A stretch of DNA of 64,000 bases from Peribacillus sp. FSL P2-0133 (GTDB taxonomy: Bacteria > Bacillota > Bacilli > Bacillales > DSM-1321), in NCBI RefSeq assembly GCF_037975445.1, contig NZ_CP150254.1:4276001-4340000 (forward strand). Reading direction: 5' to 3'. Every line of letters begins with the position of its first letter. The stretch's first letter is position 1. Position numbers and translations under genes: made by a program. Positions 1 through 64,000 of the stretch are shown here, in pieces. Below the pieces are notes generated by a model, which ran no database searches, was not told the DNA's origin, and was given only the letters and a program-made list of their open reading frames with translations.

Positions 1-1167
1 GACCACTTCGTGCGCCTTACGGAAAGGCATACCCTTTGAAGCCAGGTAATCAGCTAATTCCGTCGCATTCGAGAAGTCATTTTTTGTTGCTTTTTCCATT
101 ACTTCTGTTTTCACTTTCATCGTTGAAATCATGCCGGCAAATATTTTAAGTGAACCAACAATGGTCTTAACCGTATCAAAAACGCCTTCTTTATCTTCTT
201 GCATATCTTTGTTATAAGCAAGCGGCAGTCCTTTCAAAACAGTCAATAACCCCGTTAGGTTCCCATAAACCCGTCCTGTTTTACCACGGATCAATTCCGC
301 CATATCAGGGTTTTTCTTTTGCGGCATGATGCTGCTTCCCGTGGAAAATGCATCATCCAATTCAATGAATTGGAATTCCTGGCTTGACCAGAGAATGATT
401 TCTTCGCTGAAACGGGATAAATGCATCATCATTGTCGCACTGTTGCTCATGAATTCAATGGCAAAATCACGATCACTCACCGCATCAAGGCTGTTTTCGT
501 AAATCCCCTCAAACCCCAATAACTCGGCACTGAGGGCACGGTCAATCGGGAAAGTAGTCCCAGCTAATGCCCCGGCACCCAATGGAGAGATGTTAATCCT
601 TTTGAAACTCTCGGTGAAGCGCTGCTTATCACGCTCAAGCATCCAAAAATAAGCCATTAAATGGTGGGCAAATGAAATGGGCTGTGCACGCTGCAAATGT
701 GTATAACCTGGAATTAGTGTTTCCACATTTTTCTTGGATTGTCCCAAAATCGCCATTTGCAAATCATTGATGAGTTCCAGAATCACTTTCGTTTGGTTAC
801 GCATATACAGATGAAGGTCGGTTGCAACTTGGTCATTACGGCTTCTTCCTGTATGAAGCTTTCCGCCAACTGGACCGATTTCGCTTATTAGCATACTTTC
901 CAGGTTAAGATGGATATCTTCCATCTCAACCTTAAAAGTCAATTCACCCTTCTCAGCTTTTTCCTGTAAAGTTTTCAGACCCGCAATGATCTGATCCGCA
1001 TCTTCTTCAGGTAAAATGCTGCATTTCTTTAACATGGTTACATGAGCTAAACTGCCTTGAATATCTTCAAGGACAAGTTCCTGGTCAAAGGAAATGGAAG
1101 CTCCAAACTCATCTACCCATTCTTCGGCAGATTTCGTGAATCTTCCTCCCCAAAGCTTGCTGCTCAC
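1..1167 (-). CDS. argH: Argininosuccinate lyase (partial, C-terminus off the window)
   Basis: Last step of arginine synthesis: splits argininosuccinate into arginine and fumarate in the cytosol. The fumarase/aspartase superfamily signature [12 protein letters not shown] lies at about residues 276-287. The start is GTG at 1167 (reads MSSKLWGGR), which overlaps the argG stop by 4 bases, so the two genes are translationally coupled. 389 codons are present and the frame is still open at base 1; the family is usually about 460 residues, so about 70 C-terminal residues lie outside. Transcribed behind argG, so presumably under the same ARG-box control. Confidence 0.96.
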
Positions 1168-2369
1168 ACTGTCACCTTCTTGTTAGTGACCATGCTGTTC
1201 ACTTTCGTTGGAAGTCCCCATAACTTAATGAATCCAACTGCTGCATCATGATCGAATTCGTCAGCTTTTGTATAAGTAGCCAATTTTTCGTCATATAGGG
1301 AGTACTCGGATTTTCTTCCTTCAACAATCGCATGACCTTTGAATAGTTTCACACGGACCGTACCGGTTACATTCACTTGTGTTTCTTTCAGGAATGCAGC
1401 CAAAGCTTTTTGAAGCGGAGAGAACCAAAGTCCTTCATAAATCAATTCAGTCATTTTCTTCTCGATCACCGGTTTGAAGTGAGCCAATTCTTTTACTAGC
1501 GTGATATCTTCAAGTTCTTTATGTGCAGCAATCAATGTCATTGCACCAGGAGCTTCATAGACTTCACGCGATTTGATTCCTACTAATCTATTTTCAACGT
1601 GATCGATACGTCCAACTCCGTGCTTGCCGGCAATTTGATTCAACTCGACGATCAGGTCAGCCAATTTATAGTTTTTATCATTCAATGTAACCGGCACACC
1701 TTGTTCAAAACCAATTTCAATGATATCAGCTGTATCTGGCGTACTTTCAAGGCTTGCAGTCAAATCATATGCCTCTTCCGGCGGAGCTGCCCATGGATCT
1801 TCCAGGATTCCACATTCGTTACTTCTTCCCCAAAGGTTTTGGTCAATCGAGAATGGACTCGCCATGCCAATCGGAACGGGAATGCCATTTTTCGCTGCAT
1901 ATTCAATCTCCTCTTCACGAGACCATTTCCAGTCACGAACAGGTGCAAGAACTTGCAAATTAGGGTTCAAGGCGGAGATGGATACTTCGAAACGCACTTG
2001 GTCATTTCCTTTTCCCGTACAACCGTGCGCAACGGCTACCGCGTTTTCCGCTTCAGCCACTTCCACTAATTTCTTCGCGATCAGCGGACGTGATAAAGCT
2101 GATACCAATGGATATTTCCCTTCATACAAAGTATGTGCCTGAAGAGCCGTCAATGCGAATTCATCAGCGAATTCGTCCTTCGCATCAATGACATAGGAAC
2201 TTACCGCACCGACAGTGATCGCTTTTTCTTTAATGAAGTCCAAATCTTTCCCTTCACCGACATCCAAGCAGCATGCCACAACTTCGTACCCTTGATCTTG
2301 TAACCATTTAATTGCAACGGAAGTATCCAAACCTCCGGAATATGCTAAAACAACTTTTTGATTTTTCAT
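1164..2369 (-). CDS. argG: Argininosuccinate synthase
   Basis: Joins citrulline and aspartate with ATP to make argininosuccinate. The N-type ATP pyrophosphatase P-loop SGGLDTS is at residues 11-17. I chose the ATG at 2369 ([13 protein letters not shown], 401 aa): an AAAGGA Shine-Dalgarno lies 8 bases before it, and the length fits the usual 400-405. An in-frame ATG at 2402 would add 11 unlikely residues and place its start codon at the edge of an arginine-repressor box. First gene of an argG-argH operon with a 4-base overlap. Confidence 0.96.
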
Positions 2370-2387
2370 TTTCATCGTCCTTTCATG

Positions 2388-2401
2388 TGAATAAAAATTC
2401 A
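2388..2401. promoter_or_regulatory. ARG box 1 (ArgR/AhrC operator)
   Basis: The 14-mer TGAATAAAAATTCA matches the ArgR/AhrC half-site rule TGAAT-N4-ATTCA exactly and ends 19 bases before the argG start codon. This is the expected place for arginine-responsive repression of argGH. Confidence 0.8.
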
Positions 2402-2407
2402 TCGTTT

Positions 2408-2421
2408 GTTATTTTTATTCA
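2408..2421. promoter_or_regulatory. ARG box 2 (weaker, tandem)
   Basis: On the minus strand this reads TGAATAAAAATAAC, two mismatches from the ARG-box palindrome. It is 20 bp centre to centre from box 1, two helical turns, the geometry expected for one hexameric ArgR/AhrC contacting two boxes. Confidence 0.65.
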
Positions 2422-2581
2422 ATCTATGATTAGTACTTTATCATCTTTATTAATGGAATACAAGTAGTATTTCAAACATTTTGCTAAATAATTCGCTAAT
2501 ATTTCTGGGAATTTACACATTGGATGCTTACGCAAGAATATAGTAAACTAGGAGTATGAAAAATCGAAAAGCGGAGGTCAT

Positions 2582-2896
2582 ATGAAAGAACTATTTATCC
2601 ATGATGAACGGCTTGGCATCCCAATTCCTGATTTGAACCTAGAGTGGGATGAATATACAAAAGGCGAGCAACAGCAAATACTCGTACATTGGGAGAATAT
2701 CCGGGGAAGCATCCCGGACCGCATCAAGGAACTGGAATCCACCATTAACCGAAAGCAGTTTCGGCTTTCCGATGAGAGCAATTTCGCCAAATCATGCCAG
2801 CTTAATTCCGAAATTGCGGAACTTGCTTCCATCATCAATGATTTATGGCTATGGTATCGTGCCAATCAAGGCGTAACTGAAAAGATGCATAATTAA
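2582..2896 (+). CDS. Uncharacterised 104-aa protein
   Basis: I do not recognise this family. The start is ATG at 2582 behind a clear GGAGG (4-base gap). The protein is soluble, acidic and rich in Glu, Asn, Ile and Trp, with no signal peptide or membrane segment. Residues about 35-95 look like two long amphipathic helices (…RIKELESTINRKQ…, …NSEIAELASIINDLW…), so a small helical hairpin is likely. It is divergent from argG and convergent with moaB, with a shared bidirectional terminator after it. The RBS and terminator support a real gene. Its function is unknown. Confidence 0.75.
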   Translation: MKELFIHDERLGIPIPDLNLEWDEYTKGEQQQILVHWENIRGSIPDRIKELESTINRKQFRLSDESNFAKSCQLNSEIAELASIINDLWLWYRANQGVTEKMHN

Positions 2897-2910
2897 GGCT
2901 TATTCCATGC

Positions 2911-2945
2911 AAAAAAAGCCACAGTTTAAAACTGTGGCTTTTTTT
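2911..2945. terminator. Bidirectional terminator
   Basis: A perfect AAAGCCACAG/CTGTGGCTTT stem has A and T runs on both sides. It serves the convergent 104-aa gene and moaB. Confidence 0.9.
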
Positions 2946-2954
2946 GCATCCCTC

Positions 2955-3467
2955 TTATAAATCCTTGCGAAGTTCACCAACGACATGTCCCAATTCCGGG
3001 AGAATCAATTTATTCATCGCAAGCCTAACCGCCCCTGAAGAGCCTGGGGTGGAAAAAACCGCTTTGTTGTTCACGACTCCGGCAATCGCCCTGGATAGTA
3101 TGGCGGCAGACCCGATATCCTCTTGATAGCTGAGCATTCGAAAAATCTCGCCAAAACCGGGAATTTCCTTGGTCATCAACTCTTTGACCGCCTCGATCGT
3201 CACATCCCTATTGGCGATGCCAGTGCCTCCATTTGTTAATATGACATCGACCGTGCTGCTTTGGCTACCGGAATTGACCGCATCCTGAATCGCTTTCCGC
3301 TCATCTTTAACGATTACATAATCCGTCACTTCATGCCCTTTCGACTTCAGCAATTCCATCATCAGTGCTCCGCTTTTATCCGTTTCTTCATTTCGCGTAT
3401 CGCTGATGGTTATCACCATGCAGCGAACTGCCTCCGTGATGGCTTTTTTATGATTCTTGACACTCAT
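2955..3467 (-). CDS. moaB: Molybdenum cofactor biosynthesis protein B
   Basis: MoaB/MogA-fold protein of molybdopterin synthesis, acting at the adenylylation step. 170 aa with the family motifs SDTR (22-25), TNGGTG (about 78-83), PGFGEIFR and TPGSS. It overlaps the end of the upstream EcsC-family gene by 4 bases (ATGA type), so the two are co-translated. In B. subtilis moaB also lies between argG and ackA. No other moa or mob gene is in the window. Confidence 0.93.
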   Translation of the reverse strand: MSVKNHKKAITEAVRCMVITISDTRNEETDKSGALMMELLKSKGHEVTDYVIVKDERKAIQDAVNSGSQSSTVDVILTNGGTGIANRDVTIEAVKELMTKEIPGFGEIFRMLSYQEDIGSAAILSRAIAGVVNNKAVFSTPGSSGAVRLAMNKLILPELGHVVGELRKDL

Positions 3468-4306
3468 TCTTCATCAGCCTTCTTCTCAAGTAAATAACGG
3501 TACTGATAGAACTTCTGGGCAAATTCACTGACACTCCGGGTCATTTGATAATTGGACCCAGCCCCTATGGCCATGCTGATGAACGGTATGCCCCGAACCA
3601 GTTTTTTTCGGAAAACAGTAATGGATAATGCTTTCAACAGCTGCTTCAGCGGCTGTTCCATCCAGGTAGGGTTGGTCAGTTCTTCGATTCCTAAATAAAA
3701 ATAATCATCTTCTGCAGTCTGGACCTCGCGGATCAATTCTTCCCAAGCTATTCCTTGGAGCCTCTTTGGCATCGCTCCTGCATTGAATACCTTAAGGGCC
3801 AGCATCATTTCAAACGGTGTATTCACCTCAACACCATAAGACATCGCAATCAGCTGTACGATCCTGACATTGATGACCGTCATGGCCGGAATATCGCTCC
3901 CTAGCAGAAGCAGGCCTCCTGATCCGCTCATCCCGCCTTGTGCAAATGAATATAAGCGATGCTTAGCGATATGCTGATTGGCTATGTAATTCAACTGATC
4001 GATCGATAAGTGTTTCAAATCACTCAACGTTTCGATTTCTTCATTAAACACGCGCGCAGATGCTAAAATCCGCTCTCTTGCATCTATTTGAACTTGTGAG
4101 CTCTGAACCATGGCATGCAAATGAAAAAGCCAAGTATCAAGCTTGTCAAAAAATTGTTGTTGGATGTTTTCCGGAAGCAGGGCAAACCCCTGCTCCAACC
4201 ATTTATCATACAATGCAGCCAGATCCGTTGGCTCATATTGATAAAGTCTTTCCTGCCATTCACTAATTTCATTCAAAAGTTTCATTTCCCGGTTCGTGAA
4301 TTCCAT
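3464..4306 (-). CDS. EcsC family protein
   Basis: 280 aa, resembling the EcsC family, named after the third gene of the B. subtilis ecs ABC-transporter operon but with no agreed biochemical role. The centre carries the typical glycine-rich hydrophobic stretch (GGMSGSGGLLLLGSDIPA, about residues 134-151) and further hydrophobic runs around 150-165 and 235-250 that could associate with membrane. There is no ABC transporter next to it. It is co-transcribed with moaB by a 4-base overlap. Confidence 0.8.
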   Translation of the reverse strand: MEFTNREMKLLNEISEWQERLYQYEPTDLAALYDKWLEQGFALLPENIQQQFFDKLDTWLFHLHAMVQSSQVQIDARERILASARVFNEEIETLSDLKHLSIDQLNYIANQHIAKHRLYSFAQGGMSGSGGLLLLGSDIPAMTVINVRIVQLIAMSYGVEVNTPFEMMLALKVFNAGAMPKRLQGIAWEELIREVQTAEDDYFYLGIEELTNPTWMEQPLKQLLKALSITVFRKKLVRGIPFISMAIGAGSNYQMTRSVSEFAQKFYQYRYLLEKKADEE

Positions 4307-4469
4307 GCATCAAGCCTCCTATGTACAGAATTGGTGGATTCTCCCTTAAGTATAACATAGAGAAAAGGTTTTCAAAGAATAGATGATGGCGACCCAGCGT
4401 TCAAGGGGAGCGGTTTGCATGGAGATAAAATCCATGGGAAGGCGGATTTTGAGGATGAATTTTCATGGG

Positions 4470-4505
4470 AAAGACCCCTTACCAGAGAGATAAGGGGGTC
4501 ATTAT
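4470..4505 (-). terminator. ackA terminator
   Basis: A GACCCCCTT…AAGGGGTC hairpin read on the minus strand, followed by a short T run, just downstream of the ackA stop. Confidence 0.75.
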
Positions 4506-4516
4506 AAAACAGGAAG

Positions 4517-5722
4517 TCATATTTTCCAAGTTTCGCTTAAAGCTATTTTCATGGTATCCCTGACAATCATGATTTCTTCATTAGTGGGGATGACCATGAC
4601 TTTCACAGGGGAATAGGGTGCATTGATGAACGCTTCCTTACCCGAGGTGCGATTGAGATCCTTATCCCAATATACCCCCATGAATTCAAGCCCCTCCAGG
4701 ATTCGCCCCCTAATGGTTTGACTGTTTTCACCGATGCCCGCTGTAAAAATGATGCCGTCCACACCTCCCATTTTAGCTGAATAGGAGCCTATGTACTTGT
4801 GAATCCGGTCTGCGAACACTTTAAGTGCGAGTTCAGCCCGCTCATTGCCTTTATCCGCTTCAACTTGAATATCGCGCAGGTCGCTGGAAAATCCGGAAAG
4901 GGCCAGAATGCCGCTTTTCTTATTCAGGACATCCAGAACTTCATCTGCTGTTTTTCCCGTCTTCTCCATGATATAAGGAATCAGTGCAGGGTCGATGTTC
5001 CCTGAACGCGTTCCCATAGTAACACCGGCCAATGGTGTAAATCCCATTGATGTATCAATTGATTTGCCGCCCTTTATGGCCGTAATGCTTGCACCATTCC
5101 CTAGATGGCACGAAATCAATCGAAGCTGTTCAATTGGGCGGCCAATCATTTCGGCAGCCCGCTGCGATACATATTTATGTGAAGTTCCATGAAACCCATA
5201 CTTCCTTATTCCGTAATCTTCATAATATTCAAGAGGTAAGCTGTACAAATAGGAACCTGCCGCCATCGTTTGATGGAAGGCAGTGTCGAATACCGCAACC
5301 GCTGGCACATCATCCAGTATTCGCCTGAAGGCTTTGATTCCGGTGATATTGGCGGGATTATGAAGGGGCGCCAACTCGGAAAGCTTTTCGATTTCCTCTA
5401 TTACGTCTTCCGTAATCAAGACCGAGTCCGTGAATATCTCACCGCCATGCACCACCCGATGCCCTACGCCATCTATTTCTTCAAAGGAGTCAATGATGCG
5501 ATGTTCAATCAGCTTTTTCAATAAAAGCCCTACAGCTATTTCATGATTGGGTATATCCATCGTTTCAGAAATCTTTTCGCCTTCGACGCTTAAGGTAAAT
5601 GCGGAATTTTTCAAGCCGATTCTTTCTACAAGACCTTTTGTAATTACTTTTTCACTTGGCATCTCAAAAAGCTGAAACTTCAATGATGAGCTGCCCGCAT
5701 TAATAGCCACGATTTTTGACAT
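4517..5722 (-). CDS. ackA: Acetate kinase
   Basis: Converts acetyl phosphate and ADP to acetate and ATP in overflow metabolism, and runs in reverse for acetate uptake. 401 aa, full length. The N-terminal [12 protein letters not shown] phosphate-binding motif, the middle HLGNGAS motif and TRSGNIDP are all visible. Stand-alone gene with its own terminator. In B. subtilis it is activated by CcpA, and ccpA lies about 40 kb away in this window. Confidence 0.97.
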
Positions 5723-5860
5723 CCATCCTGCTCCTTTACTCTAAGCTAGTTCCTCCAATGTTCATCCCAACGAAACGTGCAGTGTATTGTACAATCTTAT
5801 CATGGCAAGAGGATTCAACCAAATAATAATGAAAAATTGCAAATAATCACTCTTTCAAAA

Positions 5861-5894
5861 AAAAAGAAAGCCAATGCCTGCGGCATCAGCTTTC
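5861..5894 (-). terminator. ytxK terminator
   Basis: AAAGCTGATGCC/GGCATTGGCTTT stem with a long T run on the minus strand, right after ytxK. Confidence 0.8.
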
Positions 5895-5899
5895 ATTGA

Positions 5900-6886
5900 C
5901 TATTTTTCCTCTTTAAACCAATCGTCCATCTGTTGCATGACAGACCTGGTCGCTTCGAAATCCGACAACTTCGGAAGTTGTACGAGCAATGCCTTCTTCG
6001 GTGCTTCGATACCCTCTTTTTTCTTTTGGAGGATCAGGATGCTTTTCGCAGCCGCTTCACTCTTAAACATGGAAAGCGGCAGTTGCACCATCCCTTGGAT
6101 ATGTGTATGCTTCTTCAGGAAATCATTGAGTTTCGGAGCTTCCTCCGAGACGAACAGGTTATTCGGGACAATGAAGAATAGGTGTCCGCCATCCTTCGCG
6201 TGTTTAACACCTTGTTCAATAAACAAATGGTGTGCATACGAATGTCCCTTATCAGCCTTCAATTCATACTCAGCTGCACGCACATCATTCGGGTAATAAC
6301 CTATCGGCAAATCACTGACCACAACATCTGAAGGATCGATGAAAAGCGGCTCCAAGCTGTCCTGGTTGAAAAATTCCAGCGGGTGTTCTTGCAGGTTGGC
6401 ACCTGCGTATGCAAGCCTGATCAAGGTTTCATCAATCTCGACACCATATGAAGCGATGTTTTTATCAGTAAGTTGATTCAAGATCGCAAATAGTAAATTC
6501 CCCGTTCCAATGGCAGGATCGAGCATGACTATCTCTTTTTGATTCTTGGTGAATTTACCGACTAAATAGCTGACGAACATGCCGACTGCATCAGGGGTCA
6601 TATGATGATTCGGCTGAACGCTCTGCTGCATGCCTTTTAAAATAGCAAGCTGATACGCTTTACGGATTGCTTCCTTCTCATATTTCTCCGGTGAAAAATC
6701 TGCATAATGCTTCACTAACCTTTTCTTCGATACTTCACTGATTTCCTCCTGCAGGACTTTCCCTTGGAAGAAATTCTCGCCCGTTTCACCCAGGGCATCC
6801 AGATACGTACATGAAAGTTCACTTTGCAATATTTGGGCTGTTTCATCAAATTCATAAAATAATTGTTCAACTGGGGTAGACTTCAC
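5900..6886 (-). CDS. ytxK: Class I SAM-dependent methyltransferase, YtxK family
   Basis: 328 aa, resembling an N6-adenine methyltransferase core. The SAM-binding motif DPAIGTGN is at 123-130. The position of the catalytic (N/D)PP(Y/F) motif reads DLPIGYY at about 190, so the usual NPPY is altered and the substrate is uncertain. There is no target-recognition domain or restriction partner, so a restriction-modification role is unlikely. In B. subtilis ytxK lies upstream of ackA in the same orientation, as here. Confidence 0.88.
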   Translation of the reverse strand: MKSTPVEQLFYEFDETAQILQSELSCTYLDALGETGENFFQGKVLQEEISEVSKKRLVKHYADFSPEKYEKEAIRKAYQLAILKGMQQSVQPNHHMTPDAVGMFVSYLVGKFTKNQKEIVMLDPAIGTGNLLFAILNQLTDKNIASYGVEIDETLIRLAYAGANLQEHPLEFFNQDSLEPLFIDPSDVVVSDLPIGYYPNDVRAAEYELKADKGHSYAHHLFIEQGVKHAKDGGHLFFIVPNNLFVSEEAPKLNDFLKKHTHIQGMVQLPLSMFKSEAAAKSILILQKKKEGIEAPKKALLVQLPKLSDFEATRSVMQQMDDWFKEEK

Positions 6887-7100
6887 TTATTAATTCCTCC
6901 TGTTTGCTTCTGTCCCTATTTTATAGGTAAGAAGAAAGAGATACAAGCCGTACGTCCTGCTTATCATTCTTCGTTTGTTTAACGTAACTATTTTCCGATT
7001 TGAAAGTCCGCATATGAGGAAATTCTCGCACGCCACTCTTTTTTCAAAATTTTTAACCATGAGTAATTAAAAGGTAAATAAAATACAGGGTGTACAATTT

Positions 7101-7225
7101 GGACGTTGATTTCCGCTCCAGGCACTCGCTTTCCGCGGGCGGTCTGGGAGCCTCCTCGGCTTGCGCCTGCGGGGTCTCCCTAGACACGCTTTTCCCGCAG
7201 GAGTCTCGCACCTTCCTCTCCAATC
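7101..7225. repeat. GC-rich dispersed Bacillus-type repeat
   Basis: About 125 bases, much richer in G+C than the flanks, with internal imperfect dyads (GCTTTCCGCGGGC, GCCTGCGGGGTCTCC, CCCGCAGGAGTCTCGCACC). I recognise this wording from non-coding repeats scattered in Bacillus-group genomes; I cannot name a formal family. Only one copy is in the window. The open frame across it (7067-7255, minus) is a shadow. Confidence 0.6.
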
Positions 7226-7351
7226 ATCTTTGTTATAAAATTTAGATATAACCATACCCGAGGAGTTGAAGATATTGCTTTAGGTCAGTTGGTTCGGGAA
7301 CATCATTTAATCACAGTTACGTTTTCCGAAACCCTTTTGTCTACAAACTGA
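7223..7351 (+). pseudogene. Possible C-terminal gene remnant
   Basis: After the repeat, one plus-strand frame stays open to a TGA at 7349-7351 and ends in a protein-like tail (GVEDIALGQLVREHHLITV…). It has no start codon or ribosome site, and the GC-rich repeat abuts its 5' side, so this may be the tail of a gene cut by the repeat. The parent is not recognised. The rest of the 6887-7439 gap shows nothing else beyond a weak hairpin near 7356-7380. Confidence 0.25.
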
Positions 7352-7439
7352 AATAAAGGGTTGCTGCCCTGATTTTTTATTACTTGGAAAGGCTCAATGA
7401 ATGCCCAAACAGAATACCATACATGAGGTGGTGATTATT

Positions 7440-7757
7440 ATGGATAATCAATATCAATACTATCATGGGCAGGTTAATCCGATAAATCAGCAACATGATA
7501 CACAGTCAGCAGATGAATCTAACAGGCAACAACAAGGGTTTCAAGAAGGGTTTAGACAAGGATATCGCCAAGGGTATCGACAAGGGTATAGGGATGGATA
7601 TCGAGCAGGGCAACAAGCGGGGTTTATTCCAGGACCTCATCAAAGACAAATGCCGTCGTGGCCTAATGAAATTGACATAAAAGTTGGTACACCTAATGGT
7701 CAAGAGTGGTCTGGCAAAATTGTTTTACCACTGAATGGTCCGAGTTTGGAGCCATAA
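7440..7757 (+). CDS. Small protein with RQGY tetrapeptide repeats
   Basis: Start chosen at ATG 7440 (MDNQYQYYHGQ) behind GAGGTGGTG with 9 bases spacing; an upstream ATG at 7401 has no ribosome site. 105 aa in three parts: a Gln/Asn/Tyr-rich N-terminus (1-30), a run of (F/Y)RxG tetrapeptides (about 33-63), and a C-terminal 40 residues (WPNEIDIKVGTPNG…) that look like a small beta segment. Likely disordered in the middle. Family not recognised. The composition recalls some spore-coat or surface proteins, but nothing here proves that. Confidence 0.65.
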   Translation: MDNQYQYYHGQVNPINQQHDTQSADESNRQQQGFQEGFRQGYRQGYRQGYRDGYRAGQQAGFIPGPHQRQMPSWPNEIDIKVGTPNGQEWSGKIVLPLNGPSLEP

Positions 7758-7882
7758 CTAAATCAAGCATATAATGATAAAAACAGTGTATTAGAAACGA
7801 ACTGTATTGGTCGGCACTCAAAGTTTAATATACACAGCTCCATTGAAAATCAGGCAAGAATAACATCCGTTAAAAGTTAAAA

Positions 7883-7912
7883 CAAAAAACCGGGCACATA
7901 GCGCCCGGTTTC
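7883..7912 (-). terminator. tpx terminator
   Basis: ACCGGGC/GCCCGGT hairpin with a T run on the minus strand, 14 bases after the tpx stop. Confidence 0.85.
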
Positions 7913-7925
7913 TTAGGATTGCATC

Positions 7926-8426
7926 TTATTTTGCCGCTTTAGCCGCTTCGATTGCACCTTCGTAATTTGGATGGTTAGTGCCTTCACTCACATATTCTAC
8001 ATATGTGATTTCATCAGAGCTGTTCACTACGAATACAGAGCGGGCCAATAGACGAAGTTCCTGCATGACGACACCATATGCTTCACCGAATGAAAGGTCA
8101 CGGTGATCGGAAAGAACTTGAACATTGTCCAAACCGCTTGCAGCACACCAGCGTTTTTGCGCGAAAGGAAGATCGTTACTGATCGTCAGTACTTTCACAT
8201 TATCCAATTTTGCCGCTTCTTCATTGAATTTACGTGTCTGTGCATCACATACACCTGTATCCACGGATGGAACCACGCTGATAATGCGGACAGAACCTTT
8301 GGAGTCGCTTAATGTAACCGGTGATAAGTCATTAGCCAATACTGTAAAATCAGGTGCTTTGTCCCCAACTTTTAGTTCTTGTCCCACTAAAGTGATCGGG
8401 TTGTTTTTAAATGTAACTGAAGCCAT
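7926..8426 (-). CDS. tpx: Thiol peroxidase (atypical 2-Cys peroxiredoxin)
   Basis: Reduces peroxides in the cytosol at the expense of thioredoxin. 166 aa, full length. The peroxidatic Cys60 is in SVDTGVC and the resolving Cys94 in KRWC, both at the family positions. Single gene with its own terminator, next to the ytfJ-ytfI pair as in B. subtilis. Confidence 0.97.
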
Positions 8427-8567
8427 TAATAATTCCTCCCTTTTCTGCTATATGTACAAGCATAATCATATTTGTTTTACCGGAATTTTGCAATAAATTG
8501 AATTGGGAAATGTGAATGGTGCTTGTACATTACATACATGCTTTTTATGTTGATGGAATACTGCAGC

Positions 8568-8594
8568 AAAAAGAAAACTCGGCGGGTGCCGAGT
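8568..8594 (-). terminator. ytfJ terminator
   Basis: CTCGGC/GCCGAG stem followed on the minus strand by a T-rich tract (TTTTCTTTTT). Confidence 0.8.
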
Positions 8595-8599
8595 CACAG

Positions 8600-9076
8600 T
8601 TAGAAATCTATATCCTGTTTAGGTTCTTGATACCTCTTTACAGCTGGTTGACTGCCGCCTTGATTACTGCCTTGCTTTTGATTACTGTCTTTCTTGGATA
8701 GCATGGACTGAATTTTATCGACGACTTGAGGAGCTAAATCCATCATTTTTTCGAGAAGATGTGTCCCTTCATCCAGATGAATCATTTTCACCCCATGGGA
8801 ACCGACAATCAAAAAAGCAATTGGTGTTATGGAAACCCCACCGCCGCTACCGCCGCCAAAAGGCTGCTTGGAACCACCTTGCTGTCCTTGATGGTTCCCA
8901 TCCATCATAAATTCGCTGCCACCGGCTGCAAAACCAAATCCCACTTTGGATACGGTTAAAATGACACTTCCATCCGGAGTCTCCACCGGATCCCCGATGA
9001 TCGTGTTCACATCAACCATTTCTTTCAGATTTTCCATAGCTTCTTTCATTAAACCTTGGATCGGATGATCTGACAT
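8600..9076 (-). CDS. ytfJ: GerW/YtfJ family sporulation protein
   Basis: 158 aa. The family is found in spore formers; B. subtilis YtfJ is a forespore-expressed protein implicated in germination. Visible features: the N-terminal IQGLMKEAMENLKEMVDVNTIIGDP signature, a glycine-rich central linker (GGGSGGG, about 73-80), and a basic Gln-rich tail. No signal peptide. Fifteen bases downstream of ytfI on the same strand, so probably one operon. Confidence 0.92.
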   Translation of the reverse strand: MSDHPIQGLMKEAMENLKEMVDVNTIIGDPVETPDGSVILTVSKVGFGFAAGGSEFMMDGNHQGQQGGSKQPFGGGSGGGVSITPIAFLIVGSHGVKMIHLDEGTHLLEKMMDLAPQVVDKIQSMLSKKDSNQKQGSNQGGSQPAVKRYQEPKQDIDF

Positions 9077-9090
9077 TTAAATTCCTCCCT

Positions 9091-9783
9091 CTAGAACGAT
9101 TGTTTATTGGAATCATCTGATAGCTTCGCTAATTTCCTCGACTTGAAATGCGGCTTTCCGCCTTTCCTATAACGAAGCAGTTTTATTCCAGTCACCATAG
9201 CTTGCCCGATTCTAAATTGTAATATGCAGGAAATCGACGTGTTTGCCTGCCATCTCTGAAAGTCGGGTGTAATGGAATAGGAGGGCATGATCCGGAAGTT
9301 GAAATAGGTTGTCAGCAACCCGATGATTGAACCTTTAAGTGCCCAGCATGCTCCAGTTAAAACACCGGTGTGTGCAGCGTTTTTAGTACCGACCATACTA
9401 TGCCAGGTGAATTTTTTGACTTGGACTTTCCCTGTGAATTGACGGACGATCCTATGAAATCCGATTATATGCTGAAGCATCTCCAGACTGTCTGCGAATC
9501 CGTCACGCAAATCTTCGGCTGTAATTTTTTTCTTTTCTTCCTTTTCGGTTTTTCCGGTCATTTCTTGCTCTTCCTTTACTACTATAGCCGTAGAGTCATC
9601 TTCCATTTTGATGACCGGAACCTTGAATGTATAGTGAAAAAGCCCATACCAAGCTGATAATTTAATATGTATTTGGTCATTCGTTTGGATACGTTTGTAG
9701 TCGATATACACTCTTACATTAGTGAAAACAACAATCAGCAGCACTAAAATGAGGATACCTATAATCAACAAAAGCCACTTCAT
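9091..9783 (-). CDS. ytfI: DUF2953 domain protein
   Basis: 230 aa. One N-terminal membrane helix (residues 3-22, LLLIIGILILVLLIVVF), then a Lys/Glu-rich linker, then the DUF2953 region (…VQVKKFTWHSMVGTKNAAHTG…). Likely membrane-anchored. Function unknown. Pairs with ytfJ here and in B. subtilis, which suggests a sporulation or spore-membrane link. Confidence 0.88.
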   Translation of the reverse strand: MKWLLLIIGILILVLLIVVFTNVRVYIDYKRIQTNDQIHIKLSAWYGLFHYTFKVPVIKMEDDSTAIVVKEEQEMTGKTEKEEKKKITAEDLRDGFADSLEMLQHIIGFHRIVRQFTGKVQVKKFTWHSMVGTKNAAHTGVLTGACWALKGSIIGLLTTYFNFRIMPSYSITPDFQRWQANTSISCILQFRIGQAMVTGIKLLRYRKGGKPHFKSRKLAKLSDDSNKQSF

Positions 9784-9882
9784 GCACCCACACCCCTTCA
9801 GCCTATCATTATCGGCATATGCAAAAAAAATAAACCTGCAAAAGCGAAAATCCCGCTCTTACAGATTTATGAATGGAAGAAA

Positions 9883-10422
9883 TCATCTTCTGATCAACAC
9901 AACGCCCGTGTCTGCAAAGACATCATGCAATGCCTGTTTCTTCGGTAAAAGCCCTGCCAAGAGATAGCCAATCCAAGTGACTTTTGAAATATAGCGGCCA
10001 ATCAGCTCCCTGAACAATATCGTACCCCATGAAATGGTTTTTTTCTCTTCCTTCAATGCCACGACTTTCAGTCCAAAAATCATCTTGCCAAGGGTTTGGT
10101 TCAAGAATTTGGTCATCAAAACAAAGTATAAGAAGAATACGACCCCCGTTAAGAAGCCCTCCGCGGAAAACCAGAGATCATCTGTCCCTTCATAAAACTT
10201 GAAGATCGGATGAATCAAAATCCGGTTCAAACTTCCGATAACCAATAGATCGGCTAGATAGGCCCAAAACCTCATCCAAAAACCTGCAAAATGCACTTTC
10301 TTGACTCCGTCATCATCCACGGTCTTATTGGCTGGTGTAAATTCCTGCTGAACGGGAACCTCTTGATCTGCCATTAGATTGGATGAAGCGATTTGTTCAT
10401 TGTTTTCATTTCGTTCCGTCAT
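9883..10422 (-). CDS. yteJ: RDD family membrane protein
   Basis: 179 aa. After a polar N-terminus, three hydrophobic segments (about 50-70, 85-110, 145-165) carry the RDD domain, with FAGFWMRFWAYLADLLVIG and the conserved TLGKMIFGLKVV stretch. Family function is poorly known; some members are ion transporters. Thirteen bases behind sppA, so co-transcribed with the protease. In B. subtilis YteJ inhibits SppA, which fits this pairing. Confidence 0.9.
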   Translation of the reverse strand: MTERNENNEQIASSNLMADQEVPVQQEFTPANKTVDDDGVKKVHFAGFWMRFWAYLADLLVIGSLNRILIHPIFKFYEGTDDLWFSAEGFLTGVVFFLYFVLMTKFLNQTLGKMIFGLKVVALKEEKKTISWGTILFRELIGRYISKVTWIGYLLAGLLPKKQALHDVFADTGVVLIRR

Positions 10423-10434
10423 CCTTCAGCCCCC

Positions 10435-11436
10435 CTATTCCGCATACAAATACATTAAGCGTGGAGAATTTGAAGAGGAAAGGATTTTTGTCAAGACTGC
10501 CGTTTCCACATCATTTCCCAACATTTTTTGCGCACCCATACTGAATAATGAACCAAAACCTGCCTCATCTGTATAACGGATAACTTGAGCATCCTTTTCA
10601 CCGATATCCGTTTTCATTGCGGCAATTACATCATCCAAATGGCCGAAATCATCGATTAGATGGTTTTCTTTAGCCTGACGCCCATCATAAATGCGTCCAT
10701 CGGCAATTTCCCTTACTTCCTTCTCTGTCATACCGCGTCCGTCTGCAATTACTTTTACAAATTGATCATAAGAATTATTAATCATATTTTGCAGTATTTC
10801 ACGTTCTTCCCCAGTCATCTCCCTGGTCGGGCTCATAATATCCTTGTGTGGTCCGCTTTTGATGGTTTCGAACTCGACACCATATTTCTTGGCCAGCTTC
10901 TCGTAATTATACCCATGCATGATGACGCCAAGTGAACCCGTCATCGTTTCTGGGCTAGCATATATCTTATCGGCTGGTGCAGAAATATAATATCCGCCGG
11001 AAGCCGCCATAGACCCCATGGAAACATAGACAGGTTTTTTCACTTTCTTGATATCAAGGATCTTGTCATAAATCTCTGCACTTTCGACGACACCGCCTCC
11101 TGGAGAATTGACCCGAAGGATGATTCCTTTGATATCATCATTTTCCTCTGCCATCTTCAGCTTATCCATGAAGGCACGGTGATTATATGTTGCTGAACTA
11201 AGTAATGAGGCTTCTCCTGTATCTTGAATCGTGCCCTCTACATCAAATACGGCAATAACATTTGAGTAATCATCGCCTTCTATGACTTCCTCGTAAAATG
11301 CACTTTCGGAAGCAAATAATTCATCAATGATATTTTCCGTATCCGCTGTAAATAGAGTCGTAACCGCCCCAACAGCAATAGAGACAAAAAATAAAACGGC
11401 TGCGATTCCAAGTGCCGCCCAACGCTTTCCATTCAT
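10435..11436 (-). CDS. sppA: Signal peptide peptidase A
   Basis: Membrane serine protease that degrades leftover signal peptides. 333 aa: an N-terminal membrane anchor (about 7-28), then the S49 domain. The Ser-Lys dyad is Ser146 (GSMAASGGYY) and Lys198 (SGPHKD), each one residue off the B. subtilis numbering. First gene of sppA-yteJ. Upstream it now faces the acid-sugar cassette instead of nadK2. Confidence 0.96.
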   Translation of the reverse strand: MNGKRWAALGIAAVLFFVSIAVGAVTTLFTADTENIIDELFASESAFYEEVIEGDDYSNVIAVFDVEGTIQDTGEASLLSSATYNHRAFMDKLKMAEENDDIKGIILRVNSPGGGVVESAEIYDKILDIKKVKKPVYVSMGSMAASGGYYISAPADKIYASPETMTGSLGVIMHGYNYEKLAKKYGVEFETIKSGPHKDIMSPTREMTGEEREILQNMINNSYDQFVKVIADGRGMTEKEVREIADGRIYDGRQAKENHLIDDFGHLDDVIAAMKTDIGEKDAQVIRYTDEAGFGSLFSMGAQKMLGNDVETAVLTKILSSSNSPRLMYLYAE

Positions 11437-11490
11437 CTGTTTTCCCCCTTAAATATATGTATCCTTCTTACCATACGAACTAATGATGAA

Positions 11491-11531
11491 AATGTTTCAT
11501 TCCATGATAAACTAAGACATATAAAATTGTA
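11491..11531 (+). repeat. Direct repeat, left copy, flanking the acid-sugar cassette
   Basis: 41 bases matching 17054-17094 at 37 positions, including a 19-base exact core around CATTCCATGATAAACT. Same orientation, 5563 bp apart; the four accessory genes lie between. The copy also carries a CATGATA box like a sigma-G -10. Confidence 0.8.
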
Positions 11532-11627
11532 GCAAATAATCCTCTAATTGGAAATGCATTGGTGCATTTTGTACAATTTGCATATACCTTTCTTTCCTAT
11601 TTATACAAAAGAGGGATGATGTTATAC

Positions 11628-11687
11628 ATGCAAATAAAAAAATTTCCTCAAGTTTCTAATTTTGAGCCGGAGCAGGCCATGCTTTAA
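11628..11687 (+). CDS. Candidate 19-aa small ORF
   Basis: ATG with GAGGGATG 8 bases upstream, followed by 19 codons (MQIKKFPQVSN…EQAML) and TAA. It lies about 110 bases after the CATGATA box of the left repeat, the same distance as nadK2 lies after the right repeat. The peptide is unknown to me and may be chance. Apart from this, the left repeat and the pdxA terminator, the 307-base sppA to pdxA gap shows nothing. Confidence 0.3.
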   Translation: MQIKKFPQVSNFEPEQAML

Positions 11688-11704
11688 ACGGAAAATCAGC
11701 CAAA

Positions 11705-11737
11705 CTAAAAAGCTGCCGGGATTCATCCCGGCAGCTT
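11705..11737 (-). terminator. Terminator of the acid-sugar operon
   Basis: AGCTGCCGGGA/TCCCGGCAGCT stem with a T run on the minus strand, just after the pdxA-like stop. Confidence 0.88.
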
Positions 11738-11743
11738 CTATAT

Positions 11744-12742
11744 TTATTGCTTTGGAGCTAATTCAATTGCTGACTGAATGGCCGCAAGCATGCTTTTTTC
11801 ATCAGCGATATTCTTCCCGGCAATATCAAATGCTGTCCCATGATCTACGGAAGTTCGGACTATGCCGCCCTTGAGCCCTACGGTAATATTGACTCCAGCC
11901 TCAATTCCCATGACCTTGATCGGGGCATGTCCCTGATCATGATAACAGGCAATGACAATATCAAAATCTCCACGGCCAGCCCTGAAGAACAATGTATCTG
12001 CAGGAAGCGGCCCGCTTACATTGATTCCCTCACCCTGTGCCCGTTCTATTCCAGGCATTAATTTCTCTTCTTCTTCACCATTTCCAAATAAGCCATTTTC
12101 CCCTGCATGGGGGTTTATACCACAAACAGCGATGCTTGGGTTTTGAAAGCCCGCCTTTGTCAGCGTTTCATGTGCAAGCTTAATCACTCTGTACGTCCGC
12201 TCAGGATTAATGCTTTCGATAGCTTCGATCAGCCCCATATGAGTCGTCAAATGGATGACCTTTAAATTGGGAGTGGTCAGCATCATCGAAAAGTCATCTG
12301 TACCTGTAAGATCAGCAAGAATCTCTGTATGGCCAGGGTACATATGACCACCTTTGTGGAGCGCTTCTTTATTCAAAGGGGCCGTACAGATTGAATGAAT
12401 TTTCTTCTCCTTTGCCAAGTCGATGGCCTTTGCCAAAAATTTAAAGGCGCCGTCTCCCGCTAGAGCAGAAACCTCTCCAAACGGAAGGTCCAAAGGCAGG
12501 ATGTCCAAATCCAGAACATCTATCGAACCGAACTCATACTTCGCCTCTGCAGGATCTTTAATGGCATGCACCATCCCCTCAAAGCCTACGATAGGCTTTA
12601 CCTTTTCTATTATTTTCGCATCTCCGATAATAAGCGGCCTGCACTGTTGATACACCTCAACGTGGGCCAATGCTTTTACGATAATTTCCGGGCCAATACC
12701 CGCCGCATCTCCCATAGTAATTCCGATAATGGGTCTCATCAA
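11744..12742 (-). CDS. PdxA2-type 4-phospho-acid-sugar dehydrogenase
   Basis: 332 aa PdxA family: NAD-dependent oxidation of a 4-phospho-3-hydroxy acid followed by decarboxylation. Visible: N-terminal GITMGDAAGIGPE, the metal-binding HTEILADLTG histidine, and YHDQGHAPIKVMG. It overlaps the DUF1537 kinase gene by 4 bases. In characterised pathways such PdxA2 proteins turn 4-phospho-D-threonate or D-erythronate into dihydroxyacetone phosphate and CO2; this pairing argues for that role rather than vitamin B6 synthesis. Which stereoisomer is used cannot be read from sequence. Confidence 0.88.
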   Translation of the reverse strand: MMRPIIGITMGDAAGIGPEIIVKALAHVEVYQQCRPLIIGDAKIIEKVKPIVGFEGMVHAIKDPAEAKYEFGSIDVLDLDILPLDLPFGEVSALAGDGAFKFLAKAIDLAKEKKIHSICTAPLNKEALHKGGHMYPGHTEILADLTGTDDFSMMLTTPNLKVIHLTTHMGLIEAIESINPERTYRVIKLAHETLTKAGFQNPSIAVCGINPHAGENGLFGNGEEEEKLMPGIERAQGEGINVSGPLPADTLFFRAGRGDFDIVIACYHDQGHAPIKVMGIEAGVNITVGLKGGIVRTSVDHGTAFDIAGKNIADEKSMLAAIQSAIELAPKQ

Positions 12743-14031
12743 GCATTCTCCCCTTTCAACTTATTCAACGCATGGATAAATACGTCCTCTGAACCAAATC
12801 CTCCAGCTTTCGTGACGACATAAATAGCGTCATTACCCAAGAATTTGGAGATAGGGACTCCTATTTCCAGTTCATCAAGCAATTCGAAACCTTTTACATC
12901 CCATAGATTGCATATTTGCTTGGCTGTATCGCCGCCGGTCATTGTCACACCTTTAAAATATTGTTTCTCTAACAGGACAGAACATACTGTGCCAATCGCT
13001 TTCACAATCTCGTTGCTGACCTGAGTATGAGTAAGGCCTTTAGATTCGCCCGTTTTCCAAGCCATTTCAATATCCGCTTTTTCTGCAGTGGAATAAATGA
13101 CGACATCCTGCCCTTCTGCTGCCATTTGGATGGCCTCATGATAGACTCTCCTGATTTCCTCTGTTCTTTCCCGGTCGTCCCCTACAGCTTTATGGGACTC
13201 GAATGATATTGCATGTACCTGTATCTGTTCCAACATTTTTTTCAATTGTTTCCGTGAATTCTTATTTACACTTCCGATCACCGTAAGGACCGGCGAGCTA
13301 GAATTAGGGATCGTCAATCGATTTACCTTTTGTGGAATGGAATAATGGTCAGGCAGGTAATTGGCGATTCCTGCCGATCCCGCCCAGGCCAATTCAAGAT
13401 CCATTTCCTTTGTATAATTCAATATGTCTTTCAAATGCTGCTCTTCGGTTGCATCGATGATGATATACGTTATCGAATCGTCTATAAACCCTTTTAACTT
13501 ATTGTTCACATGGTTTTTGCCTTTTTCCAAATCTCCCACTGTAATTGTACCAATTCGATGTGATGTCTGGGAACCAATCAACTCTGGCAGATATGATTGG
13601 GTCACAGGCGTTTTTGGATCCTTGGAAATCTCTGTTTCGCCAAGAGGGATGCCATTTAAATAATGGGTAGAATCCAGAATGGATCTTCCATTTTTGGGAT
13701 ACCCTGGAGCAATCATGACTAAATCCGGTTTTATAGCATCATACATGGCATCCATTTCAGCACCGATATTTCCGCGCATTGTCGAATCCAGCTTTTTGAA
13801 GATCGTTGAGAAGCCAGCCTGCTTTAAAAAACCTGCTGCTGCCTTGACTTTATCGTAAGCATCTTGCCTCTCCAGTGAGCGGCTGTCTGTATCAAATACG
13901 ACGGCATCATAATTTCGTACATTTTCTTCATCCAATCCAAATAGTACGGTCGTTTTAAGACCATGTCGAGCTAATTGGACCCCGCTATCATTGGCACCCG
14001 TTAAATCATCCGCTATGATCGCTAATTTCAT
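12739..14031 (-). CDS. Four-carbon acid sugar kinase (DUF1537, DtnK/DenK type)
   Basis: 430 aa from ATG 14031 (MKLAIIADDLTGANDSG), chosen because GGAGGGG lies 7 bases before it; an ATG at 14052 lies on or before that ribosome site. DUF1537 kinases phosphorylate four-carbon acid sugars such as D-threonate, D-erythronate or L-threonate. The N-terminal substrate domain opens with ADDLTGANDSG, and the C-terminal nucleotide domain has VTMTGGDTAKQIC (about 385). Coupled by 4 bases to the PdxA2-like gene, giving the kinase-dehydrogenase pair of the threonate/erythronate pathways. Confidence 0.9.
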   Translation of the reverse strand: MKLAIIADDLTGANDSGVQLARHGLKTTVLFGLDEENVRNYDAVVFDTDSRSLERQDAYDKVKAAAGFLKQAGFSTIFKKLDSTMRGNIGAEMDAMYDAIKPDLVMIAPGYPKNGRSILDSTHYLNGIPLGETEISKDPKTPVTQSYLPELIGSQTSHRIGTITVGDLEKGKNHVNNKLKGFIDDSITYIIIDATEEQHLKDILNYTKEMDLELAWAGSAGIANYLPDHYSIPQKVNRLTIPNSSSPVLTVIGSVNKNSRKQLKKMLEQIQVHAISFESHKAVGDDRERTEEIRRVYHEAIQMAAEGQDVVIYSTAEKADIEMAWKTGESKGLTHTQVSNEIVKAIGTVCSVLLEKQYFKGVTMTGGDTAKQICNLWDVKGFELLDELEIGVPISKFLGNDAIYVVTKAGGFGSEDVFIHALNKLKGENA

Positions 14032-14060
14032 TTTCAATCCCCTCCAAAACATGGGCTAGC

Positions 14061-15035
14061 CTAATTATTGTATTTAGCCACTCCACCCTTCTTATCCAAG
14101 TGCTTGGATAGGAAGCCGATGAATATCGGGAGAAGGATAGCTGTTGTCACGACACTTGCTGCAATTTGAACCGTAGCAAGCTCAGCATGGATTCCGAATG
14201 AGGCATTTGCTGCCACGATAGCTACCGGGGTCCCGACAGCATTACCCGCAGTGGAACCTTCGGAAGCACCGACAATAGGGTTCCATCCTATCCATTTAAA
14301 GATCAGATACCCTCCTCCACCAGTTAGGAGAACTGTAATCACACCAAGTAATACCCCACTTAATCCTCCTTGGATTATCGCTGTGAAATTAATCCCCATA
14401 CCTAATGAAAAGGCAAAGAACGGAACAAGCTTATCGCTTCCTTTAGAAAGGAAATCTTTCATCTCGGAATCTAAATTCCCCAATACCACCCCGACTAGCA
14501 GCGGAAGCAATACGGCAATGAACGAAGTTGGAGAGAACATGCCATCAGCGAAGCCCATTGTCCCGAAAATAGCAAGTGCTACCATTGTTAAGAATGGACC
14601 GTCACTTAAGGCGAGAAATGGGTAGGCGGCCTTGTCTTCTTCCTTCCCATACTGACCGGCTAATGCAATATAAAGCCCGCCATTGGAATTTGTCATGGCT
14701 GCAATAATTGCCAATGGTGCCATTCCTAAAAATAATCCGTTACTATCGGCCAGCCAGAATCCTAGTAGCCCGACCAGCGCTCCTAACACCCATTTATATG
14801 TTAAAAGTGTAACGCCCTTTTTTACCGAAGTTCCTGCTGTACGAAGATTGATTTGCGTTCCGGCAATTAATAGGAATAATGCTATCAAAGCACTTGAACT
14901 GTTCACGAACAGTGCTTCCGTAAAACCGCCAATCCTTAATAGACTAGGAAATAATGTATTGATAGTGGCTGCCAGCAATAGCGGAACAACCATCATCCCC
15001 CCTGGGATACGATCAAGCGTTGCTTTAATTCTCAT
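14061..15035 (-). CDS. 2-keto-3-deoxygluconate permease (KdgT) family transporter
   Basis: 324 aa, almost wholly hydrophobic with about ten membrane helices. Opens with MRIKATLDRIPGGMMVVPLLL, typical of KdgT, and has the GNAVGTPVAIVAANAS region near 265-280. Proton-coupled importers of this family take up acid sugars; here the likely cargo is the substrate of the downstream DUF1537 kinase. AAAGGGG lies before the ATG. First gene of the kdgT-like, kinase, pdxA operon. Confidence 0.88.
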   Translation of the reverse strand: MRIKATLDRIPGGMMVVPLLLAATINTLFPSLLRIGGFTEALFVNSSSALIALFLLIAGTQINLRTAGTSVKKGVTLLTYKWVLGALVGLLGFWLADSNGLFLGMAPLAIIAAMTNSNGGLYIALAGQYGKEEDKAAYPFLALSDGPFLTMVALAIFGTMGFADGMFSPTSFIAVLLPLLVGVVLGNLDSEMKDFLSKGSDKLVPFFAFSLGMGINFTAIIQGGLSGVLLGVITVLLTGGGGYLIFKWIGWNPIVGASEGSTAGNAVGTPVAIVAANASFGIHAELATVQIAASVVTTAILLPIFIGFLSKHLDKKGGVAKYNN

Positions 15036-15058
15036 AATAAAAACCCCTTTGTTTTATT

Positions 15059-15073
15059 ATTAAAGCGCTTACA
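15059..15073. promoter_or_regulatory. cre-like site (CcpA operator)
   Basis: Minus-strand TTGTAAGCGCTTTAA fits the catabolite-responsive element consensus WTGNAANCGNWNNCW with one mismatch. It begins at the predicted transcription start of the permease operon, a position where CcpA blocks transcription. ccpA is in this window. Confidence 0.65.
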
Positions 15074-15079
15074 AACTTT

Positions 15080-15108
15080 ATATTAGAATATGATGTTAAT
15101 AAAAGCAA
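15080..15108 (-). promoter_or_regulatory. Sigma-A-type promoter of the acid-sugar operon
   Basis: -35 TTGCTT (15103-15108), 17-base spacer, -10 TAATAT (15080-15085), read on the minus strand. The -35 overlaps the proximal AAGTGTTGC repeat. No sigma-54 -24/-12 (GG…GC) signature is seen. Confidence 0.6.
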
Positions 15109-15164
15109 CACTTATGAAAATATAAAACTATTTTTAATGAAAATAGTTTAAAAATGCAACACTT
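15105..15164 (-). promoter_or_regulatory. Candidate operator: two AAGTGTTGC repeats around a 10-bp palindrome
   Basis: AAGTGTTGC occurs on the minus strand at 15105-15113 and 15156-15164, 51 bp apart. Between them AAACTATTTT-N5-AAAATAGTTT (15125-15149) is a perfect inverted repeat. Such order next to the promoter suggests binding sites for the adjacent PrpR_N-type regulator. Confidence 0.5.
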
Positions 15165-15190
15165 TAATCAAAAAAAAAGCAAACTTAAAG

Positions 15191-16858
15191 TCATTCTTTA
15201 AGTTTGCGCCATAATGTTGCCCGGTTGATACCCAATCGTTCGGCAGTTTTCGTTTGATTATAATTTTCCTCTTTAAGAACTCGCTGAATGATATACTTTT
15301 CCATTTCTTTTAGCGTCGCTTTTTGTGAAACGAAGATATCAGTCGGAATGTTATTATCAGCTATTATTTTCTCGATCGTTTCCTTTCGTATCACATACTC
15401 TTGTTCATTCAAGGCTATTTGCTTAATTAATTGTTTTAAATCGTCAATGTTGTTAGGATACGAATACTCTTCCAGAAGTGCAAGGGCATCACTTTTTATA
15501 TTCATCGCCGTTGTTCCGTACTTCTGATGATAATAGGATAAGAAGAATTTCGTTAAGTTTCCTATATCGCTCTTACGTTGCGATAAATCCTGCATATGAA
15601 TCGTATTTATTGCAAAATTTCCAGCAATGGCTTCGTTGATTTGAACATTTGCTACAATGAATATCGATAGACTTTTTCTGCAGCAAGTGCTTAGAAATTC
15701 TCTTAATGGTTCATAATCCTGCAGACAATCGATATTCTTCATAGTTATGGTGCGGATATGCTCAAGAGGCAGCTTGTTAAGATCAGCTTCCTTGAATTCT
15801 TTGAAATCAATTGTAAGGAGATTTCCATTTTTTGTTTGTTCATTATGTATATGATTGACAAGAAACTCTTTACCCGTCCCTCGATTTCCTTTTAAGTGAA
15901 TGATTTCATGGTTCTTATAGAGTGCTGTTACATTTTTGATCAGAACGGTATCCAAGGCAATCGGTTCTGAGATAGAAGCTGCCTTGATCTGTACACCTTT
16001 TTGATCGAATCGTTTCATTGGACTGGCATCTAATACATAAACCCCATATGACGAGTACAAACCATCATGCCAAAAGCCGTCTACCTCTATACTGCTGCCA
16101 TCGTGTGAAAAACTGGTATGCAGCTGCTTACTTACGTTCACTTCTCCATTCATGCTTCTAAATTGATCATCGGTCAATGGATTGGAGTCAAAATCAGTTA
16201 AATGCTCATAGACGATTTGATTATCACTATTTAAAATGACGATATTTTGGACTTCTTTGACTAAAAGCCTTTCAAACATCCTATTGATGTCGCTTTTGTA
16301 TTGAAGATAGGTGATCATTTCCTTCGCATCATTGATTGCCCTTATGATTGATTCCTTTCCCGATTGAATGAGGAATCCTTTCATGCCATAAGAGATGGTT
16401 GTATTGATTGTAATCACATCACCAACGATCTGTTTATAACCCTCGTTTTTCAAAGTCAAAATGAGAGGAGCAACATCTTTTGACTCACGGACCGTATAAA
16501 CCTGTAAAGGAAGGTCCAATAAGTCGATTATCGATTGGGCACCTGATGTTATATTTGAAAATCCCACGATCGCCGTTTTATCTTTAAGCTCACTGGCTAA
16601 TGTCAGGGAACGAATCATATCATAACCGGAAAGGTGCATGTCGATCACTGGGATATTGACGGATTTCTTAATTAACTTGGCCGTTCCTCCCCTGCTGATT
16701 ATAGCATCCGCTCCGTTTTCCTCTTCCAATTTCGCAAGTTCCACACCCTTTTCCAAGTCTCCTATTGAATACCCTATTCCTAAATCTGGATAAAGAGGCA
16801 CGCACGCTTTAATTATTGGAATCATTGATTCATACGGGGCAATGATATGTACTTTCAT
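15191..16858 (-). CDS. PrpR_N-domain transcriptional regulator with degenerate AAA+ domain
   Basis: 555 aa from ATG 16858 (MKVHIIAPYESM), with AGTAGG 8 bases ahead. Order: PrpR_N ligand domain (about 1-185, SRGGTAKLIKK), PAS-like segment (about 195-285), AAA+-like domain (about 300-490) with Walker A GNRGTGKE (324-331) and a RKSDIGNL motif, and a Fis-type HTH (about 525-555, TKTAERLGINRATLWRKL). The Walker B position reads ITMKNIDCL without an Asp-Glu pair, and no GAFTGA loop exists, so it probably cannot remodel sigma-54 polymerase. Upstream of the acid-sugar operon in the same direction; most likely its local regulator. Confidence 0.85.
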   Translation of the reverse strand: MKVHIIAPYESMIPIIKACVPLYPDLGIGYSIGDLEKGVELAKLEEENGADAIISRGGTAKLIKKSVNIPVIDMHLSGYDMIRSLTLASELKDKTAIVGFSNITSGAQSIIDLLDLPLQVYTVRESKDVAPLILTLKNEGYKQIVGDVITINTTISYGMKGFLIQSGKESIIRAINDAKEMITYLQYKSDINRMFERLLVKEVQNIVILNSDNQIVYEHLTDFDSNPLTDDQFRSMNGEVNVSKQLHTSFSHDGSSIEVDGFWHDGLYSSYGVYVLDASPMKRFDQKGVQIKAASISEPIALDTVLIKNVTALYKNHEIIHLKGNRGTGKEFLVNHIHNEQTKNGNLLTIDFKEFKEADLNKLPLEHIRTITMKNIDCLQDYEPLREFLSTCCRKSLSIFIVANVQINEAIAGNFAINTIHMQDLSQRKSDIGNLTKFFLSYYHQKYGTTAMNIKSDALALLEEYSYPNNIDDLKQLIKQIALNEQEYVIRKETIEKIIADNNIPTDIFVSQKATLKEMEKYIIQRVLKEENYNQTKTAERLGINRATLWRKLKE

Positions 16859-17053
16859 ACACATAACCTACTTTCTTATATATCCGAACCCTATTCACCA
16901 TTTAATCATATACCCATTGTATGACAGGGATTGAAAGAGCCCTTATTGAGAATTAATTATACCATCATTCGCTTTTCACTTCCTAAAAGGAACTGCTTCG
17001 CTATCCAGTTAATCACTCTTTCTTCGATACTGCTTCCTCAAACGAATAACAAA

Positions 17054-17094
17054 AATGCTTCATTCCATGATAAACTATGTCATATAAAAGTGTA
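17054..17094 (+). repeat. Direct repeat, right copy
   Basis: Partner of 11491-11531 (37 of 41 identical). Here GAATA (17043-17047) and CATGATA lie 17 bases apart, a good match to a sigma-G promoter pointing into nadK2. The rest of the 325-base gap between the regulator and nadK2 shows no gene. Confidence 0.75.
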
Positions 17095-17183
17095 CGAAAT
17101 GTGCAGCTTCATTTTGTACTGGCGGCTTTCCCTTCTTGAAAGAAAAGAAAGCCCTTTCATCACCATACATACTAGGGGGGTAC

Positions 17184-17987
17184 ATGATGAACACTCGAAG
17201 GAATATTTATTTTTTCCATGCACCGAATGCAGAGATGATCAGCAAGGTGGAATACTTGTCAGACTTGGCGAAGCAACATTCGTATGAAGTCATCCAGGAT
17301 TTCACGAAAGCAAACATCATCGTAAGCATCGGTGATGACGGCACATTCCTGCAGGCAGCCCGTAAAACCGGATTCAGGGATGACTGTTTATATGCGGGCA
17401 TTTCCACCACAGGTAACTTGAATATGTATTGCGATTTCCACTTGGAAGACAGTGATAAAATGATCGATGCCATGACAAAAGAGCAAATCGAGGTACGTAA
17501 ATATCCAACTATCGCTATCCAATTGGACGATCAGCCCTCCTTTTATGCCCTTAATGAACTCAGTATCCGGTCTTCCATCACCAAAACGTTCATCATGGAT
17601 ATTTTCATTGATCAACTCCATTTTGAAACTTTTCGCGGGGACGGGATTATCATTGCGACCCCGACTGGAAGCACCGCCTATAATAAATCAGTCAATGGGG
17701 CCGTTGTCGATCCTCTCCTCCCTTGCTTTCAAGTGAGTGAACTTGCTTCCGTCAATAATAATACCTATCGGACCCTAGGTTCCTCATTTATTTTAAGCGG
17801 TGATAAGACGTTGACCATCCACCTTGAAGAAAACGGACCAAGCTATCCGATCATTGGAATGGACAATGAAGCACTAAGCATCAATCATGTCGAAAAGGTA
17901 AAGGTCCGGTTAAGCGGTAAAGTCATCAAGACCGTTAAGCTAAAAGACAATTCCTTTTGGGAAAAGGTTAAAAGAACCTTTCTTTGA
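17184..17987 (+). CDS. nadK2: NAD kinase 2
   Basis: Makes NADP from NAD and ATP. Start placed at ATG 17184 (267 aa, the B. subtilis paralogue length); the next codon but one, ATG 17187, has better spacing from AGGGGGG and is also possible. Motifs: GDDGTFLQAAR (phosphate loop), ALNELSIRSS, and TGSTAYNKSVNG. In B. subtilis this gene (ytdI/ppnKB) is divergent from and next to sppA; here the cassette separates them by 5.7 kb. The GAATA/CATGATA promoter-like pair upstream hints at forespore expression. Confidence 0.93.
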   Translation: MMNTRRNIYFFHAPNAEMISKVEYLSDLAKQHSYEVIQDFTKANIIVSIGDDGTFLQAARKTGFRDDCLYAGISTTGNLNMYCDFHLEDSDKMIDAMTKEQIEVRKYPTIAIQLDDQPSFYALNELSIRSSITKTFIMDIFIDQLHFETFRGDGIIIATPTGSTAYNKSVNGAVVDPLLPCFQVSELASVNNNTYRTLGSSFILSGDKTLTIHLEENGPSYPIIGMDNEALSINHVEKVKVRLSGKVIKTVKLKDNSFWEKVKRTFL

Positions 17988-17989
17988 AC

Positions 17990-18027
17990 TAAAAAAAGGT
18001 ACCGGGTATGGTAACCGGTACCTTTAT
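17990..18027. terminator. Bidirectional terminator
   Basis: GGTACCGG…CCGGTACC perfect stem with an A run before it and a T-rich tail after, between convergent nadK2 and the TatD-type gene. Confidence 0.85.
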
Positions 18028-18794
18028 ATATGATAAAAATCTTTCGTATTTTGATAAAGGATTTCATAGACATCCTCAATCGGCAATCCTTTAATCGAAG
18101 CAATCTGACGCACACTCTCATGCATCATGCCGGGATGGGTCCATTTCCCATTGAAAACCCCTTCAAACGGCCATGGTCCATCCGTTTCAATCATCATCAG
18201 CTTAAGTGGGTATGCAAAAACTAATTCCTGTATTTCTCTCTCATAACAAACATCAGGTGTAATCGAAATGCGGTAGCCCTTTTCGGCCATTCTTTCGACT
18301 GTCCGGATATCGCCTTTAAACCAATGAAAGTGTGCCTTTGTGATTTGATGCTTATCCAAAAGGTCGCAAACGATGGGTGCATCGTCATGTACGGCATGAA
18401 GGATAACCGGCTTTTCAACCTCTTTAGCTAAGGTCAGGAACCTCTCCAGTATCACTATATACGCTGAGTTATCAATATCGGGATTTTCCTGCCTTAAGTA
18501 ATAGGGCAGCCCAACCTCACCTATGGCAACCATATCTTGACGATGTTCCCGCATCCAGTTCAAAAGTTCGTTCACTTCTTCATCGCTTGGGAGGGGCTGC
18601 TCTGGATGAAAACCAAAGGCAGGCTTTATTCGTGAATCCTTCAGTGAGAGCTGATAATTGTTAATCGAAGAGGCCAAATTCATGGAAACAGACAGTAAGG
18701 ATTCCATATGAACCATTTCCATGTCAGTCAGAATCTGCTTCCGCTTAACAACATCATACCGGTCCAAATGGATATGACTGTCGATGATCCTCAA
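18024..18794 (-). CDS. TatD family metal-dependent hydrolase
   Basis: 256 aa TIM-barrel amidohydrolase of the TatD/YcfH type. Metal ligands: HIH in DSHIHLDRYD (7-9), Glu in AIGEVGLPY, His in VILHAVHDD and HFHWFKG, Asp in ETDGPWPF. Most TatD proteins are 3'-5' DNA exonucleases or quality-control nucleases; this one is a shorter branch and its substrate is unknown. It lies 15 bases after the thiamine-precursor ABC operon on the same strand, possibly read through from it. Confidence 0.85.
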   Translation of the reverse strand: MRIIDSHIHLDRYDVVKRKQILTDMEMVHMESLLSVSMNLASSINNYQLSLKDSRIKPAFGFHPEQPLPSDEEVNELLNWMREHRQDMVAIGEVGLPYYLRQENPDIDNSAYIVILERFLTLAKEVEKPVILHAVHDDAPIVCDLLDKHQITKAHFHWFKGDIRTVERMAEKGYRISITPDVCYEREIQELVFAYPLKLMMIETDGPWPFEGVFNGKWTHPGMMHESVRQIASIKGLPIEDVYEILYQNTKDFYHI

Positions 18795-18809
18795 GTTTAA
18801 TCGCCTCCC

Positions 18810-19553
18810 TTAAATAGAAAAAGTTGGTTTCAGTGCTGCATATAAGTCTCTCTTCAAATGAAAAAACTCATCACTAAGAAGCTGTTCTTCACTTCTTGGC
18901 CTTGGAAATGGAATTTCCACTTCTTTGATGACAGCAGCCGGTTTTGCTGATAACACATAAATCCTATCTGAAAGGAAAACCGCTTCATCTATGCTATGCG
19001 TAACAAAAAGCACCGACCTCCGATTTTCTTCCCAAACCGACAACAGCCATTTTTGCATTTGCAATCTTGTCAGTTCATCCAAGGCAGAAAAGGGTTCGTC
19101 CAAGCACATCAAGTCCTGTGGACTTAAGATACTCCGGATGAATGCGGCCCTTTGCTTCATGCCACCAGATAATTCATGCGGATATGCTTTCTCGTACTCT
19201 TCTAATCCAGCTTTCATCAAAAGGGCTTTTGCCTTTTCTTTATCTCTGACCCCAGCAAGTTCACTTCCAAGCAAAACATTTTCCAATACCGTCCTCCAAG
19301 GTAAAAGGGAAGGCTGCTGAGGCATATAGCTGATATGGCCCTTTAAGCCATTTATCTTTTTACCATCCAGTGAAATGATGCCATGATCCGGCTTCAAAAT
19401 GCCGCCGATCAAGTGGAACAATGTACTTTTACCGCTGCCTGATGGCCCAAGGATCGTGACAAATTCTCCTTCATCCACATGGAAATTCATCTTCTCCAAT
19501 ATATTCTGTTTATCATCGAAAGAATAGGAGACGTCTTTAATTTCCAGCTTCAT
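18810..19553 (-). CDS. thiZ: ABC transporter ATP-binding protein (thiamine precursor uptake)
   Basis: 247 aa. Walker A GPSGSGKST (36-44), Q-loop, signature LSGGMKQR (about 131), Walker B LMCLDEP and an H-loop His in VTHSID: a complete nucleotide-binding subunit of the nitrate/sulfonate/thiamine-precursor group. Its start overlaps the permease end by 17 bases. The TPP riboswitch at the operon head identifies the cargo as a thiamine precursor, most likely formyl-aminopyrimidine or HMP. Corresponds to the B. subtilis ytlC type. Confidence 0.9.
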   Translation of the reverse strand: MKLEIKDVSYSFDDKQNILEKMNFHVDEGEFVTILGPSGSGKSTLFHLIGGILKPDHGIISLDGKKINGLKGHISYMPQQPSLLPWRTVLENVLLGSELAGVRDKEKAKALLMKAGLEEYEKAYPHELSGGMKQRAAFIRSILSPQDLMCLDEPFSALDELTRLQMQKWLLSVWEENRRSVLFVTHSIDEAVFLSDRIYVLSAKPAAVIKEVEIPFPRPRSEEQLLSDEFFHLKRDLYAALKPTFSI

Positions 19554-20319
19554 CCTTTTCGCCCTCCTTTCTCTTCCAAGAAACTAAGTATTTCTCCAGG
19601 ATGGTGATGATTCCAAAAAAGATCAGGCTCATTCCCATGATGATGAAAATGGCAACAAACACCCGATCTGTCCTGAACGCAGAGGAAGCGAGAGTCATAT
19701 AAACACCAATCCCCGATTTTGCTCCAAGCCATTCCGAAATAACCGCACCCATTACACTATAGGTGGCTGAAATTTTCAGGCCGGAGAAAATGAACGGAAT
19801 CGAGTGAGGAAGTTCCAGCTTCCAAAATAACTGATTTTTTCCCGCTCCCATCATCTTGAAATAATGCTTAAGTTCGTATGGTGTCTGGCGAAAACCTTCC
19901 AATGATGCAACCGCCACCGGAAAAAAACATACAAGCGAAATCACTATTAACTTAGGCAGCATGCCAAAGCCAAACCAGATCACCAAGAGCGGCGCCAAAA
20001 CAATGATGGGTATATTTTGTGATAGTATGAGCAGAGGATAAACCGCGTCCTTCACACCGGGAAATAGGTGTAAAATTGCCGCGATCAATAAGCCGATGCA
20101 GCTTCCAATAAAAAAACCCGACAACGCAAGCTCGGTTGTGGATATAAGGTGTCCGTAAAGATTGCGGGACGACTCAATTCCTTCAATGAAAATGGCCGAT
20201 GGAGCGGGAAGCAGCCATTCTTCGACTTTCAATAAGACTGTCACTGACTCCCATACTATCAGCAACAATAATAAAAGAAAGAAGGGAGCCCCCTTCTTCC
20301 AAATTCCCCTTCCGATCAT
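19537..20319 (-). CDS. thiX: ABC transporter permease (thiamine precursor uptake)
   Basis: 260 aa, six likely membrane helices, BPD_transp_1 fold. The ATPase-coupling EAA-like loop is near 145-165 (SLEGFRQTPYELKHYFKMMGA). Overlaps the small binding-protein gene by 4 bases upstream and the ATPase gene by 17 bases downstream, so tight translational coupling. Similar to B. subtilis YtlD and ThiX. Confidence 0.9.
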   Translation of the reverse strand: MIGRGIWKKGAPFFLLLLLLIVWESVTVLLKVEEWLLPAPSAIFIEGIESSRNLYGHLISTTELALSGFFIGSCIGLLIAAILHLFPGVKDAVYPLLILSQNIPIIVLAPLLVIWFGFGMLPKLIVISLVCFFPVAVASLEGFRQTPYELKHYFKMMGAGKNQLFWKLELPHSIPFIFSGLKISATYSVMGAVISEWLGAKSGIGVYMTLASSAFRTDRVFVAIFIIMGMSLIFFGIITILEKYLVSWKRKEGEKDEAGN

Positions 20320-20600
20320 GCGCGATATTTCTCCGTTAACGTATCCATCGTAATCCCGCTTGGCTGATATAATATTTTCACTTGGGAAATGACATTCGGC
20401 GATCCTATTTCAATCATTCTTACATTCATTTTTTCTATCACGGCAAAAAGTTCGGAAAGCTCACCCTCCATTGTCGTTTCTAGCGGGTGAACCTCATACT
20501 TGACACCTGATTCTTCAATGATCTTGATTGCTTCATCGACCATAGGGATGACATTTTCCCCTTTAGGAATAATCTGTATACTAATTAATGAGTTGGCCAT
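20316..20600 (-). CDS. Thiamine-binding MTH1187/YkoF-like protein
   Basis: 94 aa ferredoxin-like small protein: MANSLISIQIIPKG…VDEAIKIIEESGVKYEVHPLETTMEGELSELF. It resembles the MTH1187 family (single-domain relative of YkoF, which binds the pyrimidine part of thiamine). Its place inside a TPP-controlled importer operon, as B. subtilis ytlB is placed, supports binding of thiamine or its precursor in the cytoplasm. Cofactor binding itself is inferred. Confidence 0.85.
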   Translation of the reverse strand: MANSLISIQIIPKGENVIPMVDEAIKIIEESGVKYEVHPLETTMEGELSELFAVIEKMNVRMIEIGSPNVISQVKILYQPSGITMDTLTEKYRA

Positions 20601-20611
20601 TGTATTTCCTC

Positions 20612-21616
20612 CTATTTTGGTAAAAATTCATTGGTAAATGCCTTTTCAGGATCGAAATCACCTTCAAGAAGCTTATTTTCAGTCATCCAATCACTGTAAT
20701 TCTTCCAAATTTCAAGCTTTTGTTCACCCCATCGCGGAGCATCATCCTGATACTTGTCTGCAAGCCACTCCTGGCTTTTCTTCACTAGTTTTGCATCAAG
20801 ATCCGGTGCAGACTTAATTAATATGTCCGCTGCATCGTCAGGATTCTTGATCGCAAACTGGTACCCTTTCGAAGCTGCTTGAACGAATGCTTTAACAGTC
20901 TCCGGATCTTCTTTTATCATCTTTTCATTCGTAGTTAATACAGGCGTATAGTAATCAAGCTTATCAGAGTATTCGGTTAAGTAAACCATATTAAGCTTTT
21001 CATTTCGCAATTCAGCCTCAATGCCTGTCCATCCATAATAAATCCAGGCAAAATCTATATCCCTTTTAACCGAAGTGAAAAAATCCGTGTCTCCTGTATT
21101 GACTATATCCACTTTATTTACATCCGCATTTTCTTTTTTCATGAGTGAATCAATGATGGCCTTTTCAACCGGAGACCCCCAGCCGCCATACGTTTTCCCT
21201 TCAAAATCCTTGGGAGTTTTAATGTTCTTTGCCTCAGGGGAAGCGAATCCCGAGGTATTATGCTGAATGACGGCAGCTACCGAAACAATCGGCACGCCCT
21301 GCACGCGGGCCTGCGTTATGCCCTCCTGGTAACTCACGCCAAATTCAGATTTCCCTGAAGCGACAAGCTTATCAGCTCCGGCTTCACCTGGCATGATAAT
21401 TTCCACATCAAGACCTTGTTCTTTAAAATAACCTTTTTCCTTGGCTACATACAATCCTGTATGGTTTGTATTCGGTGTCCAATCGAGCACGACCGATACT
21501 TTTTTTAATTTTTCATTTCCTTCATTTTTAGATGCTTCTTCTTTTTCATTAGTTCCGCCTGCACCGCATCCAGCCAAAAGGAACAACGAAGTTAACAGTG
21601 GCAAGAATTTATTCAA
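20612..21616 (-). CDS. thiY: Thiamine-precursor ABC transporter substrate-binding lipoprotein (NMT1/THI5-like)
   Basis: 334 aa lipoprotein. Signal peptide with lipobox LLAGC, Cys17. The mature part opens with VVLDWTPNTNHTGLYVAKEKGYF, the hallmark of NMT1/THI5-like pyrimidine-binding proteins, then PGEAGADKL. First gene of the ABC operon, directly behind the TPP riboswitch and its terminator. Anchored on the outer face of the membrane to deliver the pyrimidine precursor. Confidence 0.92.
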   Translation of the reverse strand: MNKFLPLLTSLFLLAGCGAGGTNEKEEASKNEGNEKLKKVSVVLDWTPNTNHTGLYVAKEKGYFKEQGLDVEIIMPGEAGADKLVASGKSEFGVSYQEGITQARVQGVPIVSVAAVIQHNTSGFASPEAKNIKTPKDFEGKTYGGWGSPVEKAIIDSLMKKENADVNKVDIVNTGDTDFFTSVKRDIDFAWIYYGWTGIEAELRNEKLNMVYLTEYSDKLDYYTPVLTTNEKMIKEDPETVKAFVQAASKGYQFAIKNPDDAADILIKSAPDLDAKLVKKSQEWLADKYQDDAPRWGEQKLEIWKNYSDWMTENKLLEGDFDPEKAFTNEFLPK

Positions 21617-21702
21617 GTCATTATCCTCCTACACATCATATAAGTTCCATATGCCGGAACCATAATGGGGCTCCAGGGTTTATTCAAATACTGGATAAAA
21701 AA

Positions 21703-21733
21703 GCAAAAAACGCCCGAAGATGAATTCGGACGT
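21703..21733 (-). terminator. Riboswitch-controlled terminator
   Basis: CGTCCGAA/TTCGGGCG hairpin (one G-U pair) followed by TTTTTT on the minus strand, between the TPP aptamer and thiY. This is the off-switch arm. Confidence 0.8.
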
Positions 21734-21766
21734 TAACATACAAAACAGAAAATCAGTAATAATATG

Positions 21767-21862
21767 TTCCCTCCGCTGGCATCATCCAGATCAGGTTCAA
21801 AGAGTCAGCATCTAAAGGATGCAATCTCAGCCAGCATACTGGCCCCCCTACATTTCTCGCAC
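21767..21862 (-). ncRNA. TPP riboswitch (THI element)
   Basis: On the minus strand: GGCTGAGATTGCATC, then GAACCTGATCTGG and ATGCCAGCGGAGGGAA, the conserved THI-box segments in the right order. An intrinsic terminator follows, so high thiamine pyrophosphate should stop transcription of the uptake operon. Confidence 0.95.
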
Positions 21863-21979
21863 ATATGAACTTTTCTCTCTCATTATATCAATTCATGGGG
21901 AAAAAGGAATACTAATTTGCTTCTTCTCGCTAATTGGAAAGGTATTCCTTGCACTCTAGGATATCTAGCAAAACATCTT

Positions 21980-22020
21980 TTGGAATGAAAGCAATAAAAT
22001 TCTGCCTCTTTTCATTCCAA
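21980..22020. repeat. Perfect 11-bp inverted repeat
   Basis: TTGGAATGAAA (21980-21990) and TTTCATTCCAA (22010-22020) with a 19-base loop. No poly-T tail fits a terminator for either neighbour. It lies in the divergent spacer between the thi operon and tgl and could be an operator or an RNA hairpin. Otherwise this 545-base gap holds only the riboswitch. Confidence 0.5.
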
Positions 22021-22161
22021 TCATTCTCGGCTGCAACGGTGGCTGACACGTTCCAAATAGTCAATTCAAAGCTTGCATTCATATAATGAGCATTACATGT
22101 AGACATTTTTGTTTACCGGTTTTTAAACCGTTAATTTCATAAGCAAAAGGTGGATATGATC

Positions 22162-22989
22162 ATGATAAAGATTAATCACAAATGGTTAGATGTCAGTCAA
22201 ATCCAACCAGGAATAGCATCTGCTAAATCGCTTGAAATTGTCCAATTGCTGGCGGAGGATTCTAACGTTTTTGAATATCGGAACTTTGGAGAGTTTAATT
22301 TCGAGATTCAACTGAGGAATCGAGTCATTGCGGCAGCTATTGCGTTGGATAAAAGTAATGTAGAATTTTCCACACTTGAGGAATCGGAATCCAATAAACA
22401 ATATTGGCGCCTTTCAAAGGATGGCACCTTTACCCTTCAGCCAGGGATTCTCCCTCATGCTGCAATCGTTGACATTTTCATAAATGGAAGGCTTTATGCT
22501 TTCGAATGCGGGACAGCAATAGTCGTCACTTTTTTAAAGGCCATTTTGGATTTAATCGGCCCGAGGAATTTCGACAACCTTTTTTCAAACCTAGTTTTAT
22601 ATGACTGGCACCCTCCACAAAATATGGCTCTCATCATTCATCAAGGAAGGGATTATTCACCAGGTGATTGCGTTTACTTCAAAAACCCTGAACACGACGA
22701 GGCAACTCCTGAATGGCAAGGTGAAAATGCCATATTATTAGGAAATAACCTCTTTTATGGCCACGGGATCGGGATTACCAGTGCACAGGGAATCATCACT
22801 GAATTAAATAGCAATAGAAAGCCGTTCGCCACCATATCAGCATTCCTGACAGATCATATCATTTTCCTGGATAGTTCCTTCTATAATAAATTCCAACTAA
22901 ATATCCCCCGTGCAAAGCCTGATCACAGTCCTGTCAGCCTTTCCAATTGTATTGTTTCTGAAATAGGTTCGAATATTTACCTTTCATGA
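22162..22989 (+). CDS. tgl: Protein-glutamine gamma-glutamyltransferase (spore transglutaminase)
   Basis: Cross-links spore coat proteins by Gln-Lys isopeptide bonds. Start at ATG 22162 (MIKINHKW), 8 bases after AAAGGTGG; this puts the catalytic cysteine of FECGTAIV at residue 116, as in B. subtilis Tgl. Also conserved: VLYDWH, GDCVYFKNPE, WQGEN and LFYGHGIG. 275 aa, about 30 longer than the B. subtilis protein, through a longer C-terminus. A hallmark of a spore former. Confidence 0.93.
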   Translation: MIKINHKWLDVSQIQPGIASAKSLEIVQLLAEDSNVFEYRNFGEFNFEIQLRNRVIAAAIALDKSNVEFSTLEESESNKQYWRLSKDGTFTLQPGILPHAAIVDIFINGRLYAFECGTAIVVTFLKAILDLIGPRNFDNLFSNLVLYDWHPPQNMALIIHQGRDYSPGDCVYFKNPEHDEATPEWQGENAILLGNNLFYGHGIGITSAQGIITELNSNRKPFATISAFLTDHIIFLDSSFYNKFQLNIPRAKPDHSPVSLSNCIVSEIGSNIYLS

Positions 22990-23039
22990 CCCTGGCATTT
23001 CCCCTATGCCGTATAGCCGTTTCATTAAATACCAGCATA

Positions 23040-23077
23040 AAAAAAATGCTTGGGGAGAAATCTCCCAAGCATTTTTT
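23040..23077. terminator. Bidirectional terminator
   Basis: AAAAAATGCTTGGGAGA-type perfect stem with T run, between convergent tgl and rarD. Confidence 0.88.
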
Positions 23078-23082
23078 GTTAT

Positions 23083-24012
23083 TCACGCACCAATATTCCC
23101 TTTGCCTTTGAACCTGCGGGCACTTGCCTGACCCCATTTCGTTATGGATAATGTATAAACAGCCAAGGCTGACCATATGAACAAAAAGGCTAAAAGATGT
23201 GCTTTAGTAAAACTTTCATGATAGACGAATACCCCGATCAATAAAGATAAGGTCGGAGCGATATACTGAAAAATGCCAAGCATCGATAACGGGATCTTCT
23301 CCGCCCCTTTCGCAAAATATAAAAGAGGCAATGCCGTGACAATCCCGCCGCCCACCAACAGCAGGCTTGTGCTTCCCTCTGTAAAGAATTGCATTTCTGA
23401 CCTGTTCATCAAGTATATCAGGTAACCCAGGGCAAGAGGCGTTACCATCATCGTTTCGAGCGTCAGCCCGATCGCCGATTCGGCCTTGATCATTTTTTTT
23501 GCCAGACCGTATAATCCGAACGTCATGGCCAAAACAAGAGAGATCCACGGGATCGTGCCAAAATGAATGCCAAGGATCAAGACTCCGATTCCTGCAAGCA
23601 GGAATGAAATGATTTGGGCCCTGCTCAATTTTTCTTTTAAGACTATCACTCCCAATAGTACACTGACTAGCGGATTGATATAATATCCAAGGCTCGTGTC
23701 GAGGATCCGTCCTGAGTTAACGGCCCAGATGAACACTCCCCAATTAGCTGTAACAAGCAGTGACGCCGTTAGTAATGCAGCAAAGAGTTTGGGATTTCCC
23801 AATATGTTTTTGACATAAACAAGAAACGCTTGCCATTTTTTCATGAACATCAATAAAACCAGCATGAACACGAAAGACCATAATACCCTCTGAGCTAAAA
23901 TTTCTGTTGCACCGACTCCCTGAAGGAACTTCCAGTAAATCGGCACGACTCCCCACATCATGTAAGAAAGGGCTGCATAGATCGCCCCTTCTTTTTGTTC
24001 ATCCACTTTCAT
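23083..24012 (-). CDS. rarD: EamA family transporter RarD
   Basis: 309 aa from ATG 24012 (MKVDEQKEG), with AGAAGG just upstream. About ten membrane helices in two EamA halves; the first half opens with ALSYMMWGVVPIYWKFLQGVGATEILAQRVLWS, the RarD signature region. Named after chloramphenicol sensitivity, but the physiological substrate is unknown. Single gene. Not part of the B. subtilis order here. Confidence 0.9.
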   Translation of the reverse strand: MKVDEQKEGAIYAALSYMMWGVVPIYWKFLQGVGATEILAQRVLWSFVFMLVLLMFMKKWQAFLVYVKNILGNPKLFAALLTASLLVTANWGVFIWAVNSGRILDTSLGYYINPLVSVLLGVIVLKEKLSRAQIISFLLAGIGVLILGIHFGTIPWISLVLAMTFGLYGLAKKMIKAESAIGLTLETMMVTPLALGYLIYLMNRSEMQFFTEGSTSLLLVGGGIVTALPLLYFAKGAEKIPLSMLGIFQYIAPTLSLLIGVFVYHESFTKAHLLAFLFIWSALAVYTLSITKWGQASARRFKGKGNIGA

Positions 24013-24092
24013 AACAAGCCTTCTTTCCATTTACATTCCTTTATCTAATTCCATCTAACAATTTTGTATTCGCATTTCTTTTTTTGCAACTG

Positions 24093-25694
24093 TTATTTTT
24101 TATCATACATGATTTTGTCATCGATGACCGTCATGACCGCCTCAGCTTTTAGGAGATCATCCGGCGCAACAGTAAAAACATCCAGATTAAACACGGTAAA
24201 ATCGGCATCGTACCCTTCAATGATCACACCGCGACGTTTTTCCTGGCCGATTGCTGCAGCACTCCCTTTTGTATACAGTGCGAAAGCCTCGTATAGGGAA
24301 AGCCTTTCGCCCAAGCCATATACGGTCCGGTCCTCACTGTTGATTTTCATCCTTGTGACAGCTGCATGAATGCCCAAAATTGGATTTAATGGTTCAATGG
24401 GTGCATCCGACCCTCCCGCACAAATGATGCCCAACTTCAAATAGGTTTTCCAAGCATAGGATGATTCCAATAGATCGGCTGGAACCTTTTCTTCCACCCA
24501 CGGGAAATCGGACGGGACGAAACCCGGTTGGATATCAAAGATTACCGGCAGCTTTGCCGCCCGCTCCAACAGCTCCGGCCGGACAATCTGCGCATGGATG
24601 AGCCGGTCTCTCTGCCCCTTTTTCGGGGGGAGGGCTTCTATTGCATTCAAGACGTATTCAAAAGCGAGATCGCCAATCGCATGGACAGCAATCGGCATTC
24701 CGGCATCCCTTGCTTTTTTCACCCATTCCTGAAGCTCGTTTTCAGTGAATATCGCGACTCCATTCGTATCCTCTTGATCTACATAAGGCTCGCTCAACAG
24801 GGCTGTGCGTCCGCCCAAGGAGCCGTCGGTAAATATCTTCATGCTGTCGAATTTGATATATCGCGTACCTTTCTGATAGCCGCCGCCTGCTGCCAGCATT
24901 TCTTCAAACGCTTCGTGATGGACGAGCAAATTGGCGCGAAAGGCCATTTCCCGGTCCTCGATTACCGATTTAAACGCCTGATATGTCGGCATGAAGCCAT
25001 TGTAATAATGGAGGTCCTCTGTATGTCCGCCAGTCAAACCTAGCTTATATGCGTCTTCTATGGCCTCTGTGAGCGCGTTTTCGATATACTCTTGATCAAT
25101 GCCGGGAAGACTGTCTAAAATAAGGCTCTGCGCCTGACTTTCTTTAAATAAACCATTCAAACGTCCGTCAGGATAACGGCAGATCACCCCGCCTGAAGGT
25201 TCTTTTATATCTTCTTTAATATCCGCTTCCAAAAGGGCGCGGGAATTGACCACCAAGGCATGACGGCAGATCCTTTTCAATACGATGGGATGTTCTGTCG
25301 ATATCGCGTCAAGCTCATCCCGTAATATCAATTCAGGACTCGGCCATTCATTTTCATTCCACCCTTCGGCAACAATCCACTTTCCAGCCGGGGTTTTTGA
25401 GCACTTTTCCTTCAAGGATTTCAAGATGGACTCCCTGCTATCCATCAAAGAGAGGTCTAAACGTAGCAGCCTTTCACCATGCCCGACCAAATGAAGGTGA
25501 CTATCCACTAATCCCGGCAGCATCGTTTGTCCATTTAAGTCGATTTCCCTGGAAATATTGCCGGCATATTCATTTTTCAAATAGTCCAGGCTGCCAGTAT
25601 CAACAATTACCCCCTTTTCAGTGAAGACTGCCTCTACTTGATCGTTTTCTTTAATCATCGTATAAATCGACCCATTGAACCATAACGTTCCCAT
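24093..25694 (-). CDS. ytcJ: Amidohydrolase family protein YtcJ
   Basis: 533 aa metal-dependent amidohydrolase of the amidohydrolase-3/LAF3-like group. Metal ligands: DSHLHLVGHG (HxH, about 65-70), a later HAIGDLAFE histidine, HAQIVRPE, and the GSDAPIEPLNP aspartate near 430. Small beta domains at both ends (LWFNGSIYTM…, …DFTVFNLDVF). Likely cytosolic. Substrate unknown. Confidence 0.9.
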   Translation of the reverse strand: MGTLWFNGSIYTMIKENDQVEAVFTEKGVIVDTGSLDYLKNEYAGNISREIDLNGQTMLPGLVDSHLHLVGHGERLLRLDLSLMDSRESILKSLKEKCSKTPAGKWIVAEGWNENEWPSPELILRDELDAISTEHPIVLKRICRHALVVNSRALLEADIKEDIKEPSGGVICRYPDGRLNGLFKESQAQSLILDSLPGIDQEYIENALTEAIEDAYKLGLTGGHTEDLHYYNGFMPTYQAFKSVIEDREMAFRANLLVHHEAFEEMLAAGGGYQKGTRYIKFDSMKIFTDGSLGGRTALLSEPYVDQEDTNGVAIFTENELQEWVKKARDAGMPIAVHAIGDLAFEYVLNAIEALPPKKGQRDRLIHAQIVRPELLERAAKLPVIFDIQPGFVPSDFPWVEEKVPADLLESSYAWKTYLKLGIICAGGSDAPIEPLNPILGIHAAVTRMKINSEDRTVYGLGERLSLYEAFALYTKGSAAAIGQEKRRGVIIEGYDADFTVFNLDVFTVAPDDLLKAEAVMTVIDDKIMYDKK

Positions 25695-25804
25695 TCCGGC
25701 TTTACACTCCTTATTAAATGATTGTTACTGTGCAGATATGCAGTAAGTGTACCATCTCATATCATGAATTCCCAAATTTATGCTTTTATCCAAACACCTG
25801 TTAA

Positions 25805-25834
25805 TAAAAAAACGCCAGCCGTGGGGGCTGACGG
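25805..25834 (-). terminator. ytcI terminator
   Basis: GTCAGCC/GGCTGGC stem with TTTTTTT on the minus strand, a few bases after the ytcI stop. Confidence 0.85.
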
Positions 25835-25846
25835 TAATGCTATCAA

Positions 25847-27430
25847 TCAATTGTTAAGGAGTGCTTCTTCCCTTTTGCGTAAATCTACCCGTTTGATTTT
25901 ACCTGATGTCGTTTTGGGCAGCTCTTCTAAAAATTCGATTTTCCTTGGATATTTATATGGGGCAGTCAATTCTTTCACGTGCGATTGGAGCGTCTGGATC
26001 AAGCCTTGACTGTTCGGATCGATATCCTCCATCAGAACTACATATGCCTTGACCACATTTCCCCTTATTTCATCAGGGCTTGCGATAACGGCACACTCTT
26101 TAACAAATGGATGCTTAACAAGTGCATCTTCCACTTCAAACGGTCCAATCGTATATCCCGAGCTGATGATGATATCATCAGAACGACCCTCAAACCAGAA
26201 ATAACCATCTTCATCCTTTTTCGCTTGGTCGCCGGTGATATAATAGTCCCCGCGGAATTGCTGCGATGTCCGCTCGGGATCTTTAAAATATTCTTTAAAG
26301 AGAGCAGGTGTATCTACATGTACGGCAATATCCCCCACTATGCCAGGAGAACAAGGTTTACCGGAATCATCAATGATTTCCACATGGTTGCCCGGAGTCG
26401 GTTTGCCCATGGAGCCCAATTTAATTTCCATGCCTTTCGTTACACCTACCAGCAGGGTATTTTCGGTCTGACCATATCCATCACGCACTTCAATATTGAA
26501 ATGGTTTTTAAAGACCTCGAACACTTTTTGATTTAAAGGCTCTCCCGCTGATACAGCACTATGAAGATGGGATAAATCATAGTCATCAAGGTTATCTGCC
26601 TTTGCCATCAATCGATACTCGGTCGGTGTGCAGCATAATGCATTCACTTTGTAGTCCTGGAGCAGCTGAAGATATTTTTTCGCCTCGAACTTCCCATGAT
26701 AGGCAAGACCGGCCGCTCCCGTTCCCAGAACCGCCAGGAAAGGACTCCAGATCCACTTTTGCCACCCTGGGCCTGCAGTTGCCCAAACCACATCCGTTTC
26801 GCTGATGCCGAGCCAGTTTGCTGCAGACGTTTTCAAATGTGCATAAGCCCATCCATGTGTATGGACGACCCCTTTTGGATTTCCTGTCGTTCCGGAAGTA
26901 TACGATAAGAACGCCATATCCTCACTCTTCGTGTCGGCCATAGTCAGCTGATCTGATTCCTCATCGGCAAGCTCATTCAAATCCAGCCAATTTTCGATTC
27001 GTTTTCCGATTGAAAATTTCAGGAGACTTTCCGCCCCTTCTATTTCATTCAATTCATGAGTATATTCATGATAACTGATGATTCCTTTGACATCACCATG
27101 GTTGACTCGATACTGCAAGTCCTTCGCACGAAGCATTTCGGAACAAGGTATGACAATCATGCCAATTTTCAATGCGGCTAAATACACTTGATAAGCTTCC
27201 ACCAAACGAGGGATTATGATAAGGACCGTATCACCTTTACCCAGTCCTTTTTTCTTGAAGGCATTTCCGATTTTATTTGCACTTTTTAATAAATTCTCAT
27301 ATGTAAGTTGTTTTTTATCCCCGGTTTCATTCTCCCAGAGGACGGCAACTTTTTCTGGATCTTTTGCAAAACGTTCCATTTCACTCACTAAGTTGTAATG
27401 TTCCGGAGCCAATAAGTCTTCACGCTTCAT
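25847..27430 (-). CDS. ytcI: Acyl-CoA synthetase (AMP-forming), YtcI/MbcS-like
   Basis: 527 aa from ATG 27430 (MKREDLLAPEHYN), chosen for GGAGGGG upstream. ANL-superfamily ligase: P-loop LSYTSGTTGNPKGVVH (about 173-188), DGYGQTE, YITGDQA, and the acetylatable lysine in TTSGKIKR near 515. Close to medium/branched-chain acyl-CoA synthetases. Substrate chain length cannot be told from sequence. The lysine motif makes it a plausible AcuA target like AcsA. Confidence 0.9.
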   Translation of the reverse strand: MKREDLLAPEHYNLVSEMERFAKDPEKVAVLWENETGDKKQLTYENLLKSANKIGNAFKKKGLGKGDTVLIIIPRLVEAYQVYLAALKIGMIVIPCSEMLRAKDLQYRVNHGDVKGIISYHEYTHELNEIEGAESLLKFSIGKRIENWLDLNELADEESDQLTMADTKSEDMAFLSYTSGTTGNPKGVVHTHGWAYAHLKTSAANWLGISETDVVWATAGPGWQKWIWSPFLAVLGTGAAGLAYHGKFEAKKYLQLLQDYKVNALCCTPTEYRLMAKADNLDDYDLSHLHSAVSAGEPLNQKVFEVFKNHFNIEVRDGYGQTENTLLVGVTKGMEIKLGSMGKPTPGNHVEIIDDSGKPCSPGIVGDIAVHVDTPALFKEYFKDPERTSQQFRGDYYITGDQAKKDEDGYFWFEGRSDDIIISSGYTIGPFEVEDALVKHPFVKECAVIASPDEIRGNVVKAYVVLMEDIDPNSQGLIQTLQSHVKELTAPYKYPRKIEFLEELPKTTSGKIKRVDLRKREEALLNN

Positions 27431-27518
27431 ATTCTTCCCCTCCAATTATGAACTCTTAGTACCTACTCATTATACAAGATACTTCTCTAATATTTCTATT
27501 TATTTTTACAAATAAATA

Positions 27519-27548
27519 AAGAGAGCGGGTGTTAGAACCCGCTCTCTG
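27519..27548 (-). terminator. sspA terminator
   Basis: AGAGAGCGGGT/ACCCGCTCTCT perfect stem with T-rich tail on the minus strand. Confidence 0.88.
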
Positions 27549-27565
27549 TAGCCATGTTTATTAAA

Positions 27566-27772
27566 TTATCTGTTGAATCCTCCGCCTAATTGTTGTTCAG
27601 CCATTTGAACAAGGCGTTTTGTGATTTCTCCACCAACTGAACCGTTAGCGCGAGATGTTGTGTCGGCACCAAGTTGTACGCCGAATTCTGTAGCGATTTC
27701 ATATTTCATTTGTTGTAGAGCTTGTTCCACTCCAGGTACCAATAATTCGTTTGAGCTGTTGTTGTTTGCCAT
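27566..27772 (-). CDS. sspA: Alpha/beta-type small acid-soluble spore protein
   Basis: 68 aa DNA-coating protein of the forespore. Contains the germination-protease recognition stretch ([11 protein letters not shown], cut near Glu-Phe) and the conserved C-terminal [20 protein letters not shown]-binding helix. AAGGAGGTG ribosome site. Single gene with its own sigma-G-like promoter and terminator. Confidence 0.96.
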
Positions 27773-27796
27773 GTGTTTTTCACCTCCTTGTGATTA

Positions 27797-27826
27797 TAGA
27801 GTGTGTTAAAACACATGGCTTCATTC
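27797..27826 (-). promoter_or_regulatory. Sigma-G-type promoter of sspA
   Basis: -35 GAATG (27822-27826) and -10 CACTCTA (27797-27803) with an 18-base spacer, close to the GNATR / CATNMTA consensus, 25 bases before the sspA start. Confidence 0.6.
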
Positions 27827-27854
27827 GTTCAATTTTATTGGTAATTACAGGATA

Positions 27855-29066
27855 TTAAAATAAGTCTTCCATCGCTTCTTCCTTATCGAAAGTCTGACCA
27901 GGTTTAACCGTTAATATTTCTGTTTCGGAGACCGCTTTTTCAATCAAGGATTCAAAGTCGACGAAGCTTTCATAGTAATTGACTTTTTCACGTTTCGGTT
28001 TCGTTTTTGGGCTTGCCGGCGTAAAGACCGTACAGCAATCCTCGTACGGCAGATTGGATATTTCAAAAGTATCAAGTTCTCTTGCAATTTTGATGATTTC
28101 TGTCTTATCCATGGTAATCAGCGGACGCAGGATCGGTGTATTCGTCACCTCATTGATGGCAAACATGCTGCTCATCGTCTGGCTCGCAACCTGTCCAAGG
28201 CTTTCACCGGTAATCAGTGCCATGGCTTCTTCCTTTTCACGGATTCGATCGGCGACCCGCATCATTAAACGCCGGGTTGTAGTCATTGAGTAGTTTTCCG
28301 GGATTTGTTTTTGAATCAATAATTGGATTTCCGTAAATGGAACGATATGCACTTTCATGCTTCCACTTATTTCTGCAAGCTTGCCTGCCAAATCAATGAC
28401 CTTTTGACGTGAACGTTCGCTTGTGAACGGCGGGCTGTAAAAATGGATTGCTTCCACGTCCAATCCCCGTTTCATCGAAAGGAATCCCGCAACAGGGCTA
28501 TCAATCCCGCCTGAAAGCATCAGCATCGCCTTCCCGCTTGAACCGAATGGAAGACCGCCTGCCCCCTGGATGATTTCACCTGTCAAATACACGGCTTCGC
28601 GTCTCACTTCCACTAGCAGGTTCAAATCAGGGTTCTTTACATCCACTTTTAAATCTTCTGTATTTCGAAGTAAATGCCCGCCAATTGCCCTGTTAATTTC
28701 ATCGGTATTATATGGAAAATCCTTATCCGCGCGTTTTGTCGTGATTTTGAACGTGTTCACCTCTTCAAGAGTATGATTAAGATAATACAATGCTGCCGTT
28801 TTCATCACTTCAAGATCACGCTCTATTTTTATTGCAGGGCTTAATGACTGAATTCCAAAAATGCCTTTCAACCGCTCAATGACAGGCTTATGGTCCGCAC
28901 CGTTCAAGAGAACGTACATCCGCTCCCGGTTGGCAGTAAGCACTACACCTTCTATATCTTTTAAACTCCAGCGGATATGTGCCTTCATTTTGTCTACAAA
29001 GCCTTTACGGTTTCTTTTTTTCGTGGAGATTTCTCCATAGCGGATAATTATATGATCAAATTTCAT
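27855..29066 (-). CDS. thiI: tRNA 4-thiouridine synthase ThiI
   Basis: 403 aa. Adds sulfur to U8 of tRNA. Ferredoxin-like and THUMP domain (about 1-165), then the PP-loop ATPase with MLMLSGGIDSPVAGF (about 182-196). No rhodanese domain follows; the chain ends at the size of the short Bacillus form, so the sulfur must come from the partner desulfurase. That partner gene is just upstream and overlaps it by 4 bases. Confidence 0.95.
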   Translation of the reverse strand: MKFDHIIIRYGEISTKKRNRKGFVDKMKAHIRWSLKDIEGVVLTANRERMYVLLNGADHKPVIERLKGIFGIQSLSPAIKIERDLEVMKTAALYYLNHTLEEVNTFKITTKRADKDFPYNTDEINRAIGGHLLRNTEDLKVDVKNPDLNLLVEVRREAVYLTGEIIQGAGGLPFGSSGKAMLMLSGGIDSPVAGFLSMKRGLDVEAIHFYSPPFTSERSRQKVIDLAGKLAEISGSMKVHIVPFTEIQLLIQKQIPENYSMTTTRRLMMRVADRIREKEEAMALITGESLGQVASQTMSSMFAINEVTNTPILRPLITMDKTEIIKIARELDTFEISNLPYEDCCTVFTPASPKTKPKREKVNYYESFVDFESLIEKAVSETEILTVKPGQTFDKEEAMEDLF

Positions 29067-30211
29067 TTTGCAACCCTCATTATTTTTTCTAAATTAGCGA
29101 CTATTTTCTGTATCGCCGCCAGAACATGCTTTGCTTCTTCCATTTCATTGCTATAGGTAGTACTGATTCGGATGACGCTTTCGGAACGGGCTGAATTATG
29201 GAACATCGCATCCACCGTTTTGCTTACCGTTCTTTTTTTCGAAGAACAGGCACTGGTCGTCGAAACATATATTCCTTCCGATTCAAGTGCATGCAGCAAT
29301 ACCTCGGATTTAAGCCCCGGAACGGAAAAATTCATAATATGGGGTGCACCCTTTTCAGGACTGTTAACCATTACTCCGTCCATTTCCTTCAAGCCTTTAT
29401 ATAAATAAGTTTTGATTTGCTGCAGCTTATCATGATACAGCAATTGATTGTTCATACTAATACGCAAAGCCTTCGATAGGGCGACGATTCCCGCAACATT
29501 TTCGGTGCCGCTCCTGATTTTCGTTTCTTGATTGCCACCATGGAAAAGCGGATCGACCCGAACGCCTTCACGAACATAAAGGATGCCCGTCCCCTTCAAG
29601 CCGTGAACCTTGTGGCCGGAAATTGTACATAAATCCACATTGGCTTCACGCAATGATAACGAAACTTTGCCTGTTCCCTGTACATTATCGACATGAAAGA
29701 GCACGTTTGGGTATTTTTTTAACAATTTGCCAATTTCAGCAATCGGCTGTATCGAGCCAACTTCATTATTAACATGCATGACGGAAACCAAAATGGTATC
29801 TTCCCTCAATGCTTCCTTAAGATCCATTACATCAATTTGCCCAAATTCGTTAACGGGAAGATATGTGATCTCAAAGCCCATTTTCGTCAATGATTGGCAT
29901 GCATCTTCTACAGATGGATGTTCAATCGCTGTCGTGATTATGTGTTTGCCGCGATTTCCCTGAGAGTGGGCGGCCCCTTTGATGGCAAGATTATTTCCTT
30001 CCGTCCCCCCGGAAGTGAAATATATTTCCGAACTCTTCACCTTTAATAAATCAGCGATTTGCTTTCTTGCAGCGGAAAGCAGTTTTTCGGATTGCACCCC
30101 AAGTCCATGAAGCGAAGAGGGGTTTCCGAAATAGTCCGAAGCAACCTTCATGAATGATTCGATTACTTCGGGATATGGTTTTGTTGTTGCACTATTATCA
30201 AAATAAATCAT
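29063..30211 (-). CDS. Cysteine desulfurase (IscS/NifS-like, NifZ type) dedicated to ThiI
   Basis: 382 aa from ATG 30211 (MIYFDNSATT), with GGAAGGTG upstream. PLP enzyme: the lysine is in TISGHKVHG (near 200) and the active cysteine in STTSACSSKK (near 325). It supplies persulfide sulfur to ThiI, whose start codon overlaps its stop. Equivalent to B. subtilis NifZ (YtbI). The branched-chain amino-acid carrier braB that follows in B. subtilis is absent here. Confidence 0.92.
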   Translation of the reverse strand: MIYFDNSATTKPYPEVIESFMKVASDYFGNPSSLHGLGVQSEKLLSAARKQIADLLKVKSSEIYFTSGGTEGNNLAIKGAAHSQGNRGKHIITTAIEHPSVEDACQSLTKMGFEITYLPVNEFGQIDVMDLKEALREDTILVSVMHVNNEVGSIQPIAEIGKLLKKYPNVLFHVDNVQGTGKVSLSLREANVDLCTISGHKVHGLKGTGILYVREGVRVDPLFHGGNQETKIRSGTENVAGIVALSKALRISMNNQLLYHDKLQQIKTYLYKGLKEMDGVMVNSPEKGAPHIMNFSVPGLKSEVLLHALESEGIYVSTTSACSSKKRTVSKTVDAMFHNSARSESVIRISTTYSNEMEEAKHVLAAIQKIVANLEKIMRVAK

Positions 30212-30419
30212 GGGTTCACCTTCCATGTTTTTGTATCTATGATGGTCACTCTACTAAATATAAGTTTCAATGTTGCTGTTGCAACTTCTAATATTAACAT
30301 AATTGAATTTGAAAGAGAATGTAAAACACTGGTCCACTGAATGATAGGAGACCTGCTTCTTTTTATTCCTGCAGAATGATTTAACTTCCCGCCTAGTCTA
30401 TTCAGGGTCCTGTAAAAGA

Positions 30420-30443
30420 AAAAAACCCGCCATGGCGGGTTTT
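30420..30443 (-). terminator. ezrA terminator
   Basis: AACCCGCC/GGCGGGTT stem with flanking T run on the minus strand, touching the ezrA stop codon. Confidence 0.85.
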
Positions 30444-32138
30444 TTAGGAAAGGACTTCTTCTATGTTCGCCCCGATTTTTTGTAAACTGCCTGGGTCGAC
30501 CTTTTCTATGGCCGTGGCTGCCGTTTCCAATGCGGCTTGATATTCGTAGCTTCGGAATTTGGCCTCCGCCTCCCTAAGGCTCTCGGCAACCATATCGTGA
30601 CTGCTTCGATAGCGATTTCCGAATTGGATCACCTTTTCGGCCAAATACATATGTTCGATCAATTCATTGGCTTTTTCGTGGACCCTATTCACCTGTTGAA
30701 CCGCCTTTTCCAAATAAATATAAACAGAGGCCATGTCAAGCGGCTTTTCTTCAAGTTTCCCCTGAACGTCATCCATGCTTTCTTTGGCGTCCTGAAGCAC
30801 CACTTTATACTCTTCTGGGAGACCTGGAATATTGCTTTTTGTAATTAAACGTCCAGTATCGACCATTTTGCGTTTCAATTCGGCCAATGCATCCCTGGCA
30901 TCCATTTCATCTTTTCGTAAAGCCTGTAATTTAAGGGTAAAGTCTTTCTGATTTTCCTGTAATTCCTTCAACTGTGCCGCCAGCCCCTGCATCTCTTCAC
31001 TGATAAGGGAGCTTGCCATCACATTATCCTCCATTTTCAAGACGAGCAATTGATGGCGTTTCGAAATCTGGGCAATCTGCTTTTCCATTTTCCGTTGTGC
31101 ATCGAGCTCATTTTCCGTCAAATGATATGTGTGTTGAACATGTATGGTTTCAACTTTAAGTTTATCGTTTTCATATTCAAGGTCACTTAACGTTTTTCTG
31201 AGAACTTCATCATTTTTCAAGATATACTGTTTTGAAAGTACTTCTTTTTCCAAAAGGTCATACAGCACTTCAATGCTTTCGCGCATTTCCTTAATGCCCT
31301 TTTCCACGGCTTCCGTTTCGGCATTCTCCAATTGTGTTTTATATAGTTCCAGTTCTTCCTCAAGCCGTGATATTTCCTGCTCGAATTGGATATGGCTCAA
31401 CAGATAACCTTGCCCTGACATCTCCTCATAACCATCCTTCAATTCATGAAGCTGGGAATGCAGCTCTGATTGGCTATCTACCAATAATTTTGGGAGCATT
31501 TCCATTTTAACTGACAGAAGCGCCAATTTTTCCTTAATGGATAGAACAAGCTCCCTCGCATTCAAATAATTGCCGTTCACGGTCTCTTCTTCATACTTCT
31601 GGAGGATTTGCACTACTTCATCCAAGGAATTTTCCAGCTTATCAGCCGCTTTCCCATAATTATGCCTGTGAGCAAGCAGGGATTTCTTCAATTGACGGTA
31701 GGATTCTTTGATATCCTCAATTTCCAATCGATTCTTTTCCTCACTGCCTACGAGTTCATTCAGTTCGTATAAGATCTTTTTGATCATTTCTTCGATTTCA
31801 TTCAGCTTGACTGTAATTTTGCGCTGTACCTCTTTTGATCGGCTGAAACGGTATTTATCGACGAATTCCTCGGCATCGAATAAAAGCTCTTCGACTTCGG
31901 GCATATGATCCGTAATGATGGCGTCCCATTCAATGCGCCAGTTTTCGAACATTTCCTCTGTTTCACCTGTCATGTTCAATTGTTTGACTTTAGAAAGCTC
32001 TTCCAGCACGGGGCGGTGCATGATGCTTATTTTCCAGGATTCCAGTCGATCGATTTCTTTAAAATATTTCTTTTTGAAAAAATAACCCCAAATGATGAAA
32101 ATCAAAATTAATACAATTACCCCAATTATGTAATCCAT
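30444..32138 (-). CDS. ezrA: Septation ring formation regulator EzrA
   Basis: 564 aa. One N-terminal membrane helix (about 3-21, IIGVIVLILIFIIWGYFF) followed by long coiled-coil arms to the C-terminus. Negatively regulates FtsZ ring assembly and couples it to wall synthesis. Length matches the B. subtilis protein. Single gene with its own terminator. Confidence 0.97.
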   Translation of the reverse strand: MDYIIGVIVLILIFIIWGYFFKKKYFKEIDRLESWKISIMHRPVLEELSKVKQLNMTGETEEMFENWRIEWDAIITDHMPEVEELLFDAEEFVDKYRFSRSKEVQRKITVKLNEIEEMIKKILYELNELVGSEEKNRLEIEDIKESYRQLKKSLLAHRHNYGKAADKLENSLDEVVQILQKYEEETVNGNYLNARELVLSIKEKLALLSVKMEMLPKLLVDSQSELHSQLHELKDGYEEMSGQGYLLSHIQFEQEISRLEEELELYKTQLENAETEAVEKGIKEMRESIEVLYDLLEKEVLSKQYILKNDEVLRKTLSDLEYENDKLKVETIHVQHTYHLTENELDAQRKMEKQIAQISKRHQLLVLKMEDNVMASSLISEEMQGLAAQLKELQENQKDFTLKLQALRKDEMDARDALAELKRKMVDTGRLITKSNIPGLPEEYKVVLQDAKESMDDVQGKLEEKPLDMASVYIYLEKAVQQVNRVHEKANELIEHMYLAEKVIQFGNRYRSSHDMVAESLREAEAKFRSYEYQAALETAATAIEKVDPGSLQKIGANIEEVLS

Positions 32139-32304
32139 GGTAAGCCCCCTGTTCTAGTCCTTACAGTCTTGCTCGTTTATATCAATTTTAAAAATGTTAA
32201 ATTTAATGCTTTTATGATACCATGTTAGCAATAATTTTTGACGAGAAAAATGATTTTTTTGTAGAAAATTGCTACAAATACCTGTTTTTTGGGAGGGAAG
32301 AACC

Positions 32305-33108
32305 ATGAAAGCTGACGGTCATGTGCACACTCCGTTTTGCCCACACGGCTCTACGGATAAATTCGATGAATATATTACGCGGGGAATCGAGCTAGGATTA
32401 AAGGAAATCACATTTACGGAACATGCTCCATTGCCACGAAATTTTCAAGATCCTACCCCTGAAAAAGACAGCGGCATGGACGCTGCCCTGCTCCTGGATT
32501 ACTTTCAAGAGCTCCGCGTACTGAAAGAACGCTATAAAGACAAAATCCTGATCAAAACAGGCCTCGAGGTTGACTTTATAGAGGGGTATGAAAATGAAAC
32601 AAAAGCATTCCTCGACGAAATCGGAGAATTCCTTGATGATAGTATACTTTCCGTCCACTTCATCAAGCATCAAAACAGTTGGCATTGCATCGATTTCAGC
32701 GATAATGGTTTTGGTGAGATTGCCAATGAACTAGGTTCAGTGGATTCGGTTTATACCAAATATTACGATACACTGGAAAAATCAATTGAAGCTGATTTAG
32801 GCATATATAAACCAAAACGGATCGGGCACATTACGCTTGTCCATAAATTCCAGCATCGATATCCGCCGGCATCAAGTTTTGACGAGCGGGTTTACAAGGT
32901 TCTCGACATGATCAAGGATCAAAGGTATGAACTAGATTATAATGGAGCCGGGCTTGTAAAGCCGCTATGCGGTGAGCCCTATCCTCCTGAACGATTTGCA
33001 AAACGTGCTTTAGATCTCGGAATTCCGCTTATTTACGGTTCCGATGCCCATCAGGCTAAAGATTTGGGTCAGGGCCATCAGGCACTGATTGCAGGTTTTA
33101 AAGGGTAA
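32305..33108 (+). CDS. hisJ: Histidinol-phosphatase, PHP family
   Basis: 267 aa from ATG 32305 (MKADGHVHTPFCPHG), chosen for GGGAGGG upstream; an upstream ATG at 32269 lacks one. PHP-fold phosphatase of histidine synthesis. Metal-binding residues in DGHVHTPFCPHG, FTEHAPLP, GLEVDF, SVHFIKH and GSDAHQA. Divergent from ezrA. Its stop is one base from that of the convergent refZ. Confidence 0.94.
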   Translation: MKADGHVHTPFCPHGSTDKFDEYITRGIELGLKEITFTEHAPLPRNFQDPTPEKDSGMDAALLLDYFQELRVLKERYKDKILIKTGLEVDFIEGYENETKAFLDEIGEFLDDSILSVHFIKHQNSWHCIDFSDNGFGEIANELGSVDSVYTKYYDTLEKSIEADLGIYKPKRIGHITLVHKFQHRYPPASSFDERVYKVLDMIKDQRYELDYNGAGLVKPLCGEPYPPERFAKRALDLGIPLIYGSDAHQAKDLGQGHQALIAGFKG

Positions 33109-33109
33109 C

Positions 33110-33766
33110 TCATGTAAACACTTCAGGCCGGCCGGCTAACAGTGGCTGTAAGTCTTCGGCAATGAAAAGGGTATCTTGCAGAAAACGTCCGACTTCATTG
33201 GCATAAATATTCGTGTAATAGGCTTCCTGCGGGAAGACATGAAGCACATCCATCGCATAATGGGTATGCAGGACAGGGGCCGTCAATAATCCCTTCAACT
33301 GCAGCATATACATGGGAACGGAGACCTGCTGGAAACTCCTGCTCTTGATTCCTTGTTCCAAAATATATTGAAAATAAGACTTTTCCTTAGTAAAATAAGT
33401 CGAATGAATTTCGCGGTTTAAATTGGAATCGAGTGAAGATTCCCCATATATGAACCGTGCAGCAAGGAAGTTTTCCCTCTGGAAAGCAAGAATATCCTTT
33501 ACAAGATTCATCAAGCAATGCTGCGGGCCTTTAAGTTCGAGCAATGTCATGTTCTTATCAAGGACCAGGATATACTCTTCTAAATAGGAAATGAAACAGA
33601 ATTCCAGCAACCCCTGTTTATTCTTGAAATAGTAGGCAATATTTGCAGCGTTCACTTTCGCTTTATTCGCAATATCCCGTATGGATGTAGCATGATAGCC
33701 TTTTAAATGAAATAAATGCAATGCGGCTTCCACAATGGCTTGTTTCGTTGGCGTCTGGCGATTCAT
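33110..33766 (-). CDS. refZ: TetR-family regulator RefZ (YttP)
   Basis: 218 aa. N-terminal TetR helix-turn-helix (about 10-55: AIVEAALHLFHLKGYHATSIRDIANKAKVNAANIAYYF). In B. subtilis RefZ binds motifs near oriC and slows FtsZ assembly at sporulation. None of those motifs was looked for with certainty here. Convergent with hisJ, divergent from ytsP, as in B. subtilis. Confidence 0.9.
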   Translation of the reverse strand: MNRQTPTKQAIVEAALHLFHLKGYHATSIRDIANKAKVNAANIAYYFKNKQGLLEFCFISYLEEYILVLDKNMTLLELKGPQHCLMNLVKDILAFQRENFLAARFIYGESSLDSNLNREIHSTYFTKEKSYFQYILEQGIKSRSFQQVSVPMYMLQLKGLLTAPVLHTHYAMDVLHVFPQEAYYTNIYANEVGRFLQDTLFIAEDLQPLLAGRPEVFT

Positions 33767-33920
33767 TCAGGCAATCCCTCGCTTTCTTTGAGACAAGTCT
33801 TGTGGACTACTTCTTCACGGAAGAGCCTGAATCCTTTAGTAAGTTCTCGACAATTTCCCAACAATAAAGCATCATGATTAGATAGTGCTGTAAAAATATG
33901 CGGAAGACAGGTGAACGCTT

Positions 33921-34400
33921 TTGTTTAATGTCGAAATGTATCAAGGAAAAAAAGAAAAAAACTATGAACTGGTCCAAAAACAACTACTTGCATTAATCGA
34001 AGATGAAACGAACCAAATAGCCAATTTAAGCAATGCGGCAGCTTTACTTAATCTTTTTCTCGATGAGATTAACTGGGTAGGCTTTTATTTATATGAAGAA
34101 GGCCAATTAATTCTAGGACCCTTTCAAGGTCTTCCAGCCTGTGTCCGCATCCCAATGGGCAAGGGCGTATGCGGGACTTCAGCGGCAACTGAAAAAACCC
34201 TGCGCGTAGAGGATGTCCACCAATTCCCTGGACATATCGCCTGCGATGCGGCATCAAGATCTGAAATTGTCATACCGCTCATGAAGGATGGCAAATTGCT
34301 CGGTGTCCTCGATATCGACAGCCCGATAACGGACCGTTTTGACGAAATGGATCAGCAAGGACTGGAGAAGTTCGCTGAAATCCTTTCCAATCATCTATAA
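33921..34400 (+). CDS. ytsP: GAF-domain free methionine-(R)-sulfoxide reductase, YtsP
   Basis: 159 aa. Reduces free Met-R-O. The start is TTG at 33921: AGGTGAA is 5 bases upstream and the resulting MFNVE matches MFHVE of B. subtilis YtsP. Single GAF domain with the fRMsr cysteines in QGLPACVRIPMGKGVCGTS and FPGHIACDA. Followed by a strong terminator and then by a fragment of the GGDEF gene that adjoins it in B. subtilis. Confidence 0.92.
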   Translation: MFNVEMYQGKKEKNYELVQKQLLALIEDETNQIANLSNAAALLNLFLDEINWVGFYLYEEGQLILGPFQGLPACVRIPMGKGVCGTSAATEKTLRVEDVHQFPGHIACDAASRSEIVIPLMKDGKLLGVLDIDSPITDRFDEMDQQGLEKFAEILSNHL

Positions 34401-34442
34401 TGGAAAAGGGAGCGGCAAACCTTGCCTGCTCCCTTTTCCATT
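34401..34442 (+). terminator. ytsP terminator
   Basis: TGGAAAAGGGAGC…GCTCCCTTTTCCA stem of 13 pairs, right behind ytsP. It also lies at the end of the minus-strand GGDEF remnant. Confidence 0.85.
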
Positions 34443-34590
34443 ACAGGACCCGTTGTACATGTACCCGGTCCTTTCCTGAACTTTTCGCAATATAAAACCC
34501 CTCATCGGCCCTTTTGACATTTTTAGCGAAGAATGAAACACACCCATGGCATAGGCACCCAAGAAATGTCTCAAACCATCCATAATTTTT
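34441..34590 (-). pseudogene. Remnant of a GGDEF diguanylate cyclase (dgcP/ytrP-like)
   Basis: On the minus strand the frame ending at TAA 34441-34443 reads VKRADEGFYIAKSSGKDRV, the unmistakable C-terminal helix of a GGDEF domain (usual form RADEALYIAKSSGRNRV). Upstream, a shifted frame keeps a worn MGV motif near 34545; the GGDEF active site, GAF part and start are gone. B. subtilis carries dgcP (ytrP) between ytsP and rpsD, the same neighbours as here, so this is what is left of it. Confidence 0.8.
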
Positions 34591-34712
34591 GGATTCATTA
34601 TTTCATAATGCTTACAATGAAAAAAAACACTCTATAAATTGCATTTTTTTAATATTTTGTATTTTCCTGCTGTGATTCTCTTTATCTATTCCTTAATAAA
34701 TCATAACTGTCC

Positions 34713-34741
34713 TTGACTCATTGAGCAGAATATTATACAAT
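34713..34741 (+). promoter_or_regulatory. rpsD promoter
   Basis: -35 TTGACT (34713-34718), 17-base spacer, -10 TACAAT (34736-34741); a strong sigma-A promoter about 190 bases before rpsD, leaving a long leader. Confidence 0.75.
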
Positions 34742-34769
34742 ACTCCTTGTGTAAAATATTGCAGCCTAT

Positions 34770-34900
34770 GTGACAGCCTTTATGTTCTCATTTTGTTCCT
34801 CAATTCAGAGGTGTATCTCGTAACTCTCTGCTGCTAGGGCGAAGGTACATGAAAACAAAATGGTCATGATCGTACATTCACACGGTTTTTATTTTACCAA
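34770..34900 (+). ncRNA. S4 autoregulatory leader of rpsD
   Basis: Structured 5' leader between promoter and rpsD. In Bacillus, S4 binds such a leader to repress its own gene. Complementary pieces such as TGTTCTCATTTTG and CAAAATGG are visible. Assigned mainly by position. Confidence 0.55.
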
Positions 34901-34930
34901 AATAAAAACATTTAAAGGAGGAGTCATCCT

Positions 34931-35533
34931 ATGGCTCGTTATACTGGCCCAAGCTGGAAACTATCCCGTCGTTTAGGAATTTCCCTAACAGGTACTGGTA
35001 AAGAATTAGAAAAACGCCCTTATGCTCCAGGACAACATGGTCCTAACCAACGCAGAAAAATTTCTGAATACGGAATGCAACTGCAAGAGAAACAAAAACT
35101 TCGTCACATGTACGGAATCACTGAACGTCAATTCCGTTCAATGTTCGACCGCGCTGGCAAACTTAAAGGTGTTCATGGTGAAAACTTCATGATTCTTCTT
35201 GAATCACGTCTTGACAACCTAGTTTACCGTCTTGGTTTAGCTCGTACACGTCGTCAAGCACGTCAACTTGTTAACCACGGTCACATCACTGTAGACGGAA
35301 GCCGCGTAGACATTCCATCTTACAAAGTGTCTCTTGGACAAACAATCTCAGTTCGTGAAAAATCACGCAACTTCTCAATCATCAAAGAATCAGTTGAAGC
35401 AACTAACTTCGTTCCTGATTTCCTTACTTTCGATGCTGAGAAATTAGAAGGTACTTTCACTCGTTTACCAGAACGTTCTGAATTGCCTGCTGAAATTAAC
35501 GAAGCTCTTATCGTTGAGTTCTACTCTCGTTAA
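34931..35533 (+). CDS. rpsD: 30S ribosomal protein S4
   Basis: 200 aa primary 16S rRNA-binding protein. Opens with [19 protein letters not shown]4 RNA-binding domain [27 protein letters not shown] (about 93-120). Codon use is strongly biased to preferred codons, unlike its neighbours, as expected for a ribosomal protein. AAAGGAGGAG ribosome site. Alone with its own promoter and terminator. Confidence 0.98.
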
Positions 35534-35539
35534 TAACTT

Positions 35540-35574
35540 CAAAAAACCTCATCCTTGGATGGGGTTTTTTTTTG
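35540..35574 (+). terminator. rpsD terminator
   Basis: AACCTCATCC/GGATGGGGTT stem followed by a nine-base T run. Confidence 0.9.
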
Positions 35575-35596
35575 CACCTAAACACCCTTGCATGAC

Positions 35597-35625
35597 AAAG
35601 CCCGGCTGGGATTCAGCCGGGCTTT
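35597..35625 (-). terminator. tyrS terminator
   Basis: AAAGCCCGGCTG/CAGCCGGGCTTT perfect stem just past the tyrS stop. Confidence 0.85.
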
Positions 35626-35631
35626 GAACAA

Positions 35632-37170
<1,539 letters not shown>

Positions 37171-37198
37171 ATTTAATCATTTTATTATTGTTAATAAA

Positions 37199-37227
37199 CT
37201 TTTATCATACATAAGAATCATTGTCAA
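37199..37227 (-). promoter_or_regulatory. Promoter of the tyrS leader
   Basis: -35 TTGACA (37222-37227), 17-base spacer, weak -10 TAAAAG (37199-37204) ahead of the T-box. Confidence 0.5.
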
Positions 37228-37320
37228 CACCACTCTTACAGATTCTAGAAAAATAAGAAAGATGCCTTTCCCCTACCTGTTATATGCTATAATATATGTG
37301 ATTTCAGGGGGTATGATACG

Positions 37321-40300
37321 ATGAATAATAATCAAAAAGATAGATTTCTAACAATCTGGAAGCAGCTGACCCGTTTTTTTCAAAATGAAAAAACACACAA
37401 AAACGCGCGGGTTACATACCAAGTCATTTGGAATTTAACGCTGATCCTCATTATTGTCGGGATTCTAGGATTCTCATTCGCCGGCGGCGTCGGGGCCGGC
37501 TATTTCGCTGCCCTCGTCAATGATGAGCCGGTACGCTCAAAAGAAGATTTAAAAAAAGACATTTACAATTATGAAGAGACCTCTGAAGTATACTTTGCTG
37601 ATAACGTATACTTGGGCAAGCTTAAGAGTGACCTTGAGCGTGAAGAAGTGTCCATCGATAAAGTTTCCGAGCATCTAAAAAATGCAGTCATCGCTACAGA
37701 AGATGAGTATTTTTATGAACATGATGGAGTTGTCCCGAAAGCCATCCTGCGTGCCGTTTACCAGGAATTTTCAAATGCATCCGTCCAATCGGGAGGAAGT
37801 ACATTAACACAGCAGCTCATTAAAAACCAGGTCCTCACCAACGAAGTATCATTTGAACGGAAAGCAAAAGAAATCCTTCTTGCGCTCCGGGTCGAAAAGT
37901 TCTTTGAAAAAGAAGAGATTTTGGAAACCTACTTAAACGTCTCCACTTTGGGACGAAACTCTTCAGGCCGTAACATCGCTGGTGTCGAGTCCGCCGCTGA
38001 AGGTATTTTTGGCGTGGAGGCCAAAGATCTGACACTGCCCCAATCAGCCTTTATCGCTGGATTGCCGCAAAGCCCTTTCGGTTATACACCATATACCCAG
38101 AAAGGAAAACTGAAAGAAAATCAAGAGCCCGGCATCAACCGGATGAAAACCGTTTTAAAGCGGATGTATAGTAACGGATACATAACAAAAGAAGAATATG
38201 ATAAAGCAGTCGCATACGACATAACAAAAGACTTTATCGGTAAAACGGAGATGCCATCCGAGAAATATCCATGGCTCACCTATGAAATCGAAAAACGCTC
38301 CATCGAAATCCTATCTGTCAGTCTGGCAAAAGAAGATGGATATGAAGAGAAAGATTTAAAGAATGATGATTTAAAAGATCAATATCTAGCACTTGCCGAT
38401 CGTAAGCTGCGTCAAAACGGCTATCAGATCTATACGACAATCGATAAAAAGATTTATGACAAGATGCAGGAAGTAACGAAAAACTATCCGAATTACGGAT
38501 ACGATAAGACGGCACAAGTCGTCGATCCTGATACGAAAGAAATGAAAACGGTGAGTGAGCCCGTTGAAGCCGGGGCCATTCTTATCGAAAATAAAACAGG
38601 AAAAATCATCAGTTTCGTAGGCGGCCGTGATTTCAAGCGGGAACAGACGAATCATGCAACTGCATCACTGCGATCGAACGGATCAACGATGAAGCCGCTG
38701 CTCGTATATGGCCCAGGTATTGAGTTAGGAAAAATCTCACCTGGAAGTGTATCAGCCAACGTACCCATTTCCATTCCAGCAGGCAGCAAAGCGTGGCGTC
38801 CAGGAAACTATGGCGGCGGAAGCTATACGGGGGTAACGACAGCCCGTGAGGCACTTAAGAATTCCTATAATATCCCTGCAGCGCTCTTTTACATGAAAAT
38901 AATCAACCAAAGGCCTGCTGCCTATTTGGAAAAAATGGGCTTTACAACTGTAACGAATGGGGATTACTCAAATCTTGCCATGTCATTGGGTGCCATGGAC
39001 AGAGGTGTAACCGTTGAAGAGAACGTCAATGCATTTGGCACATTTGCCAATTCGGGGGAATTCGTCGATGCTTATATGATCGATAAAATCGTATCGAAAG
39101 ATGGCGAGGTCATCTATGAACATAAAGCGAAACCAGTGGAAGTATTTTCTCCGCAAGCCGCTTACTTGACGCTTGATATGATGCGTGATGTCGTAAACAG
39201 CGGGACGGCCGCTTCGGTCAGAAACCGACTTGCTTTCTCAAGTGATTGGGCAGGTAAGACCGGAACGTCCCAAAACTATTGGGACGCTTGGTTCGTCGCA
39301 AGCAATCCAAATGTATCATTCGGTACATGGCTCGGATATGACACACCTAAATCCTTGCAAGGGACCTACAATGGTCTGGAATATAATAAACGTAATATGT
39401 ATTATTGGGCGGATCTGATCAATGCCGCATACAAAGTCGATCCTAAACTCATCGACCCTGATAAGCGATTTGAAATGCCGGGCGGAATTGTCAACCGTTC
39501 CTTCTGTGGCGTTTCAGGACTGCTGCCTTCAAGTGCATGCCAAAAGGCAGGTCTTGTAAAATCAGATTTATTCATCGCCAAATATGCTCCATCCAGGGCG
39601 GATGATAGTTTCATAGATGGACAATATGTATCAGTCGGCAGCAAACGCTACGCAGCCCTTCCGCAAACGCCTGGCGAATTCACAAGCGGCGGGTTCATGT
39701 TGAATCCCGATTCCTTTGCAGATATCGGACTGAAATATGTCGTTGACCCGGGATCCGTGATTCCTGGAGGCGAAAAATCAGGAAATGTCGTCGGGGCGAA
39801 AGCGAAATTGAATGATAATGGCAAAGCACCAGATCCCCTATCCATAACGATCAGTAACGATAAGATTACATGGGGTCTGCATCATGAAGGAGATGTCGTC
39901 GGTTATCGTGTCTATAAGGACGGCAAAAAAGTGGCGAGCATCAATGCTGGTGGGAATCTTGTTTACAAAGTCGGCTCAGGCGGTTCCTATTACGTAACGG
40001 CCGTAGACATAGTCGGTAAAGAATCAGCCCCTTCCCAACGTGTTGAAAGCGGCGTTAAAAAAGCAGGTTCAAAAGAAGATTCCGCAAAAAATAAAGATGA
40101 TCGCGGAAAAGATAAAGTAGCTAACGAAGATAAAAAACCAGACTCAAAAGAAGAGAACGGTTCAGATAAAGATAAAGAACCAGAAAATGAAACAAATAAA
40201 GATAAAGAGCCAGCCCTAGACAAAGATCAAAACAAAGAAAATACTGATAAAGAAAATCAAGAGACCGACAAAGTTCAAGACACTGTCAATGATAAAGACA

Positions 40301-40353
40301 CTGTCAATGATAAAGAGCAAGACACGGATAAAGCTGAAGAAGAGGAAGAATGA
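37321..40353 (+). CDS. Class A penicillin-binding protein (PBP1A family)
   Basis: 1010 aa bifunctional peptidoglycan synthase. A short cytosolic part, one membrane helix (about 37-62), GT51 glycosyltransferase (about 95-270: ATEDEYFYEHDGV, GGSTLTQQLIKNQ), transpeptidase (about 410-700: STMK near 454-457, SYN near 515, KTGTS near 645), an FN3-like module (about 840-910), and a Lys/Asp/Glu-rich tail of about 95 residues. AGGGGG site before ATG. Divergent from tyrS. Tail length varies widely in this family. It is not the B. subtilis neighbour at this locus. Confidence 0.93.
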   Translation: MNNNQKDRFLTIWKQLTRFFQNEKTHKNARVTYQVIWNLTLILIIVGILGFSFAGGVGAGYFAALVNDEPVRSKEDLKKDIYNYEETSEVYFADNVYLGKLKSDLEREEVSIDKVSEHLKNAVIATEDEYFYEHDGVVPKAILRAVYQEFSNASVQSGGSTLTQQLIKNQVLTNEVSFERKAKEILLALRVEKFFEKEEILETYLNVSTLGRNSSGRNIAGVESAAEGIFGVEAKDLTLPQSAFIAGLPQSPFGYTPYTQKGKLKENQEPGINRMKTVLKRMYSNGYITKEEYDKAVAYDITKDFIGKTEMPSEKYPWLTYEIEKRSIEILSVSLAKEDGYEEKDLKNDDLKDQYLALADRKLRQNGYQIYTTIDKKIYDKMQEVTKNYPNYGYDKTAQVVDPDTKEMKTVSEPVEAGAILIENKTGKIISFVGGRDFKREQTNHATASLRSNGSTMKPLLVYGPGIELGKISPGSVSANVPISIPAGSKAWRPGNYGGGSYTGVTTAREALKNSYNIPAALFYMKIINQRPAAYLEKMGFTTVTNGDYSNLAMSLGAMDRGVTVEENVNAFGTFANSGEFVDAYMIDKIVSKDGEVIYEHKAKPVEVFSPQAAYLTLDMMRDVVNSGTAASVRNRLAFSSDWAGKTGTSQNYWDAWFVASNPNVSFGTWLGYDTPKSLQGTYNGLEYNKRNMYYWADLINAAYKVDPKLIDPDKRFEMPGGIVNRSFCGVSGLLPSSACQKAGLVKSDLFIAKYAPSRADDSFIDGQYVSVGSKRYAALPQTPGEFTSGGFMLNPDSFADIGLKYVVDPGSVIPGGEKSGNVVGAKAKLNDNGKAPDPLSITISNDKITWGLHHEGDVVGYRVYKDGKKVASINAGGNLVYKVGSGGSYYVTAVDIVGKESAPSQRVESGVKKAGSKEDSAKNKDDRGKDKVANEDKKPDSKEENGSDKDKEPENETNKDKEPALDKDQNKENTDKENQETDKVQDTVNDKDTVNDKEQDTDKAEEEEE
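40279..40314 (+). repeat. Tandem 18-bp duplication in the PBP tail
   Basis: GACACTGTCAATGATAAA occurs twice in a row, coding DTVNDK twice. In-frame slippage unit in the acidic tail. Confidence 0.9.
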
Positions 40354-40368
40354 CACTCTTTCTTGAAC

Positions 40369-40404
40369 TAAAACAGGCTGTCGGGTTAGCCCGACAGCCT
40401 GTTT
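40369..40404 (+). terminator. PBP gene terminator
   Basis: AACAGGCTGTCGGG/CCCGACAGCCTGTT stem of 14 pairs. Confidence 0.88.
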
Positions 40405-40418
40405 CCTTATAATCTCCC

Positions 40419-40457
40419 AAAAAGGCATCCATGAAAGTGACAATGGATGCCTTTTCC
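40419..40457 (-). terminator. acsA terminator
   Basis: AAAGGCATCCA/TGGATGCCTTT stem with T-rich flanks, between the PBP gene and acsA. Confidence 0.8.
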
Positions 40458-40485
40458 TTTTCAATAATCAGCATGACTCAGTTTC

Positions 40486-42204
40486 TCAGTCCTCCATCGA
40501 TGATAAATCACCAGTTGGCAAATCAAGTTCCCAAGCTTTCAGGACACGGCGCATGATTTTACCGCTTCTTGTTTTAGGAAGCTTATCCCTGAATTCAATT
40601 TCACGAGGTGCCGCATGTGCTGCTAGACCATGCTTTACAAATGTACGAATTTCCTCAATCAACTCATCGTTTGCATCGTATCCGTCACGAAGGGCGATAA
40701 ACGCTTTGATAATTTCCCCCCGAACCGGATCCGGCTTACCGATGACACCCGCTTCAGCTACGGCTGGATGCTCGACCAACTTGCTTTCCACTTCGAAAGG
40801 TCCAACTCTCTCCCCTGCCGTCATGATGACATCATCCACACGGCCTTGGAACCAGAAATAACCATCTTCATCCATATATGCGGAATCCCCGGACACATAC
40901 CAATCACCTGGCATAAAGTAAGATTCATATTTCGCTTCATTCTTCCAGACGGTCTTCATCATCGAAGGCCAGCCTTTCTTGATGGCAAGGTTCCCCATTC
41001 TATGCGGTGGAAGCTCGTTGCCTTGATCATCCACTATCGCCGCCTTCACACCAGGAATCGGTTTACCCATCGAACCCGGTTTGATTTCCAGGCAAGGATA
41101 ATTGCAGATGACCTGAGCTCCGGTCTCCGTCATCCACCATGTATCATGGATACGGTGATTGAATACCTTCATCCCCCAGCGCACCACTTCCGGGTTCAAC
41201 GGTTCGCCGACACTTAAAATATGGCGGAGAGTGCTTAAATCGAACCGCTTAACGATTTCGTCACCTGCGCCCATCAGCATCCTGAAGGCCGTCGGGGCAC
41301 TATACCATACCGTGACACCAAAGTCTTCCAAGGTCTTGTACCAGGATTCAGGCTTGAACCGCCCGCCTACAATGACATTCGAAGTCCCTGTCAGCCAAGG
41401 TCCAAAGATCCCGTAAGACGTCCCTGTCACCCATCCAGGGTCCGCTGTGCACCAATACACGTCCTCATCCTGCAAATCAAGGACCCATCTTGCCGTTTGA
41501 TAATGCTGGATCATCGCATTATGAACGTGTAGCACTCCTTTTGGTTTACCTGTGGAACCGGAGGTATAGTGAAGAATCAGACCGTCATTCCGATCCACCC
41601 ATTCAATTTCGAATTTTTTGTCGGCTTCTTTTAATTTTTTATTGAAGTGATGGAACTTTCCTTCTTCTTTTATATTTTCCCCCACCAAGAAAATATGCTT
41701 TAAATGGGGTAGCTCATCCACTGGGACGCGCGGCAAAAGTTCAGGTGTCGTCACGATCACACTTGCCTCACTATCTTCAAGACGATCCCTTATTGCGCCT
41801 TCCATGAAGGCTTCGAACAACGGCCCTACGACCGCTCCCGTTTTAATCGCGCCCAACAATGCAAAATAAAGCTCCGGGGAGCGAGGCATGAAGATGAAAA
41901 CACGATCACCTTTTTCCACATTTGCAATGTTCTTGAACACATTGGCCGCCTGATTCGTATAATCTTTCATTTCCTTGAATGTATACTTTTCATTTCTTTT
42001 ATCGTCTTTGTAATAAAGGGCTACTTTATTCTTTTTGTATGTTTCGACATGGCGGTCAATGGCTTCATGTGCAAGATTCACTTTACCGGTTTCAGACCAG
42101 GAGAATTCCTTTTCCGTCTCAGACCAGTCAAACTTCTTGTATTTTTCATCATAATTCTTTAAATTAAAATTACCTTCCACTACTGGCAACGCTTTCACAT
42201 TCAT
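40486..42204 (-). CDS. acsA: Acetyl-CoA synthetase
   Basis: Activates acetate to acetyl-CoA with ATP. 572 aa from ATG 42204 (MNVKALPVVEGNF), behind AGGGGGAG; same length as B. subtilis AcsA. P-loop LHYTSGSTGKPKGVLH (near 224), DTWWMTETG, VSGDSAY, and the regulatory lysine in KTRSGKIMRR (near 549), which AcuA acetylates to switch the enzyme off. Divergent from acuABC. Confidence 0.97.
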   Translation of the reverse strand: MNVKALPVVEGNFNLKNYDEKYKKFDWSETEKEFSWSETGKVNLAHEAIDRHVETYKKNKVALYYKDDKRNEKYTFKEMKDYTNQAANVFKNIANVEKGDRVFIFMPRSPELYFALLGAIKTGAVVGPLFEAFMEGAIRDRLEDSEASVIVTTPELLPRVPVDELPHLKHIFLVGENIKEEGKFHHFNKKLKEADKKFEIEWVDRNDGLILHYTSGSTGKPKGVLHVHNAMIQHYQTARWVLDLQDEDVYWCTADPGWVTGTSYGIFGPWLTGTSNVIVGGRFKPESWYKTLEDFGVTVWYSAPTAFRMLMGAGDEIVKRFDLSTLRHILSVGEPLNPEVVRWGMKVFNHRIHDTWWMTETGAQVICNYPCLEIKPGSMGKPIPGVKAAIVDDQGNELPPHRMGNLAIKKGWPSMMKTVWKNEAKYESYFMPGDWYVSGDSAYMDEDGYFWFQGRVDDVIMTAGERVGPFEVESKLVEHPAVAEAGVIGKPDPVRGEIIKAFIALRDGYDANDELIEEIRTFVKHGLAAHAAPREIEFRDKLPKTRSGKIMRRVLKAWELDLPTGDLSSMED

Positions 42205-42240
42205 ACGACAAACTCCCCCTTCATTCGGCTCTATATTTTT

Positions 42241-42269
42241 ATTATAGTATAAGAAGACAATTTTCTCAA
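42241..42269 (-). promoter_or_regulatory. acsA promoter
   Basis: -35 TTGAGA (42264-42269), 17-base spacer, perfect -10 TATAAT (42241-42246), 37 bases before the acsA start. The remaining acsA-acuA spacer (345 bases in all) holds a TATAAT at 42445-42450 for acuA but no convincing cre site. Confidence 0.75.
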
Positions 42270-42549
42270 TTTTTAAAATATTAAGTATTTCCATATTAGG
42301 GAAAATTCAGCTTGCTGAATTTTGAAAATTACAAGTATGTTATAGTTAAGGTGAATTCATGTTGATGGCTCGGAAAGAAGAAGCACTGTAACAAAAGATT
42401 CATATATGTGTTGAACTTTCTAAATTATGCCCCTTGTTTTTATGTATAATTTATTTAAGCTTTCCATTCGGTCAGTTTTTACAAGCAATGCTTCTTATAC
42501 TCCGGAATGCTAGAGTGTAAGATTACTACATAACAAGGGTGGTGAAAGA

Positions 42550-43182
42550 ATGGAATATAATAAGACCTTTTATACTAAGGAACTGCAGACATTAAGCGGG
42601 ACGCTCATCATCGAAGGGCCGTTGAACGGCGAAAAAATGTCCGCTTATGAGTTTCACGAAGACTTGGTCGCCTTTCGCCCGCCTGCTTTGCAGCATAAAG
42701 CGTTAATAGAGATTGCAGACTTGCCTGAGGGCAGGATCTTTATCGCCCGTGAAAATAAAACGATCGTGGGATATGTAACTTACTTATATCCCGATCCATT
42801 GGAGCGCTGGTCGGAAATTAAGATGGAGGACTTGATTGAGCTTGGTGCAATCGAGGTCATCCCTGAATACCGGGGTGCTTCCGTCGGGAAGAACCTGATC
42901 CGCCTTTCCATGGAAGACGATTCGGTTGAAGACTTCATCATCATCACCACTGAATACTATTGGCATTGGGATTTGAAAGGGACAGGACTGAATATTTGGG
43001 ACTATCGCAAGGTCATGGAAAAAATGATGAGTGCGGGTGGCCTGGTCTACTTTGCAACAGATGATCCTGAAATCAGTTCCCACCCGGCCAACTGCCTGAT
43101 GGCCCGTATCGGCAAAAGAGTCCCGCCGGAATCCATCCAGAAGTTCGACCAATTGCGTTTTATGAATCGGTTTATGTATTAA
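42550..43182 (+). CDS. acuA: Protein acetyltransferase AcuA
   Basis: 210 aa GNAT-fold enzyme. In B. subtilis it acetylates and inactivates AcsA. The acetyl-CoA loop is around EVIPEYRGASVGKNLI (near 111-126), with the GNAT core IADLPEGRIFIARENKTIVGYVTY before it. GGTGG-type ribosome site at the ATG. First gene of acuABC. Confidence 0.95.
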   Translation: MEYNKTFYTKELQTLSGTLIIEGPLNGEKMSAYEFHEDLVAFRPPALQHKALIEIADLPEGRIFIARENKTIVGYVTYLYPDPLERWSEIKMEDLIELGAIEVIPEYRGASVGKNLIRLSMEDDSVEDFIIITTEYYWHWDLKGTGLNIWDYRKVMEKMMSAGGLVYFATDDPEISSHPANCLMARIGKRVPPESIQKFDQLRFMNRFMY

Positions 43183-43208
43183 AGAGGCGAATAAGAGGAG
43201 GAAGGAAA

Positions 43209-43859
43209 ATGATTGTAGAAACAATAATGAATGAGGATATTATCACCCTCACTCCAACCGATACAATCCATAGCGCTGTCATGATCATCAAGGAGAAGCG
43301 AATTCGCCATATACCCATTGTCGATGACAGCTATCATCTTGTGGGATTAGTCAGCGACCGAGATATTCGGGATGCTGCCCCTTCTATATTCCGTACCGCA
43401 GAATACAAAAATGATTTACAAAAACCATTATCAAGCATCATGAAAACGGAAATAATCACGGGGCACCCGCTGGATTTCGTGGAAGAAATCGGGGCTGTTT
43501 TTTGTGATAACAATATCAGCTGCCTTCCAATCGTAAAGGGAAGGCAGTTAGTGGGCATCATAACCGGTTCCGATTTACTTCATTCATACGTTGAGTTGAC
43601 TGGAGTCAATCAGCCCGGTTCCCAAATCGAAATCAGAATCCCGGATAGGGCAGGTTCCCTTCATGATATTGCCCATATTTTCAAAAGGCGCAATTCGAAT
43701 ATCCTGAGCACCCTTGTTTATCCTGAAAAAAATGGAACCGATTATAAAATTCTTGTAATTCGTGTACAGACGATGAATCCATTTATGGTGGTGGAGGATT
43801 TGAAGAAAGAAGGCTATACCGTTTTATGGCCTAGCCTACCGGGGATTTCACATGAATGA
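43209..43859 (+). CDS. acuB: Acetoin utilisation protein AcuB (CBS-ACT)
   Basis: 216 aa. Two CBS domains (about 1-60 and 75-130) and a C-terminal ACT-like domain (about 137-210, IEIRIPDRAGSLHDIAHIF). Such proteins sense adenine nucleotides or similar ligands; the exact role of AcuB is unknown. Ribosome site AGGAGGAAGG. Overlaps acuC by 8 bases. Confidence 0.94.
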   Translation: MIVETIMNEDIITLTPTDTIHSAVMIIKEKRIRHIPIVDDSYHLVGLVSDRDIRDAAPSIFRTAEYKNDLQKPLSSIMKTEIITGHPLDFVEEIGAVFCDNNISCLPIVKGRQLVGIITGSDLLHSYVELTGVNQPGSQIEIRIPDRAGSLHDIAHIFKRRNSNILSTLVYPEKNGTDYKILVIRVQTMNPFMVVEDLKKEGYTVLWPSLPGISHE

Positions 43860-45033
43860 TACATCCCTTTTCGTCTATTCGGATGAACTCCTTACCTACA
43901 AATTCAACGATGAACATCCATTCAATCAAAAACGGCTTAAGCTCACGCTTGATTTATTAAAAAAACACCATGCCATCAATGATGATCAAATTATCAAGCC
44001 CAGAATGGCTACCGACGAAGAATTGGAACTGATCCATGATCACCATTATGTAAACGCTGTCAAATTAGCAGGCCAGGGAAAGCTCCCCCCTGAAAAGGCA
44101 GTAAATTATGGGCTGGGAACAGAGGATACCCCTATCTTCCCCAAGATGCACGAAGCGAGTGCCTTGCTTGTAGGCGGTACCTTGACGGCTGTGGATGCCG
44201 TCATGACCGGTCAGTCCCTGCACGCACTTAATCTTGGCGGGGGCCTGCATCACGGTTTCCGCGGGAAAGCCTCAGGCTTTTGCATTTACAATGATAGTTC
44301 GGTCGCGATTAAATACCTGCAAAAAAAATATGGGGCACGTGTCTTGTACGTCGATACCGATGCACATCATGGTGACGGAGTCCAATGGTCATTTTATGAT
44401 GATCCCGATGTATGCACCCTATCCATTCATGAAACGGGGCGCTACTTATTTCCCGGCACCGGCAATATTAACGAGCGGGGCCAGGGAAAAGGCTACGGCT
44501 ATTCATTCAACATCCCGGTCGATGCGTTCACTGAAGATGAATCCTGGCTCGAATGCTATAGGGCTTCTTTTAAGGAGGTCATTGAATTCTTCAAACCGGA
44601 TGTCATATTAACGCAAAACGGGGCCGATTCCCATTATTACGATCCGCTCACCCATTTATCTGCCACCATGAAGATTTATAGGGAAATACCAAAGTTGGCC
44701 CACGAAATGGCCCATAAGTTTTGCGAAGGACGGTGGATTGCAGTAGGCGGCGGCGGATATGATATATGGCGCGTCGTCCCGAGGGCTTGGGCGAGGGTCT
44801 GGCTTGAAATGACGAACAATGATATATCAGGTCCCCTATCAAAGGAATGGCTCGATTGCTGGCAGCCTGAGTCCCCTGTTACCCTGCCGGATGAATGGGA
44901 TGACATGGAGGATATATACGAACCCATTCCGAGGAAGCCTGAAATTACCGAGAAGAATGCCCTGACGCTTGAAAAGGTCCTTTATCCCATCAGGTCTTCC
45001 AAGCAAACTTCGAAAAGCAATGAACAAAGTTAG
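43852..45033 (+). CDS. acuC: Protein deacetylase AcuC (class I HDAC-like)
   Basis: 393 aa zinc-dependent arginase/deacetylase-fold enzyme that reactivates AcsA. HDAC motifs: GGGLHHG, FCIYND, zinc site DTDAHHGDGVQWSFY and LTQNGADSHYYDPL, and GGGGYD. Translationally coupled to acuB. The motPS genes that follow in B. subtilis before ccpA are missing; ccpA comes next. Confidence 0.96.
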   Translation: MNDTSLFVYSDELLTYKFNDEHPFNQKRLKLTLDLLKKHHAINDDQIIKPRMATDEELELIHDHHYVNAVKLAGQGKLPPEKAVNYGLGTEDTPIFPKMHEASALLVGGTLTAVDAVMTGQSLHALNLGGGLHHGFRGKASGFCIYNDSSVAIKYLQKKYGARVLYVDTDAHHGDGVQWSFYDDPDVCTLSIHETGRYLFPGTGNINERGQGKGYGYSFNIPVDAFTEDESWLECYRASFKEVIEFFKPDVILTQNGADSHYYDPLTHLSATMKIYREIPKLAHEMAHKFCEGRWIAVGGGGYDIWRVVPRAWARVWLEMTNNDISGPLSKEWLDCWQPESPVTLPDEWDDMEDIYEPIPRKPEITEKNALTLEKVLYPIRSSKQTSKSNEQS

Positions 45034-45034
45034 C

Positions 45035-45064
45035 CAAAAGATCGTTGAAAAACGATCTTTTTTG
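45035..45064 (+). terminator. acuC terminator
   Basis: AAAAGATCGTT/AACGATCTTTT stem with T run. Confidence 0.85.
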
Positions 45065-45076
45065 TCCGGTTGAGAA

Positions 45077-45108
45077 ACAAAAGAGAGTGTCCTCCGGGAC
45101 ACTCTCCA
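45077..45108 (-). terminator. ccpA terminator
   Basis: GAGAGTGTCC/GGACACTCTC stem followed by a T-rich stretch on the minus strand. Confidence 0.85.
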
Positions 45109-45115
45109 AACAAGT

Positions 45116-46120
45116 TTATTTCGTTGATTGACGGTTTTCAATCCGATGCGGCAGGATCACTTTTTCAAGACCTTCCTCCACTTGTTCTTTATTCATCAAC
45201 TTCGTAAGAAGCCTCATCGCAACCGCACCAATGTCATATAAAGGCTGAACGATCGTCGTGATTTGCGGACGCACCATCAATGTCAATCTCGTGTTATCGA
45301 AGCTGATCACCTCAAAGTCATCCGGTACATTATACCCTTTGTCCTGTGCGGCATGGACAATTCCAAGAGCCATTTCATCAGCACCGGCGATGAATGCCGT
45401 CGGTCTGTCTTCAACTTCCAGGTACTTTTCAAAAGATTCAATTCCTGAATCATATGTATAATCACCTTCAACAATATAACTTTCATCAAATGAGAGACCA
45501 GCTTCTTTCAACCCTCGTTTATAACCAGTCAATTTCATTTCATTAATCAGCGCGGAAGGGTTTCCGCTTACAAAAGCGATATGCTTGTGGCCTTTATCAG
45601 CAAAGAATGTCACAGCGTCGAATGCCGCTGCCTCATAATCAATATTAACCGATGGAACTTGCCCGCTTTCATCCACCGAACCTGCCAGTACGATTGGAAC
45701 CGGTGAATTCTTAAACTCTTTGACATGCTCATCAGAGATGTTGCCGCCCATGAACACGATACCATCCACTTGTTTTCCAAGCATCGTATTCAGCAAATGG
45801 AATTCCTTATCTATATTCTCATCAGAACTGCTTAGAATAATATTGTATTTATACATCGTGGCTATATCTTCTATGCCCCGTGCCAATTCGGCAAAAAAGA
45901 TGCTTGAGATATCCGGGATGATGACCCCGACTGTAGTCGTTTTCTTTGAGGCAAGTCCCCTTGCCACTGCATTGGGACGGTACCCTAACTTCTCAATCAC
46001 ATCGGAAACTTTCTTCCTTGTTGCAGGCTTTACATTTGGATTCCCGTTAACTACGCGGGAAACGGTGGCCATGGAAACATTCGCCTCACGCGCCACATCA
46101 TAAATGGTTATATTATTCAT
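45116..46120 (-). CDS. ccpA: Catabolite control protein A
   Basis: 334 aa LacI-family global regulator. N-terminal HTH and hinge: [22 protein letters not shown] (about 4-25) and [17 protein letters not shown]. The effector domain carries the HPr-Ser-P contact region. With HPr-Ser-P it binds cre sites to repress or activate carbon genes; ackA, acsA and the cassette operon in this window are likely targets. AATGGAGGAATGG ribosome site. Confidence 0.97.
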
Positions 46121-46501
46121 TCATCCATTCCTCCATTTCTTTCATTTTCCCCATAAAAGACCCGAATTATTTCGAAAAAAAATCTTTTATGCGTTTTTCT
46201 CTATAAGGAAGATTATTTTAGGAACGATCTGCCTAACAAAATGCAGTCCTACTCTCTTCTCAGTCAAATATTCAATACCCTATTCAAGTATAAAATTCAC
46301 ATAGATATCACTTTATGTATGACTCAATCTTCCGAACAGTTCTCATTCTTGTTATTTATCATACGATAGTAGAATCTTTCCTGCAATCCAATAGTGCTTA
46401 TTTCGAAGCTTTTTCTGCAAAAACTAGTATTTTACCATTAAAAAAAGCCCTTGCCAAGTTGGTAAGGGCCGTAAGTAGATCATTTTAAAGACTTTCTTAG
46501 C
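46121..46501. other. Intergenic ccpA-aroA region
   Basis: 381 bases, AT-rich. Holds the ccpA leader on the minus strand and the aroA terminator at its far end. No ORF, RNA motif or clear -35/-10 pair could be assigned. Confidence 0.5.
46439..46471 (-). terminator. aroA terminator
   Basis: GCCCTTACC/GGCAAGGGC-type stem followed by TTTTTT on the minus strand. Confidence 0.75.
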
Positions 46502-47578
46502 TTATACAGTTACCCAGTTCAAACGTTTAATTTCATCGTAGAATTCATCAAATTGTTTGAAGTCCATTTGCTGTGCAGAATCCGATAAAGCAACGGAAGG
46601 ATCTGGATGCACTTCAGCCATAACACCGTCAGCACCGATTGCAAGAGCCGCTTTAGCCGTAGGAAGCAGAAGATCGCGACGTCCAGTTGAATGCGTCACA
46701 TCAACCATGACCGGTAAATGAGTTTCTTGTTTTAAAATCGGTACAGCAGAGATATCAAGTGTATTCCTTGTTGCTTTTTCGTAAGTACGGATACCGCGTT
46801 CACAAAGGATGATGTTGCCATTGCCCTGCGACATGATGTATTCCGCTGCATGAATGAACTCTTCAATCGTTGCAGCCAGTCCACGTTTTAAAAGAACTGG
46901 TTTATTTACAGCACCTGCAGCTTTTAGCAAGTCGAAGTTTTGCATGTTGCGCGCCCCGATTTGGATGACATCGATATGATCGATCGCCGCTTCAATATCG
47001 TTGGCACTCACGATTTCACTGATGACAGCCAAGCCGTATTCATCAGCAACACGTTTAAGTATTTGTAAACCTTCCAAACCAAGCCCTTGGAAGTCATATG
47101 GAGATGTACGTGGCTTAAATGCACCGCCGCGCATCAATTTCAGACCTTTAGCTTTAATGACTTCCGCTACCGCAGCTGTCTGTTCATAAGATTCAACCGC
47201 ACATGGTCCGAAAACGAAGCTAGGGATCCCGTTACCTACCAATTCACCTTTAATGTCGATGATCGTGTCTTCAGCCTTTTGTTTTCTTGATACAAGAAGC
47301 GTTTTCTTCTGATCATCTTTTTGAAGCTCCAAGCCCAATTTAAAGATTTCTTTGAAAATATGTTTAATCGAACCAAGATCAAGCGGTCCTTGATTATTGG
47401 CTTCGATAAGATCCAGCATTGTTCTTTCACGGACCGGATCGTAACGGTTTACACCTTGTTTTTCTTTAACGCGACCAATTTCCTGTACAAGTTCAGCACG
47501 TTGATTAATAAGATGTAATAACTGAAGGTTCACATCATCCAGTTGATTACGAAGTCCATCAAGCTCTTTGTTGCTCAT
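46502..47578 (-). CDS. aroA: Bifunctional DAHP synthase / chorismate mutase
   Basis: 358 aa. An AroQ chorismate-mutase domain at the N-terminus (about 1-85, [27 protein letters not shown]) is fused to a KDPG/KDSA-type 3-deoxy-7-phosphoheptulonate synthase (about 100-355: [42 protein letters not shown]). First committed step of aromatic amino-acid synthesis, with the N-domain giving feedback sensing. This is B. subtilis AroA (AroG type), not EPSP synthase. Confidence 0.96.
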
Positions 47579-47910
47579 TACATATCCATCCCTTCGTTTT
47601 TTAAAATAGAAATCGGCTCAGCGGACTCAAACTAAAAAAATCCCATCCGGATTCTCGAACATCCACCCCGATTGTATTATCAATGAAAAATTTAGAATAT
47701 TTCATGTATGATTAAATCAATTATAAATGAAGTGCCCATAAATGTCACGATATTTTTCTTTAATAATTAAACGCTTTTAAGCATTAAAGTTATGAATGCA
47801 TAAAATCAGGTGTTTCATGCAGGAAAAACGATTTAGACTGAATATTGGAACAATCCGTTGTAGGAATTATATTGGAAATAGAACAAGAAAGCTATAATTT
47901 AATTGATATT

Positions 47911-48009
47911 TTATCTTAAAGAGCATTGGACCATGATCAAATCGTCTGCCACTTGAACAGGAAGGGCCTTTAAAGAAAAGGTTTCCCCTTGAGACCGTTT
48001 AAAATTCAC
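47911..48009 (-). CDS. Candidate 32-aa ORF or gene relic
   Basis: In the 494-base gap between aroA and ytxJ a minus-strand frame from GTG 48009 to TAA 47911-47913 reads protein-like (NFKRSQGETFSLKALPVQ…) and stays open further upstream into the ytxJ terminator. GGTGG precedes the GTG. It could be a relic or chance. Nothing else supportable is in this gap. Confidence 0.2.
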   Translation of the reverse strand: MNFKRSQGETFSLKALPVQVADDLIMVQCSLR

Positions 48010-48027
48010 ATGGCCACCAAATGGAAT

Positions 48028-48068
48028 AATAAAAGGCCGGACCCCTTACAAAAGGGATCCGGCCTTCA
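48028..48068 (-). terminator. ytxJ terminator
   Basis: GGCCGGA…TCCGGCC stem with inner CCTT/AAGG pairs and a T run on the minus strand. Confidence 0.85.
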
Positions 48069-48072
48069 TCAT

Positions 48073-48399
48073 TCATTCAGTAATGGCCTTGCTCAATGAA
48101 TCATATGTAATCCGCCAATGAGATTCATTCCAGGCAGGTTTTCCACTTTTAAAAAGGATGGCCTGAGGTGATTGATGTTTGACATCAAATGTTTCTGCCA
48201 CATAATTAGATAGTGGACGAGCTTCCTGAACGGCTAAATAGGCCGTTTTAAGTTGTTCGTTCCCCAAGATGTACCTCTCATATTGTTCAAATGCTTCAGC
48301 ACTGACCGGGCACGTTACACTATGCTTGAAAAGCAGGAATGTATCCTCTTTTAGAAGCTCATTGAATTGTTCTTCTGTTTCGATTTTGCTCATGACCAT
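48073..48399 (-). CDS. ytxJ: Bacilliredoxin-like protein YtxJ (BrxC family)
   Basis: 108 aa from ATG 48399 (MVMSKIETEEQF), 8 bases after AAAGGAG; the longer open frame to 48510 has no ribosome site. Thioredoxin-fold protein with one Cys in HSVTCPVSAEAF, the TCPxS signature of the bacilliredoxin YtxJ/BrxC, which removes bacillithiol from proteins. Exactly the B. subtilis length. In B. subtilis it is a general-stress gene next to ytxH and ytxG. Confidence 0.93.
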   Translation of the reverse strand: MVMSKIETEEQFNELLKEDTFLLFKHSVTCPVSAEAFEQYERYILGNEQLKTAYLAVQEARPLSNYVAETFDVKHQSPQAILFKSGKPAWNESHWRITYDSLSKAITE

Positions 48400-48528
48400 A
48401 AAACAGTCTCCTTTCCTTGTCCATATAAATTTTACCATCAAAAAGGCGATGAAGCCATCAAAGCACTTCACCGCCTTATTCTTCGTCCCTTTATGCCTCT
48501 TCATCCCCATTAAAGGAATCCAAGGAGT

Positions 48529-49101
48529 TTATTTCATTAGATTATTCTCTGTTTCATCAAATGCCTTTTTCGCTTCATCAAGTTTTAATTTTGCCGCATT
48601 CTTGTTTCCGCTTGTAGGATCTGCAGGATTATTTTCCGAGTCATTGCCGTTAGCAAAGTTCGTTTCGACGGATACGATAGGAGAATCGGAAGTTCCGGTT
48701 ACATCTATATCCTTATTGCTGGAATTCGTCGTATCATCAGCCGCGTCGCCGTTTTCTTTTCCCGTTTTTAAGCTTTTCACTTTATTGACGATATTTGAAG
48801 ATTTGTTGGAAACGATTTCCGTGACGGAGCTTGTTTTTTCTTTTGCAGTATCAGCAAGGAATGTTCCTTTTTCCATTGCCGTTAGTCTTAATCTTTCTGT
48901 TTTCTCTGAAATGTTTTTAGCTTGTTCATTGAAGTCATTCCTTAATTCCTTGCCTGTTTTCGGGGCCATGAACAAAGCTGTAGCCGCTCCGATCATCCCG
49001 CCGATCAAGGCGCCAATCATAAAGTCCTTCGAATTGATCGAGTCGCGTTCGTCCTCATAAGATTTCTGATAGTCGTTTGCCGCAAATTCTTTTTGAGTCA
49101 T
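48529..49101 (-). CDS. ytxH: YtxH domain general stress protein
   Basis: 190 aa from ATG 49101 (MTQKEFAANDYQKS), with AAAGGGG upstream. One N-terminal membrane segment (about 28-45, GALIGGMIGAATALFMAPKTGKE, the YtxH signature) then a Ser/Asn/Lys-rich and probably disordered rest. Membrane protein of unknown function, longer than B. subtilis YtxH (about 150). Sits between ytxG and ytxJ. Confidence 0.92.
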   Translation of the reverse strand: MTQKEFAANDYQKSYEDERDSINSKDFMIGALIGGMIGAATALFMAPKTGKELRNDFNEQAKNISEKTERLRLTAMEKGTFLADTAKEKTSSVTEIVSNKSSNIVNKVKSLKTGKENGDAADDTTNSSNKDIDVTGTSDSPIVSVETNFANGNDSENNPADPTSGNKNAAKLKLDEAKKAFDETENNLMK

Positions 49102-49149
49102 AATACATTCCCCTTTCAATTTTCAGTTCATTTTTTATTTAACTAGATT

Positions 49150-49659
49150 TTAAGATCTAGAACGTAAAAACCTTTTTTTAGGCAGGTTATCTGTTTCAAG
49201 CGCTTCCCTTTCTAACTCCGCCCTTTCGGCTGGGGTCGGGGCAGACTGTTTGCTTCTGGCCTTCCACTTGTCCCTTATCTCCATGGCTACATTGCTCCAT
49301 TGTACAATTTGTGAGATTCGTTCTTGATTATTATCAATCTCAGCCTGCACTTTATGGGAAACCTTTTGGATGGAAGAATTAAAGCTAGAGATGGATGTGC
49401 CAACATCCTTCACGGCATCCACCACCGTGTTCAGGTTTTCCGACTTTTGCTGCAAATCTTCAGCCAACGTATTCGTTTTATGTAATAACTGAGTAGTTTC
49501 GAGCGTTATGCCCTGCATTTGGCTCTCTAGTCCTGTCAGCGTCCGGGCCACACTGTCCAGGGTAGTTTGAAGTGATGTCAGTACCTTTGTTAGGAAAATA
49601 ACAAGTACCAAAAAAGCTATCGCTGCAACAGCAGCACTTACGTATAAAATAATCTCCAT
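49150..49659 (-). CDS. ytxG: DUF948 protein YtxG
   Basis: 169 aa. N-terminal membrane helix (about 4-27) followed by a long amphipathic helix region of DUF948 type (TTLDSVARTLTGLESQMQGITLETTQLLHKTN) and a basic tail. Topology like a membrane-anchored coiled coil. General-stress operon partner of ytxH (48 bases downstream). Confidence 0.92.
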   Translation of the reverse strand: MEIILYVSAAVAAIAFLVLVIFLTKVLTSLQTTLDSVARTLTGLESQMQGITLETTQLLHKTNTLAEDLQQKSENLNTVVDAVKDVGTSISSFNSSIQKVSHKVQAEIDNNQERISQIVQWSNVAMEIRDKWKARSKQSAPTPAERAELEREALETDNLPKKRFLRSRS

Positions 49660-49888
49660 TGGAACACCTCCGAAAAAAATCGACTTATTTAATGGCTGTT
49701 AGATATTAATTACCCCTTCCCTATTATTATAAACTTATTTATTTTTTCAATATACCCTATCAAACCCTAATCTGGAAATATTGTTGTCTGCATCCAGTTC
49801 CTCCGTGAAATTCATGGGTGACACTTATGGCAGGAAATCGGGTATGATAGAAAAGATAAGTCGAATTTAAACAATGGAGGTATTTTTT

Positions 49889-51001
49889 ATGAAAGATCCC
49901 AGAATTGGTACATTGGCCAAAAACTTAATCAATTATTCCGTGAAGCTTCAAAAAGGTGAAAGAATCTTGATCGAAAACTTCGGATTGCAGCGTGAGCTTG
50001 TTAACGCACTTGTGAATGAAGCCTATGCAGCAGGTGGTTACCCATTCGTCCTTTTAAAGGATCACCAAGTGGATCGTGCCTTGCTGATGGGTGCCAAAGA
50101 AGAACAGTACAAGTTGATGGGTGAGTTTGAAGCAAACGTAATGAAACAGATGGATGCTTATATCGGGCTTCGTGCCGGGGATAATATCAATGAACAATCC
50201 GATGTCCCTTCAGAGAAGATGGCGATTCATGGACAGACAGTCGGTAAAGTACATAGAAATATCCGCGTGCCAAAAACAAAATGGGTCGTACTTCGCTACC
50301 CGACAAATTCAATGGCCCAATTAGCCAAAATGAGCACAGAAGCATTCGAAGACTTTTATTTCGAAGTCTGCAACCTCGACTATGGCAAAATGAGCGCAGC
50401 AATGGACAATCTTGTTGAATTGATGGATAAAACGGATAAGGTCCGCTTAACTGGGCCCGGTACGGACCTAACCTTCTCCATCAAAGACATTAAAGCCATC
50501 AAATGTGCGGGTGAGCTAAACATTCCTGACGGTGAAGTATATACGGCTCCGGTTAAAGATTCCATCAATGGTGTGATTTCGTATAATACTCCGTCCCCTT
50601 ATCAGGGTTTTACTTTTGAAAACGTGAAGTTGACATTCAAGGATGGAAAAATCGTTGAAGCGGTTGCGAATGATACGGAACGCATCAACAAAATTTTTGA
50701 TACTGATGAAGGCGCACGATATGTCGGTGAATTTGCAATTGGTGTAAATCCTTATATTCTACACCCGATGCAAGATATCCTCTTTGATGAAAAAATTGAT
50801 GGAAGTTTTCATTTCACTCCCGGACAATGCTATGATGATGCCTTTAACGGAAACCATTCAGACATTCACTGGGACCTGGTCAATATCCAGCGGCCTGAAT
50901 ATGGCGGCGGGGAAATCCATTTTGATGACGTCTTGATACGTAAGGACGGACGCTTCGTTTTACCGGAACTGGAAAATTTAAATCCAGAAAATTTAAAATA
51001 A
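49889..51001 (+). CDS. ampS: Aminopeptidase, M29 family
   Basis: 370 aa from ATG 49889 (MKDPRIGTLAKNLINY), behind AATGGAGG. M29 thermophilic-type metallo-aminopeptidase: metal region GELNIPDGEVYTAPVKDSINGVISYNTPSPYQG (near 211-243), GEFAIGVNP, and a C-terminal GQCYDDAFNGNHSDIHWDLV. Shorter than the usual 408-418 aa, mostly in the N-terminal half, but it aligns to the end. Likely cytosolic peptide turnover. Convergent with murC. Confidence 0.88.
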   Translation: MKDPRIGTLAKNLINYSVKLQKGERILIENFGLQRELVNALVNEAYAAGGYPFVLLKDHQVDRALLMGAKEEQYKLMGEFEANVMKQMDAYIGLRAGDNINEQSDVPSEKMAIHGQTVGKVHRNIRVPKTKWVVLRYPTNSMAQLAKMSTEAFEDFYFEVCNLDYGKMSAAMDNLVELMDKTDKVRLTGPGTDLTFSIKDIKAIKCAGELNIPDGEVYTAPVKDSINGVISYNTPSPYQGFTFENVKLTFKDGKIVEAVANDTERINKIFDTDEGARYVGEFAIGVNPYILHPMQDILFDEKIDGSFHFTPGQCYDDAFNGNHSDIHWDLVNIQRPEYGGGEIHFDDVLIRKDGRFVLPELENLNPENLK

Positions 51002-51012
51002 CATAAACACCA

Positions 51013-51060
51013 ATAAAAAAAAACGACCGACCCGCTATTAACGGATGGTCGTTTTTTTTA
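51013..51060. terminator. Bidirectional terminator
   Basis: AAAAAAAACGACC…GGTCGTTTTTTTT stem between convergent ampS and murC. Confidence 0.9.
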
Positions 51061-52362
51061 TTTTACCTGCAGTGAATGCTCGTAGGCTGCCTGGAACTTT
51101 TGAATGTCCCCCGCACCCATGAATAACACGACACTGTTTTCATGATGTTGCAATATTGATGTTGTGTTCTCCGTAATCAGCTCGGCACCGGGAATCTTAT
51201 CTTGAAGGTCTTCAATCGATAACTTCCCTTGATGTTCACGAGCAGATCCAAAAATTTCACATAAGTATACTTTGTCGGCCAAATTCAAGCTGTCGGCGAA
51301 TTCATCCAGGAATGCCTGCGTTCTCGAGAAAGTATGTGGCTGGAATACCGCAACAACTTCACGCTCTGGATATTTCTGACGCGCCGAGTCGACAGTTGCA
51401 GAGATCTCGGTCGGATGGTGTGCATAATCATCAATGATGATCTGACTTCCGATTTCCTTTTCGGAGAACCGGCGTTTAACTCCGCCAAAAGTCCGCAACT
51501 GGGCTTTCACAGCTTCCGTATCCAAGTTTTCATATTTACAAAGTGCAATGACACCAAGTGCATTCAACACATTATGTTTTCCAAAAGTAGGAATAGTGAA
51601 TGTATCATAGTAATTGTTCCTTACATGCACATCAAAAGTCGTGCCATCCGGAGTGACGGAAACATTTTTCGCTTGAAAATCATTTCCTTCTGCAAATCCG
51701 TAAAAAATAACCGGTACTTTCGCCTGAATATGTGGTAAATGCTCATCATCCCCGCACGCAATGATGCCTTTGTTGACTTGAAGGGCCATCGTTTGGAAAG
51801 CCTCGAACACGTCTTCGACATTGGCGTAATAATCAGGATGATCAAAATCGATATTCGTCATGATTGCATAATCCGGATAATAGGAAAGGAAATGACGGCG
51901 ATATTCACATGCTTCGAATACGAAGTAATCAGAATTCACGATACCTTTACCCGTTCCATCCCCAATCAAGAAGGATGTCGGTTTAGCGCCCCCCATTACA
52001 TGGGCAAGCAAACCGGTCGTCGATGTTTTACCATGCGCTCCCGTAACGGCCACGCTAATGAAGTTTTTCATGAAATCACCTAGGAAGCGGTGATAACGGA
52101 TAATCGGCAAATCAAGTTCTTTTGCCTTCACGATTTCCGGATGACTATCCGGAAACGCATTTCCTGCAATGATGGTCATTCCAGGTTGAATATTTTCCTC
52201 GTTGAAAGGAAGGATTTTAATCCCGGCTTTTTCTAATGCCAATTGTGTAAAAAATTCTTTTTCGTAATCGGAACCCTGCACTTCAATATTCATATCATGC
52301 AGTATTTGTGCAAGAGCACTCATACCCGACCCTTTAATTCCCACAAAATGGTAAGCAGTCAT
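51058..52362 (-). CDS. murC: UDP-N-acetylmuramate--L-alanine ligase
   Basis: 434 aa from ATG 52362 ([18 protein letters not shown]), with GGTGGAGG upstream. Adds the first alanine of the peptidoglycan stem peptide. UDP-binding [11 protein letters not shown] (9-19), ATP loop [12 protein letters not shown] (near 107), central FDHPDYY and C-terminal FQPHTFSRT. Same place and size as in B. subtilis. Confidence 0.97.
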
Positions 52363-52648
52363 AAAGCGAACCTCCACCAATCGTCTACCTGTATGACAGT
52401 ATATGACGTCATCTTTTATTTGTTTTTTCCATTACGAGACTTGTTAGTAACGCAATTTCTTAATAGGTTTTTCAAGCTCTTATCTTCAATCATTCATCAA
52501 CAAAAAACTATTATATCACTTTTTTATTCATTCATCCATGTCAGGCAGATGCCAATTTATCAAATCATTGGTTTTTCCCTCAATTAAGGTGATAAAAAAG
52601 GGTTTTCACCCTTTCACATTATATTCAATTTCCTTTTATTAGGTTCTC

Positions 52649-55492
52649 TTAATTAACATGTAAAAATTCCAGTTCTTCTTCCGTAATCAATACATCCCTG
52701 GGCCTTGAGCCCCTGGATTCGGAAACGACTCCCCGTTGCTCCATCATTTCTATTAGACGCGATGCACGGTTATAACCGACACGGAAGCGCCTTTGGACAC
52801 TCGATGCAGATGCCGCCTGCTGGCTCACGACAAATTCACAGGCCTCGAAAAACAGTTCATCCGCATCTTCCGTGACTTCGGCCCTGTTCAGCAAGTCTTC
52901 CTGTTCAAACAGGTATTTCGGCTGCTGCTCCAGTTTAACATGGTTTACGACTTGATCGATTTCTTCATCACTCACGAAAGTCCCTTGCAGGCGCACCGTT
53001 TTCGAAGAGCCGTTTTCAGCGAATAACATATCTCCTCTTCCCAATAATTTTTCTGCACCGCCGCTATCGATGATTGTACGTGAGTCGACTTGTGAAGAAA
53101 CCGAAAAAGCGATCCTTGTCGGGATATTTGCCTTGATCAATCCAGTTATGACATCGACTGAAGGTCTTTGAGTGGCTACAATCAAATGGATGCCGCAGGC
53201 ACGGGCCTTTTGCGCAATCCGGCAAATCGCTTCCTCTACATCAGCCGGGGACATCATCATTAGATCTGCAAGCTCATCGATGATCACTAGGATATAAGGC
53301 AGCTTGCTTGAATATTGACCGGCTTTTTCCGCTTGGTCATTAAAGCGGGTGATATCACGCACACCGGCATGTACAAACAATTCATAACGCCGTTCCATCT
53401 CCTCTACAGCCCATTTCAACGCAGCCGTAGCCGCTTTTACATCGGTTATGACTGGACTGACCAAATGCGGGATCCGGTTATATGGGGCGAGCTCGACCAT
53501 TTTCGGATCGATCAACAGTAATTTCAATTCCTGCGGCGTCGCTTTATACAGCAAGCTGACCAGCATCGTGTTGATACATACACTTTTCCCCGATCCCGTT
53601 TGCCCGGCTATCAATCCATGCGGCATCTTTCTCAAATCCGTGATAATCGGCTGACCGGATATATCGAGTCCTAAAGCCACGGCAAGCGGTGATTCATGCT
53701 CTTGAAACTCAGTACTTTCCAAAACCTCACGCAAAAATACCGGTTTGCTTTTCCTGTTCGGAATCTCGATGCCAATTGTATGTTTACCCGGAATAGGCGC
53801 TTCCATCCGCATATCCTGAGCAGCAAGGCTTAATTTGATGTCATCCATCAGGTTCGTCACTTTATTCACCTTCACTCCCGGCTCCGGATGCACCTCGAAA
53901 CGAGTTACTGCCGGTCCTTGAGTGACATTGACGACCTTTGCACGGACATTGAAATTTTTCAATGTCTCATCAAGTAATAAAGTCTGTTCCTCGAGCCACT
54001 CATCATCATGCACAGCATAAGTGGGAGGTGTCAGCAATTCGATATTCGGAAACACATAATATGGATTATCCTCCGCTTCCACGGAGCCAAAAACTGCAGG
54101 GGTATCGCCCTGGCCACTTTCTGCTGCCGCCTCTGTATAAACTGCTTCTTGATACCCATTTCCGGAAATGGGGGATTCCTGTTCCAAGAGCGGCTTAGTG
54201 ACCGGGCTGGAACCAATATTGGATTCAACTGTATTTACAGGCACGGCGGCGATTTCCGAACCAGCCTTAGTGTCCAAAAAGGTTGGTGTAATGACCGGAG
54301 TCCCCTCTTTCGGCATAACTCTGCCTTCCTCTTGTTTCCGTTCAGGAATGGCGGATGGTTTCGCTTGTCCTGTCTCCGTTTCAGCAGCATCATTCATTGG
54401 TCGCTTATCAGGGGAAACTACTGCCCTTTCCGAATTAAGGCTTTTTTTTTCCGGCATCATTTTATTCATGAAGCTGTTTTTTTCCCGATCTTGCTTAAGC
54501 ATCATCACATTAAATGGGATATGTTTTTTCGGACGTTTAGGCTGCACTTCAGGTATTGCCTCAGATGGATCTTCAGGCAGTGTCCCTTGACTAACGGATG
54601 GTTGATTTGATTGTGCAGCAACCTCCCCAGGAACCGATATAGCTTCAGGCGGGGTGTCGTCCGCCTGTTCCATGATGGATACAGCGACTTCGCGTCCAAA
54701 ATCGACCTGGTCCTGTTCAATAGCCTCTTTTTCCACCGCAGGCTCAATTATGTCAGGCTCGCTTACTGCTTCTTCTGGCAGTGACTCAATGGAATTCCTA
54801 CGAAAGAAAGCGGGTATCTCCGAATCTTCCCTTTTTTTTTCAGCTTGTTCCGGTATAAGAACGGATGGTTCTATCGTCATTTCCTCATGTGACACTTCTT
54901 TTGAGATTTCAGGGATCGGTACCGGAATCTCGATATCGGGTCCTTCTTTTTTAAGGATGGGCATTTTGCTTTCTAATTCATATTCGACAATTTCTTCAGA
55001 AGGGACTGTTTTTTTTTCCGGACGACGGAACCCATAAATGGGTGAAGGGATTTCCGTTGGGCGGAATGGAGTATTTGACGGGACTATTTTTGAGGTTTCC
55101 TCCCGGTCGAAGCTTCTCCGTTTTGGTTCAGTATCCCTTACAGGCCTTCTCGTTGTTTCTTTGGTCACATTCTTCCCCTGTTTGGGTTCACTTTCTTCCC
55201 TGTTTCTTTCCCTAGGCTTTCTTTTATTCTGCTCCCGGTCTGGAATGAGCGGAAACTTGAACTGTCCTTTTGGATATTGAAACAGGATTTTCGTATCCGG
55301 GTCTGGCGTCTGGGACATTTTTTCCACTTTTTGATTGTAAACCTTTATTTCTTCTTTCTTTGACTTAGAAAGCTTTGAAAAATCCATTTTCTTTAATGTC
55401 TCTTCATCAAGCGGCTCATCTATAATAATTTCTTCGATTTCAATAATTTCCTCTGCTTGGAACCATTTTTTCATCTTATTTAGCCATTTCAA
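52649..55492 (-). CDS. sftA: DNA translocase SftA (FtsK/SpoIIIE family)
   Basis: About 947 aa. Soluble, septum-associated translocase that clears DNA before division closes; no membrane helices. The N-terminal 480 residues are a Pro/Glu/Ser-rich, low-complexity linker. Then FtsK core: Walker A GQTGSGKS (near 616), Walker B region LPYILVIIDELADLMMM, and a C-terminal winged-helix gamma domain. Start uncertain: TTG 55492 fits AAAGAG spacing; GTG 55501 is the other choice. The ytpR gene that follows it in B. subtilis is not here. Confidence 0.93.
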   Translation of the reverse strand: MKWLNKMKKWFQAEEIIEIEEIIIDEPLDEETLKKMDFSKLSKSKKEEIKVYNQKVEKMSQTPDPDTKILFQYPKGQFKFPLIPDREQNKRKPRERNREESEPKQGKNVTKETTRRPVRDTEPKRRSFDREETSKIVPSNTPFRPTEIPSPIYGFRRPEKKTVPSEEIVEYELESKMPILKKEGPDIEIPVPIPEISKEVSHEEMTIEPSVLIPEQAEKKREDSEIPAFFRRNSIESLPEEAVSEPDIIEPAVEKEAIEQDQVDFGREVAVSIMEQADDTPPEAISVPGEVAAQSNQPSVSQGTLPEDPSEAIPEVQPKRPKKHIPFNVMMLKQDREKNSFMNKMMPEKKSLNSERAVVSPDKRPMNDAAETETGQAKPSAIPERKQEEGRVMPKEGTPVITPTFLDTKAGSEIAAVPVNTVESNIGSSPVTKPLLEQESPISGNGYQEAVYTEAAAESGQGDTPAVFGSVEAEDNPYYVFPNIELLTPPTYAVHDDEWLEEQTLLLDETLKNFNVRAKVVNVTQGPAVTRFEVHPEPGVKVNKVTNLMDDIKLSLAAQDMRMEAPIPGKHTIGIEIPNRKSKPVFLREVLESTEFQEHESPLAVALGLDISGQPIITDLRKMPHGLIAGQTGSGKSVCINTMLVSLLYKATPQELKLLLIDPKMVELAPYNRIPHLVSPVITDVKAATAALKWAVEEMERRYELFVHAGVRDITRFNDQAEKAGQYSSKLPYILVIIDELADLMMMSPADVEEAICRIAQKARACGIHLIVATQRPSVDVITGLIKANIPTRIAFSVSSQVDSRTIIDSGGAEKLLGRGDMLFAENGSSKTVRLQGTFVSDEEIDQVVNHVKLEQQPKYLFEQEDLLNRAEVTEDADELFFEACEFVVSQQAASASSVQRRFRVGYNRASRLIEMMEQRGVVSESRGSRPRDVLITEEELEFLHVN

Positions 55493-55920
55493 AACTATCA
55501 CTCTTTCTACATCTGTAGTTATGTAACTAATTCTACCAGTTATTTTAAAAATATCGAGAAAATTTAAGCTGAATTGGGATTAGCATCTTTTTTTTTTATC
55601 GTATTCCTGCTAACTTAACGTATTTCGCAGAACTCCTACCCTATTAAACCCCTTTTGGAATGAGTTTAAACCTATTAATTGCGAAATAACATTAGCCCCT
55701 AGTCTACTATTTAAATAAAACACCGCTGTTAAATCGCGTTTACAAAGAGATTAAGTTTTCATGCAGCCTTTGAAGCAGACTGGCCAATTCATTGCAACAT
55801 CCTTCATGAAACCGCCGACGGCATCCAAATACCTGCCGCAACCCATAAAACACCGTTCGTTAATACCGAACGGTGTTTTGTGGGTTTCTGCGTTTTTTTT
55901 GCAAACAAAGACCAAAGGTA
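55493..55920. other. Intergenic sftA-M20 region
   Basis: 428 bases. Holds the M20 gene terminator (55846-55884) and a stretch at 55760-55850 with no supportable ORF. B. subtilis has ytpR in this interval; no trace of its tRNA-binding domain was recognised. Confidence 0.5.
55846..55884 (-). terminator. Terminator of the M20 gene
   Basis: AAAACACCGTTCG/CGAACGGTGTTTT perfect stem with T run, near the end of the M20 gene. Confidence 0.9.
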
Positions 55921-57114
55921 CTATTTCCATTCATAAAAACTGCATACAACCTGCGCCACTGATTTGGAAGCGATCAAAAGGGCATCCTCATCAATGTCGA
56001 ATTTAGGATGGTGATTGAAATATGCCTTCTCCACCCCTTTCGGTTTACAGCCAATGTAAAAGAAGCAGCCAGGAATCTTTTCTGCATAATACGAAAAATC
56101 TTCTGAACCAGAGAAAACCGGAAATTCCACAACCTTCTTAATATCTTTGTCATCCATGCTTTCCAGGCTATTTTTCACGAATCGCGTCAGTTCAGGGTCA
56201 TTATATAACGGAGGATAATCGGGAACATATGTAAGTTCGCACTGAACATCAAATTCCGTTTCTACCCCTTTAACGATCCGGTGGATTTCCTTATCGATCA
56301 GCTGTTGGGTCTCTGCTGTCATATAACGAACATCCCCTTCAATTTCTATACGATCTTTAATGACATTAAAGCTTCCTTTTCCATCGAAGGAGCCGATTGT
56401 GACTACACCCATATCAAAAGGGTTCAAGCGACGGCTGATTACGGTTTGTACGGCTGTCACGAAATGGGCGCCTGCCACAATGGTATCATTAGCCATATGC
56501 GGGGAGGATCCATGGCCGCCTACACCCTTTATCGCTAACTTGAAATAGGTCCGTCCAGCCATCGAATAGCCGCCGCGATACCCGACAACCCCTGCTGGAT
56601 GAGAAGGAAATAAATGGATTCCAAAAACAGCATCCAGTTCATCCAAAAACCCTGATTCCATAATGCTTTTGGCTCCTCCGGGGGGTGTTTCTTCTGCATG
56701 TTGATGAATTATTTTGATCGTACCTGATAGGGAATCTTTCAGCTCATTGATGCAGTCTGCCAATACCAATAAATAAGCGGTATGCCCATCGTGTCCGCAG
56801 GCATGCATGACACCTTCATTTTTTGAACGGAATGGAACCTCCGCTTCTTCTGAAATCGGCAGTGCATCGAAATCGGCACGGAGACCTATCGTTTTCCCTG
56901 GTTTTCCACCTTCGATCGTCACGATGATCCCTAATCCATTTCCTACATTCGTTTGAATCGATACATCTTTCCCCTTATAAAAATCAATGATATATTTTGC
57001 CGTTTTCTCTTCTTTGAAGGATAGCTCCGGATTCTCGTGTAAATGACGGCGGATTTGAACCATTTCCCCTTTACGGGCTTCAAGCATGTTCATTAATTTG
57101 CTTTTCACATTCAC
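55921..57114 (-). CDS. M20 family amidohydrolase
   Basis: 397 aa from GTG 57114 (GGGGGAG is 7 bases upstream). M20D amidohydrolase of the hippurate / N-acyl-amino-acid / IAA-amide type: metal motif MHACGHDGHTA (near 106), HQHAEETPPGGA (near 140), and GSEDFSYYAEKIPG near 355. Cytosolic, no signal peptide. It is the only gene behind a tandem glycine riboswitch, so its substrate is likely to involve glycine, for example an N-acylglycine or a glycyl compound; that is inference. Confidence 0.9.
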   Translation of the reverse strand: MNVKSKLMNMLEARKGEMVQIRRHLHENPELSFKEEKTAKYIIDFYKGKDVSIQTNVGNGLGIIVTIEGGKPGKTIGLRADFDALPISEEAEVPFRSKNEGVMHACGHDGHTAYLLVLADCINELKDSLSGTIKIIHQHAEETPPGGAKSIMESGFLDELDAVFGIHLFPSHPAGVVGYRGGYSMAGRTYFKLAIKGVGGHGSSPHMANDTIVAGAHFVTAVQTVISRRLNPFDMGVVTIGSFDGKGSFNVIKDRIEIEGDVRYMTAETQQLIDKEIHRIVKGVETEFDVQCELTYVPDYPPLYNDPELTRFVKNSLESMDDKDIKKVVEFPVFSGSEDFSYYAEKIPGCFFYIGCKPKGVEKAYFNHHPKFDIDEDALLIASKSVAQVVCSFYEWK

Positions 57115-57203
57115 GATTATTCTCCCCCATTATTTCAAGTTGATTAGCATATTAGTAAGTTCCATGTTCGCTGTAAACCTTCTGTATGTAAAAAGCCAAA
57201 TAA

Positions 57204-57255
57204 AAAAGGACAGAGAAGGGTTCCGTAAACTTACCGCTCCCTTCTCTGTCCTTTT
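57204..57255 (-). terminator. Expression-platform terminator of the glycine riboswitch
   Basis: GGACAGAGAAGGG…CCCTTCTCTGTCC, 13 perfect pairs, then TTTTTTATTT on the minus strand. Its 5' arm is the 3' strand of aptamer 2's closing helix, so glycine binding should prevent it from forming. Confidence 0.9.
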
Positions 57256-57432
57256 ACCTGAGAGATTAACTCCATTTTGGTCATGGAGGTTTCCCCGTTG
57301 GTGGCACACTTCCTGCGCGCTCTCCAGAGTTGCGTCCAGCTGCGGTACCATTTACCTGAGAGATTTGCTCCAAGGGATATTTTTGGAACTTGCTCCTTCG
57401 GTGGCTCAATGCTTTGCACTCTCCCACAACGT
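57245..57432 (-). ncRNA. Tandem glycine riboswitch
   Basis: Two aptamers in a row on the minus strand: aptamer 1 at about 57345-57432 (GGGAGAGTGC, CACCGAAGGAGCAA, ATCTCTCAGGTAAA) and aptamer 2 at about 57245-57335 (CTGGAGAGCG, GTGCCACCAACGGGG, ATCTCTCAGGTAAAAGGACAGAG). The order and the conserved TCTCAGGTA tails match the gcvT-type glycine switch. A transcription-on switch is expected. Together with its terminator it fills the 477-base gap. Confidence 0.95.
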
Positions 57433-57543
57433 TCATCCGCTCGTTATATTGTTTTATTCCATATTTTCAAAATATTACAATTATATTATCACCGATTAAA
57501 AAATAAATATCAACTCTAAGGGTCATAAACTCTATTAAACTTT

Positions 57544-57577
57544 AAAAGGACCGCTGTCAGATGCTGACACGGTCCTT
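57544..57577 (-). terminator. ytpQ terminator
   Basis: AGGACCGCTGTCAG/CTGACACGGTCCTT stem on the minus strand. Confidence 0.8.
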
Positions 57578-57591
57578 ATGTATTCAATATA

Positions 57592-58398
57592 TTATTGTTC
57601 ACGCTTTTTGTTTTTACCCATAATGAAGATGGGCTCCAACTCATTTTCTTCGTAAAGAAATGATAGAGCCGTTATTGGAACATGACCGCTGGCAAAGAAG
57701 CTCATCGCCATTTGCGCAAGAATATCATAGCCCGTATCATTCTTCACATCGGCAATGATGATGACGTCCTGATGGGGAATGGCCACAGCCATGGTTCCCT
57801 CGATCTTGTCCTTCATTTCCCGAAGCCATGATTCATTCAGGATCCTGCTGGCATCATAACCATCATTCGTGTTCAAAAAATAAAATGCATTACCTGCAAC
57901 GATATCCGACTTCATTTCAGTGGAGAGGGAACGGGCATTAAAAAGGGCAATTTCACGGATCCTGTCACCCTGCCAATTTTCCCGTTGAATCATCTTTTCA
58001 TCTATAAGACGGTAGGTTTTCCCTAAATCAAGGGCATAAAAAATCCGGGTTTCAGCCGTATGCTCATCGAATAAAAATGGATTTCCTTCTTCCGATTCCA
58101 TTGGAAAGGAGGTCGAGCGGATGACTGGGAAAATGAATTTCTCCTTGCCTTCCATGCTATGTTCTCCCCCCATCACATTCAGGGCCTCTTCCACGTAATA
58201 GATAATTTCATCGATGGCCTTTTCCTGTACGTTTTCATAGTTAGCAAGTACAGGAGGCAACTCGATGGTGATACCCTTCCCGGTCTTCACATTTTCCACC
58301 CGTAACGTATCTTTCTTGCTATCGAATTTAAATGTGCGATTTTCATCTTTTAAACGTTCCTTCAGGATATTTTTCAGCTTCGTGCTGTCCATTTTCAT
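57592..58398 (-). CDS. ytpQ: DUF1444 protein YtpQ
   Basis: 268 aa, GAGGAGGG upstream of ATG 58398. A DUF1444 protein with no signal peptide or membrane helix and no catalytic motif that I can name. Same length as B. subtilis YtpQ and same neighbour (ytpP). Function unknown. Confidence 0.9.
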
Positions 58399-58417
58399 GA
58401 CTGACCCTCCTCTTCAT

Positions 58418-58445
58418 TGAAAAATCCCCAGCGAGAAGGGGATAT
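58418..58445 (-). terminator. ytpP terminator
   Basis: ATCCCC/GGGGAT stem with T run on the minus strand, between ytpP and ytpQ. Weak stem. Confidence 0.6.
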
Positions 58446-58448
58446 TGA

Positions 58449-58760
58449 TTATAGTGATTGTATGAATTCCTCAATTTGTTCTTGCGTTTTACGATCCTTG
58501 CTCACGAATCTGCCTAGCTCTTTACCATTATCATACGCGATGAAACTTGGTATACCGAATACATCATTAGCCGCACACACATCGATGAATTCATCACGGT
58601 CCACATGAATGAATGTAAAGTCAGGAAATTTCGTTTCAATCTCCGGCATTATCGGTTCGATTACACGGCAATCCCCACACCATGTCGCCGAAAAAAGAAA
58701 GATATGTTTGCCTTCATTTTTCAATGCATCATATTGCTCAACGGTTTGTAAATTTTCCAT
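58449..58760 (-). CDS. ytpP: Thioredoxin family protein YtpP
   Basis: 103 aa thioredoxin fold with active site WCGDC (27-31) in place of WCGPC, and the cis-proline in GIPSFIAY. Cytosolic. The Gly-Asp between the cysteines is a natural variant in YtpP-like proteins. A ytpP-ytpQ pair as in B. subtilis, with a possible terminator between them. Confidence 0.93.
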   Translation of the reverse strand: MENLQTVEQYDALKNEGKHIFLFSATWCGDCRVIEPIMPEIETKFPDFTFIHVDRDEFIDVCAANDVFGIPSFIAYDNGKELGRFVSKDRKTQEQIEEFIQSL

Positions 58761-58869
58761 TTGAATATTCCTCCTGCTCTAAATGACACCTTAGTTTTTA
58801 TAATCCCATCATACCAGACTCTCCAGAAATCAACCATTAATACGGATCGGTTGAAAGGCAGGGGTCAGC

Positions 58870-59376
58870 TTATTTCTGGGGCACGGATGAAACGATTTCC
58901 ATCATTTGTTTTGCATCGGTTTTTAATTGGTCTTTATCCGTTTCGGTTGTCAGCTTCACCCCGCCGATTCCCACTGCAAGCTCATACTTTTCTTTCGGTA
59001 TCTCTTTGATCGAGATAAAGCCGAATTTATCTTCAGTCTGAAAAGAATGCAGCATTACATTTTGATCATCTTGTTCCTTTATCGCCAAATATATCACGGA
59101 GCTGTCTTCTTTTTCATTTGGATTGTCAAATAATATATAAATCTTATCACCTTTTTGTAAAATCAAATTATTATCATGTTCTTCCACTACTTTAAAATCC
59201 TTTGGCAGATAGACCTGAATTAGCCCCGCCTCTTGATTGGGCTGTTTTTCATCGTCACGAAAAGCCACTTCAGCAGCCTTCATAGCCTTTTCGGTTTGTC
59301 TCTCGATACTTGAGCAGCCCACAATCAAACTGCTTATCAACAGAAAAACAAGGATATTCTTATTCGATAAAGCCAT
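58870..59376 (-). CDS. Putative lipoprotein
   Basis: 168 aa from ATG 59376 (MALSNKNILVFLL), 7 bases after GGAGG. Signal peptide with lipobox SSLIVGC (Cys near 21). The mature part is acidic, predicted beta-rich (LIQVYLPKDFKVVEEHDNNLILQKGDKIYILFDN). Family not recognised with certainty. Divergent from ytoQ. Confidence 0.75.
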   Translation of the reverse strand: MALSNKNILVFLLISSLIVGCSSIERQTEKAMKAAEVAFRDDEKQPNQEAGLIQVYLPKDFKVVEEHDNNLILQKGDKIYILFDNPNEKEDSSVIYLAIKEQDDQNVMLHSFQTEDKFGFISIKEIPKEKYELAVGIGGVKLTTETDKDQLKTDAKQMMEIVSSVPQK

Positions 59377-59499
59377 CGTCATTCCTCCAGCCGTCTCTTT
59401 TACTACCTTATGGATAATATTATCCTTATTTATGGAATTCATCCATTTTCTAAAAAACATGGTACAATGAAAGCAATTTTAATACCGAGGAGGAAAACA

Positions 59500-59949
59500 A
59501 TGAAGTTAACCGTGTATCTTGCTGGGGAGATCCATTCAAATTGGAGAAGTGAGCTGAGAGATAAGTCCGCTGCACTGAAGCTTCCTTTAGAATTTGTAGG
59601 CCCGATGGAAAATCATGAACGCTCCGATAATATCGGTGAAGATATCCTCGGGGAACAGCCGAATCCCATCCTGAAGGATGCGGCCGCTTCCCAAATCAAT
59701 AATTTGCGGACAGGCCTTTTGATGAAAAAAGCTGATCTTGTCGTCGCTCTGTTTGGCGAGAAATATAAACAGTGGAATACTGCCATGGACGCAAGCACCG
59801 CCATTTCCCTGGGTAAACCGCTTATTTTGATTCGTCCGGAATCCCATCATCATGCCTTAAAGGAATTATCGGAAAAGGCGAGTGTCACGGTAGAATCCGT
59901 TAACCAAGCCATGAAGGTGCTTTCTTATATTTTTGAAGAAGGGCTGTAA
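59500..59949 (+). CDS. ytoQ: YtoQ family protein
   Basis: 149 aa from ATG 59500 (MKLTVYLAGEIHSNW) behind GAGGAGG; B. subtilis YtoQ is about 148. Rossmann-like fold related to nucleoside 2-deoxyribosyltransferases (MKKADLVVALFGEKYKQWNTAMDASTAISLGKPLILIRP). Activity unproven. Single gene. Confidence 0.9.
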   Translation: MKLTVYLAGEIHSNWRSELRDKSAALKLPLEFVGPMENHERSDNIGEDILGEQPNPILKDAAASQINNLRTGLLMKKADLVVALFGEKYKQWNTAMDASTAISLGKPLILIRPESHHHALKELSEKASVTVESVNQAMKVLSYIFEEGL

Positions 59950-60013
59950 ATCCCATTGTCCCTTAACTGTCCAGCTCAAGTATGAAAGACTGATCATTTA
60001 TAAAGAAACGAAT

Positions 60014-60043
60014 AAAAAGCTTGCAGGGCCTCCCCTGCAAGCG
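60014..60043 (-). terminator. Terminator of the AraC-type gene
   Basis: GCTTGCAGGG/CCCTGCAAGC stem with T-rich tail on the minus strand. Confidence 0.85.
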
Positions 60044-60061
60044 AAAAACGAATATTTTATC

Positions 60062-60931
60062 TTATCCCTTTTTAATGGGAATCCAAATTTCGGAGTAATA
60101 GTCAGGGTTTGAAGCGTCGTCATTCGCGTATACTTCCAATTCTGGAGTTCCGGCATGTTCATAACCGCTGGTAGGGAACCATTCGGAAAAAATTCGTTTC
60201 CAAGCTTGTTGGATGGCATCCGGCATAGGTCCGTGAACTTCGAATGCAACCCACTTGGAAGCCGGTATCGTAAGGGTTGAAAACTCTTCAGGCACTTTCC
60301 CGGCATACTCTGCACCTATCCAATAATCCATCGTTTCATTTTTTTCCACAGCCCGCTTATCGACACATACACCAATCAAGCCATCTATTTGGCCATTGTT
60401 CAACTTCGCTAACCTATCTCCTGTTCCATCCGAATTCACTTTCTCCCACAACTTTGGAATCCCGATCAAATTCTCTTCATTAACCAAAGAAAACTCTTGC
60501 TTGATTCCAATCAATTGAAAGGAATCCCTTTCAAGGATATTGTATTTCATCGGTTTTGCCCCTTTCAGAATCACCTGTATCACCAGGCGTTCATAGAATT
60601 TCAGCTTCCCCATATACTTTCGGGCTTCGCTTGGAGATACCCCATGCTGCCTTCGAAAAGCTTTTGAAAACGCCTCGGGGGTGTCATAGCCATACTTGTA
60701 GGCTAAATCAATGACCTTGCCATTTGTTGATGAAATCTCCTGGGCCGCTAAGGTCAGTCTTCGACGACGGATATAGTCACCAATGGTTATATCCGTTAAA
60801 ATGGTGAATGTCCGTTGAAAATGAAAAGCTGAGGCATTCGCCTGCCTGGAAATACTCTCGATCGTCAGGTCCTCCAATAAGTGCTCCTCGATATATTCGA
60901 TGGCCTTTTGGATTGATTCAACCCACCCCAT
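60062..60931 (-). CDS. AraC-family regulator with GyrI-like effector domain
   Basis: 289 aa. AraC HTH pair at the N-terminus (about 8-107: LTIESISRQANASAFHFQRTFT…, YDTPEAFSKAFRRQHGVSPSEARKY) and a GyrI-like small-molecule-binding domain (about 125-289). Resembles the Rob/SoxS-GyrI regulators that sense hydrophobic or cationic drugs. Target unknown; no transporter adjoins it. Not in the B. subtilis order. Confidence 0.9.
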   Translation of the reverse strand: MGWVESIQKAIEYIEEHLLEDLTIESISRQANASAFHFQRTFTILTDITIGDYIRRRRLTLAAQEISSTNGKVIDLAYKYGYDTPEAFSKAFRRQHGVSPSEARKYMGKLKFYERLVIQVILKGAKPMKYNILERDSFQLIGIKQEFSLVNEENLIGIPKLWEKVNSDGTGDRLAKLNNGQIDGLIGVCVDKRAVEKNETMDYWIGAEYAGKVPEEFSTLTIPASKWVAFEVHGPMPDAIQQAWKRIFSEWFPTSGYEHAGTPELEVYANDDASNPDYYSEIWIPIKKG

Positions 60932-61049
60932 TTCGCTCCCCCCTTGTCACTATACTAGCAAGGCCGCTCAATAAAATCCTGTCCGTTCCTGCTCTGTTTT
61001 GGCAGTGTTCGTTTCCATCATTCGAAACCCGCTTTTCCATGACAGTGAT

Positions 61050-61571
61050 TCAAAAATCCTGCTTTTTCATTTTCAGCTTATACTCGTGTTGACCGGCTAG
61101 CATCCTCATGATATGAAGGAACATTTCCCCCCTGGTGATTCGCTCATTTGTAAATACGCCGATCGCTCCTTCCTTTTTGCTAATATTCTCTTGCCTTGTG
61201 AAGGCATCCATCACCGGGCCCAACTCTTCACCGTCCAGCAGCTTCTCAGCAACAATTCCCGGAACTGGGATTCTCGCTCCGGCAGCTACAAAGACCTCAC
61301 CGTCCCTTGTTGCCATTGCACCCCAATTACACAGAAACAGGGCTTGTCCCATTTTCACGACACCGCCTTCAAGCCCGATACCCATTTCGGCATCACTGTG
61401 AATCAAGCAGTTCCGGGCACGTGTCATTGCCCCCTCCATCGTTTCCTCGTCTGAAAAAGGCTGTTCCGGGACCCCGCTCTCCACTTGAAGCGAAATGATT
61501 TCTGCATCTTCATATACACCAAGCACGGCACTTACTTTCGCCGGATTTTTACTGCCTACTGCTATTTTCAA
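61050..61571 (-). CDS. DUF84 family inosine/xanthosine triphosphatase-like protein
   Basis: 173 aa. YjjX/Maf-like fold: opens with MKIAVGSKNPAKVSAVLGVYED, the nucleotide-binding start of the DUF84/YjjX NTPases, and has GLEGGVVKMGQALFLCNW. Removes damaged purine triphosphates (ITP, XTP) in E. coli YjjX; likely but untested here. Upstream of the M42 peptidase in reverse order, with a terminator between. Confidence 0.85.
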   Translation of the reverse strand: MKIAVGSKNPAKVSAVLGVYEDAEIISLQVESGVPEQPFSDEETMEGAMTRARNCLIHSDAEMGIGLEGGVVKMGQALFLCNWGAMATRDGEVFVAAGARIPVPGIVAEKLLDGEELGPVMDAFTRQENISKKEGAIGVFTNERITRGEMFLHIMRMLAGQHEYKLKMKKQDF

Positions 61572-61592
61572 TATAATTACCTTCCTTCTATG

Positions 61593-61647
61593 TAAAAAAA
61601 GCTGATGGAAAAGGATTCATGACAGCACCCCTTTCCATTTCAGCTTC
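61593..61647 (-). terminator. ytoP terminator
   Basis: AAGCTGAAATGGAAAGG / CCTTTTCCATCAGCTT imperfect stem with T run on the minus strand. Confidence 0.8.
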
Positions 61648-61652
61648 CACTA

Positions 61653-62726
61653 TCAACCGTTATTAATCAAGGTCTCGAATGTCGTTTTATCACAGGAACG
61701 AACCAATTTCCCAATCAGTTCACGTGCAGCGGCATAATCATCAATATGAATCATGGATGCATGTGTATGAATATAGCGGGAACAAATGCCAATCACCCCG
61801 CTTGGAATGCCTTCGTTTGCAATATGGACTTGCCCTGCATCCGTGCCGCCTTGGGAAACGAAATATTGATACGGAATCTCATTAGACTCGGCCGTATCGA
61901 GGATGAATTCCCTCATGCCGCGATGAGTGACCATCGAACGATCGAAAATGCGGAGCAGTGCCCCTTTTCCTAGCTGGCCAAATTCACTTTTACTGCCGGA
62001 CATATCGTTCGCCGGACTTGCATCCAAAGCGAAGAAAAGATCCGGTTTGATCATATGAGCTGCAGTTTGCGCACCCCGTAACCCGACTTCCTCCTGGACG
62101 GTTGCCCCGGAATATAAGATATTCGGTAACGTTTCACCTTTTAAATCCTTTAACAATTCTATCGCAAGTCCGCAGCCGTAACGATTATCCCACGCTTTTG
62201 CGAGGATTTTCTTCTCATTGGCCATAGGAGTGAATGGGCAAATCGGTACAATCTGCTGACCTGGCTTAATGCCGATTCTCTTCACATCTTCCTTATCATC
62301 CGCCCCGATATCAATCAGCATATTTTTGATATCCATTGGTTTTGAGCGTTGCGATTCATCAAGCAAATGGGGCGGAATCGAACCGATGACACCAATGACC
62401 GGACCGTTATCGGTTATGATCTCGACTCTTTGGGCCAATAGCACTTGACTCCACCAGCCTCCCAAGGTCTGAAAGCGTATCATTCCATTTTCTGTTACTG
62501 AAGTGACCATGAATCCCACTTCATCCATGTGTCCGGCAACTAGTACAGTCGGCCCATCCTCATCGCCTCTTTTTACGCCAAATATTCCGCCAAGGCGATC
62601 CTGGACGATTTCATCCGAATACTTTTCCAGCTCCCGCTTCATGAAACTCCGAACTGCATGTTCATTTCCCGAGGCTCCCGGTAATTCCGTCAATGTTTTA
62701 AAAAGCTCCAAAGTCTCATGATTCAT
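61653..62726 (-). CDS. ytoP: M42 family aminopeptidase YtoP
   Basis: 357 aa glutamyl-aminopeptidase/endoglucanase-type dinuclear metallopeptidase. Metal and catalytic residues in [10 protein letters not shown] (near 65), [10 protein letters not shown] (near 177), [13 protein letters not shown] (near 210), [10 protein letters not shown] and [11 protein letters not shown]. Cytosolic. In B. subtilis, YtoP lies between ytoQ and ytzB, as here. Confidence 0.93.
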
Positions 62727-62903
62727 TTTTCTACCCCTAACCTATGTATTGTTTCTTACTATTTTACAGAACTTAGCATCGTGATACACTAGAAAGTTCT
62801 AATTTATCAGTTAATGGGTAAAATTTCAAATTATTAGTCAAATAAAGCGTTCTTCTGTATACTGGAAGAAGCGATTTTAATAAATGCAATGGAGGAGAAA
62901 TCA

Positions 62904-63221
62904 ATGAATTGGAAAACGTTTTTACTAGGTACTGCAGCAGGGTTTGCTGCTGGCTATGCGACAAAACAACTATTGGATCAATCAAGTAAACCTTCTCCCG
63001 ATAGAGTCTTGGCCCAAGTGAAGGAAACAGTTAAAAAGGATGGAAATATATTTGGCTCATGGATCTTGATGAAGCCGGAGAATTATACAAAAAATGACTT
63101 GGACTATGAAGTGTACAAAGGCGGGATCACTAGAAACACAGAGGGTAAAAGCGAGCAATTCGAGTTTGTTGCAGATGCATCAACAGGAACGATATTGGAG
63201 CTTAATGCGCAAAATGATTGA
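62904..63221 (+). CDS. ytzB: PepSY domain small protein YtzB
   Basis: 105 aa from ATG 62904 (MNWKTFLLGTAAGFAAGYA), with GGAGGAG upstream. N-terminal membrane or signal segment (about 4-22), then a PepSY-like region (YEVYKGGITRNTEGKSEQFEFVADASTGTIL). Probably exported or anchored. Function unknown. Same place as in B. subtilis, before ytnP. Confidence 0.9.
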   Translation: MNWKTFLLGTAAGFAAGYATKQLLDQSSKPSPDRVLAQVKETVKKDGNIFGSWILMKPENYTKNDLDYEVYKGGITRNTEGKSEQFEFVADASTGTILELNAQND

Positions 63222-63229
63222 AACAACAA

Positions 63230-63262
63230 CAGGAGGGCCGTCAAAATGACGTCCTCCTTTTG
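63230..63262. terminator. Terminator between ytzB and ytnP
   Basis: AGGAGG…CGTC-N5-GACG…CCTCCT stem with T run, between convergent genes. Confidence 0.75.
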
Positions 63263-63271
63263 CTTTCCCTC

Positions 63272-64000
63272 TTATCGCTTCCGTTTCAATTCGGCTATTA
63301 TCTCCTTACCCGTTACATCCCATTTGATGGCACAGTATTGGGCATCATGATAAAAGCTATACCAGGACCCATTTTCCAGTCCGGATTTCATCCACTTTTC
63401 CTTCGCCTCGATGGAAGTCATGGGATAATCGTCATAAGCGAGGACCCAGAGGACATTCGCATGCGCGTGCGTCGGCATGATATCTGCCATGTGAATCAAT
63501 CTATCCCCACCATCCTCAATGATGATGATCGCATGTCCATCACTATGCCCCCCGGTATGGATCATTTTAATGCCGTCCGTAATTTCCTGCTCACCTTCAA
63601 AAGGACGTACAAGAGAAGCGACAGCCTCCCAGTTTTCTGCCCAATATGTACTTTTTGAACGAATATTCGGGTTTTTCATTTCCACCCATTCAGTTTGGGT
63701 CGTAATGATTTCTGCACGCTCGAAAACAGGCACCCAAGTTTCACCTTCACGTTTCGTCAAACCGCAGGCATGGTCGAAATGTAGATGGGTCATTAAAATG
63801 TAATCGATATCATTTGGCTGAATCCCAAGTCTGCCAAGATCTTCGACAAGATTGGATTCCTCCGTCACCCCAAAATTCCGTTTCTGCTTGTCATTCAGCT
63901 TTCCATTGCCAATACCGGAATCTATAAGCATGTTCAATCCATTGGCCTGCACCAAAATCGGATCCGTACGTAGCTCGATTTGGTTATTTTCGTTAACAGG
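63272..64000 (-). CDS. ytnP: MBL-fold metallohydrolase YtnP (partial, N-terminus off the window)
   Basis: Metallo-beta-lactamase fold with the zinc motif [10 protein letters not shown]. subtilis YtnP is a lactonase that degrades N-acyl-homoserine lactones and a streptomycete signal. The coding frame is still open at base 64000 ([15 protein letters not shown] reads straight into the internal V at 63955), so the start is beyond the window; 243 codons are here. Catalytic His and Asp are intact. Confidence 0.93.

Follow-up and report, generated by a model that had tools for sequence, protein, structure and literature searches.

The tandem glycine riboswitch upstream of gcvT in Bacillus subtilis is a terminator-based ON switch, as described in the available text of PMC5666159, and the genes assigned to glycine switches in the accessible part of a 2013 regulon survey (PMC3766115) belong to glycine metabolism, glycine transport and serine metabolism. 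Leaders related to other amino acids have been placed in front of M20D-type hydrolase genes: in C. difficile a lysine riboswitch, a yfcC antiporter gene and an M20D gene lie in one apparent unit (PMC11477304, available part), and amhX/COG1473 genes of the Bacillota stand behind SAM or T-box leaders (PMC12452182, available part). In the portions of these papers at hand, the C. difficile unit and the amhX/COG1473 genes are the nearest precedents for the locus described here. A fourth relevant system is the S. aureus transporter NorC (7d5p/7d5q; PMC8257674). The accessible text of that paper reports that NorC gave no visible norfloxacin protection in E. coli, calls the natural substrates of NorB and NorC unknown, notes that most NorC relatives are accompanied by an amidohydrolase, and suggests that this partner enzyme might act on whatever the transporter carries; the pairing of NorC with an amidohydrolase is itself already in print there. 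Among the matches listed from the open-access literature, in the parts of those papers available, no glycine riboswitch was reported before an M20 or a NorC-like gene. The phrase "glycine exporter" had no match in the open-access literature searched, and the terms MFS, peptidase, transporter and efflux are absent from the main text of PMC6944388.

We analyzed a 64,000-nucleotide stretch of the genome of Peribacillus sp. FSL P2-0133 (hereafter the window), in which a glycine riboswitch precedes one M20D amidohydrolase gene (Table 1). Like the B. subtilis gcvT switch (PMC5666159, in part), it combines two aptamers with a transcription terminator, and the gcvT leader of the same Peribacillus genome has the shared CAGAG element; unlike the B. 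subtilis switch, which controls glycine cleavage, it stands before a single M20D gene. With the C. difficile unit it shares the combination of an amino-acid riboswitch, a transporter and an M20D gene in one apparent unit, although the ligand there is lysine and the transporter YfcC, whereas the switch here is for glycine and the transporter a different one. The amhX/COG1473 genes are similar in placing an M20D-type gene under an amino-acid-related leader, but the ligands differ, and glycine is absent from the list given for that gene in the accessible part of PMC12452182. The resemblance to S. aureus NorC (7d5p/7d5q; PMC8257674, in part) lies in the amidohydrolase partner and in the transporter that is missing from the window, which is of the NorC family.

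The original prediction, a full two-aptamer glycine switch with an antitermination platform, was borne out. Both aptamers exceed the RF00504 gathering score of 32, and the pair scores 94.0 bits (E 1.6e-18) on the tandem model RF03166, which lies below that model's gathering cut-off of 110, as does the gcvT switch of the same genome at 96.4 bits; the window's aptamer pair is far beyond chance. Covariation over 12 switches is modest, with both sides changed in 3 of 49 predicted pairs, so the identity of the switch rests on Rfam. The terminator, a perfect 17-pair hairpin whose loop exceeds the limit of 8 set in a consensus scan, was absent from the list given by that scan. Within its 5' arm lies CAGAG (57248-57244), which is also able to pair with CUCUG (57329-57325) and so close the base stem of aptamer 2. 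With CUCUG and the 3' arm of the terminator as rivals for CAGAG, closure of aptamer 2 by glycine is expected to block termination. The anatomy thus supports an ON-type switch, and by analogy with B. subtilis gcvT it would probably act as one in vivo. The promoter scan returned 5 sites against a mean of 4.4 in shuffled sequences, and the promoter-like site 5' of the switch is therefore argued mainly from its position. Rfam also placed a T-box leader (36956-37172, minus strand, 153 bits) and a TPP riboswitch (21751-21859, minus strand, 73.9 bits) elsewhere in the window.

Table 1. Features of the riboswitch-M20D unit and its neighbors (window coordinates)
Feature	Position	Strand	Evidence or remark
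ytpQ (DUF1444)	57592..58398	-	Upstream neighbor fixing the locus; kept in the other 15 genomes examined
Promoter-like site TTGATA-17-GATAAT	57485..57513	-	10/12 consensus matches; 5' of switch
Glycine aptamer 1	57333..57436	-	RF00504, 51.8 bits, E 9.2e-8 (Rfam)
Glycine aptamer 2	57244..57329	-	RF00504, 43.1 bits, E 1.8e-5 (Rfam)
Intrinsic terminator	57204..57255	-	Folding; 57255-57239 paired with 57220-57204, then U's
Short leader	57130..57203	-	Alignments with G029, G034 and G024
Shine-Dalgarno-like GGGGGAG	57122..57128	-	Sequence
M20D amidohydrolase, 397 aa, GTG start	55921..57114	-	TIGR01891, PF01546/PF07687
Strong hairpin after M20	55840..55886	.	20 pairs, loop 7; listed by the scan as terminator-like on the + strand
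sftA	52649..55501	-	Downstream neighbor fixing the locus; kept in the other 15 genomes examined

The switch is followed by a single M20D gene, as had been proposed; no further gene occurs before the strong hairpin, which probably also terminates the minus-strand unit. The ORF scores 350.4 bits on TIGR01891 against a curated cut-off of 153.75, and its closest structures are 4ewt (E 3.5e-143), 1ysj, 1xmb and 6slf. Four candidate metal-site motifs, HACGHDGH (104), HQHAEE (137), GIHLF (165) and NHHPKF (367), presumably bind the metal; specificity for a glycine conjugate is not readable from the M20 sequence. The flanking genes, which we take to be ytpQ and sftA, fix the locus. In B. subtilis the corresponding site is occupied by ytpR, which raised the idea that M20 had replaced that gene locally. 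YtpR is about 200 aa in length, and no tRNA_bind ORF of that size was found in the window's own genome or in any of the 36 genus genomes; third tRNA_bind copies in five of these have open frames of just 99-134 aa. The absence of ytpR is thus genus-wide, and we dropped the notion of a local swap.

The ytpQ-sftA site was compared in 16 of the 36 genus genomes, the window's included, and all 16 have an M20 gene there. The switch stands directly before M20 in half of them (window, G021, G016, G020, G023, G007, G001 and G034), six have M20 without a switch (G031, G018, G019, G004, G014 and G030), and one (G024) has a degraded switch that falls below Rfam detection. In the remaining genome, G029 (Bacillus sp. 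ISL-34, locus L053), a 462-aa MFS gene separates the switch from M20, all three lying between ytpQ and sftA. No NorC-like gene lies beside M20 in the window. Traces of such a transporter were found elsewhere: in G034, 19 codons of its C-terminus separate the switch from M20 (tblastn 52.6%, E 0.001), with 79.8% identity at the DNA level over 104 bp, a span that includes the M20 start, and in G024 the alignment shows a transporter tail retained before M20. The short leader of the window resembles the leader before the G029 NorC-like gene up to about ACTTACTA and then passes into the last codons and stop of the G029 transporter (TTGAAATAA, 57138-57130). At the site in G018, G019, G014, G004 and G030, no MFS remnant was found beyond the M20 start. 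In G008 the M20 match contains a stop. On the simplest reading, the lone M20 looks like the derived state, with the transporter gene lost; this is read from the G029 operon, the G034 remnant, the G024 tail and the junction of leader and last codons in the window, although the window holds only a very short stretch of that gene, a point against this reading.

The best PDB match of the G029 transporter is 7d5p (E 5.3e-162), which we take to be NorC and whose database molecule name is "Drug transporter, putative"; the next matches, EfpA, QacA-type and EmrB, follow at about 1e-29 to 1e-28, placing the protein in the NorC family. The accessible text of PMC8257674 describes a glutamine and a lysine (Q27 and K398) as unusual among drug pumps. 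The residues so numbered are a Q and a K in the 7d5p chain, correspond to Q17 and K388 of the G029 transporter, and are invariant in all eight homologues aligned. The DHA2 relatives of the transporter are mostly named efflux proteins. At an E of 1e-120, with 46 of 82 candidates scored, the window's own genome yields no further NorC-like gene. Searching the order for the transporter (249 genomes, six candidates scored in each) gave eight matches in six genomes, and none of the eight loci has a glycine aptamer at the Rfam threshold. A lone CCGAAGGAG motif at locus L190 was considered and rejected as a glycine aptamer.

We then asked what accompanies M20 more widely, using the 80 closest named M20 loci, a set in which several come from one genome and records nearest the window's genome may be missing. 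A same-strand NorC-like gene lies upstream of the matched M20 at 46 loci and is lacking at 34; of these genes, matched at 62-100% identity, 43 are uninterrupted, one has an internal stop (L076) and two are in pieces (L071 and L127). Glycine switches before M20, for which the original prediction had suggested a survey, recurred at 4 of the 80 loci, all Peribacillus-type with M20 identities of 96-98%, and the other 76 have no glycine aptamer at the Rfam threshold. A class-level M20 search (398 genomes, four candidates scored in each) found 13 genomes including the window's own; among loci L206-L219 a glycine aptamer occurred at one of 14, L218; this is the second M20 of the window's own genome, and the permease switch lies downstream of it. 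Of 46 upstream neighbors found, 42 were scanned (those of L054 and L055, where the neighbor is ytpQ, and the short ORFs of L115 and L124 were omitted), and the commonest named family is an AryK-like regulator (17 of 42), a setting unlike that of the window; the available part of PMC8257674 likewise mentions no glycine riboswitch for S. aureus NorC. Downstream, PF03458, whose Pfam name "Gly_transporter" is a family label and not an assay, is the most frequent family in the 33 co-directional genes whose starts lie no more than 350 bases past the end of M20, occurring at 4 of the 80 loci in four species. It also adjoins M20 in three Peribacillus genomes; of the 19 genus genomes scanned, no others have a second PF03458 copy. 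Gene context independent of the switch thus supports a tie between this M20 family and glycine. In this respect the proposed role of M20 in glycine balance is plausible; the accompanying picture of a unit built as a switch for a lone hydrolase is not supported, given the G029 transporter and the G034 remnant.

Five glycine-switch loci with eight aptamer matches occur in the window's own genome, and that of the window alone directly precedes an M20. The gcvT leader, the leader ahead of a second glyA-gcvT-gcvH-gcvPA-gcvPB operon and one CycA-like permease leader also carry the core CUCUG ... AGGACAGAG ... terminator; a second permease leader is without this platform. The genome's second M20 (73% identity, G000:C1:2768352) has broken NorC-like pieces upstream (L152 8221-8723; L151, L154) and precedes a cluster of tandem switch, CycA-like permease, switch and second glyA/gcv operon. 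In other genomes of the genus, three NorC-like genes (one in G010:C4, two in G022:C12) each directly follow a tandem glycine switch and lack an M20 downstream. This makes the transporter the apparent primary target, with M20 in the role of a co-transcribed partner; the switch seems, from these arrangements, to go with the transporter and not with M20 as such. Of the 14 NorC-like genes found in the genus, the ten left after these three and that of G029 had no glycine aptamer in the flanks scanned. The two switch-transporter units of G022:C12 (L156) lie about 10 kb apart with transporters 95% alike, and one follows an amino-acid permease gene and an isochorismatase-type gene. At two other loci (L167 in G028 and L168 in G006), a 57-58% relative of M20 has an unrelated MFS gene on one side and the gene for a fused L-serine dehydratase on the other.

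Glycine switches with the same terminator core also occur behind a gene for an agmatinase-family ureohydrolase at five loci (L164 in G023, L165 in G001, L166 in G017, L159 in G034 and L161 in G004), where no co-directional ORF longer than 95 aa was found in the next ~0.7 kb and no transporter remnant behind the switch. These orphan switches are tandem, L166 being apparently one aptamer fused to the terminator, and several have decayed aptamer cores. At three further loci (L180, L182 and L183, in G011, G010 and G022) a similar ureohydrolase gene is followed by a NorC-like gene; the family was checked for the L182 and L164 proteins. The five orphans resemble switches left without their transporter. 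One lead is that guanidinoacetate may be another source of glycine, since its conversion to glycine and urea would suit the glycine context of these loci; guanidinoacetate together with a glycine riboswitch had no match in the open-access literature searched.

We favor, at a probability of roughly 0.6, a glycine-induced NorC/M20D module from which the transporter has disappeared and whose M20 probably frees glycine from a conjugate. Rising glycine would be sensed by the two aptamers, the base stem of aptamer 2 would close with CAGAG, and with the terminator blocked RNA polymerase would read on. The ancestral operon would have encoded a NorC-family MFS transporter and then its usual M20D partner; with the transporter gene gone from the window's lineage, the switch would now drive M20 alone. 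The enzyme would hydrolyze a glycine-bearing amide (an N-acylglycine, a dipeptide or similar), so that the inducer glycine reports the product. From gene context, a glycine compound is a plausible substrate. Points against the favored reading are the six genomes of 16 without a switch at the site, the degraded or damaged switches of G024, G001, G020 and G021, the 34 of 80 loci that lack a NorC-like gene and the 76 that lack a glycine aptamer at the Rfam threshold. The transporter may have exported glycine or imported a conjugate; ON control does not prove export, as a CycA-like permease gene of this genome also stands behind an ON-type platform. It is accordingly possible, if on the unlikely side, that the system is one of product-induced uptake, in which the NorC-like protein imports a glycine conjugate for M20 to cleave and surplus glycine is not exported. 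The conserved transporter-amidohydrolase pairing, the processing role suggested in the available text of PMC8257674 and the ON-type permease leader all speak for uptake, but the efflux names of the DHA2 relatives and the three switch-transporter units without M20 speak against it.

Sequence divergence bears on whether the unit is maintained. Across seven lone-M20 genomes (window, G021, G016, G020, G023, G007 and G001; the more distant G034 was omitted), the switch has a mean divergence of 0.059 against 0.103 and 0.104 for the flanking leaders, and M20 diverges by 0.050 at all sites against 0.173 at fourfold sites. By this measure the enzyme is clearly kept and the switch moderately so. Damage does occur where it would be expected to have an effect: G001 has changes in the core of aptamer 2, and the terminator of G020 and G021 has an A.C mismatch. 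Such decay, the loss of the switch in G031 and G024, the switch-transporter units that lack M20 and the orphan switches elsewhere in the genus with no intact gene close behind would all fit vestigial control, whereby the switch served the transporter only and M20, with a substrate unrelated to glycine, came under it as a by-product of the loss. We consider this unlikely, as the switch diverges less than its flanks and Gly_transporter genes lie beside M20 where the switch is absent.

The loss of the transporter, as opposed to its gain, is what the remnants suggest, and the position of G029 makes a gain possible. In a four-gene tree, G029 is nested within the lone-M20 clade as sister to G023 and G024; a loss therefore requires allele exchange or recombination, or repeated loss, the alternative being a regain in G029. 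This nesting, the eight genomes with the switch directly before M20, and the deeper genus members G018, G019, G014, G030 and G004, in which M20 has neither switch nor transporter, would agree with a switch recruited for a lone M20 serving glycine balance and a transporter inserted later in G029. That course of events seems quite improbable to us: G034, a genome that falls outside the window's close clade in the tree, retains the transporter C-terminus, G024 keeps its tail, and transporter-M20 pairs are commoner elsewhere (46 of 80 loci). Very improbable is expression of M20 mainly from its own promoter, with the switch mattering little, since the promoter-like match between terminator and gene (TTTACA-17-TAATAT, 57177-57149) has only 9 of 12 consensus positions, such sites are no more frequent than in shuffles, and relatives differ in one hexamer or the other (for example G007 and G001 in the second, and G016, G020 and G021 in the first).

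The favored history of a glycine-induced module without its transporter suggests how loss of the leading gene of an operon can give its riboswitch a different effective target. Glycine switches before a transporter, before a transporter with M20 and before M20 alone also supply a concrete candidate ligand. Because the natural substrates of NorB and NorC are called unknown in the accessible text of PMC8257674, glycine becomes a testable lead, and it is possible, though less likely than not, that NorB/NorC-type transporters and their M20D partners naturally act on, or yield, glycine or a small glycine conjugate. If so, these transporters, chiefly known as putative drug pumps, would belong to glycine homeostasis, and the riboswitch would be a natural label of their ligand.
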